The notes beneath the pieces were generated by a model that made no database searches, was not told the origin of the DNA, and saw only the letters and a list, made by a program, of their open reading frames with translations. Below are positions 1 through 36,319 of a stretch of 36,319 nt of DNA, one piece after another. The translations under genes and the position numbers were made by a program. The stretch covers positions 1 to 36,319 of the forward strand of contig JAPOTD010000123.1 in the NCBI GenBank assembly GCA_026709365.1, written 5' to 3'. How positions within the stretch are numbered: the first letter of the stretch is position 1; the number at the start of each line of letters is the position of its first letter. This DNA comes from Gammaproteobacteria bacterium (GTDB lineage Bacteria > Pseudomonadota > Gammaproteobacteria > Pseudomonadales > Azotimanducaceae).

Positions 1-180
1 GATGGACAAGGCAACGGCGATGGGCAGTTGCCGAAAGATGCGGTCAACCTCGCGCTCGTAGCGCACCGGGTCGCAATAGGCCGCAACCGGGAGCCGCATC
101 TGGGCGGCTGCTTGGTCGGTGGTCCTGCGCTGCCAGTGCGCCAGCGCCCGCCTGGCCAATTCGATCCGTTCTTGGGTCAT
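1..180 (-). CDS. Rieske-type ring-hydroxylating oxygenase, N-terminal fragment (cut by window edge)
   Basis: The - strand reads 60 codons without a stop from an ATG at 180 to the window edge, so only the first 60 residues are visible. The segment YCDPVRYEREVDRIFRQLPI resembles the stretch that precedes the Rieske [2Fe-2S] domain in the large subunit of aromatic ring-hydroxylating dioxygenases, where a 'DP..F..E..RIF' pattern is typical. Those enzymes use NADH-derived electrons to hydroxylate aromatic or related substrates. The Rieske Cys/His ligands themselves lie outside the window, so the family call rests on one motif. There is no clear Shine-Dalgarno sequence before the ATG and the frame stays open upstream, so the start is provisional. 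It is transcribed away from the SDR gene. Confidence 0.5.
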   Translation of the reverse strand, partial: MTQERIELARRALAHWQRRTTDQAAAQMRLPVAAYCDPVRYEREVDRIFRQLPIAVALSI

Positions 181-268
181 GCCGATGCTTAAGGGAACGG
201 CTCGCCGGAAGGCCCGCCGAATGGTCCGCACCTTGCCGCCCTGCCCGCTCGTTGTCAATCTCGGTGCT

Positions 269-360
269 GTGCGGGCCAGGAAACATATCGAAACCTGACC
301 CACCCAAAGAGCGCGGAGTTTCGCGCCAGCGAAACTCCAACCGCCTCTCGCCCTCTGGGC
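269..360 (-). repeat. Dispersed intergenic repeat, copy 1 (full length)
   Basis: This copy reads on the - strand. It has a GCCTCTCGCCC / GGGCGAGAGGC hairpin, then a second hairpin around GGAGTTTCG / CGAAACTCC, then a conserved tail with GGGTCAGGTTTCGATATG and GCCCGCAC. Near-identical copies lie at about 22975-23072 and 23634-23736, and tail-only copies at about 25003 and 34402. The two-hairpin form resembles REP or BIME elements that are mobilised by REP-associated tyrosine transposases, but no such transposase is seen in the window. Confidence 0.75.
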
Positions 361-445
361 GAGAGGCGCGGGCAACATCAGACCGCATTCGGCTAGAATG
401 CGCCCTCTTCAAACCCTCATCAACCATTCACTGGGAGCTTATTTC

Positions 446-1321
446 ATGGGCAAGTTGGACGGCAAGGCGGCGCTGGTCACGGGCGCAGGCGGGGGCCTCG
501 GGCGGGCGCACGCCCTGCTGCTGGCGCAGGAAGGCGCGGCAGTGGTGGTCAACGACCTCGGCGGCACGCGGGACGGCACCGGCCAAGGCTCCGCCATGGC
601 GGACGGCGTGGTCGAGGAGATCAAGGCGGCAGGCGGCCAAGCGGTGGCGGACTACGGCTCGGTCTCCGACGAAGCGGGCGCCAAGGCGATGGTGCAGGCA
701 GCCGTGGCGCACTTCGGCAAAATCGACATTTGCATCAACAACGCCGGCATCCTGCGCGACAAGTCCTTCAAGAACATGACCAACGAGCTGTGGGACGTCG
801 TCATTGACGTCCACCTGCGAGGCACCTACTTGGTGGCCAAGGCGGCTTGGGACCAGATGCTGGCCCAAGGCAGCGGCGGGCGCATCATCAACACCAGCTC
901 CACCTCCGGGCTGATCGGCAACTTCGGGCAAGCGAACTACGCCGCCGCCAAGGCGGGCATCGCGGGCATTACCCGGACGCTGGCGCTCGAAGGCGTCAAG
1001 TACGGCATCACCGTGAACACCTTGGCGCCGGCCGCTTGGTCGCGCATGACCGAGGACATCATGCCGGAGAACACCGAGGAGCACTTCGACCCGGCGAAGG
1101 TTTCCCCGGTGGTGGCCTGGCTGTGCACCGACGACGCCAAGCACGTCACCGGACGCCAGTTCTGCGCCGGCGGCAACCGGGTCTCCCTACTCTCCTGGCA
1201 GGTGCTGGAAATTGCCCAAGGCGACCCCATGGACCAACCCTTCACCGTGGCGGAAATCGGCGAACGCATGGCCGCCACGGTCGAGGACTGGCCGCGTCTG
1301 CTGAAGCCGATGGAGGTCTAG
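446..1321 (+). CDS. SDR family oxidoreductase, (3R)-hydroxyacyl-CoA dehydrogenase-like
   Basis: A 291-residue classical short-chain dehydrogenase. It has the nucleotide-binding motif TGAGGGLGRAHA near residues 13-24, the NNAG motif, a catalytic Ser in INTSSTSG and the YxxxK pair in YAAAK. The long loop after beta-2 (VNDLGGTRDGTGQGS) and the NNAGILRDKSF segment are typical of the SDR domain of peroxisomal multifunctional enzyme type 2, which oxidises (3R)-hydroxyacyl-CoA with NAD+. I therefore infer a role in acyl-CoA or sterol side-chain oxidation. The start is placed at the ATG at 446 because GGGAG lies about 9 bases upstream; an earlier in-frame ATG at 398 lacks this. Its stop codon overlaps the stop of the convergent PhyH-like gene. 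The substrate is unknown. Confidence 0.85.
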   Translation: MGKLDGKAALVTGAGGGLGRAHALLLAQEGAAVVVNDLGGTRDGTGQGSAMADGVVEEIKAAGGQAVADYGSVSDEAGAKAMVQAAVAHFGKIDICINNAGILRDKSFKNMTNELWDVVIDVHLRGTYLVAKAAWDQMLAQGSGGRIINTSSTSGLIGNFGQANYAAAKAGIAGITRTLALEGVKYGITVNTLAPAAWSRMTEDIMPENTEEHFDPAKVSPVVAWLCTDDAKHVTGRQFCAGGNRVSLLSWQVLEIAQGDPMDQPFTVAEIGERMAATVEDWPRLLKPMEV

Positions 1322-2082
1322 ATCCGACCTATCCGCCGCGCCTGCTTGCCTTGGCGCCAATCCCGCAGGGGCGATTCGCAGTCCGCTGCGGCGTAGTGGC
1401 TGGAAATGGCGCGGCGGAAGCCATCGCTTCGGTTGTGGCCGGAGCCGTGGATGAGTAGCGGATGGAACAACAGCGTGTCTCCCGGCGCCATGGGCACATG
1501 CACCCGGCCTTCAAGGCCATTGGCCGCAATGCCGAGGAAACCGGCGTTGACGTACTCCCAGTCCGGGTCGCCGTGGTCGAGCAGCGGTCCCTTGTGGCTG
1601 CCGGGAATCACGGCCAAGCAGCCGTTTTCCCGGTTGGCGGCGCCGAAGGCCGTCCAGGTGCCGATGATGCGGTCAGCGGGACGGATGCGGAAGTAGCGCA
1701 GGTCCTGGTGCAGGGGATGGCGCCCGTCAACGCCGGGCGGCTTGTTGAACACGTTGGTGGAAATGCTGTAAAGGTCGTCGCCGATCAGGCTGCGCACGGC
1801 GGCTAGCACTCCAGGCTCCAAGGTGTAGCCGTAGAGGGCGACATCGTCCTCGAAATTGATCATCTTGTTGACGCCGTGCAGCGGCGTGTCCGGTTGCACG
1901 GCGCCCCTGACGACCATCACGTCGCGCATGACCTTCATGGCGGCGGTCGGCGCGGCGTCGGCGATGGCGAAGGCGACGAAGCGCGCCTCGTACGCGGCAA
2001 GGCGCGACTCCGGGATCAAGCCTGGAAGCAGCAGGTAGCCCTGCGCCCAGTAGCGCTCGACCTGCTCGTCGCTCAAGCTCAC
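1318..2082 (-). CDS. Phytanoyl-CoA dioxygenase (PhyH) family protein
   Basis: A 254-residue protein that starts at a GTG (VSLSDEQVERYW). The frame stays open further upstream, but that part is only the shadow of the VOC gene. PhyH enzymes are Fe(II)/2-oxoglutarate-dependent hydroxylases. The expected HxD iron motif is visible in PLHQDLRYF and the distal His in LIHGSGHNRS; an Arg-containing segment (GFRRAISSHY) follows, where the 2-oxoglutarate-binding Arg is expected. A purine-rich GGGGCGGAAA lies immediately before the GTG. It is downstream of, and in line with, the VOC gene (about 40 bases apart), so the two may form an operon. The TAG stops of this gene and the + strand SDR overlap by two bases. 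The substrate cannot be predicted; many family members are not phytanoyl-CoA hydroxylases. Confidence 0.85.
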   Translation of the reverse strand: MSLSDEQVERYWAQGYLLLPGLIPESRLAAYEARFVAFAIADAAPTAAMKVMRDVMVVRGAVQPDTPLHGVNKMINFEDDVALYGYTLEPGVLAAVRSLIGDDLYSISTNVFNKPPGVDGRHPLHQDLRYFRIRPADRIIGTWTAFGAANRENGCLAVIPGSHKGPLLDHGDPDWEYVNAGFLGIAANGLEGRVHVPMAPGDTLLFHPLLIHGSGHNRSDGFRRAISSHYAAADCESPLRDWRQGKQARRIGRI

Positions 2083-2122
2083 TTTCCGCCCCGCGGACGC
2101 CGACGCCGCCTCCGGCCGGATG

Positions 2123-2494
2123 CTACATCTGCATCTCGAAAAAGCACAGCTTGTTGCCGTCGAGGTCGCGGACGTAGGCGCCGTAAAACACCGGCATTCG
2201 CTCGCCGGGCGCGCCTTCGTCGGTGGCGCCCAGTTCGATGGCCTTGGCGTAGAGCTTGTCAACGCCCGCCCGGTCCGCGCCGGGAATGGCCACCATGTTG
2301 CCGTTGCCGGGATGCTGGGCCTCCTCGTCGTACGGAATGCAGATGGCCAGCATGGCACTGTCCGTGCCGGTGCCGTAGAACTTGATGCGGTCCATGCCAA
2401 ACAGTTGCTTGGCCCCGATTTCGCCGAGCAGTTCGTCGTAGAACGCCACCGCCCGGTCCATGTCATTGACGCCAATTGTGGTGTATCCCAACAC
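2123..2494 (-). CDS. VOC (glyoxalase/bleomycin resistance) family protein
   Basis: A 123-residue vicinal-oxygen-chelate protein. The opening VLGYTTIGVNDMDRAVAFYD is the first beta-alpha module of the fold, and the second module ends in YVRDLDGNKLCFFEM, with the typical D-x-D-G-N-K and terminal metal-ligand Glu. The GTG start at 2494 is preceded by AAGGAG about 9 bases upstream and is preferred to a longer open frame starting at 2569. Family members include glyoxalases, ring-cleavage dioxygenases and antibiotic-binding proteins. This single-domain form gives no clear substrate. It is the first gene of a likely two-gene unit with the PhyH-like dioxygenase. About 200 bases of non-coding DNA separate it from the divergent cas9. 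Confidence 0.85.
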   Translation of the reverse strand: MLGYTTIGVNDMDRAVAFYDELLGEIGAKQLFGMDRIKFYGTGTDSAMLAICIPYDEEAQHPGNGNMVAIPGADRAGVDKLYAKAIELGATDEGAPGERMPVFYGAYVRDLDGNKLCFFEMQM

Positions 2495-2696
2495 TGCGCT
2501 TATCTCCTTGTGGGTTGCTTGAGGTGATCTCCTGTTACGTCCGCCCGAACCACCGGCGGCGAGGAGCATAGTTTAGCGGAAAGCGGCGGGGCTATCCTAG
2601 AATCTGTGAGCCGTTACGGCTGGGCATGGTCGGTCGCGAGAGTGCTTGGGAGGTTGTTAGAATACAGGTTCGAGTCAAATCAGTAGGGAAGAGTTC

Positions 2697-5600
2697 GTGG
2701 AACCCATGAAGTATCGATTAGGTCTTGATGTGGGCACGAATTCACTCGGCTGGTGCGTACTGCAACTCGACGATCGAGGAGACCCCTGCGGAATTGCCGA
2801 CGCAGGCGTCCGTATATTCTCCGAGGGCAGGGACAACAAGAGTCTGGCCACCTTGGCCGCCACCCGGCGCGCGGCCCGCTCAGCGCGACGCCGCAGGGAC
2901 CGTTTCAAGCAGCGGCGGAACTTCCTGTTGCGCGAATTGACCGACGCCAGGTTGCTTCCAGAAGCGGGACCGGAACGCAAGTCGTTGGAAAAGCTCAATC
3001 CGTTGAAGCTGCGAGCCGATGCCCTCACTAGGCGGCTGGCGCTCTGGGAGGTCGGCCGGGCTCTGTTCCATCTCAATCAGCGCCGTGGCTTCAAGAGCAA
3101 CCGCAGGGATCAAAGCGAGGAGGCGGGAATTGGGGGCGTGGTCTCAAGTTCAGCCCGGCTTCTCTTGGAGCACATGGGGCTGATCGATCCCCCAATGCCC
3201 AGCGAGGAATACAAGAAGTTGTCCCCGGCAGAGAAGAAGCGTACGCGCAGGCGGGAGGCGCAAACACGGAATCAGGCGTTGGACAAGCTCAAGAGCGACA
3301 AGCACAGGAGTTATGGGGCCTTCCTCCTTCAGCGGCAGCAGAACGGCAAACCCACCCGTGCCCGCCCGGGAGCAGCGGCCGACGGAAAACTTTACGACGT
3401 GTATCCAACACGGGAACTGTACGAGGATGAGTTCAACAAGATATGGCAGGCTCAGGCACAGCATCACCCCGGCGAAATGACCGAGGCGGCCAAAAATCGG
3501 ATCCACAGGGCGATCTTCTTCCAGCGACCACTGAAACCCCAAAAGCGGGGCAAGTGTACGTACATGTCCGCCGAAGACCGCACCTTCCGGGCCATGCCCA
3601 GCTTCCAGCGCTATCGAATCCATCAGGAAGTCAACAGCTTGGAGTGGCGGGACAGCAGGCAGAGCCACAGGGTTCGTGACTATCCCGATGCCCGTGATGC
3701 CATCGTGAAACTGCTCGAGGAAGTCAAGGCCAAGAACGGTCAGGTGCCATTCAGCAAGATGAACACTTTGTTGAAACGCCTAGACCTTGCGGAGGGTGCC
3801 ATCACATTCAATTTCGAGGGATCCAAGCGGAAGGGACTTGACGGCAATCTGACCAGCAGTCTCATGCAGCATGAAGACATGATCGGACCAGATTGGCACG
3901 CATGGCCCCTAGAGAGAAAGGACGAATTCATCGATGTCCTACTCAACGGCACTCCGCAGCAGCAGAAGCGAGATCGAGATTGGCTGGAGGGAGGCCCGAG
4001 GCGGACACCTCAAGACGGTGCTGCGGACGACAAAGAAGTGCAGAAGTATCTCATCGAGCGCTTCAGCCTAGACCCGCAGACAGCCGAAAACTGCCTAAGC
4101 GCTCCGCTAAAGAACGACACGGCCAATATATCTCTCAAGGCTGCTTTGCTCATGCTGGAACGACTGAGGGACGGCATCGCCAACTCCGATACCGGAGAGA
4201 TTGAGCTTCCCTTGCAGAACGAGGCCGCATCGGCAGTGGCGAAGGAGATTGATGGCTTCGTGGATCCCCACCGAAAACGAGGGGATGACGGCAAGTACGA
4301 GCTTCTGACCGAACTCCCTTACTACGGCGAGGTGTTTCGCGACGGAAGGCACATCATCCCAGGCACCGGCAATCCGCAAGACGATGACAAGACCCGTTGG
4401 GGTGGGGTAACCAACCCCACAGTGCATATCGCGCTCAATCAGATCAGGCTTGTTGTCAATGAACTGATCGAACGGCATGGTCACCCTCACTCCGTGGCAA
4501 TAGAGTTGGGTAGGGACTTGCCCCTTGGGCCACAGAAGCGCAGGGAGATAGAAAGGGAACAGAAGGAAAATCAGGACAGGAACGAAGCGCACAACAAAAA
4601 ACTGAGTGAGCTTGGTCAGGTGCCAAGCACAGCGAATCGGTTGCGCCTGTTTCTTTGGGAACAGCTGGACAAGGATCCTGCGGGACGTTGCTGCCCGTTT
4701 TCAGGCCGAAGGATTGGCATCGCGGATCTCTTCAGCTCCGAGGTGGAAGTCGAACACTTGATTCCCTTCAGCCGCTCGCTGGATGACAGCCGGGCAAACA
4801 AGGTGGTGTGCATGCGGGAAGCCAACAGGTTCAAGGGAAACCGCACTCCGCATGAAGCCTTTGGCGACAGCCCGGAGGGCTACCAATGGCATGAGATATT
4901 TGAGCGGTCGGGCAATCTTCCCCATGCCAAGCAGTGGCGATTCAAGCCCGATGCGATGGAAATCTGGCAAATGGGGAAGGATGCGGAGTTCACCAGCCGC
5001 CACCTGAACGACACTCGCTATATCGGTCGACTGACTCGAGAATACTTGGAGTGCGTTTGCCACGTTGACAGGATTGATGTGATCACCGGCCGCCTCACCG
5101 CGCTACTGCGACGGCATTGGCAGCTTCCGAGAAAGAATCGCGATGACCACCGCCATCACGCTGTGGATGCTATAGTCGTGGGAATGACGAATCGCAGCCT
5201 GCTGCAGAGGATGGCGACAGCGGCGAAGCGAATTGAAGGCATGGAGGGGAACTTGGCCGAGAGCCTCGGCCCAGTTTTCTCCCCAAGAAAGAACGGCGGT
5301 GATGCGGGAGTGCCGTGGCAGGGCTTTCGGGACGATGTTGGAGTGACCGTGGCCGGGATTGCCGTTTCGCACAAGCTGAAGCGCAAAACTCTTGGTCAAG
5401 GACGCACGGCAGGCCAAGACAGCACAGATGGTCAGCTACACAACGATTCGGCATACGGGATCGTGCGCGGGCCAGACAATCAAGGGCTATGCGAGGTGGT
5501 CAGACGAAAACCCGTGGCTGCCATAAAAGGCTTGGACGACGTTGGGCGCATCAGAGACATGCGGCTACGCGTACTGCTTCAAGTCGCTTTTGAGTTGGCG

Positions 5601-6200
5601 CAACAGCGTGGGGCAGAGAAAGAGAAAGACAAAGACGCCGGAGCCAAGGCAATTCAGGATTTGGCGAGATCCAAGGGCATCCGGCGCTTGCGCTGCACTG
5701 AACGATTGAAGGTCATTCCGATTGAGGATGATTCAGGCAAGCGCTACAAGGCATACAAGGGGGACAGCAATTGGGGAATGGAGATCTACGAGTATCCGCC
5801 CAGCCATGCTAGAGCAGGAAAGTGGGAGGGTCGGTTGATTTCCCGATTCAAAGCAAATCAGCGTGAGTTTAAGCCGGGTGAAACTTTCCGGCCCCATCCG
5901 GCTGCTCGGCTAGTGATGAGATTGCAGATCAACGATTGCGTTGAGATGCGCTGTGCGAACGGGGGACGCAAAAGCTACTACAGATTGCAAAAAGTATCTT
6001 CTGGCGTGTTGGTTTTCGCTGAGATTCACGAAGCCAACGTGGACGGCAGAGATCGAAGCAAGACTGATCCATACAGCTACACCCGCATTAGCCCTGGAAA
6101 GCTGCAGTCTCGCGAAGCAAGGAAAGTCCACATAAGCCCTTCCGGAAGAATAAGTTATGAAAATCGGAGCAGGCGCGGCATAGGCCGTCAAATTCCTTAG
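2697..6200 (+). CDS. cas9: CRISPR-associated endonuclease Cas9, type II-C
   Basis: A 1167-residue Cas9, the RNA-guided DNA nuclease of the locus. All nuclease motifs are intact. RuvC-I is YRLGLDVGTNSLGW with Asp11. An arginine-rich bridge helix (RRAARSARRRRDRFKQRR) follows near residue 60. RuvC-II is SVAIELGRDL with Glu603. The HNH core is VEVEHLIPFSRSLDD with His687 and a following Asn701. RuvC-III is DDHRHHAVDAIVV with His821 and Asp824. A CCPFSGRRI segment precedes HNH, as in other II-C proteins. The C-terminal PAM-interacting region ends with ARKVHISPSGRI. The length is near the upper end for II-C. The GTG at 2697 follows AGGGAAG by 5 bases; an ATG at 2706 is an alternative start. cas1 follows after about 100 bases. 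No csn2 or cas4 is present, which supports II-C. Confidence 0.97.
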   Translation: MEPMKYRLGLDVGTNSLGWCVLQLDDRGDPCGIADAGVRIFSEGRDNKSLATLAATRRAARSARRRRDRFKQRRNFLLRELTDARLLPEAGPERKSLEKLNPLKLRADALTRRLALWEVGRALFHLNQRRGFKSNRRDQSEEAGIGGVVSSSARLLLEHMGLIDPPMPSEEYKKLSPAEKKRTRRREAQTRNQALDKLKSDKHRSYGAFLLQRQQNGKPTRARPGAAADGKLYDVYPTRELYEDEFNKIWQAQAQHHPGEMTEAAKNRIHRAIFFQRPLKPQKRGKCTYMSAEDRTFRAMPSFQRYRIHQEVNSLEWRDSRQSHRVRDYPDARDAIVKLLEEVKAKNGQVPFSKMNTLLKRLDLAEGAITFNFEGSKRKGLDGNLTSSLMQHEDMIGPDWHAWPLERKDEFIDVLLNGTPQQQKRDRDWLEGGPRRTPQDGAADDKEVQKYLIERFSLDPQTAENCLSAPLKNDTANISLKAALLMLERLRDGIANSDTGEIELPLQNEAASAVAKEIDGFVDPHRKRGDDGKYELLTELPYYGEVFRDGRHIIPGTGNPQDDDKTRWGGVTNPTVHIALNQIRLVVNELIERHGHPHSVAIELGRDLPLGPQKRREIEREQKENQDRNEAHNKKLSELGQVPSTANRLRLFLWEQLDKDPAGRCCPFSGRRIGIADLFSSEVEVEHLIPFSRSLDDSRANKVVCMREANRFKGNRTPHEAFGDSPEGYQWHEIFERSGNLPHAKQWRFKPDAMEIWQMGKDAEFTSRHLNDTRYIGRLTREYLECVCHVDRIDVITGRLTALLRRHWQLPRKNRDDHRHHAVDAIVVGMTNRSLLQRMATAAKRIEGMEGNLAESLGPVFSPRKNGGDAGVPWQGFRDDVGVTVAGIAVSHKLKRKTLGQGRTAGQDSTDGQLHNDSAYGIVRGPDNQGLCEVVRRKPVAAIKGLDDVGRIRDMRLRVLLQVAFELAQQRGAEKEKDKDAGAKAIQDLARSKGIRRLRCTERLKVIPIEDDSGKRYKAYKGDSNWGMEIYEYPPSHARAGKWEGRLISRFKANQREFKPGETFRPHPAARLVMRLQINDCVEMRCANGGRKSYYRLQKVSSGVLVFAEIHEANVDGRDRSKTDPYSYTRISPGKLQSREARKVHISPSGRISYENRSRRGIGRQIP

Positions 6201-6301
6201 CCAGTTGCGAAATTGAGCAGTGGGAAATTACAAGGTAGGTGGTATTCTTGGCCCCTACTTCAAACCCCACTAGCGACGCTTCCCTAGCAACGAGGTCGCA
6301 A

Positions 6302-7204
6302 ATGGTGGGACAGATCGTTGAAGTCACTGATCCTGGGCACTGGCTGAAGAAGTTCAGAGGGTTCCTGCAAGTTCACAATAGCGGCCAGCTAATGGGTCAG
6401 GTTCCTCTTGATGACATTCAGGCCGTGCTGGTTTCAGTGCCTGGATGCAGCGTTTCTAGTATATTGCTCGACGACTTGGCGAATCGTGGCATTCCGCTGG
6501 TCACATGCGGGCGCAACTATACGCCAAGCAGTTGGACCATTCCGGTCACGGGAGCCGTGCGTCAGTTTCAAGTGATGCAAGCGCAGGCAAGTCTCTCTGA
6601 ACCCCGCCGAAAGAGGTTTTGGCAACGTGTCGTTCGGTCCAAGGTGGCCAATCAGGCAGAAGTTTTGGATCGGGCCGGGAAACCATGTCGGGACTTGACG
6701 AGAATGGTGCGCAAGGTAAAGTCCGGTGACTCCGACAACATTGAGGCTCAGGCGGCACGAGCCTACTGGCAGCGGTTGTTCGGCGCAGATTTCCGCCGTG
6801 ACCGCGGCGCTCCGGGACTGAACTCAGCGTTGAACTACGGCTACACCGTTTTGAGAGCCTGCATCTCTAGGGCAGTGTGCGGCGCTGGGCTGCACCCTAG
6901 CTTCAGTATCCACCACAAAAATCCCCAGAATCCAATGAACTTGGTGGATGATTTGGTCGAGCCGTTCCGACCGATCGCGGATTACGTGGTGTGGCTTCGA
7001 AGGGAGGACTACTCCGACGAGCTGATGCCCAAAGGAAAGCTCCGCCTCGCCGCATTGGTTTCTCTACAGGTGCCGACGTCGGACGGATTCTCTCCAGTAT
7101 CACTTGCCGCTGTGAGGATGTGCCGCGCATTCGCCAAGTACTGCAGAGGAGGCGAGCTTGAGGAAGTCATGCCCTCCCTGCCGATGGCGCTGGACACGGC
7201 ATGA
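6302..7204 (+). CDS. cas1: CRISPR-associated integrase Cas1, type II
   Basis: A 300-residue Cas1, the metal-dependent integrase that inserts new spacers together with Cas2. The beta-rich N-terminus (VGQIVEVTDPGHWLKKFRG, then VPLDDIQAVLV) is typical. The expected metal ligands are in place: Glu148 in DNIEAQAARAYW, His198 in GLHPSFSIHHKNP and Glu220 in DDLVEPFRP. I chose the ATG at 6302 because GAGG lies 6 bases upstream and the protein then matches the family's N-terminus. An in-frame GTG at 6239 would add 21 residues of low similarity. The stop overlaps the cas2 start (ATGA), so translation is probably coupled. Base composition is visibly less GC-rich than in the flanking metabolic genes. Confidence 0.95.
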   Translation: MVGQIVEVTDPGHWLKKFRGFLQVHNSGQLMGQVPLDDIQAVLVSVPGCSVSSILLDDLANRGIPLVTCGRNYTPSSWTIPVTGAVRQFQVMQAQASLSEPRRKRFWQRVVRSKVANQAEVLDRAGKPCRDLTRMVRKVKSGDSDNIEAQAARAYWQRLFGADFRRDRGAPGLNSALNYGYTVLRACISRAVCGAGLHPSFSIHHKNPQNPMNLVDDLVEPFRPIADYVVWLRREDYSDELMPKGKLRLAALVSLQVPTSDGFSPVSLAAVRMCRAFAKYCRGGELEEVMPSLPMALDTA

Positions 7205-7542
7205 CGGACACCCACAGGCTCAGCCCTTACCGGATCATGTGGCTATTCGTGATGTTTGACCTGCCGGTGGGCACCAAGAAGGAGCGAAAGCAGGCAACCA
7301 AGTTTCGAAATAGCCTGCTTGACCTTGGGTTCGAGATGTCGCAGTTTTCAGTGTACCTGAAGTACTGCGCATCCACCGAGAAAGCGGATGCTGTCACGGA
7401 CAAAATTCCGCCACTGCTGCCACCGGGAGGGAAGGTCGATATGCTCTGCATCACCGACAAGCAGTTCTCGAACATGCGCCGATACCACGCTGGAATCCCT
7501 GAGAACTCCAATGGCACCCCCCATCAATTGCGCTTATTCTAG
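7201..7542 (+). CDS. cas2: CRISPR-associated protein Cas2
   Basis: A 113-residue Cas2, which forms the central dimer of the Cas1-Cas2 spacer-integration complex. The first strand and loop, IMWLFVMFDLPVGTKKERK, carry the conserved Asp of the ferredoxin-like fold. FRNSLLDLGFEMSQFSVYLKYC is the next characteristic segment. The length is normal for type II systems. It overlaps the end of cas1 by four bases. The gene ends 60 bases before the first CRISPR repeat, and that interval is AT-rich. The operon order cas9-cas1-cas2-array, with no fourth cas gene, is that of subtype II-C. Confidence 0.95.
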   Translation: MTDTHRLSPYRIMWLFVMFDLPVGTKKERKQATKFRNSLLDLGFEMSQFSVYLKYCASTEKADAVTDKIPPLLPPGGKVDMLCITDKQFSNMRRYHAGIPENSNGTPHQLRLF

Positions 7543-7602
7543 TCTATTTTCCTCTCTTCTTACAAAATTTCTGCTTTCCAATCAACAAGTTATGTTGTCA
7601 CT
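7543..7602. other. AT-rich interval between cas2 and the array
   Basis: Sixty bases, much richer in A+T than anything near it, with pyrimidine runs after the cas2 stop. It holds a small inverted repeat, CAACAAGTTATGTTG (7583-7597), and the junction CACTAGTG next to the first repeat is a perfect 8-bp palindrome. By the crRNA orientation it is the 3' end of the array. It could carry the end of the cas transcript, the end of the pre-crRNA, or an integration signal. No strong terminator with a T-run is seen. Confidence 0.5.
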
Positions 7603-9489
7603 AGTGTAGCACTCAGGAATAGGCGGTGCTAAGACAACCAAATCCTTCATGGGGTTTGCTGACGTACCAGTGTAGCACTCAGGAATAGGCGGTGCTAAGA
7701 CAACTTGTAAGAAGTCAAATAAAAAGCTTCTGAGAGTGTAGCACTCAGGAATAGGCGGTGCTAAGACAACGGTTAAGGAGGGAATGCGTCGCGGCCTGCA
7801 AGTGTAGCACTCAGGAATAGGCGGTGCTAAGACAACACGCCGCTTGGCCTGTTCGAGGGCGCGGCGAGTGTAGCACTCAGGAATAGGCGGTGCTAAGACA
7901 ACGCGTCGGGGGGAGTCGTGGCGGGAGCGCTTAGTGTAGCACTCAGGAATAGGCGGTGCTAAGACAACCCCAATGGCGATCAAGTGTTCGCCGCCGCTAG
8001 TGTAGCACTCAGGAATAGGCGGTGCTAAGACAACCGCGCCGAGGTGGTGCTCGACAACGTCGGCAGTGTAGCACTCAGGAATAGGCGGTGCTAAGACAAC
8101 TACTTTGTCTACATCGACTACGATGCGCCGAGTGTAGCACTCAGGAATAGGCGGTGCTAAGACAACTATGCCGTGCGTTGTTGCCATGCCGGAATTAGTG
8201 TAGCACTCAGGAATAGGCGGTGCTAAGACAACTGACTGTGCAGGAAGCCGAAGCGCTGCATAAGTGTAGCACTCAGGAATAGGCGGTGCTAAGACAACTG
8301 GGCGCAACGATTGTGCAAATCCCCACCAGAGTGTAGCACTCAGGAATAGGCGGTGCTAAGACAACTGGGCGGTGATTCCGCTTTTGTTTGGCTTTAGTGT
8401 AGCACTCAGGAATAGGCGGTGCTAAGACAACCTACGCTCCAGGCCACGGCCTCGCTGCTGCAAGTGTAGCACTCAGGAATAGGCGGTGCTAAGACAACCA
8501 CTCAGTCGATGCGTATTCCTGCGGGATGGAGTGTAGCACTCAGGAATAGGCGGTGCTAAGACAACAGACCCTGTCGCGGCGATTCACGCGCAACGAGTGT
8601 AGCACTCAGGAATAGGCGGTGCTAAGACAACTGCCAACGAATCGTGAAATAGGAGCGCTGAAGTGTAGCACTCAGGAATAGGCGGTGCTAAGACAACTTG
8701 CGCAACGACAGAGACCGGCTGATGGAGAGTGTAGCACTCAGGAATAGGCGGTGCTAAGACAACGGCACGCTTGCGATGCGCGTGAGCGCTGCCAGTGTAG
8801 CACTCAGGAATAGGCGGTGCTAAGACAACGGCATCGAGGATCAGGAGAAGCGCGACCGGAGTGTAGCACTCAGGAATAGGCGGTGCTAAGACAACTTACC
8901 TAGGTTCCAATAGCTCTGGCCGTAGAGTGTAGCACTCAGGAATAGGCGGTGCTAAGACAACGTGCAGGCCAATTGCCGCCTGAACGCTGAGAGTGTAGCA
9001 CTCAGGAATAGGCGGTGCTAAGACAACCCGCTTAAGCTCCGCGTACTCGCCGCACAGAGTGTAGCACTCAGGAATAGGCGGTGCTAAGACAACCCGCATC
9101 GGGTCTTCGATGTTCGTCAACGTAGTGTAGCACTCAGGAATAGGCGGTGCTAAGACAACAATGGCGACGTGGACGTTGTGGTGACGGTTAGTGTAGCACT
9201 CAGGAATAGGCGGTGCTAAGACAACCTAACCCCTCATATCAACTGCTGACCTATCAGTGTAGCACTCAGGAATAGGCGGTGCTAAGACAACTTACTGGGC
9301 CAAGGCGGATGAAGTGCTGTAAGTGTAGCACTCAGGAATAGGCGGTGCTAAGACAACTCCGCAAGTGGCGCTTCGACTTCACCTTCCAGTGTAGCACTCA
9401 GGAATAGGCGGTGCTAAGACAACTTTCAACTTCGACTCCCTTGAAATGGTTGAAGTGTAGCACTCAGGAATAGGCGGTGCTAAGACAAC
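7603..9489 (-). CRISPR. CRISPR array, 29 repeats and 28 spacers, crRNA on the - strand
   Basis: Twenty-nine 36-bp direct repeats, all identical as read, begin at 7603, 7669, 7735 and so on to 9454. The spacers are 30 bp, except for three of 31 bp (those at 8299, 8432 and 8499). In crRNA sense the repeat begins GTTGTCTTAGCACC and ends GAGTGCTACACT, the usual GTTG...GCTACA form of II-C repeats such as that of Neisseria meningitidis. TAGCAC and GTGCTA within the repeat can pair. The orientation is fixed by the - strand tracrRNA at 9618-9703, whose anti-repeat pairs with this strand. The last nine bases of each repeat, TGCTACACT, fit an extended -10 promoter. The array is transcribed towards cas2. 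The unit of 66 bases is divisible by three, which creates long false open frames. Confidence 0.98.
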
Positions 9490-9575
9490 TGACAATGGAA
9501 TGAAACGTCTCAGAGGAAGTGGCGTTGAGAACTTTTTTTCATCGGAGTAATAGCTGCAATCGCCTCTGAGTCAAG
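9490..9575 (-). promoter_or_regulatory. Putative array leader with promoter (TTGACT / TATTAC)
   Basis: On the - strand upstream of the repeat at 9454-9489 there is TTGACT at 9574-9569, then 16 bases, then TATTAC at 9552-9547. This is a credible sigma-70 promoter that would start near 9540 and read into the array. The element also holds an 8-bp inverted repeat, CTCAGAGG (9509-9516) and CCTCTGAG (9563-9570); the second arm overlaps the -35 box. A run of seven A on this strand (T on the + strand at 9533-9539) lies between. On the + strand, TCTCA...TGAGA before the T-run could instead act as a weak terminator for read-through. Confidence 0.5.
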
Positions 9576-9611
9576 TGTGCGCCGCGAGTGGTATATGTGT
9601 GTTGGGGGGCA

Positions 9612-9703
9612 GACAGGAAAAGGGCAGCCCGTAGGCTGCCCTTCCAATGTTGCGAATTCTCACTTGTTAATCTCAGCGAGAACCGCCTATTCCTGAGTAC
9701 TGC
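9612..9703 (-). ncRNA. tracrRNA of the type II-C system
   Basis: The - strand carries an anti-repeat to the CRISPR repeat. ACTCAGGAATAGGCGGT (9698-9682) is exactly complementary to the middle of the crRNA repeat. Then TCTC (9681-9678) is unpaired, and GCTGAGA (9677-9671) pairs with TCTTAGC of the repeat with one G-U pair. This gives an upper stem, a 4-nt bulge on the tracrRNA side and a lower stem, the normal architecture of Cas9 dual RNAs. After about 27 bases a hairpin with TTTT ends the RNA. With a start near 9703 the RNA would be only about 90 nt. It lies beyond the array, in the same direction as the crRNA and opposite to the cas genes. Confidence 0.9.
9618..9643 (-). terminator. Rho-independent terminator of the tracrRNA
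   Basis: On the - strand GGGCAGCC, loop TACG, GGCTGCCC is followed by TTTTCC, and two A-T pairs extend the stem to 10 bp. It closes the tracrRNA and probably also serves as the 3'-terminal hairpin held by Cas9. Confidence 0.85.
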
Positions 9704-9709
9704 AATTCG

Positions 9710-9738
9710 ATTCTACTGCACCTCGGAAATCAGCACAA
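9710..9738 (-). promoter_or_regulatory. Putative tracrRNA promoter
   Basis: On the - strand TTGTGC (9738-9733) and TAGAAT (9715-9710) are 17 bases apart. The -10 box matches the consensus in five of six bases; the -35 box is weak. Transcription would begin about 7 bases downstream, near 9703, just before the anti-repeat. This fits the short tracrRNA. Confidence 0.55.
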
Positions 9739-9803
9739 CACACACTCGCTATCGGCAAATATTTGCCAACCTTGGCTCAAGGGAATGTATAGGGTATCGC
9801 CCG

Positions 9804-10053
9804 ATGGTGGCGGAAATGGATCGTCGCGCAGGAATCCGCTAGCGCAGTGAATTTATCTGCGAGCTGATCGGGTGCGCTTTGGACGATGAGAGACGTTGGG
9901 ATGAAGTAGAGTCGGTCTTGGGGCCCGATTGCCAGCACCGGCCATGACTAGGACGGGGATCCGGTGCAATGGGTGCGGCAGCAGCGACGACAGCCGGTCC
10001 GGTTGAGCGATGGTGCGATTGATGCTCGATTCAACTGTTTTGATCGATTCCTT
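9804..10053 (+). pseudogene. Degenerate ribbon-helix-helix (CopG-like) gene remnant
   Basis: The + strand encodes MVAEMDRRAGIR, a TAG stop at 9840-9842, then in the same frame RSEFICELIGCALDDERRWDEV up to a TGA at 9945-9947. Joined, the two pieces read like the helical half of a ribbon-helix-helix protein (DRRA...RSEFIRE...AL). The N-terminal DNA-binding strand is missing. A shifted frame continues with GDPVQWVRQQRR, which often follows this domain in antitoxin-like proteins. The remnant therefore has an in-frame stop, a frameshift, and further stops. It is probably a dead antitoxin or regulator next to the CRISPR locus. The assignment rests on short motifs. The rest of 9740-10221 holds nothing else I can support. 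Confidence 0.4.
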
Positions 10054-10221
10054 TAGAAGCCACCCAGCGAGAGCGCGTCTGGTCGGCTTGCGTCGTCGGG
10101 GCGTACAGCTTTGAGTTTGAGCAATATCGGTCGAGGAAATTTGGCGGGCCCGCTGTCAGGTTAGGTTATCGCACACCGCTTGTTGAACTGCGCACAGTTC
10201 CCCGGATGGCCGACCTCTCCG

Positions 10222-12423
10222 CTACGCAAGCCTGAGCGGCAAGGACCGCAGGCGTTGGCCGGTGGCGGCAAAGACCGCATTGGCCACCGCCGGCGCGATC
10301 GGCGGCAACCCCGGCTCGCCCACGCCGGTTGGGTCCTCCGCGCTGTCGATGATCACCACCTCCACGCCAGGCGCCTCGTTCATGCGCAGGATGGGGTAGT
10401 CGTGGAAGTTGCTCTGCTTGATCGCGCCGTTCTCCAAGTCAAGCTCGCCGTGCAGAGCCGCAGTCAGCCCGTACATGACCGATCCCTCCATTTGCGCGCG
10501 CACGATGTCCGGGTTCACGGCAACGCCGCAGTCCACCACGCACAGCACCTGATGAACGCGGATGGCGCCATCCTCGATCGACACCTCCGCAATCTCCGCC
10601 ACATCCGTCTTGAACGAGCTGTGGGCGGCGAACCCCAGATGGCGGCCCGCATGCCTTGGCCACTGCCGCAGGCGTTCCCCGGCAACCCGAATGACGTTTT
10701 GCAGCCGCGGCTTGTCCTGGGTGTTGCGCAACCGGAATTCAACCGCATCCAAACCCGCCTTGGCGGCGAGTTCATCCATCATCGTCTCCTTGGCGAAGGC
10801 CGTGTAGGAGTGCCCAACCGACCGCCAGAACGTGAGCGGAAGCCCGTGGTTGACGGTCACGTGCCGCACTTCGCGGTTGGCGGTGTCGTAGTCCTCATAC
10901 AGCCCCTCGATGCTGGAGTGATCCACCACCCAACCGTCAAACGCGCCGTGCGCAAGGCCCACCATCCAATCGATGGCGCCCTCGCCCACCGCCCCCGGCA
11001 ACAACGCCGGCATCATGTTGCGCAGCGTGTCCGGCATGATGTTGCCGCCGACGCGCTTGGCCTGCCAAGCCGTCAAGCGGCCGGCATCGTCAACGCCGGC
11101 CTTGATCCGAATCAAGGAGGCCGGACGGTAGAGGCCGCTTTGAATGTCATCCTCCCGGCTCCACAGCACCTTGATCGGCTTTTGGGTGGCCACGGCCAGC
11201 TGGGTGGCTTCAATCACGTGGGTCAGCGTCGCCCGGCGGCCAAAGCCGCCGCCGAGGTAGGTGTTGTGCGCCCGCACCTTCGACTTGTCCAAGCCCGAAT
11301 AACGCGCCACCAATCCTTGGGCCGCGCCAATGCCTTGGCAACCGGTCCACACATCCGCCTCGCCGTCCTCAATGCGCACGACCGCATTCATCGGCTCCAT
11401 TGGCGCGTGCGCGAGGTACGGCGCCCAGTACTCGTTCTCCACAACTTGGCTGGCTTGCCCGAACCCCGCAGCTAGGTCGCCCCGCTCGCCATCCACGTCG
11501 CCGTCGCTATCCAAGCCGGCCCGGTAGTCCGCGCGCAGCCGTTCGGTGCTAAGGCCAGCCAACGATGGCAGCTCCCATTCCACTTCAAGCGCCTGGGCAG
11601 CCTGCCTGGCCGCCCAATAGCGATCGGCGACCACGGCCACCCCGCTGCCGATCTCCACCACGTCGGTGACGCCCCGGATGGCGCGCGCCGCCTCATCGCG
11701 ATAGGACTTCAACGTGCCCCCGGCCACCGGGCAGCGCCGCACCACACCGTGGTGCAGGCCTGGGACGTCGATGTCGATGCCGAACTCGGCCGCGCCGGTG
11801 GACTTGTCCAGCGCATCGATCCGCGCGAAGTCCTTGCCGATGAACTTGAAGTCGCTGGGCCGCTTCAACGGCGCATCCGCAGGCGCTTCAAGGGCCGCGG
11901 CGGTGGCGACGAACTGGCCGTAGGGGAGCTTTTCGCCATCGGCAACCACATGTCCGGAATCAGTCGAGAGCTGGGCAACGGGTCGCCCCAACTGGCCGGC
12001 TGCCGCCTCCAGCAGCGCGGCGCGAACATTGGCGCCCACTTGGCGCAGCTGCCGGTAGTGGGCCTTGATCGACGTGCTGCCGCCCGTGCCCTGAACGCCG
12101 AAATCCGGGTTGGCATAGTCCGAGTGAACGCCCGCCCAGAGGATTTCAACATCCCACGGGGCCACGTCGAGCTCCTCCGCCACCAAGGTGGTCAAACCGG
12201 TGCTGACGCCCTGCCCCATTTCATCGCGCGGGCAGTAGAAGCGCACGCGGTTCTCCGGGGTGATCTGCAAAAAGGCGTTGGGCACGAAGTCGCCTTCCCG
12301 CCGGACGACGGGCGGCGCGCTTGAACTGCAGCCGGTGAGCGTGAAGCCGACCACCAGCCCGCCGCCGGCAACGCCGGAGGCCTTGAGGAAGCGGCGCCTG
12401 GAAACGTTTGCCAAGCCGTTCAT
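10222..12423 (-). CDS. Molybdopterin-binding large subunit, isoquinoline 1-oxidoreductase-like (xanthine dehydrogenase family)
   Basis: A 733-residue catalytic subunit of a two-component molybdenum hydroxylase. It begins with a Tat signal (SRRRFLKASG) followed by a hydrophobic stretch and a lipobox-like LTGC, so it is exported folded and possibly lipid-anchored. Typical family segments are GQGVSTGLTTLVAEEL, GGGFGRRATLTHV and the C-terminal GVGEPGLPP, in which Glu703 is the expected catalytic base at the Mo centre. IorB-type enzymes hydroxylate N-heterocycles or oxidise aldehydes, passing electrons to a small [2Fe-2S] partner. That partner is the next gene upstream, whose stop overlaps this start (ATGA). 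The absence of a FAD subunit in the cluster fits the isoquinoline oxidoreductase subfamily. The substrate is not deducible. Confidence 0.9.
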   Translation of the reverse strand: MNGLANVSRRRFLKASGVAGGGLVVGFTLTGCSSSAPPVVRREGDFVPNAFLQITPENRVRFYCPRDEMGQGVSTGLTTLVAEELDVAPWDVEILWAGVHSDYANPDFGVQGTGGSTSIKAHYRQLRQVGANVRAALLEAAAGQLGRPVAQLSTDSGHVVADGEKLPYGQFVATAAALEAPADAPLKRPSDFKFIGKDFARIDALDKSTGAAEFGIDIDVPGLHHGVVRRCPVAGGTLKSYRDEAARAIRGVTDVVEIGSGVAVVADRYWAARQAAQALEVEWELPSLAGLSTERLRADYRAGLDSDGDVDGERGDLAAGFGQASQVVENEYWAPYLAHAPMEPMNAVVRIEDGEADVWTGCQGIGAAQGLVARYSGLDKSKVRAHNTYLGGGFGRRATLTHVIEATQLAVATQKPIKVLWSREDDIQSGLYRPASLIRIKAGVDDAGRLTAWQAKRVGGNIMPDTLRNMMPALLPGAVGEGAIDWMVGLAHGAFDGWVVDHSSIEGLYEDYDTANREVRHVTVNHGLPLTFWRSVGHSYTAFAKETMMDELAAKAGLDAVEFRLRNTQDKPRLQNVIRVAGERLRQWPRHAGRHLGFAAHSSFKTDVAEIAEVSIEDGAIRVHQVLCVVDCGVAVNPDIVRAQMEGSVMYGLTAALHGELDLENGAIKQSNFHDYPILRMNEAPGVEVVIIDSAEDPTGVGEPGLPPIAPAVANAVFAATGQRLRSLPLRLA

Positions 12424-12917
12424 GACGCCACCTCCGAAGCCAACTCCTCAAGCGGCGGGGCTGACGCCCTTCCCGCCACGGACAATATGGCCTCCTTGAT
12501 GCGCGGATAGCAGCCGCAGCGGCAGATGTTGCCGGCCATGGCGCTCTCCACCTCGGCCTCGTTGGCGTTCGGGTTTTGCGCCAACAGCGCCGCTGCGGAC
12601 ATGATCTGCCCCGGCTGGCAGTAGCCGCATTGCGGCACGCTAAGGGCGACCCATGCCTCCTGCAGGGGATGGAGCGCGCCGGGCTCCGCCAAGCCCTCAA
12701 TGGTGGTCACAGCCTTGCCGGCCACCGAATCCACCGGCAACACGCAGCTGCGCACCGCCTCGCCATCGACATGCATGGTGCAGGCGCCGCATAGCCCTGC
12801 GCCGCAGCCGTATTTGGAGCCTTTCAGCTTGAAGGTGTCGCGCACCGCCCACAGGAGGGGCGTGTCGGGGGGGTCATCGGTCCGCACCTTGGCGCCGTTC
12901 AGCGTAAATTCGATCAT
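12420..12917 (-). CDS. [2Fe-2S] small subunit of the molybdenum hydroxylase
   Basis: A 165-residue ferredoxin-like subunit. The N-terminal plant-type [2Fe-2S] cluster is bound by YGCGAGLCGACTMHVDG plus a later Cys (RSCVLPV). The C-terminal four-helix domain binds a second cluster through CGYCQPG and NICRCGCYP. Such proteins transfer electrons from the Mo centre of the large subunit to an external acceptor, often a cytochrome. It overlaps the large-subunit gene by four bases, so the two are translationally coupled and stoichiometric. There is no signal peptide; it would be carried out with its Tat-bearing partner. Its ATG at 12917 faces the divergent small gene at 12960. Confidence 0.92.
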   Translation of the reverse strand: MIEFTLNGAKVRTDDPPDTPLLWAVRDTFKLKGSKYGCGAGLCGACTMHVDGEAVRSCVLPVDSVAGKAVTTIEGLAEPGALHPLQEAWVALSVPQCGYCQPGQIMSAAALLAQNPNANEAEVESAMAGNICRCGCYPRIKEAILSVAGRASAPPLEELASEVAS

Positions 12918-12959
12918 CAGTCACTCTCGATTGGATTTTATGGTTCGCTCAAAAAGAGG

Positions 12960-13124
12960 ATGGGTTGGGGCGCTTGGGGCCCCATTGCGTACGACCAACG
13001 GGTTGCGCTTCTGGCGCAGGAGTATAACCAATTCTCGAACGACGACTCGCATAAGAGCATCTTGCCTCCCGCTGAAGTCAGAGATATGGTAAGGAAGTAC
13101 CACAAATACGGGCAACCCATATGA
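12960..13124 (+). CDS. Possible small protein upstream of a toxin-antitoxin pair
   Basis: A 54-residue frame, MGWGAWGPIAYDQRV...YHKYGQPI, whose TGA overlaps the ATG of the antitoxin gene (ATGA). AAAGAGG lies directly before the ATG, too close for an ideal ribosome site. It is not recognised. It has a charged, helix-prone middle (VALLAQEYNQF) and no membrane segment. The coupling to the next gene is the main reason to list it. It could equally be a chance frame or a remnant, and an open - strand frame also covers this stretch. Confidence 0.35.
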   Translation: MGWGAWGPIAYDQRVALLAQEYNQFSNDDSHKSILPPAEVRDMVRKYHKYGQPI

Positions 13125-13366
13125 AAACCACCATTGAGCTTCCGGAGGAATTGCTCGATCAGCTTCGGCGCACGGCTCGCCAGGAGGGATCGACCCTCCG
13201 GCGGCTGGTCGAGGAGGGTCTGCAGCGCTGCCTCAAGGCTCGCCGCAAGGTAACGCATCGGGAATTGGACTTTCCAAGCTATGGCGGCAGCGGGCTCACC
13301 CCTGAGTTCCAAGGCGCTTCGTGGCGTCAGTTCCGGGACGACATCTATCAGGGTCAAGGGACATGA
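13121..13366 (+). CDS. Ribbon-helix-helix antitoxin, VapB-like
   Basis: An 81-residue protein that starts MKTTIELPEELLDQLRRTA, a clear ribbon-helix-helix: one strand, then two helices (second helix TLRRLVEEGLQRCL). Such antitoxins bind the operator of their own operon as dimers, and their C-terminal tail (here GLTPEFQGASWRQFRDDIYQ) wraps the toxin. The stop overlaps the toxin start by four bases. The partner is a PIN-domain nuclease, so this is a VapBC-type module with an RHH antitoxin. It is probably autoregulated; no operator is evident in the short upstream region. Confidence 0.85.
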   Translation: MKTTIELPEELLDQLRRTARQEGSTLRRLVEEGLQRCLKARRKVTHRELDFPSYGGSGLTPEFQGASWRQFRDDIYQGQGT

Positions 13367-13800
13367 TCGCCATCGACACCAACTTGCTGGTTTACGCTCA
13401 TCGCCCGGAAATGCCCTTCCATGAGCGCGTCCGGCAGGTGATGGCCGGCGCAGTGGGCGACCCGGAACCCGTGGCAGTTCCTTGGCCATGCGTTCACGAG
13501 TTTCTGGCGGTCGTCTCGAACCCGAGGATCTTCCAGGATCCCACACCGATGGACTTGGCCTTGGATGCCATCAGACGGCTCCTCAACAGCCTCAGCGGCG
13601 GACTCCTAGCCGAAGGCGAAGGCTACTTGGATGCCTTCGAGCGAATCGCCCGGCCCGCGCACCTGCAAGGCGCGGTCGTGCATGACGCCCGGATTGCGGT
13701 GCTTTGCCTATATCACGGCGTCAGAGTGCTTTGGTCCGCTGACCGCGACTTCTCCCGCTTCCCGAAGCTCGCAGTGGCCAATCCGCTTCCGTTGGGTTGA
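13363..13800 (+). CDS. PIN-domain ribonuclease toxin, VapC-like
   Basis: A 145-residue PIN protein. The acidic residues that hold Mg2+ are present: Asp5 in MIAIDTNLLVYAH, Glu46 in CVHEFL, Asp108 in VVHDARI and Asp127/Asp129 in WSADRDFSRF. VapC toxins cleave tRNA or rRNA when their antitoxin is degraded. The ATG at 13363 overlaps the antitoxin stop, and a longer frame from 13321 only adds antitoxin-shadow sequence. The toxin appears intact, so the pair could be functional. Confidence 0.88.
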   Translation: MIAIDTNLLVYAHRPEMPFHERVRQVMAGAVGDPEPVAVPWPCVHEFLAVVSNPRIFQDPTPMDLALDAIRRLLNSLSGGLLAEGEGYLDAFERIARPAHLQGAVVHDARIAVLCLYHGVRVLWSADRDFSRFPKLAVANPLPLG

Positions 13801-14203
13801 CGCCGAGGATCAGATCAAACCAAGGCTGCAACCAGTCCATGGACGTCATCGGAATGGGTCTTTCCGGCCATTGCCCCTCGCCACGCTCGATGGTGCCCTT
13901 CAATCCATCCGTTGGGGCTGCGGGCTCGCTTGAGGTGCGGCATTGCATTGCCAGCGAACTGGCGCCGCACATGACAAAGGCAAGGACTGTCGAAGTGGCC
14001 CGCCGACAGGTAGTGGCTCAGTTCGACTTGGGCTGGGCTTCAACGGCTGGCGCTCTGACGAGCGTCACTGCGAGGGCAAGACGCCCTTATCCGAGGCGAA
14101 ACGCCCACTTCAGGTGAGACCCCCGGAGCGAGGGCGTGAGTCAAACCGAGCCACTGCTCGCCGACAGGAAGGCCGCGCGCCACGAGGTCTCGAATCCGGA
14201 ACG
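13801..14203. other. Gene-free interval with repeat fragments
   Basis: No convincing gene. It holds short inverted repeats such as GGGCAAGACGCCC and GGCGAAACGCC, and at 14120-14150 a segment shared with the 20.2-kb interval: CCCCCGGAGCGAGGGCGT is identical to 20256-20273, and CGTGAGTCAAACCGAG is the reverse complement of 20178-20193. These mark a second dispersed repeat family. Confidence 0.6.
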
Positions 14204-15043
14204 TCACGCCGACTTGGGCGGCAGCAGCAAACCCGTCAGATTTTCATAGAACGGCTGGCGACCGGGGGATTGGGAGAGGCCCACCAACATTTCCGCATCA
14301 CTCCCGCAGGGGTTGTGTACCGGCACGTCTTCGGTGGCGCACCGAAAAATCATGTCCGCAACCTCCTGCGGGTCAGCGGTCTGCTCACCGCCGTGGTGGT
14401 CCGCCACGATTGCTCCGAAGTGGGCGCGGATCCGATGCGCCATTTCGACCACTTGCGCATCACCCGCCTCCAAGTTGTCCTGCACGTTGCCATTGAAAGC
14501 TGTTGCATACGCGCCGGGCAATACGGAATGCACCCGGATGTTGAGATCACGGCACTCCATGGCCAATGCTTCGGTGAAGCCCTCAACGGCCCACTTCGAC
14601 GCGCAGTAGGAGGTTTCCAGCGGGATGCCGATCATGCCCGCCATTGAGGTGACATTGATCACCACGCCACTGCCCTGCTTTCTCAACACGGGCATCACCG
14701 CCCGGGTGGTGTTGAACACCCCAAAAACATTGGTGTCGAACATGGCGCGCACGGACGCATCGCTGGATTGCTCCAACGCGGCATGGCCGCCGTAGCCTGC
14801 GTTGTTGACCAGCACGTCGATGCCGCCGAACCTCTCCAGCGCTTTGGCGACGGCATCCGCAATGCTGGATTGATCCGTAACGTCCAAGCCAGTGACGAGC
14901 GTGTTTTCCAGCGTGTTCAATTCGCCTTCGTTTTCCGGCCGACGCATGGTGGCCGCGACGTTCCAGCCGTTGGCTTGAAACGTCCGAGCTGCCAGACGGC
15001 CGATGCCAGTGGAACACCCGGTGATCAGGATTGTTTGAGCCAC
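14204..15043 (-). CDS. SDR family NAD(P)-dependent oxidoreductase
   Basis: A 279-residue classical SDR. It has the cofactor motif ITGCSTGIGRLAA, NNAGYGG, a catalytic Ser in INVTSMAG and YCASK for the Tyr/Lys pair. The basic residues after beta-2 (TMRRPEN) suggest NADP(H). The TGCSTGIG form is common in 17-beta-hydroxysteroid dehydrogenase and retinol dehydrogenase-like SDRs; the true substrate is unknown. The start is a GTG at 15043 with GGAGG 9 bases upstream, which removes 29 residues of the longer open frame. It is divergent from the CoA transferase gene, with 262 bases between them. Confidence 0.88.
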   Translation of the reverse strand: MAQTILITGCSTGIGRLAARTFQANGWNVAATMRRPENEGELNTLENTLVTGLDVTDQSSIADAVAKALERFGGIDVLVNNAGYGGHAALEQSSDASVRAMFDTNVFGVFNTTRAVMPVLRKQGSGVVINVTSMAGMIGIPLETSYCASKWAVEGFTEALAMECRDLNIRVHSVLPGAYATAFNGNVQDNLEAGDAQVVEMAHRIRAHFGAIVADHHGGEQTADPQEVADMIFRCATEDVPVHNPCGSDAEMLVGLSQSPGRQPFYENLTGLLLPPKSA

Positions 15044-15305
15044 TACCTTAAGCCTCCGGTTGAGGCTGCGGCTTTCGCAGCATCTTGAATGGCCCGCAGG
15101 CCCATCAAAAGTTGAACCGATGAAATCCAATCACTTGCTTTGCCGACCTTCATTGACTCCTCCGACTCAGCCCAGATGGTTCACCAAGGCCAAGAGCGTA
15201 TGACTTGCGATCGTCAACTTCAACACACGAGGGTTCGCGCGTGTCCGCGGGGCGCTTTGAACGGGTAGAATCACCCTCCGCCCCGAATGCTGCGAGGACC
15301 ATCCG

Positions 15306-16517
15306 TTGCGCGCGCCCTTGGAGGACATCAAGGTTCTGGAAGTGGACAACTATATGGCCGCGCCAAGTGCCGCCGCCATCCTCGCGGACATGGGCGCCGA
15401 TGTGCTGAAGATCGAGCCCATCACCGGCGACCCGATGCGCGGCATGTCCCGGCCGCTGCGGGTTGACTCGAGCTTTGCCGACTACGACCTGCAGTTCGAC
15501 GTTGACAACCGCGGCAAGCGCTCCGCCGCCATCGCCTTGGACAAACCCGAAGGCCAAGCCCTAGCCCAGCGCTTGGCGCAGGATGCCGACGTCTTCCTGT
15601 GCAATCTGCTCGCGCAGCGGCAGCAGCGCTTCGGCCTCGATCCCGACACCCTGTTCGCCACCAACCCCCGCCTGGTTCACGCCACCCTAACCGGCTACGG
15701 CACCACCGGCCCGGAGGCTTGGCGGCCAGGCTACGACGTGACCGCCTTCTTTGGCCGCTCAGGGCTCTACGACGCTATGCGCGAGGGGGAGGACGGCGTG
15801 GTGCCCATGGCCCGTCCCGCCCAAGGCGACCACACCACCGGCTTGGCCTTGGTGGCCGCCATTCTCGCCGCCCTGCGGCTGGCGGAGCGGACCGGCGAGG
15901 GCCAAGTGGTCGAGACTTCGCTCTACGAGACCGCGGTCTGGACCCAGGCCTCCGACTTTGGCATCACCGCCACGGACAAGGCGCCCGTGCGCCGCCGGGC
16001 GCGCCACGAACAGCTTACGCCCATGACCAACCGCTACCCCTGCGGCGACGGCAAGTGGGTGGTGCTCAACATGCTCGACGGCGGCGCTTGGGAACGCCTG
16101 TGCCGGGCCATCGGCAGGACCGACTGGCTGGCTGATGAGCGCCTCGCAACCGGCCGCGACCGCTATCGGCACATGGCCGAACTCGTCGATGGCATCGACG
16201 CAACGCTCAGCGCCAGGACCCGGGACGAATGGGGCGCCGTTTTCGACGAGCACGGCGTGATCTGGGGGCCGGTGCTGGGCTTGCACGAAGTGGTGGACGA
16301 CCCGCAAGCCAACGCCATCGGCCTGTTCCCGGAGCTTCAGCACCCGGAACTCGGCACCTATCGCACCGTCAACGCCCCCATGCGCTTCAAGACGGCTGAG
16401 GTCCGGCCACGGGGGCCAGCCCCCAAGGTGGGGGAGCACACTAGGCAAATTCTGCGCGAGGCTGGCTTGTCGCAGCCGGAACTGCAGGCCTTGTTCGACA
16501 AAGGCATCATCAAGTAG
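15306..16517 (+). CDS. CaiB/BaiF (class III) CoA transferase
   Basis: A 403-residue family III acyl-CoA transferase. The opening IKVLEVDNYMAAPSAAAILADMGADVLKIE is diagnostic, and the nucleophile is expected to be Asp175 in AQGDHTTGLAL. These enzymes move CoA between carboxylic acids through a mixed anhydride and work as interlocked dimers; relatives act on carnitine, bile acids, oxalate or alpha-methylacyl-CoA. The start is a TTG at 15306, with GAGGA about 9 bases upstream. The next gene, an esterase, begins 10 bases after its stop, so they form an operon. With the P450 and SDRs nearby, a catabolic role on a hydrophobic acid is plausible but inferred. Confidence 0.92.
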   Translation: MRAPLEDIKVLEVDNYMAAPSAAAILADMGADVLKIEPITGDPMRGMSRPLRVDSSFADYDLQFDVDNRGKRSAAIALDKPEGQALAQRLAQDADVFLCNLLAQRQQRFGLDPDTLFATNPRLVHATLTGYGTTGPEAWRPGYDVTAFFGRSGLYDAMREGEDGVVPMARPAQGDHTTGLALVAAILAALRLAERTGEGQVVETSLYETAVWTQASDFGITATDKAPVRRRARHEQLTPMTNRYPCGDGKWVVLNMLDGGAWERLCRAIGRTDWLADERLATGRDRYRHMAELVDGIDATLSARTRDEWGAVFDEHGVIWGPVLGLHEVVDDPQANAIGLFPELQHPELGTYRTVNAPMRFKTAEVRPRGPAPKVGEHTRQILREAGLSQPELQALFDKGIIK

Positions 16518-16527
16518 AGAGAACCCC

Positions 16528-17478
16528 ATGACCACCAAACACCTGCTCGACCCCGAATTGCACCCGCTGCTCGAACTCTTCCCCCAGTTCGAGTTTGATG
16601 ACGAGCAGCTGCCCCTGCTGCGGAACAATCCCGCCATGGCAGCGGCGCTTGGCGATCCGGCCCAAGCGGGCGTCACCCGGGAGGAGGTCCACGTCAGCGC
16701 TGGCGACGGACCAAAGGTGCGCGCCCTGCTGTACCGGCCATCCGACAGGGCTGCCACTGGCGCCGGCTATCTGCACATACATGGCGGCGGCTACGTCTTG
16801 GGGATGCCGGAGGGGTCCGATCCGACAAACCTCCAAGTCTGTGCCCGGCTGGGCGCGGTGGTGTTGTCCGTTGACTATCGCCTGGCGCCGGAACACCCTA
16901 TTCCGGCCCCTCTGGATGACTGCTACGCTGGGCTTGCCTGGCTGCACGAACAGGCGCCGGCGCTCGGGGTGGACCGCAATCGCATCGGCATCGGCGGGGA
17001 AAGCGCCGGCGGCGGGCTGGCGGCGGCTCTTGCGATCAAGGCGCGGGACGCGGGCGAGCATGCGATCTGCCATCAACACCTAACCTATCCCATGCTCGAC
17101 GACCGCACCGGCACGCCCGAACAGCCGGGCGATCCTTTGGTGGGCGAGTTCATGTGGACTCGGCAATCCAACCAGTACGGCTGGCGCAGCTATCTGGGCG
17201 ATGCGCCCGCCGAGGCGCCGCAGGTGCCGGCCCGACTGGAGGACTTCGCGGGCCTGCCGGCCACTTGGCTGGCTACCGCCGCACTCGACCTCTTCCGCGA
17301 CGAGAACATCGACTACGCGCACAAGCTGATGCTGGCCGGAGTAAGGACGGAACTGGTTTCCTATCCCGCGGCCTGCCACGGATTCCAGATGGTGCCGGGC
17401 ACCCGGCTCGCCGAGAGATACGCCCAGGACCACCTGCGCGCCTTGGCCCGGGGTTTGGGCGTAAGCCTCAAGTTCTAG
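16528..17478 (+). CDS. Alpha/beta hydrolase, hormone-sensitive-lipase (acetyl esterase) family
   Basis: A 316-residue carboxylesterase-like protein. The oxyanion motif HGGGY appears in LHIHGGGYVLG, the nucleophile elbow is GIGGESAGGG with Ser159, and the acid and base are expected in ALDLFRDENIDYA and AACHGFQM near the end. These features define the HSL or family IV esterases, which cleave short acyl esters and sometimes lactones or amides. No signal peptide is seen, so it is cytoplasmic. It follows the CoA transferase by 10 bases and its last 11 bases overlap the convergent MFS gene. Confidence 0.92.
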   Translation: MTTKHLLDPELHPLLELFPQFEFDDEQLPLLRNNPAMAAALGDPAQAGVTREEVHVSAGDGPKVRALLYRPSDRAATGAGYLHIHGGGYVLGMPEGSDPTNLQVCARLGAVVLSVDYRLAPEHPIPAPLDDCYAGLAWLHEQAPALGVDRNRIGIGGESAGGGLAAALAIKARDAGEHAICHQHLTYPMLDDRTGTPEQPGDPLVGEFMWTRQSNQYGWRSYLGDAPAEAPQVPARLEDFAGLPATWLATAALDLFRDENIDYAHKLMLAGVRTELVSYPAACHGFQMVPGTRLAERYAQDHLRALARGLGVSLKF

Positions 17479-18709
17479 CGTCGGGTTGCGCGGCTGCCCG
17501 ATCGCCTCGCCGAAGGCGCAGCGTCCTAATCATCACCATCAAGCCGAGCAGCGTGAAAATGGCGGCGGCCAGAAATGGGGCGCCGGGGAAGTAGATCGGT
17601 GCGTCGGCGGCGCTGAACCAAGCAAAGGTCTGGGTCATGAAGGGCGGCGAGAGAATCGACACGAGGCTCGCCATGCTGCCAAGGGCACCTTGCAGTTCGC
17701 CTTGCGAATCCGCCGGCACCTGATTCGACATCAGGCTCTGCAGGGACGCGCCGATGAATCCTTGCGCCGCGCCCACCACGATCACGATGTACATCATCCA
17801 GCCGAAGGGCACGAAGGCGTAGCCGAGAAAGGCGATGATGGTCATGGTCAAGCCAATGTGGGCGGTGCGCTCGGTGCCGTAGCGGGTCAGGAAGCGTCGA
17901 ATCAGGTAGGTCTGCACCACGATCATGCACACCCCGACCGCGCCCAAGGAGAAGCCGATCTCCGCTGGTGACCAACCAAACTTCTCGATGGCGAAGTAGG
18001 ACCATACGCTCGGCAGCGAGTGGTGGCCAATCAGGTAGAAGAAGTAGGTGAAGACCAGGCCCATGACCATGGGGTAGCGCCAAAGCTGGTTGAAGGCCCC
18101 GAACGGGTTGGCCCGCCTCCATTCAAAGCGGCGCCGATTCTCCGGCTTCAGCGACTCCGGCAGCACGAAGAACCCGTACAGCACGTTGGCGAAGGCCAGC
18201 CCCGCCGCCGCGTAGAACGGCGCCCGGGGGCCGAATTCCCCCAGAAAGCCGCCAATCACCGGGCCGACAATGAAGCCCGCGCCGAAGGCCGCGCCCATCA
18301 AGGCGAAGTTCTTGGCCCGCTCCTCGGGCGGGAAGCTGTCGGCGATGAAGGCGTTGGCAATCCCGTAGGTGGAGGCGGAGATGCCGGCGATGAACCGGCC
18401 GAGGAACAGCCAGGCAATGCTCGGCGCCCAGCCCATCAGCAAGTAGTCGCCGCCCATCAGCAACAGGGATAGCAGCAGCACCGGACGACGGCCGAAGCGG
18501 TCGGAGAGGTTGCCGAGCACCGGGGCGCTGAAGAACTGCATGGCGGCGTACACGAACATCAGCCAGCCGCCATATTGCGCCGCCGAGGAGAGCGGCTCGC
18601 CGCTGACATCCATAATGAGCTGCGGCACTACCGGCATGATGATGCCGAAGCCGATGGAGTCGAGCAGCACCGTGACGAATATGAAGGCGAGGGCGTGCTT
18701 GGGGCGCAT
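17468..18709 (-). CDS. MFS transporter, TetA-like (TCR/Tet family)
   Basis: A 413-residue major facilitator with about 12 hydrophobic segments. Motif A is complete in [18 protein letters not shown] (loop 2-3). The first helix [21 protein letters not shown] is the TetA-like 'D-x-xGxGxxxPVxP' signature of drug:H+ antiporters. [21 protein letters not shown] is the motif C-like antiporter segment of helix 5. It probably expels a drug or a hydrophobic metabolite. It lies downstream of the P450 gene on the same strand (54 bases apart), so export of a P450-related compound is possible but unproven. Its end overlaps the convergent esterase. Confidence 0.9.
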
Positions 18710-18763
18710 CAGCTTGACCGCCCCCGCTCGCCAACGTGTACGGCCATCGCGAGGATGTCGGGA

Positions 18764-20005
18764 TCAGTGCTCGTGGACGCGGACCGGCAGTTCGAGATAG
18801 CCCTTGACGAAAGCCGACAGCGTGCGCACCGGCTCGCCGACCACCTCCACGAAGCGGAAGCGCTTCATGATCTCCTCCCAGAGCACCCGAAGCTGCATCT
18901 CCGCCAGCCGGTTGCCCATGCAGCGGTGGATGCCGAAGCCAAACGAGAGGTGATGGCGGGCATTGCTGCGGTCGATGATGAAGTCGTTGGGGCTGTCGAT
19001 CACCTCGTCGTCCCGATTGCCGGACACGTACCACATGCAAAGCCGGTCCCCGGCGCGGATGCGCTGGCCGCAGAGGTCGGTGTCCTCCAAGGCGGTGCGC
19101 AGCATGTAGGCCAACGGCGTCTGCCAGCGGATGATCTCCGAGACCATGTTGCGGATCAGCTTCGGGGAGGGGTCGGCGCGCAGCTTGTCGTACTCGCCGG
19201 GAAAAAGGTTCAGCGCCAGCACCCCGCCGGAAATGGAGTTGCGCGTGGTGTCGTTGCCGCCGACGATCAGCAGGATCAGGTTGCCGAGAAACTCCATCGG
19301 CGCCATGTGGCGGGTGTTCTCGCCGTGGGCGAGCATGGAAATCAGGTCGTGGGCGGGCGGCTGATTGACCCGCTCGTTCCAGAGGCGGGTGAAGTAGGCC
19401 AAGCACTCATGGAGCTCCTCGCGGCGCTGCTCCATGGTCTCGACCACGCCGCCGCCCGGCACCGCGGTGGCCACGTCCGACCAGCGCGTGAGCTTGCGCC
19501 GCTCCTCGAACGGGAAGTCGAACAGGGTGGCCAGCATCTGGGTGGTGAGCTCGATGGACACCCGATCCACCCAATTGAAGGTCTCGCCCCGAGGCAGGGA
19601 GTCGAGAATGCCTGCCGCGCGCTCGCGGATGGTGCCCTCCAGCGCCTGCAGGTTGCGCGGCTCCACCACCGGCTGCACCGTGGCCCGCTGCACGTCGTGC
19701 TTGGGCGGGTCCATGGCGATGAACATCGGCGTCTGCATGACATCCTCTTTCGGCACCGAGACCGGCGGCCCCAAGGTGATGCCCTCCTCGGAGGAGAACT
19801 GCTCGTGGTTCTTCTCCACGGCCATGATGTCGTTGAATTTCGTCACCGACCAATAGGGTCCGAACTTGCTTTCCGGGCAGTAGTGAACCGGCGCTTCCTT
19901 GCGCAAGCGCTCAAAGAAGCCCCAATGGACATCCTGCTGGAAGAGGTAGGCGTTGGAGACGTCGATTTGCTCAAGAGGGATCGAATAGGGGTCTGGCGTG
20001 CTCAT
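18764..20005 (-). CDS. Cytochrome P450, bacterial soluble type
   Basis: A 413-residue P450 monooxygenase without a membrane anchor. The I-helix oxygen-activation motif is GGNDTTRN, the K-helix ExxR is in SEIIRWQTP, and the heme-binding loop FGFGIHRCMGNRLAE contains the ligand Cys362. The architecture and MDPPKHDVQR segment resemble CYP125/CYP142-like and other actinobacterial-proteobacterial sterol or terpene hydroxylases. No ferredoxin or reductase gene is adjacent, so redox partners must be elsewhere. The ATG at 20005 is not preceded by a strong ribosome site. It is the first gene of the unit that includes the MFS exporter. Confidence 0.93.
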   Translation of the reverse strand: MSTPDPYSIPLEQIDVSNAYLFQQDVHWGFFERLRKEAPVHYCPESKFGPYWSVTKFNDIMAVEKNHEQFSSEEGITLGPPVSVPKEDVMQTPMFIAMDPPKHDVQRATVQPVVEPRNLQALEGTIRERAAGILDSLPRGETFNWVDRVSIELTTQMLATLFDFPFEERRKLTRWSDVATAVPGGGVVETMEQRREELHECLAYFTRLWNERVNQPPAHDLISMLAHGENTRHMAPMEFLGNLILLIVGGNDTTRNSISGGVLALNLFPGEYDKLRADPSPKLIRNMVSEIIRWQTPLAYMLRTALEDTDLCGQRIRAGDRLCMWYVSGNRDDEVIDSPNDFIIDRSNARHHLSFGFGIHRCMGNRLAEMQLRVLWEEIMKRFRFVEVVGEPVRTLSAFVKGYLELPVRVHEH

Positions 20006-20520
20006 GAATTCTCTGGGTCGAGGTTAACGGTTGGCGCGGTGCGCCGACTTCGGTGGGCGACATCCGCTTGAGTTGTGCGGCAACGCACCCGAAAGCCGGC
20101 TCCTAGAGCGTTGCTTGGGGAGCCATTCTAAGCCATTTCGCTCTTCACGCTCCACCTGACGGTCGCGGAAGTAGTCGCTCGGTTTGACTCACGTAGTCGT
20201 GATTCGGTCGAGGGCGGGACGCCCTCCAAGGTGCCACGCTCGGTTTGGGCGTCGTCCCCCGGAGCGAGGGCGTCCCGCCCTCGATTGGAAATCCGCGCGA
20301 CAACACAGCGGGTTGGCGCGCCCACTCGCTCCGTGGGGTCGTTGCCCGATCCGAGCGGATTCCCGGAGCGGGGAGGGCCCTTGCTGCAACACGCGCAAAA
20401 AAAGGATCAGGTCCGGCCCAAGTTTCCCAATCGAGGGCGCCAACGCGCAGCTTCGGTGCGTGTCGGTTGCTCATGCTCCGGAGCGGGACTCCCGGAGAAA
20501 GGGCCTCGCGCCCTCGTAGT
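20006..20520. other. Gene-free interval with inverted and dispersed repeats
   Basis: No supported gene in 515 bases. It holds a 19-bp exact inverted repeat (20208-20226 with 20266-20284; core GAGGGCGGGACGCCCTC), itself partly palindromic, and two short segments shared with the 14.1-kb interval. It is a composite of a dispersed element, possibly several nested copies. Open frames here are chance frames of GC-rich DNA. Confidence 0.65.
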
Positions 20521-21684
20521 CTAAAGCGGCTGAAGCCCCCCTTGGGCCAAGGCGCCCGCGTAATCCGGCTCCGCGCACTCGTCGGGCAGCGCCGCAATCC
20601 AATCCGAGACCACCTTTAGGCCGCGCCCATGTACGATGGAGCGGCCGATTTCCGGCATGCGCGTCGCCGGGTCGTCATCGGCCATGCGAAACGCGAGAAT
20701 CGAGGCATCCGGCTGGCCGGGCACGATCGAGTAGCGCCGCCCGCCGGTGCCCTGGCCCGCCGCAATCGGCGGCTTGCAAAGGCCTAAGCGGCGCAGCTGA
20801 CCGTGGTGGGCGTTCAGCCACAGGCCCGTGGTGTCGGCCCGTCCCGCCGGGTTGTGGCAGTGGCCGCAGTTGGCGTCCAAGTAGGACCGCGCCAAATGGG
20901 TCAACGATTCATTGGGGTCGGCCCAGTCCGCGTTGCGCGCCCACTGCGTCGGCGGCGGCGCGCCGTCCAGCCAGCCCAGCGCCTGGAAGTCCGCAATCTG
21001 ATTGCCGGGACCGCCGCCGTAGCCGCGGTTGAGTTGCCGGGTGGTGAGGCCGATGGGCATCAGGGCATCCCCATCCTGTCCGGTGACGTGGCAACTGGCG
21101 CACTGGTTGCGGCTCGGCACCATGTAGTTGACCGCCGTCGCCGCGCCCCCGTCAGGAAGCGCCAATGGCAAGGGGATGATCGCGCCGGTGATCGACAGCC
21201 ACGCCTCATCGCCGCGCCACACGTAGGCAAGCGCCTCCCATCGTTCCGCTTGACGCACCAGCAAGCGCGTTTCCACCAAGCGGGCGCGGGCCAAGTCGAG
21301 CGTCTCAAGGTGGCCATCCCAACCCTCCGCGGCCCGGGCGACCCCGCCGTCAGTGGGATAGAAGAAGGTCTTGCTGATCAACGTGCCCACCGGCAGGTCG
21401 TAGGCTTGGTCGGCATCGAATCGGGCGCTGCGCCCCGGAGGCAGCCAGACCGTGCGCAGCTTCTGCGCGTAGTCCGCAAACAAGGGCGTGTTGACATCGT
21501 AGGGGACCACGCCTTCCCCCAAAGCCAGCCGGTTGCCGCGGCGCTCGATCAGCCCCCAGTCGGAGAGCCGCTGCGGATAGTCGGCGGATGCGTGGAAACG
21601 CACTTCCGGCGCCGGGGCGCAAGCGCCCAGCACGCCAAGCAGGCCGCAGAGCGCAAGGCCCGCGGCGGCGCGGCCCGGTTCCAC
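20521..21684 (-). CDS. Diheme c-type cytochrome-like lipoprotein (TIGR03806 / SO2930 family)
   Basis: A 387-residue exported protein. It starts with GTG (VEPGRAAAGLALCGLLGVLGAC), a lipoprotein signal with lipobox LGAC, so Cys is probably acylated. Two heme-binding motifs are visible: CASCH in RNQCASCHVTG and CGHCH in LDANCGHCHNPAG. The segment GVVPYDVNTPLFADYAQKLR is characteristic of the family. This family is known to occur next to the beta-helix family TIGR03805, and here the two genes are adjacent, with the GTG 7 bases after the stop of that gene. The long upstream open frame is a shadow of the beta-helix gene. Electron-transfer role inferred; substrate unknown. Confidence 0.88.
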   Translation of the reverse strand: MEPGRAAAGLALCGLLGVLGACAPAPEVRFHASADYPQRLSDWGLIERRGNRLALGEGVVPYDVNTPLFADYAQKLRTVWLPPGRSARFDADQAYDLPVGTLISKTFFYPTDGGVARAAEGWDGHLETLDLARARLVETRLLVRQAERWEALAYVWRGDEAWLSITGAIIPLPLALPDGGAATAVNYMVPSRNQCASCHVTGQDGDALMPIGLTTRQLNRGYGGGPGNQIADFQALGWLDGAPPPTQWARNADWADPNESLTHLARSYLDANCGHCHNPAGRADTTGLWLNAHHGQLRRLGLCKPPIAAGQGTGGRRYSIVPGQPDASILAFRMADDDPATRMPEIGRSIVHGRGLKVVSDWIAALPDECAEPDYAGALAQGGLQPL

Positions 21685-21691
21685 AGCCGAC

Positions 21692-22918
21692 TTAGGCAGC
21701 GCCCCCGGCCAGTTCCACCGGAACCAATCGGGGATGCGAACATTGGTGCTCGCTGGTGACCACGGATGGGCTGGCATAGCCGTTGGCGCCGTCCACATTG
21801 AGCAGGTCCGCCGGCGCGTTGTCCACGCAGATGGCGAACTCAGCCGCCGTGCGTTGCGGATGGCGCACCCCATCCCAGACCACGTCGGGCAGGTGGCCCT
21901 CGGCGCCGAAGAGCGCCAAGCGAACCGCCTCAAGCCCCTCGTGATCCGGGGCGCCACCGCCGGGACCGAAGGTGTTGCCACGGATCAGCAGCGTTTCCGG
22001 GTAGGGGTCGAAGGTCTCCAACACCTTTTGCTCGCCGGTGTAGTTGGCGCTGAAGTAGCTGGAAATCAGCACGTTGGCGGTTTGGTTGTTGCGGATTTCG
22101 TTGTCGAACACCTCCACCCGGTCGTTGGCGTTGATGAGGATGCCGGAACCGGCGGGCACCCCCGCCACCGCGGAACCCGGGATGCCGAAGTTGGCGGTGT
22201 TGTTGTCAACGACCCGGTTGTTGAACACGCGGGTGCTGTGGCCCTCCTCCGGCAGGTCCGGCATGTTGAATATCAGAATGCCGCCGGTGTTGTTGGCCGC
22301 CAGGTTGCCGAACACGTCCGCATGGACGGTGTTCTCGATCTCGATGCCCGCCACGTTGAACTCGGCCCGGCTGTCGCGCACCACGACGTTGCGCGATTGG
22401 CCGACGTAAATGCCGGCGTCCGATGCGCCGATGGCCACCGCGCCTTCGATGAGCGTATTCTCGGTCTGCACCGGGTAGATGCCGTAGGCACCGTTCTCCG
22501 CACTTGGGCCACCGGTCCATTCGGTGCGCACCCGACGCACGGTGATGTTGCGCCCGTCGGTGATCTTGAGGGCGTCGCCAGCGGTGTCCTCAATGGCGAG
22601 ATCCTCGATCGTGAAGTCGCTGGCCGTCACCAGCAAGCCCTCGGCACCCGCCAGCTGCCCCTTGAAGCTCAGGATGGATTGGTCCATGCCCGCGCCGCGG
22701 ATGGTGACGCCGTCCGTGTTGAGGACCAAGCCCCTTTGCAGGCGCAGGGTGCCCGCCGGAACCTCGATGACCGTCCCCGGCGAAGCGGTCTCGACCTGCA
22801 GCCGGAAGGCCTCCTCAGCGCTCGGCGGCGGGGCGGGCGGGGTCTGCTCGACAGGCTCGCAACCCGCAAGCAGGGCAGCGGCAAGCAGGGCGGGAAAAGC
22901 GTGGGCGTGCATGTGCAT
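21692..22918 (-). CDS. Parallel beta-helix repeat lipoprotein (TIGR03805-like)
   Basis: A 408-residue lipoprotein with signal MHMHAHAFPALLAAALLAGC (lipobox LAGC). It is followed by a right-handed beta-helix built from repeated turns such as GLVLNTDGVTIRGAG, FTIEDLAIEDTAGDAL, NITVRRVRTEW, DAGIYVGQSRNVVVRDSRAEFNVAGIEIENTVHADVFGN and GILINANDRVEVFDN. Helices of this kind bind or cleave polysaccharides, or serve as scaffolds; no catalytic residues can be assigned. The ATG at 22918 has AAGGAG 7 bases upstream. It is co-transcribed with the diheme cytochrome, a conserved pairing known from many proteobacteria. Confidence 0.88.
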   Translation of the reverse strand: MHMHAHAFPALLAAALLAGCEPVEQTPPAPPPSAEEAFRLQVETASPGTVIEVPAGTLRLQRGLVLNTDGVTIRGAGMDQSILSFKGQLAGAEGLLVTASDFTIEDLAIEDTAGDALKITDGRNITVRRVRTEWTGGPSAENGAYGIYPVQTENTLIEGAVAIGASDAGIYVGQSRNVVVRDSRAEFNVAGIEIENTVHADVFGNLAANNTGGILIFNMPDLPEEGHSTRVFNNRVVDNNTANFGIPGSAVAGVPAGSGILINANDRVEVFDNEIRNNQTANVLISSYFSANYTGEQKVLETFDPYPETLLIRGNTFGPGGGAPDHEGLEAVRLALFGAEGHLPDVVWDGVRHPQRTAAEFAICVDNAPADLLNVDGANGYASPSVVTSEHQCSHPRLVPVELAGGAA

Positions 22919-22974
22919 GGGTTTCTCCTTGGATAGGCAACGAGCTTACAACAGCCCCTCCACTCGGTCGATGC

Positions 22975-23072
22975 GCCTCCCGCCCGAGGGCGAGAGGCGG
23001 TTGGAGTTTCGCTGCGCGAAACTCCCCGCTCGTTGTGGGGGTCAGATTCCGAAGTGTTTCCAAGCCCGCAAA
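22975..23072 (+). repeat. Dispersed intergenic repeat, copy 2 (full length)
   Basis: Same structure as copy 1, here on the + strand: CGCCCGAGGGCG stem, GAGGCGGTTGGAGTTTCGCTGC with its CGAAACTCC partner, then GGGTCAGATTCCGAAGTGTT and AGCCCGCA. It lies between the beta-helix gene and the RelE-like gene. Confidence 0.75.
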
Positions 23073-23096
23073 CCCAGCGGTTCATGGGGGTTCACA

Positions 23097-23357
23097 TCAT
23101 CGATACACGGATCGGCGATGCCCGACCTTCAGAATGAGGATGGTCAGCGTCTGCTCCGAGATGCTGTAAAGAACCCGATAGCGGCCGAAACGCACTCGAA
23201 AAACGTCGTCGTATCCAGATGGTTTCCGCACTCCTTTCGGGAGGGGATTTGTGGCCAGTGACGCGATGGTCGAGACCGCGCGCTCCCGATCCGTTGGAGG
23301 CAGCCGGCGCAACTGCTTCTCGGCGGAGCGGACGATTTCGACTTCATAGCGTGCCAT
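23097..23357 (-). CDS. RelE/ParE-family toxin
   Basis: An 86-residue protein. MARYEVEIVRSAEKQLRRLPP and the C-terminal VFRVRFGRYRVLYSISEQTLTILILKVGHRRSVYR form the compact RelE fold. The terminal KVGHRRSVYR is a common ending of mRNA-interferase RelE toxins, in which basic residues and a Tyr near the C-terminus act in ribosome-dependent mRNA cleavage. It overlaps the end of its antitoxin gene by 14 bases. The ATG at 23357 is preferred to an open frame extending to 23438. The toxin looks intact. Confidence 0.88.
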   Translation of the reverse strand: MARYEVEIVRSAEKQLRRLPPTDRERAVSTIASLATNPLPKGVRKPSGYDDVFRVRFGRYRVLYSISEQTLTILILKVGHRRSVYR

Positions 23358-23568
23358 CGAGCTTGAGTTCCGCCAACACGTCCGCGAGCGGGCGAGCGGG
23401 TTCCCGCCGAAGGCGCTGCACGTCTTCGATGTCCTCAAGCTCCTCGAATCGGTCCAGCAGGGCTTCCTGGATGAAGTGATTCACGATGATCCCTCTTGAT
23501 CGGCAATAGCTCTCAATGGCCGTTTTGAGACCGCTGTCTATCCTCGCGCTGATCTGCACCGTCGGCAT
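23344..23568 (-). CDS. Ribbon-helix-helix antitoxin, RelB-like
   Basis: A 74-residue protein with an RHH start, VQISARIDSGLKTAIESYCRSRG and IIVNHFIQEALLDRFEELE, followed by a flexible acidic tail that would cover the RelE-like toxin. It is the first gene of the pair and probably represses its own promoter. Its 3' end overlaps the toxin gene, a typical coupling. Repeat copy 3 lies directly upstream. Confidence 0.85.
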   Translation of the reverse strand: MPTVQISARIDSGLKTAIESYCRSRGIIVNHFIQEALLDRFEELEDIEDVQRLRREPARPLADVLAELKLDGTL

Positions 23569-23633
23569 CGTTCGCCCCTAGGACATATTAACTGGTAGCA
23601 GAAGCTAGCATTCACTGAATTGGCCCGTCAACG

Positions 23634-23736
23634 CGCCTCTCGCCCAAGGGGGCGAGAAGCGGTTGGAGTTTCGCTGCGCGAAACTCCGCCACGCACTCGC
23701 CGCTTGGGTCAGGTTCCGATATTCTTAAGCCCGCAA
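23634..23736 (+). repeat. Dispersed intergenic repeat, copy 3 (full length)
   Basis: A close match to copy 2: CGCCCAAGGGGGCG stem, GCGGTTGGAGTTTCGCTGCG, CGAAACTCC, then GGGTCAGGTTCCGATATTC and AGCCCGCA. It sits between the RelB-like promoter region and the end of the AAA ATPase gene. Copies 2 and 3 bracket the toxin-antitoxin pair in the same orientation. Confidence 0.75.
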
Positions 23737-23791
23737 AAGCTGGAGCGGGACGTAACCGGCGTCAAGCGGTTCCCGGGACGGCATTCATTGC

Positions 23792-24934
23792 TCAAGCCAG
23801 ACGGGGATGGTCGCGGATGTATGCCGCCAGTGAGGGAATGGCGGTCCGCCATTCATCGGCGGCTCGGATCAGAAAGCCGTTATCGACGATGATTCGCTTG
23901 GCGGCGGCAGCATCTCCGGGTGGCAGTCCGGCATCGTCCAAAAGACGGTTGAGTTGGCCGGTTGAGATGATGGAAGCCGGTGCGGTGATTTCGGCGGCCA
24001 CCATTTGAGCGGCTTGGAGCATGGCATTCCGATCCAGGCCCGCCGCTCGGGCGTCGCGCTCGAATTCATCGAAGCGCCGAGCGTAAAACCTGGCTCGCAC
24101 GGCCTCCACTTGGGGGCGGGCTGCTTCCAAAACCGCGTTGTCCAAGGTCTTCCGAGCGCATCCCTGCTCCCAGAGCGCCTTGCCCCACAGCTGCAAGAAG
24201 TAGGGATACCCCAGACTTTCCGCCACCGCCTCGTCCAAGACCGCCTCTTCAAATTGCCAATCCCGCCACTCCGGCACGTCAAGCGCCTCGCGGGATTGGG
24301 CTGCGGACAGCAAACCCGGAACGACAATCGGCGCCCGCTCGACGAACGAAGCGTTCACGGCATCCGAGAGCAGGAAGGGCTCGAGGGCAGGGGTTCCGGC
24401 CAGCAGGAGGCCGCACGGCTGCCGTCCCGCCAGCTCTTGGAAAACGTTAAGCAAAATGTGGGTCAGATCCGGCGGCAGCGTGTGCGCTTCATCAATGAGC
24501 ATCAGAAACGGGCTGTTTCTGCGCCGGGTCAACGCCTTCCCAAGCACTTGGAAATCACCCTCTGAAACGGCCGATGTCGTCGTGATCTTGACACCCGCCA
24601 CACTCAGGCCGGTGAGCGAGTTGACCGCCGAATGCCACCAAGGCCTGCGCGGCGCAAGCAACCGGGCGACTTCAGCCAAGTTGGGCAACAGTGCGGCTGA
24701 CGTGTAGAGCACATCCACCGGCGGCGGGGCGCGCCGTTCCAGATCCCGAAGAAGAACCGTCTTGCCCAGCCCCCGAGGGGCTTGCACCAAGTGGATGCCC
24801 TGCCGCAACGGGCCATTCGCCACCTGCCTAAGCAACGCCTGCAAGGCCGCGCCTTCGACCTCCCTTCCCGCCAGCACCGGCGGGGCGCTGCCTGTGCCCG
24901 GCTGAAAAGGGTTGAGCGAAGCATCCGGCAACAT
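23792..24934 (-). CDS. AAA-type ATPase, ORC/archaeal ATPase-like
   Basis: A 380-residue P-loop ATPase. Walker A is QAPRGLGKTVLL (Lys58), Walker B is FLMLIDEAHTLPPD, and a sensor-like LLAGTP follows. The C-terminal third is helical with winged-helix-like character (LEAARPQVEAVRARFYARRFDEFER, then TGQLNRLLDDAGLPPGDAAAAKRIIVDNGFLI). Relatives are the STAND/ORC-like ATPases with a DNA-binding tail; their roles are often unknown or defence- or mobility-related. No obvious partner gene is adjacent. It is divergent from the TPP enzyme gene. Confidence 0.85.
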   Translation of the reverse strand: MLPDASLNPFQPGTGSAPPVLAGREVEGAALQALLRQVANGPLRQGIHLVQAPRGLGKTVLLRDLERRAPPPVDVLYTSAALLPNLAEVARLLAPRRPWWHSAVNSLTGLSVAGVKITTTSAVSEGDFQVLGKALTRRRNSPFLMLIDEAHTLPPDLTHILLNVFQELAGRQPCGLLLAGTPALEPFLLSDAVNASFVERAPIVVPGLLSAAQSREALDVPEWRDWQFEEAVLDEAVAESLGYPYFLQLWGKALWEQGCARKTLDNAVLEAARPQVEAVRARFYARRFDEFERDARAAGLDRNAMLQAAQMVAAEITAPASIISTGQLNRLLDDAGLPPGDAAAAKRIIVDNGFLIRAADEWRTAIPSLAAYIRDHPRLA

Positions 24935-25002
24935 GGAGCCAGTGTAGGCGCGGGCGATTGCTTGTCAATTCAGGCGCGCCTGCAAAGCGGGCGCGTTCGA
25001 TG

Positions 25003-25046
25003 CACTCGTCGCTTGGGTCAGGTTCCGATATCTTTTGAGCCCGCAC
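25003..25046 (+). repeat. Dispersed intergenic repeat, copy 4 (tail only)
   Basis: Only the conserved tail is present: GGGTCAGGTTCCGATAT, a short T-rich piece and AGCCCGCAC. The hairpin half is missing or replaced by an unrelated GGCGCGCCTGCAAAGCGGGC segment. Confidence 0.65.
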
Positions 25047-25111
25047 ATTCAGAGCGTGTTCTCAAGCGTCGGCGCGAGCTATCATCAACCCCAACACCAG
25101 CGGAGGGGACC

Positions 25112-26743
25112 ATGAACGTCAGCGAAGCCATCGGCAAGGTGCTGAAGGCCGAAGGCGTGGACGTGCTCTTCGCCTACCCGGTCAATCCGATCATCGAGGC
25201 GGCCGCGGCCGAGGGCATCCGCACCGTCATCGTGCGCCAGGAGCGCATCGGGCTACACATGGCGGACGCCTACTCGCGGCTGTCGTCCGGGGAGCGGATC
25301 GGCGTCTTCTGCATGCAGCACGGCCCCGGCGCCGAGAACGCCTTCGGCGGGGTTGCCCAAGCCCATTCCGAGTCCGTGCCCATCCTGGTGATGCCCGGCG
25401 GCTACCCGCGCCGCGTCGCCAACTACTACCCCAACTTCAACGCCACCCGGAACATGCGCGGGGTCACCAAGTGGGCCGAGCCGCTGACCATGGGCAAGGC
25501 TTTGCCGGAGGTGATGCGCCGCGCCTTCTTCCAGCTGCGCAACGGCCGGCCCGGCCCGGTGCTGGTCGAAGTGCCGTTGGACGTGTTCCGCGAGGAGGTG
25601 CCGGACAACTGGCGCTACGAGCCCAGCTACAAGACCCGCTCCGGGCCGGACCCCGAAGCGGTCGCCGAGGCCGCCGCCGTCCTGGCCAAGGCCGAACGGC
25701 CCGTGATCTACGCCGGCCAAGGCGTTCACTACGCCCGCGCCTGGGATGAGCTCAAGGCGCTGGCCGAGGCTTGGAACATCCCGGTGACCACCAGCATCGA
25801 GGGCAAGAGCGCCTTTCCGGAAAACCACCCGCTGTCGCTGGGCTCGGGAGGCCGCTCCAACCCGCGGCCGGTCAAGGCGTTTCTCAATGAGGCCGACGTC
25901 ATTCTCGGCGTCGGCTGCAGCTTTGCCCTGACCGGCTTCGGGGTGCCGATGCCGAGGGGCAGAACCATCATTCACGCCACCTTGGACCCAATGGACCTGA
26001 ACAAGGACGTGCCGGCGCAGCACGGGCTGATCGGCGACGCCAAGCTGACCTTGGCCGCCCTGGCGGACGCCATGGAGGCCCACAGCCCCGCCCCGGCCGA
26101 GTCCCGCGCCGGGGTTTCGGGCCGCATCGCCAGCCTGCGCGAAGCCTGGCTCGGCGAATGGCTACCCAAGCTCACCCACAACCAAGCGCCGATCAATCCC
26201 TACCGGGTGATCTGGGAGCTCAACGCCCTCGTCGATAAGGACAGCGTCATCATCACCCACGACGCCGGCAGCCCGAGGGACCAGCTCACGCCCTTCTGGG
26301 AGGCCACCGCGCCCTTGAGCTACATCGGCTGGGGCAAGACCACCCAGCTCGGCTACGGCCTGGGGCTGGCCATGGGCGCCAAGCTGGCGCACCCGGAGAA
26401 GCTGTGCATCAATGTCTGGGGCGATGCCGCCATCGGCTTCACCGGCATGGACTTCGAGACCGCGGCCCGGGAGCGCATCCCCATTCTGTCGATCCTGTTC
26501 AACAACTTCTCCATGGCCATCGAAATTCCGATCATGCCCGTCTCCCAGGAGAAGTACGGCGCCACCGACATCTCCGGCCACTACGCCGACATGGCCAAGG
26601 CGTTTGGCGGCTACGGCGAGCGGGTGCGCGACCCGAACGACATTCAGGCGGCGCTCAAGCGCGGCATCAAGGCCACCGAAAGCGGCCAGCCGGCGCTGCT
26701 GGAGTTCATCACCGGCAAGGAAATCGCCGTCTCAAACGAATGA
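25112..26743 (+). CDS. Thiamine pyrophosphate-requiring enzyme (acetolactate synthase/benzoylformate decarboxylase-like)
   Basis: A 543-residue three-domain TPP enzyme. The Glu that activates the cofactor is in TVIVRQERIGLHMADAY, and the TPP-Mg motif spans WGDAAIGFTGMDFETAARER to LFNN, a GDx(25-30)N pattern. The central domain (VIYAGQGVHYARAWDEL) is of the acetolactate synthase fold. It is not a canonical IlvB: no small subunit is adjacent and the FAD-binding segment is not obvious. It could be a decarboxylase or carboligase of a catabolic route. GGAGGGG precedes the ATG at 25112 by about 4 bases; the longer open frame from 24782 is the shadow of the ATPase gene. Confidence 0.9.
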   Translation: MNVSEAIGKVLKAEGVDVLFAYPVNPIIEAAAAEGIRTVIVRQERIGLHMADAYSRLSSGERIGVFCMQHGPGAENAFGGVAQAHSESVPILVMPGGYPRRVANYYPNFNATRNMRGVTKWAEPLTMGKALPEVMRRAFFQLRNGRPGPVLVEVPLDVFREEVPDNWRYEPSYKTRSGPDPEAVAEAAAVLAKAERPVIYAGQGVHYARAWDELKALAEAWNIPVTTSIEGKSAFPENHPLSLGSGGRSNPRPVKAFLNEADVILGVGCSFALTGFGVPMPRGRTIIHATLDPMDLNKDVPAQHGLIGDAKLTLAALADAMEAHSPAPAESRAGVSGRIASLREAWLGEWLPKLTHNQAPINPYRVIWELNALVDKDSVIITHDAGSPRDQLTPFWEATAPLSYIGWGKTTQLGYGLGLAMGAKLAHPEKLCINVWGDAAIGFTGMDFETAARERIPILSILFNNFSMAIEIPIMPVSQEKYGATDISGHYADMAKAFGGYGERVRDPNDIQAALKRGIKATESGQPALLEFITGKEIAVSNE

Positions 26744-26891
26744 TGCCGCGGGCCTGCGCCGGGCAGCGCTTCCCCGCCTCGACGAGGCCACCCGGCGCTG
26801 CCGACTGACCACGGGAGTTTTCCAATTGGGCTTTCCCTTGGATCAGCGAGCGCCCAAGCCCATTGGCGGCAAGCGGGTGTTTGCGGGGCCG

Positions 26892-27599
26892 CTAACCGGG
26901 CGAGGGCGCTTGTCGCCGGCGCACCCGCCGCGCGAAGCGCTGCAAGGTGCCGGTGCTGAGCCAGAAGCCGATTTGGGCGGCGGCGATGAGGCCCACGAAC
27001 AAGGGGATCAGGCCGTAGCCGACGTTGCCGACCTCAAAGTAGAACACGGCGTTGTAGGCCTTGCCGTTGGCGGAGTTCTCGGCCTCGACAATGCCGATGT
27101 AGCCGCCCGCCTCCGCAAACTCGTGGAGCAGGGCCACAACCCCAGTGGGCTCCGCCACCAACGGGCGGTGGAACACCGTTTGCGCCTCCAAGTCGCCAAT
27201 GGACTGCACATCGTCCCAGTTGGCGAAGATGCCGAAGCCCTGGTCGTCGGTGATCACGCGAAACGACAACCGCATCTCCTTCATCATCTCGTGCAGGTAT
27301 TCGATCACGAACAGGGTCGGCCCCACATCCGGCACCTCCTCGCAGAACTCCGCAGCACCGCGGCTGTCCGGCTGGTGCAGCGTGAAGTGGGCCTGCAGGA
27401 AGCCCATGCGCAGCAGGCAGACGTCCTCCTCAGCCACCACGCCGCCGTGCGCCTGGCCCCATTGCGGCGCCGCCAGCAGCGCCACGGCCAGGACGGCGCC
27501 CATGAACAAACCGGGAGACTTCGCCTTCGTAAGTCGCGAAAGCCAGAATTCGATGCCGCCGCCCCTTTGGGCGGGCGATTGAGGAGAACATCGATTCAT
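26892..27599 (-). CDS. Exported, C-terminally membrane-anchored protein of unknown function with predicted N-terminal His
   Basis: About 235 residues. A long n-region with Arg and Lys is followed by a hydrophobic core (GAVLAVALLAAPQ) and a signal-peptidase I site WGQA/HGG. The mature protein would start with His51, and further His, Asp and Glu residues follow (QAHFTLHQPD; EYLHEMMKEM). A single membrane helix near the C-terminus (LIPLFVGLIAAAQIGFWL) and a basic tail anchor it. Two Cys (DVCLL, EFCEE) could form a disulfide. An N-terminal His after signal cleavage is known from copper proteins such as CopC, LPMOs and PmoB, so a metal role is possible but only inferred. The family is not recognised with certainty, and the start codon is uncertain. 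Confidence 0.7.
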   Translation of the reverse strand: MNRCSPQSPAQRGGGIEFWLSRLTKAKSPGLFMGAVLAVALLAAPQWGQAHGGVVAEEDVCLLRMGFLQAHFTLHQPDSRGAAEFCEEVPDVGPTLFVIEYLHEMMKEMRLSFRVITDDQGFGIFANWDDVQSIGDLEAQTVFHRPLVAEPTGVVALLHEFAEAGGYIGIVEAENSANGKAYNAVFYFEVGNVGYGLIPLFVGLIAAAQIGFWLSTGTLQRFARRVRRRQAPSPG

Positions 27600-27693
27600 G
27601 GTTGACGGAACCGAACGCTCCAAAGGGGACTACGGATGCTGGTTTTCAGCCGTGAATTCGGCAGGCAGGGGCTATCGGGCCGGAACGGGCGGA

Positions 27694-28593
27694 TCACGCC
27701 GCAGTCCCCGCGCGCAGCCAAGCCTGGGCCAGCAGCGCCAGCGCCAAGCCGCCGGCGATGGCTTGGCCGCTCTTGCCAAGCCGTCGGATGTCGAAGGTGG
27801 ATGCCCCCAAGCCCGCAGCCACCCCGGCGGCAAAGCCCGTGAAATGCGCGACCACATCGGTGCGCTCACCGCCCACGCCGGTGTAGGCGAGCAGGGCGAC
27901 GGCGGCGAACAGGGGCGCGAAGTTGCGCTTCCAGCTGCGCGCCTCGACCCGGCTGCGCCGCCACATGAAGGCCCCGGTCAGCCCAAGCGCCGCAAAGTTG
28001 GCGGTGGAGGCGCCCAGCGAGAGAAAGCCGGCGGGCTGAATGAAGGCGTTGGCCAGATTGCCCGCCGCGCCGCCGAGCAGAATCAGCAGCCAGCCGAACC
28101 CCGAGCCCAGGTAGCGGCCGGCAAAGACGCCGAACACCGCGCCGAACGCCGAGTTGCCGACGATGTGGCCGAGGTCCGCATGCAGCGTCAAGGCCGTGAA
28201 CGTCCGCCACCACTGGCCGTCGCGAACGAGCCCCGCGTTCATCATCCCGGACTCCCGCCAATCCCAGCCGAAGGCGCCCCATTCCTCCAAATTGGGCAAT
28301 AGCCAGATGACGGTGAGGAAGACCAACGCGCCGGCCCAACCCCGGTCGAAGGTGTGCAGCATGGGCGCGCGGCCTTCCGGATGCCGGTTCTCGGCCGCAA
28401 AGGCGCGCAGCTCAGCCTCGGCCCGCTGCGCCGCATCGGCTGGAATCAGGAGCGTCCAGACGTGATCGCGCCATTGGGTGCGGTGGGGAATCTCCATGGC
28501 GGCCAGCACCAGCGCCGCTTCGGTGACGATGCGGCGGTCGAGCGCGGACCGCAGCACCACCCAGTCCCCTTCCGGCACGCGTTGGCCGCTCAA
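27694..28593 (-). CDS. Rhomboid family intramembrane serine protease
   Basis: A 299-residue protein. About 90 N-terminal cytoplasmic residues (LVLAAMEIPHRTQW) resemble a DUF2007-like domain. About six or seven membrane helices follow. The active-site Ser196 lies in SLGASTANF (the usual GxSG is here GAST), and His250 in DVVAHFTGFAAGV. The loop HADLGHIVGNSAFGAVFG holds the conserved His and Asn of the oxyanion region. Rhomboids cleave membrane proteins within the bilayer. The TTG start at 28593 is 8 bases after the stop of the S9 peptidase gene, so the two are co-transcribed. The altered GxSG deserves attention; activity is likely but unproven. Confidence 0.85.
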   Translation of the reverse strand: MSGQRVPEGDWVVLRSALDRRIVTEAALVLAAMEIPHRTQWRDHVWTLLIPADAAQRAEAELRAFAAENRHPEGRAPMLHTFDRGWAGALVFLTVIWLLPNLEEWGAFGWDWRESGMMNAGLVRDGQWWRTFTALTLHADLGHIVGNSAFGAVFGVFAGRYLGSGFGWLLILLGGAAGNLANAFIQPAGFLSLGASTANFAALGLTGAFMWRRSRVEARSWKRNFAPLFAAVALLAYTGVGGERTDVVAHFTGFAAGVAAGLGASTFDIRRLGKSGQAIAGGLALALLAQAWLRAGTAA

Positions 28594-28601
28594 TCGCGCA
28601 C

Positions 28602-30530
28602 CTACCGCAAGTGCTTGCCCAAGAACCCAACGAAGGCTTCCGAGGCGGCGATGCGGTTCTCCCGACGGGAGAAGCCGTGGCCCTCGTCGGGGAAGACCAG
28701 GTATTCGACTGGGGTGCCGTTGGCCCTGACCGCGGCGACGATCTCATCGCTTTCCACCTGCAGCACGCGGGGGTCGTTGGCGCCTTGGATGACCAGCAGC
28801 GGCGTCTTGATGTTCTCGGCGTGGAACAGCGGCGAGATGCGGCGCAGGCGCTCGCCGTCCACGGCCGGGTCGCCCAGCTCGTCGAACAGCGCCTTGCGGT
28901 TGGCGCCCCACCAAGGCGGGATGGACTCCAAGGTGCGCACCCAGTTCATCACCCCGAAGATGTTGATGCCCACCTTGAACACGCCCGGCCGGAACGCCAG
29001 GGCGGCGCCGACCATGTAGCCGCCGTAGGAGCCGCCGATGATGCCGATGCGCTCCCCATCCACCCAATCGAGGCCTGCCAAGTAGCGTTTGCCGTACACG
29101 ATGTCGTCCAGATCAACCTCGCCGTGGCGGCGGTCGTCCATGTGGAAAAAGGTCTTGCCATAGCCTGACGAGCCGCGGTTGTTGGCGGCGAGGATGGCGT
29201 AGCCGTGGTTGACCAGATGCTGGATCGTGGCCGAGTAGCCGCGCCGGCTTTGGCCGCCGGGGCCGCCATGCACCCAAACCAGGGCCGGCGCCGGGTTGGC
29301 GGCGGAGGCCGCCTTGGGCCGGTAGAGGATGGCCGGAATCTCCAGGCCGTCGAAGCTCGGGTAGCGCACCACGGCGCTCGGTGCCAAGTCGGCCTCATCG
29401 ATCTCCGGGTTGGGCGCCTGGGTCAGGCGGCGGCTTTCGCCAGCGGCCAAGTCCACCACATAGACGTCGTTTGGCGAGGTGTCGGTGCTCAGCAGCAGCG
29501 CCACCTTCGACTCATCCCGCGAGAAGCGGATTTGACCCGGATTGCCCTCCGGCAGGCCCGGCAGCGCCAGCCAATCGCCAGTGGCGGTGTCCTTGATGCG
29601 CACGACGATGCGGGCGTCCTCGTTGACGCCCTGCACCAAGTACCGCCCGGAGCGCGAATGGAAGGCGAACACCAGGTCCCAATCGGCCTGAATCAACGGG
29701 GCCTGCTCGCCGGTGGCGGCGTCCCAGCGCCAAACCGCCATGAACTCGCGGCCTTGGTTCGAGCCGTAGAGCAGCGCGCCGCTGTCCGGCGTAAACCCAT
29801 GCACCGCGTGGCTGACGTTGCCCTCATGGGGCGTGATGTGGGCGGGCGACGCGTCGGCGGCCTCGCGGTCCAGGATGTGGATGTCGTTGTCGGCGCTGGA
29901 GTTCTCGCGCACCAGGGCCAGATAGCGCCCGTTTGGGGAGACGGCGCCCAGCCGCCAGTTGGCGTCGTTCTCGAAAAATAGCTCCCGCGCATAGCCATCG
30001 GCAGCGTAGCGGTACAGATCGAACACCGCGGCATCGCGCTCGTTGGTGGCCACGTGGAATGCGTCATCGGCCTGCGACCAGCCCATGAACAGGGCCTTTA
30101 CGCCTTCGCCGGGCGTCAGGTCGATGGCCTGCCCATCAGGTGCGAGGACATGGACGTGGTCGAGTTCATCCCCTTGGTTGTCGGCAGCGTAGAGAATGCG
30201 GTCGTCGCTCGGAAACCAGGACAGCGGGCGATGGGCGTTGTCCGCCGAGGCGGTCAGCGCGGTGGCCGGCGCACCGGACAACGGCAGCGCATAGGCGTTG
30301 AGCGCGCCCAGGGTGTCGGCGCCGATCAGCAGCCGTTGGCCGTCCGCCGACCATGCGTAACCGCCGGGCAGGCGGTAGGTCGTGGTCTCAAAGAAGGCGG
30401 CGGCGGAATAAGTCCTTGGCGGCTGGCCGTCCGTGGGCGGCGGCTGGCCGCACGCCGTCAGCAGCAAGCAGCATGACAGGACCAGGTGGCGCGCATTGGG
30501 CAGACAGCAGGGGATTCTCAAATCGGACAC
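28602..30530 (-). CDS. S9 family prolyl oligopeptidase-like lipoprotein
   Basis: A 642-residue exported peptidase. The start is a GTG at 30530 with TGAGG 5 bases upstream, followed by a lipoprotein signal ending LLLTACG (lipobox LTAC). A seven-bladed propeller region (GGYAWSADGQRLLIG, PNGRYLALV, etc.) precedes the catalytic hydrolase domain. The triad is expected at Ser501 (GGSYGGYM), Asp586 (GANDPRV) and His618 (DEGHGFSRRE). S9 enzymes cleave short peptides, often after proline or Xaa-Pro. The open frame runs on upstream for 80 codons through a 36-bp tandem repeat; that extension is not believed. It is followed by a coupled rhomboid gene. The proline-rich peptide gene lies 420 bases upstream on the same strand. 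Confidence 0.9.
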   Translation of the reverse strand: MSDLRIPCCLPNARHLVLSCCLLLTACGQPPPTDGQPPRTYSAAAFFETTTYRLPGGYAWSADGQRLLIGADTLGALNAYALPLSGAPATALTASADNAHRPLSWFPSDDRILYAADNQGDELDHVHVLAPDGQAIDLTPGEGVKALFMGWSQADDAFHVATNERDAAVFDLYRYAADGYARELFFENDANWRLGAVSPNGRYLALVRENSSADNDIHILDREAADASPAHITPHEGNVSHAVHGFTPDSGALLYGSNQGREFMAVWRWDAATGEQAPLIQADWDLVFAFHSRSGRYLVQGVNEDARIVVRIKDTATGDWLALPGLPEGNPGQIRFSRDESKVALLLSTDTSPNDVYVVDLAAGESRRLTQAPNPEIDEADLAPSAVVRYPSFDGLEIPAILYRPKAASAANPAPALVWVHGGPGGQSRRGYSATIQHLVNHGYAILAANNRGSSGYGKTFFHMDDRRHGEVDLDDIVYGKRYLAGLDWVDGERIGIIGGSYGGYMVGAALAFRPGVFKVGINIFGVMNWVRTLESIPPWWGANRKALFDELGDPAVDGERLRRISPLFHAENIKTPLLVIQGANDPRVLQVESDEIVAAVRANGTPVEYLVFPDEGHGFSRRENRIAASEAFVGFLGKHLR

Positions 30531-30612
30531 GGGAGCCTCAAGGGGTGCGACAGTCGGATTGTACCCCCGGGAACCCCCGGATTGGCGGCCGCGCGCGCCG
30601 CTGCGCACACAG

Positions 30613-30774
30613 GAGCTGCTACGCAACTGCGTGAGCAGGCTCGCGTTTGAGTTGCTGCGCAACTGCGCGGGCGGGCCCGCGTTTGAGTTGCTGCGCAACT
30701 GCGCGGGCGGGCTCGCGTTTGAGTTGCTGCGCAACTGCGCGAGCAGGCTCGCGTTTGAGTTGCTGCGCAACTCA
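30613..30774. repeat. 36-bp tandem repeat, 4.5 copies
   Basis: Four units of exactly 36 bp begin at 30613, 30649, 30685 and 30721, then half a unit to 30774. Each has GAGTTGCTGCGCAACTG (arms GTTGC/GCAAC) and a second small palindrome such as GCGAGCAGGCTCGC, ending in GTTT. Units differ by a few bases. It lies upstream of the S9 peptidase start, on the same transcript side. It is not a CRISPR: units abut with no spacers. As 36 is divisible by three, it stays open in all frames and produces an artificial LRSNSNASPPAQ-type repeat protein. Confidence 0.9.
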
Positions 30775-30903
30775 GCATGGACGCAAAACGTGGCGATCGG
30801 CAGTCAAGTGCCCGGGGCCCTTGGGCACGGTTCGTTCGGCGTTTCGCTGGCGCAAACCTCCGCGTCCGTTGCGTGGACCGGCCTTCCGTTCCAGAAAACG
30901 CAC

Positions 30904-30936
30904 GCCTTGCGGGCCTCTCGACGAGGCCCGCAAGGC
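30904..30936 (-). terminator. Strong hairpin after the proline-rich peptide gene
   Basis: A perfect 14-bp stem, GCCTTGCGGGCCTC (30904-30917) with its complement (30923-30936), and a 5-base loop. On the - strand the hairpin starts 11 bases after the peptide stop and is followed after 6 bases by TTTT (30897-30894). It is probably the terminator of the peptide transcript. Confidence 0.7.
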
Positions 30937-30947
30937 GCACTCCAGCC

Positions 30948-31145
30948 TCACCAGATGATGGGCTGCCAAGGCGAAGGCAGCCGCGAGGACGGTTGCCCGG
31001 AAGGCGGCGGATGGTTAACCGACGCCGACTGGGCGGTCAGACCAGGGAAAGGGAATGGAGGCCGAAAGGTCGGTTCGTGCATTGGACTTGGCCATTGGAA
31101 GGCGCCGCCAACCAGTTGCATTTCAGTGTCATCGAGAGTCCGCAT
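30948..31145 (-). CDS. Proline-rich peptide with microcin V-like double-glycine-type leader (putative bacteriocin/RiPP precursor)
   Basis: A 65-residue precursor-like gene. The ATG at 31145 has AGGAG 6 bases upstream. The first 15 residues, MRTLDDTEMQLVGGA, match the spacing of double-glycine leaders: Leu at -12, Glu at -8, Met at -7, Val at -4, Gly-Ala at -2/-1. The leader of microcin V (MRTLTLNELDSVSGG) shares MRTL, the Glu and the Val-x-Gly. Such leaders are removed by the C39 peptidase domain of an ABC exporter. The predicted 50-residue core is unusual: about 14 prolines (PPFPFPG, HPPPSGQP, PSPWQPII), three Trp, no Cys, ending IIW. No exporter or immunity gene is in the window. A longer frame from 31226 exists but lacks a ribosome site. 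A hairpin terminator follows. Confidence 0.65.
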   Translation of the reverse strand: MRTLDDTEMQLVGGAFQWPSPMHEPTFRPPFPFPGLTAQSASVNHPPPSGQPSSRLPSPWQPIIW

Positions 31146-31337
31146 GGGTTTCTCCTTTGCGAGGTTGTTGAAGTTCGGAAGCCCAAGATGCAGGCGGGCC
31201 AAGCCAACCGCAATACCGCAGCCCAAAGCTCCAGCGACCCTTCAGAATGCAACGTCCCGACGATGGCAGCTTGGGGCCAATGGCTGCGCCCCCGTGCGAG
31301 CGTAACGCCGAGACAAGCGGGTTAAACTCTCCCGCCC

Positions 31338-31351
31338 CCATTGGCCAATGG
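31338..31351. promoter_or_regulatory. 14-bp perfect palindrome upstream of the acyltransferase gene
   Basis: CCATTGGCCAATGG is a perfect palindrome 12 bases before the ATG at 31364. It could bind a dimeric regulator or form a hairpin that covers the ribosome site; no function is known. Confidence 0.35.
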
Positions 31352-31363
31352 CCCCAACTCTCG

Positions 31364-32284
31364 ATGTCGAATCGCTCACCGCCCGTTCCCATCGCCGCGC
31401 CCCGGACGTGGCCCACATGGTGCCTCGTGGGGCTGGGCTGGCTCATTGCCCGGCTGCCTTGGACGGCGATCTTTCGCTTGAGCGGGCCGCTCGCAGGCTT
31501 GGCGTTCCGCTTCGGCGGTAGCCGCCGCCGAATCACCGAAACCAACCTGCGCCTGTGCTTTCCCGAACTCGGCCCGGCCGAGCGGCAAGCGATGGCACGG
31601 CGCGTTTTCGAGGCCGTGGCGCTGGGCGTTTTGGAGGTTTGCGTGGCTTGGCTGAATCCGCGGCGCGGCCGGCGGCACCGGGTCCGCCTCGAAGGGGTTG
31701 AGCACTTCCAAGCCGCCTTGGGCAAGGGGCGGGGCCTGCTGCTGCTCGGCGCCCACTTTGCGGTCATGGACATCATCGCCGCGCCGCTGGCCAGCTTGGG
31801 GCCGGTGGCCGTCATGTACCGCCGCAACCGCAACCCGGTCTGGGAATGGCTGCAGGTGCGCGGACGCCGCCACTACTTCACCGAGGTCCTGGAACGCAAG
31901 GCGCTGCGCCCGACCCTGCGCGCCCTCAAGGCGGGCCAAGCCATTTGGTACGCCGCCGACCAGGACTACGGCGCCAAGCACTCGGTGTTCGCGCCGTTCT
32001 TCGGCGTCTCGGCCGCCACCATCACCGCCACCGCCCAACTGGCCCGCCACAACGGCTCGCCGGTGCTGATGATGAGCCAGCACCGCGACCCGGCGGCGCG
32101 CAGCTGGACCATCCGCTTCGAGCCGCCGCTGGCGAACTTCCCCAGCGGCGATGCGCAGCGCGACGCCGCCGCCGTCAATCAGGCCATTGAAGCGGCCGTG
32201 CGCCGCGCCCCGGAACAGTACCTATGGCTGCACCGGCGGTTCAAGACCCGGCCGCCGGGCGAGGCGAGGCCCTACGCGCCATGA
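31364..32284 (+). CDS. LpxL/LpxM-like lysophospholipid (lipid A) acyltransferase
   Basis: A 306-residue inner-membrane acyltransferase. The catalytic HX4D motif is His131-Asp136 in LLGAHFAVMDII. Family features include an early hydrophobic segment (WCLVGLGWLIARLPW), RRITETNLRLCFPEL, the AVMYRRNRNPVWEWL segment, and the C-terminal PEQYLWLHRRFKTRP. LpxL/HtrB-type enzymes add a secondary acyl chain to Kdo2-lipid A. The start is set at the ATG at 31364; upstream in-frame codons from 31247 show no family similarity. The next gene, an MFS exporter, begins 43 bases downstream and may be co-transcribed. Its presence supports a Gram-negative host. Confidence 0.9.
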   Translation: MSNRSPPVPIAAPRTWPTWCLVGLGWLIARLPWTAIFRLSGPLAGLAFRFGGSRRRITETNLRLCFPELGPAERQAMARRVFEAVALGVLEVCVAWLNPRRGRRHRVRLEGVEHFQAALGKGRGLLLLGAHFAVMDIIAAPLASLGPVAVMYRRNRNPVWEWLQVRGRRHYFTEVLERKALRPTLRALKAGQAIWYAADQDYGAKHSVFAPFFGVSAATITATAQLARHNGSPVLMMSQHRDPAARSWTIRFEPPLANFPSGDAQRDAAAVNQAIEAAVRRAPEQYLWLHRRFKTRPPGEARPYAP

Positions 32285-32327
32285 GGCGATCCGGCTGCGT
32301 TTTGCCTGAACCGAGGCCACACGGCCC

Positions 32328-33518
32328 ATGAGGCCCCTGCATTACTACCTGCTCGGCACCGGCAGTTGGTTTCTGTCGGTGGGCATTCAGGGGGTCATGT
32401 TCGCCTGGCTGGTGACCATGGTGCTGCGCGAGTCACCCGACCGGGTGGGCATCGCCCAGATGACGCTGCTGCTGCCGGGCACGCTGTTCATTCTGGCGGG
32501 CGGCAGCGTGGCCGACCGCTACGGCGGGCGGCGGGTGGCGGCGCTCGCCCAGGCCGCGGGCACACTGGCGCCCCTTTGGCTGCTGGCCTTGGTGCTCGCC
32601 GACCGGCTCACGTTCGCCGGCCTGCTGGCCTACGCCCTAGTGATGGGCTGCGCCCAGGCGTTCGTGACCCCGGCCCGTGACGGCCTGCTCAACTACGTTG
32701 CCGACGGGCGCATTCAGCGCACCGTCATGCTGGCCGGCATCGCCCAGTTCGGCACCTCGATCCTCGGCTTCCTGCTCGCCTCCACGGCGGACGCGGTGGG
32801 CCCGGCGCTGATACTGGGCATTCAGGTGCTGATTCTCGCCGTGGGCGTGGTCGGCTTTCTCAACATCGCCCAACCCCGGCGCGCGCATCAACCCGAGTCC
32901 CGCACCACCCTGATGGCGTCGGTCATTGAAGGCGCCACAACCGTGCTGCGGCATCGGCAGTTGCGCATGGTGGCGTTGCAGAACGTGGCCATGGCGCTGT
33001 TCTTCATGGGCTCCTACATCGTCACCCTGCCGCTGCTGGTGCGCGAGGCGTTCAACGGCTCCGCCAGCGACCTCGGCCTGATGAACGCCTGCAACTCCAT
33101 CGGCCTGGTGCTGGCGATCTTCGTGCTGCTGCGTAGGGGCGACGTGGCCCGTCAGGGCCGTGCCTTGATTGCGGCCCAGTTCGTGGGCGCCATCATGCTC
33201 GGCGCCGTGGCCTTGGCGCCGGGCTTCGCCGCCTTTCTGGGCTTGGTGTTCGTTTGGGGCGCTTGCGGCGGCGTCGCCATGACCATGTCGCGCACCATCA
33301 TGCAGGAGCAGGCCCCGGACGGACAGCAGGGCCGGGTGATGGGCTTCCACTCCTTTTCCTTCATGGGCGCAGGCCCCTTGGGCGCCTTGGGCAGCGGCTA
33401 CCTGGTTGATGAGATGGGTGCCCAAGCCGCACTCGGCATCAGCGCTGCGGGCATGCTGGCGGTGGTGTTGATGATCGGGTTGCGCTCTTCGCTATGGCGC
33501 ATGGAGACCGCCTCCTGA
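32328..33518 (+). CDS. MFS transporter, EntS-like (MFS_3)
   Basis: A 396-residue membrane protein with about 12 hydrophobic helices. LLLPGTLFILAGGSVADRYGGRRVAALAQ contains motif A in the 2-3 loop, and the second half (QAPDGQQGRVMGFHSFSFMGAGPLGALGSGYL) is typical of the MFS_3 group, which contains the enterobactin exporter EntS and macrolide efflux proteins. An export role is likely; the substrate is unknown. It is transcribed with the acyltransferase. Its TGA lies 11 bases before the end of the convergent small-protein cassette. Confidence 0.88.
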   Translation: MRPLHYYLLGTGSWFLSVGIQGVMFAWLVTMVLRESPDRVGIAQMTLLLPGTLFILAGGSVADRYGGRRVAALAQAAGTLAPLWLLALVLADRLTFAGLLAYALVMGCAQAFVTPARDGLLNYVADGRIQRTVMLAGIAQFGTSILGFLLASTADAVGPALILGIQVLILAVGVVGFLNIAQPRRAHQPESRTTLMASVIEGATTVLRHRQLRMVALQNVAMALFFMGSYIVTLPLLVREAFNGSASDLGLMNACNSIGLVLAIFVLLRRGDVARQGRALIAAQFVGAIMLGAVALAPGFAAFLGLVFVWGACGGVAMTMSRTIMQEQAPDGQQGRVMGFHSFSFMGAGPLGALGSGYLVDEMGAQAALGISAAGMLAVVLMIGLRSSLWRMETAS

Positions 33519-33528
33519 TTTCCGCGCG

Positions 33529-33684
33529 CTAGCGATAAGGAACATGAACTTGGCGACCGGATTTATCAGCCCATATTTCCGCTCTAGTTGCGGACAGGTG
33601 GATGGCGTCACAAACGAAGCTGAAGCCCGCCTTGGCAAGAACTTCCGACCACTCCTCTCGGGGGAGCAAGCGGACGGCGCTCAC
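33529..33684 (-). CDS. Small HicA-like protein (putative toxin)
   Basis: A 51-residue protein, starting with GTG, too short to stand out among longer frames. VRLLPREEWSEVLAKAGF, then CDAIHLSATRAEIWAD and the end KSGRQVHVPYR, recall the short double-stranded RNA-binding fold of HicA: a helix, a GF turn, a central His and a terminal basic V.VP strand. HicA toxins cleave mRNA with one His. Its GTG overlaps the TGA of the upstream gene (GTGA), showing tight coupling to a HicB-like partner. The similarity is weak and the protein is shorter than most HicA, so the call is tentative. Confidence 0.5.
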   Translation of the reverse strand: MSAVRLLPREEWSEVLAKAGFSFVCDAIHLSATRAEIWADKSGRQVHVPYR

Positions 33685-33956
33685 TCGAAGGCGGCTTGGG
33701 CGCTTACTACAAACCGATCCTTTTCGTACACCGGATTCGGGAATTCAAGCGGCTTCGCCATTTGGCAAACGGAAACGTCCACCCCCGCATTTGCCTTGTA
33801 GAGATACGCCACTGCGCTTGGAACGTCGGCTAACACGTCCTTTTGCCGATTCCCGATCAGGTTGAGGCCAGGCAGGTCATCGCTGTAGGCAATGTAGTGA
33901 TTGCCATGCCTTTCAATGCGAACGCGAATTGCCGTGGTGAGTTGGGCTTGCGCCAT
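33681..33956 (-). CDS. HicB-like small protein (putative antitoxin)
   Basis: A 91-residue protein. IRVRIERHGNHYIAYSDDLPGLNLIGNRQKDVLADVPSAVAYLYKANAG follows the HicB or DUF1902 pattern: a degenerate RNase H-like strand pair (IAYSDDLPGL) then a helix. HicB antitoxins neutralise HicA and often bind their promoter, but no C-terminal DNA-binding domain is seen here. The second gene of a three-gene cassette, 11 bases after the first, and coupled to the HicA-like gene by a GTGA overlap. The order antitoxin then toxin is reversed relative to the common hicAB order. Confidence 0.6.
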   Translation of the reverse strand: MAQAQLTTAIRVRIERHGNHYIAYSDDLPGLNLIGNRQKDVLADVPSAVAYLYKANAGVDVSVCQMAKPLEFPNPVYEKDRFVVSAQAAFE

Positions 33957-33967
33957 TGTGCTGCCGA

Positions 33968-34144
33968 TCAGCGAGTTCTGCGGGTGCGCGACTTTGGCAC
34001 AGGCGCCTTGCGGACATCAACATCCCTCAGCAATGCATTGGCCAACTGGCTAGGCGTGGCGTCCATGCTGAACTGCTCATTGATCTCCACCTTGGTTGGC
34101 TGGTAGGTGCGCGGGCGCACCTCGATCGTCGGCTTCGGTTCCAT
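33968..34144 (-). CDS. Small basic protein of unknown function, first gene of a three-gene cassette
   Basis: A 58-residue protein, MEPKPTIEVRPRTYQPTKVE, then a helix (SMDATPSQLANALLRDV) and a very basic tail (KSRTRRTR). The ATG at 34144 has GGGGAGGAC immediately upstream, one of the best ribosome sites in the window, so it is probably real although not recognised. It is followed by the HicB-like gene after 11 bases. It could be the DNA-binding component missing from that protein; this is inference from position and charge only. Confidence 0.6.
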   Translation of the reverse strand: MEPKPTIEVRPRTYQPTKVEINEQFSMDATPSQLANALLRDVDVRKAPVPKSRTRRTR

Positions 34145-34548
34145 GTCCTCCCCCCAACTGCAAGTTCGTGATCGATGGTATCACACAAGAAACCTTGACC
34201 TGCCAACATGAGTCAGCTGCCCGGGTGTACGTCAGGAATGTGGTCCGTATGTGTACGGCTAGTTTTCCGGCCAAGCTTCCATGGCCTGGCCGATGGCGGC
34301 CTTCAAGCCAGATGGCATCGAACAGGCAGGCATGGGAACACCTCCAACGGCCAGCGGAAACCGCGCCGATTCCACAACGCGCCAATGACGCCGAAACAGG
34401 CGCTCGTTGTGTGTGTGGGAGGGATCAGATTCGAAATGTTTGTGAGCCCGCACAGGGCATGCGCCAACACTGCGGGCCACCGCCAAGTTCCGAGAGGCAG
34501 CGGCCGTTTCCTGCGACCGCCCAGCCAGCACCGGCACCGCGGTTTGCG
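34145..34548. other. Gene-free interval with repeat copy 5
   Basis: No convincing gene in 404 bases. At about 34402-34453 there is a tail copy of the dispersed repeat (GGATCAGATTCGAAATGTTT and AGCCCGCAC). The rest probably holds the promoter of the small-protein cassette, but no clear boxes are seen. Confidence 0.55.
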
Positions 34549-35613
34549 TCAGGTTCCCCGCCGCACGCCAGTGCCTTGGTTCGCTGCGCTCTCCGCGCGG
34601 GCCAGCAGGTCCGCAGCGTCCACGCACTGGATCACCCAGTCGCCCACCTCAGCCAGCACGGCAGGGTCCGCGATGCGGTCGAGCAGCGGCGAAAGCCGGG
34701 CCGCAGCGGCGTCGCCGAACTTGAGCCGCACCAAGCGCGCCGCCATGTCCCGCCGACCCTGCTCCAAGCCTTCGCGCAGGCCCGTCTCGCGGCCCTCCGC
34801 GAACCACTGCTCAGTCCATTGCTTCGCCCGTTCCGCCAACATCGTCACGCCCTCCTTAAGGTCTTCAACTTCTTCAATCAGCCCCCGATCCGCTTCCGGG
34901 AAGCGCAGCGGCATCAGTACTTCGCCCACCCACTCCACGAACACCAGCCCAAGCTCGTCATCCTCGCCAAGCCAGGCCAACGTGCCGCGCAGGGCGTCCA
35001 CCAAGGCCTCCGGCGACGCCGCGGCCTCGATGCGCACGAAAGCAGACATCAGGTTCCGCTCCGGCAAATCCTGCTGCGCCAGCGCGCGGGCGTCAAGCAG
35101 AAGGTAGCGCGGCCCGGCGACGTAGGGGGCCAGTTCCTTCGGCGGCCCCGCCCGCTCGGCCAGGTCCAGGGCCGGCGTCCAGCGGCGCAGGCCGGTGTGC
35201 AGGACGATGGGCAGCACCGCCGGCATCCCGCCATCCGCCCCCCAGGCTCCGGCGGCAAGGCCCTCGCAGATCAAGCCGGTGAGGGTCATCATGCGGGCGG
35301 GCATGCGCGCATCCGGGGTGGATTGCGCCTCCAAGGCGATGACCACCGTGCCGCCGCCCCTGAGCTCGACGGTCCAGAGCAGGTCGCCGCGCCGCCGCCG
35401 GAGTTCGGCGCTGACGTGTTCGGCGGGCAGGGGCCGCAGGGTGTCCAAGTCGAGGTCCGCCGTCCAGCCGCCGTGTACGAAGGCGCGCAGCGCATCGGCC
35501 ATCATGCGGACGTCGCCCAGGAGGCGCTTGGCGGCCCGGTCGTGGCCTTCGGGGATGGGCACGGGGTGGTTTCCGATGGCTGCGGTCGGGGAAACGATAG
35601 GCGCTCGGGGCAT
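34549..35613 (-). CDS. Rpn family (YhgA-like) recombination-promoting nuclease/transposase-like protein
   Basis: A 354-residue protein. The N-terminal third follows the Rpn pattern: HDRAAKRLLGDVRMMADALRAFV, then DLLWTVELRGGGTVVIALEAQS, which contains the D...E-x-Q part of a PD-(D/E)XK nuclease core. A YLLLDARALAQQDL segment and a C-terminal helical region with EGRETGLREGLEQGRRDMAARLVRLKFGD complete it; short repeated EGRxxGLxEG turns are typical. E. coli Rpn proteins are DNases that stimulate RecA-independent recombination, and recent work links them to phage defence. It stands alone between two gene-free stretches. Confidence 0.85.
   Translation of the reverse strand: MPRAPIVSPTAAIGNHPVPIPEGHDRAAKRLLGDVRMMADALRAFVHGGWTADLDLDTLRPLPAEHVSAELRRRRGDLLWTVELRGGGTVVIALEAQSTPDARMPARMMTLTGLICEGLAAGAWGADGGMPAVLPIVLHTGLRRWTPALDLAERAGPPKELAPYVAGPRYLLLDARALAQQDLPERNLMSAFVRIEAAASPEALVDALRGTLAWLGEDDELGLVFVEWVGEVLMPLRFPEADRGLIEEVEDLKEGVTMLAERAKQWTEQWFAEGRETGLREGLEQGRRDMAARLVRLKFGDAAAARLSPLLDRIADPAVLAEVGDWVIQCVDAADLLARAESAANQGTGVRRGT

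Positions 35614-36319
<706 letters not shown>

Follow-up and report, generated by a model that had tools for sequence, protein, structure and literature searches.

Class II microcins are the closest described systems to the peptide gene analysed here, and few are verified: a 2022 account puts their number at 10 (PMC9746304). Their double-glycine site "can be either GG or GA" (PMC9746304); the leader of microcin V (MccV) reads MRTLTLNELDSVSGG, and the MccV exporter passes varied small cargo (PMC10231218). Small proteins with a GG motif and C39-dependent secretion also occur as EbfG in Synechococcus elongatus, where they serve biofilm formation and need the C39 transporter; they are not known as bacteriocins (PMC4997328). 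The word proline is absent from the main text of PMC9746304. In a limited literature search, we found no description of a double-glycine leader followed by a Pro-rich core. Known ribosome-targeting proline-rich peptides, in turn, are strongly cationic and Arg-rich.

The window, by which we mean the whole stretch of 36,319 nucleotides analysed, belongs to a genome that we label G000; the other genomes of the same genus are G001–G008, nine in all. A sequence-only reading had proposed a small gene with a strong ribosome site, for which it named no strand. The gene is on the minus strand and the ribosome site is as described (Table 1). Leader and core were read as claimed, and the proposed likeness of the leader to that of MccV is borne out, as the MRTL start and the positions E8, V12 and G14 of the 15-residue leader are the same, with GA in place of GG. 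The leader would be expected to be cut after Gly14-Ala15.

Table 1. Features of the peptide locus and its neighbours, in window coordinates.
Feature	Position	Strand	Basis
Rhomboid protease (PF01694), neighbour outside the system	27694..28593	-	Pfam; in G008 without peptide gene
S9 peptidase (PF00326), neighbour outside the system	28602..30509	-	Pfam; in G008 without peptide gene
Hairpin, probable terminator	30900..30940	-	Fold and position
Precursor peptide gene, ATG to TGA, 65 aa	30948..31145	-	In-frame genus members, n = 7
Core peptide, 50 aa: 14 Pro, 3 Trp, 0 Cys	30951..31100	-	Sequence
Double-glycine leader, residues 1–15 (MRTLDDTEMQLVGGA)	31101..31145	-	Leader profile, 19.9 bits, and alignment
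Ribosome binding site AAGGAG, 6 nt before ATG	31152..31157	-	Sequence; GGAG before 7/7 members
Upstream box, -112 from ATG, common to other leader-type precursor genes	31239..31257	-	Best site of box profile in window
Divergent neighbour, lipid A acyltransferase family (PF03279)	31247..32284	+	Pfam; conserved neighbour in 4 loci

The far end of the window (36239–36319) is a long C run with few A or T, the contig continuing to 38853; the run is probably a sequencing or assembly artefact.

Scored against a profile made from other genes' leaders (53 distinct sequences), which had been gathered with an earlier profile that included Pro-rich leaders and are therefore incompletely independent, the precursor start (E 6.7e-5) ranks first among 2011 window start sites, the second reaching 11.2 bits. 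The best score among 111,274 starts in 60 shuffled windows was 11.0. A Pro-rich composition, by itself, is not rare in this DNA: 116 of 30,237 open 50-codon stretches hold at least 14 Pro, and 18 of those (three places) also hold at least three Trp. This frequency would suit a chance frame in GC-rich DNA, an explanation that we consider extremely unlikely given the leader score, the seven in-frame members described below, a leader pN lower than pS in the five nearest of them, and the conservation of the box, of the ribosome site and of the place of the hairpin. An antisense frame was ruled out as a real gene, having two stops in the G002b member. At the thresholds used, searches of NCBIfam and Pfam assigned the window peptide to no family, the Pfam MccV family included, and its relatives gave only sub-cut-off leader matches.

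Seven members, the window gene among them, are present in six of the nine genus genomes: G000, G007, G006, G002 (two genes), G001 and G005. Full-length matches were obtained in G007, G006 and G002, and a second G002 gene was found additionally; the members in G001 and G005, whose leaders are divergent from the others, were recognised by leader and position. All seven are in frame. The sequence-only reading had listed a want of homologues with a conserved leader, frameshifts in close relatives and a want of any C39 exporter as signs against its proposal; none of these was encountered, with the qualification that a near relative, G008, is without the gene. There, the acyltransferase side runs straight to the next gene, the site being present and the peptide gene absent. 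In G003 the contig ends near the rhomboid gene, and in G004 no leader was found in the 9-kb stretch around the rhomboid gene. A scan of genome contigs from 84,980 species, limited in sensitivity in that it missed the G001 and G005 members, returned four loci in three MAGs, which are the G007, G006 and G002 genes. Weak matches in other genera, most of them without a locus, were taken for composition noise, since a leader scan of loci L006–L036 yielded genus members only.

Leader pN is below pS in all ten pairs of the five nearest members (0.06–0.20 versus 0.18–0.69). Adding G001 and G005 gives a pooled leader ratio of 0.55, with pN above pS in two of the pairs (G006–G005 and G002a–G001). The core is faster-changing and variable in length, with a pooled pS of 0.62 and pN of 0.42 in the five nearest members, on an uncertain alignment. 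Its start follows [FW]xWP in four of the seven members and its end WxP[IV]IW in three. The Pro codons of the cores are mixed, which argues that the prolines do not stem from one repeated unit. Because seven members occur in six genomes with a conserved leader and a fast-changing core, we regard this, by comparative evidence, as a genuine gene for a secreted-type peptide and not a chance frame.

The lipid A acyltransferase gene, whose true start is probably internal to the mechanically called ORF, adjoins the peptide gene in the window, in G007, in G006 and at one G002 locus. In G001 and G005 the peptide gene sits between MFS and rhomboid genes. The other G002 gene lies at another place, where it diverges from a gene for a hydrophobic leader peptide; that gene has a membrane ORF downstream as an immunity candidate. 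Three loci could be measured against G008, and they carry 405, 421 and 414 bp of extra DNA, in which we saw the peptide gene with its box and hairpin, and no second gene above very small size; relative to G008, this is a gene-only insertion. The S9 peptidase and rhomboid protease predicted to come next on the same strand were confirmed by Pfam. As partners of the peptide they were ruled out: they are 87% and 90% identical in G008, which has kept them without the peptide gene, so that their nearness implies nothing. No modification enzymes were noticed nearby in the ORF lists inspected.

The hairpin after the stop codon, previously described as a perfect 14-bp terminator, is perfect over 15 nt rather than 14 (30903–30917 and 30923–30937, with a 5-nt loop; 18 pairs counting G-U), and its role as a terminator is only probable. 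It folds with -41.5 kcal/mol (z -5.75), and 0 of 200 shuffles were equally good. The T tail behind it is short (GTTTTC), and a terminator scan gave one site against 0.9 expected in shuffles, which is chance level, so that the call rests on fold and position. A GC-rich hairpin stands at the same place in four relatives, each modest (z -1.4 to -3.4). A scan for sigma-70-like promoters found none. Further along, at 30613–30792, lies a tandem array whose 36-bp units contain an inverted repeat (GAGTTGCTGCGCAACT), in 72-nt copies spaced 36 bp; the array has 10 matches in G000, on seven contigs besides the window's, and is an interspersed repeat.

For the comparison of cores, we used 73 of the 111 listed leader matches (all but 6 of the first 74, and 5 weaker ones in the genus). 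Dropping one precursor with a 5-residue core left 72 in the composition count, and dropping one with a short upstream stretch left 72 in the box test described below. At least 20% Pro was found in 10 of the 72 cores, namely six of the seven members, one of G004 and three acidic ones of genus g37; the G001 core has about 18%. Leader peptides outside the family (390 genomes searched) numbered eight, none of them Pro-rich. The G004 peptide (L168, about 3949 on the minus strand of G004:C119) has a Cys in its core start (VSGG/CYGGCPPSPWPG...), lies away from the conserved place and is preceded by no box. The acidic peptides (L131 +6238, L132 -2583, and L188; G229, G237 and G235), with leaders of the form MRQLNEAELLAV[ST]GG and 32–42% Pro, constitute a second Pro-rich core type in the same family. 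They resemble the window peptide in leader type, in small gene size and in having no immunity candidate downstream, and differ from it in a net charge of -9 to -15 and in having no upstream box.

The high Pro content with Trp, 27–39% Pro in the five nearest cores, is a likeness to proline-rich antimicrobial peptides, and the sequence-only reading had pointed to those that act on the ribosome. That likeness is not borne out: the net charge (K+R-D-E) is +1 in the window peptide and -1 to +5 across the seven, whereas the known peptides are Arg-rich, and short Arg-Pro stretches such as RPRP occur in only two of the seven cores. The nearly neutral core and the predicted leader-based export from the producer set the window peptide apart as well. 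SbmA was found in none of the nine genus genomes, which would protect a producer and so fits self-protection, yet is no evidence for it. Despite the Pro content and this absence, we think it very unlikely that the peptide is a bacterial counterpart of the ribosome-targeting ones. No hydrophobic stretch was found in the core. On the comparisons made here, we regard the product as truly a double-glycine-leader peptide, and its core as being of a new type.

When the regions 5' of the genes were aligned, a conserved upstream stretch was seen. The first seeds for this box were chosen by likeness to the Pro-rich consensus, which is circular, and a de novo search was therefore run on 14 precursor genes of the genus outside the set of seven. 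In 11 of them, sampling yielded a motif of 19 bp at -102 to -106; the 14 leave out the G002 hydrophobic gene (its intergenic region is common with a Pro-rich gene) and include one gene (G007:C31, 12628) with an 18% Pro core. The box is found at -100 to -113 before all seven members; shuffles equalled it in 0 of 500 cases for six of them and in 7 of 500 for G002a. On either strand of the 36-kb window, the best site is the one before the peptide gene, which scores 15.1, followed by 12.0; two sites in the 18-kb L010 score 14.5 and 13.3, so that the score alone is not decisive. When both groups were used for training, the resulting profile gave at least 13.7 in 22 of the 72 precursor genes, in every case at -100 to -116. 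Of these 22, five had been outside training, four being in two other genera (G013; G125, G025, G055) and the fifth the G002 hydrophobic gene; one further site scores 13.6, at -217. Before the exporter operon, no box was found (best -3.0). Elsewhere in the genus, L163 (G007:C31) and L164 (G008:C62) each hold two leader peptides in a row with a box before each, like two-peptide bacteriocins. Because the box precedes all seven members and many ordinary microcin-like precursor genes of these bacteria, the peptide gene is probably part of the set that is regulated with them.

A common box would also be in keeping with a ComC-like peptide pheromone, a signal of cell density that might also turn on the microcin set, and the G006 member has a ComC (PF03047) leader match of 16.8 bits, below the cut-off of 20.4 (G002b, 13.0). 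The window peptide itself has no match at E 0.1, its core is longer and more variable than we would expect of a pheromone, and no dedicated sensor was noticed beside the gene in the ORF lists. We consider a pheromone function improbable.

A search elsewhere in the genome for the C39-peptidase ABC exporter and HlyD-type adaptor, as the sequence-only reading had suggested, found them as an adjacent pair. The exporter is the one C39-domain protein in G000; it has 703 residues, of which 8–690 align with PCAT1 chain 4ry2, and the catalytic Cys, His and Asp motifs of C39 are apparently present in its N-terminus as judged by eye. Orthologues that are 56–93% identical, each with an adjacent HlyD, are present in all nine genus genomes. 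TolC-type OEP domains (PF02321) occur in three frames of G000. Exporter, HlyD and TolC-type genes are unlinked to the peptide gene, and the exporter must also serve at least one other G000 leader peptide, L161, which begins MKELTTQEMERTSGG...; its presence is a requirement but, for these reasons, not specific evidence. Pattern scans of L010 for a precursor gene beside the exporter gave no convincing leader. To judge from the leader and the genes present, the peptide is very probably exported. L161 (G000:C64, about 5655–5891, minus strand) is a hydrophobic microcin-like leader peptide; 120 nt downstream of it lies a membrane ORF of 136 aa, which is also found beside the G002 counterpart, and peptide and membrane ORF are likely to be a microcin/immunity pair.

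The locus is thus like the class II microcins in its leader and cleavage site, in a genome that encodes a C39 ABC exporter, a membrane fusion protein and a TolC-type protein, and in an upstream box held in common with microcin-like genes. It is unlike them in its Pro/Trp-rich core without a hydrophobic stretch, in the unlinked exporter, and in that no immunity candidate was found, either in the insertion or by the rule of a downstream membrane ORF. By that rule, a candidate follows 0 of 11 Pro-rich genes and 4 of 14 other precursor genes (one in G000), a contrast that is weak since the rule is crude and the numbers are small. As an immunity gene is a defining feature that we looked for in these places and did not find, the peptide is not filed as a class II microcin.

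A peptide without an immunity gene in the insertion or downstream, low in charge and without a hydrophobic stretch, might instead be exported through the C39 system for a structural or host-facing purpose, in a biofilm or matrix, or to bind host proteins through its Pro-rich stretch rather than to kill. The host might be an animal, perhaps a sponge. The biofilm role of the EbfG proteins speaks in the same direction (PMC4997328), the likeness being one of description, and Synechococcus belonging to another phylum. Since the box is the same as that of microcin-like genes, one of which in G000 has a membrane ORF downstream, and the core changes fast, we judge such a function unlikely, though less so than a pheromone.

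The explanation that we favour, and hold to be on balance somewhat probable, is a C39-exported, microcin-like antibacterial peptide with a new core type, regulated together with microcin-like genes. The C39 exporter, working with the adjacent HlyD protein and a TolC-type channel, would recognise the MccV-type leader of the precursor although unlinked to its gene, and would cut after Gly14-Ala15. The secreted product would be an extended, unmodified 50-residue Pro/Trp-rich peptide, co-expressed through the common box with the hydrophobic microcin-like peptides of the same bacteria. Most likely it would be directed at competitor bacteria; its core changes fast, and no immunity gene would be dedicated to it. 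More tentatively, and as a possibility that we would not yet call probable, the Pro/Trp-rich peptides may form a new class: antagonistic peptides, unmodified and C39-exported, against which the producer requires no dedicated immunity protein, its own target being different or absent, and which are switched on with ordinary microcins while their cores change rapidly.

With few class II microcins verified, a new core type matters, and a Pro/Trp-rich family behind the same leader and box would widen the C39 cargo known in Gram-negative bacteria. Such genes could be sought through the common box, independently of the core, and the empty site, together with the lack of a visible immunity gene, turns self-protection in these bacteria into a testable question.
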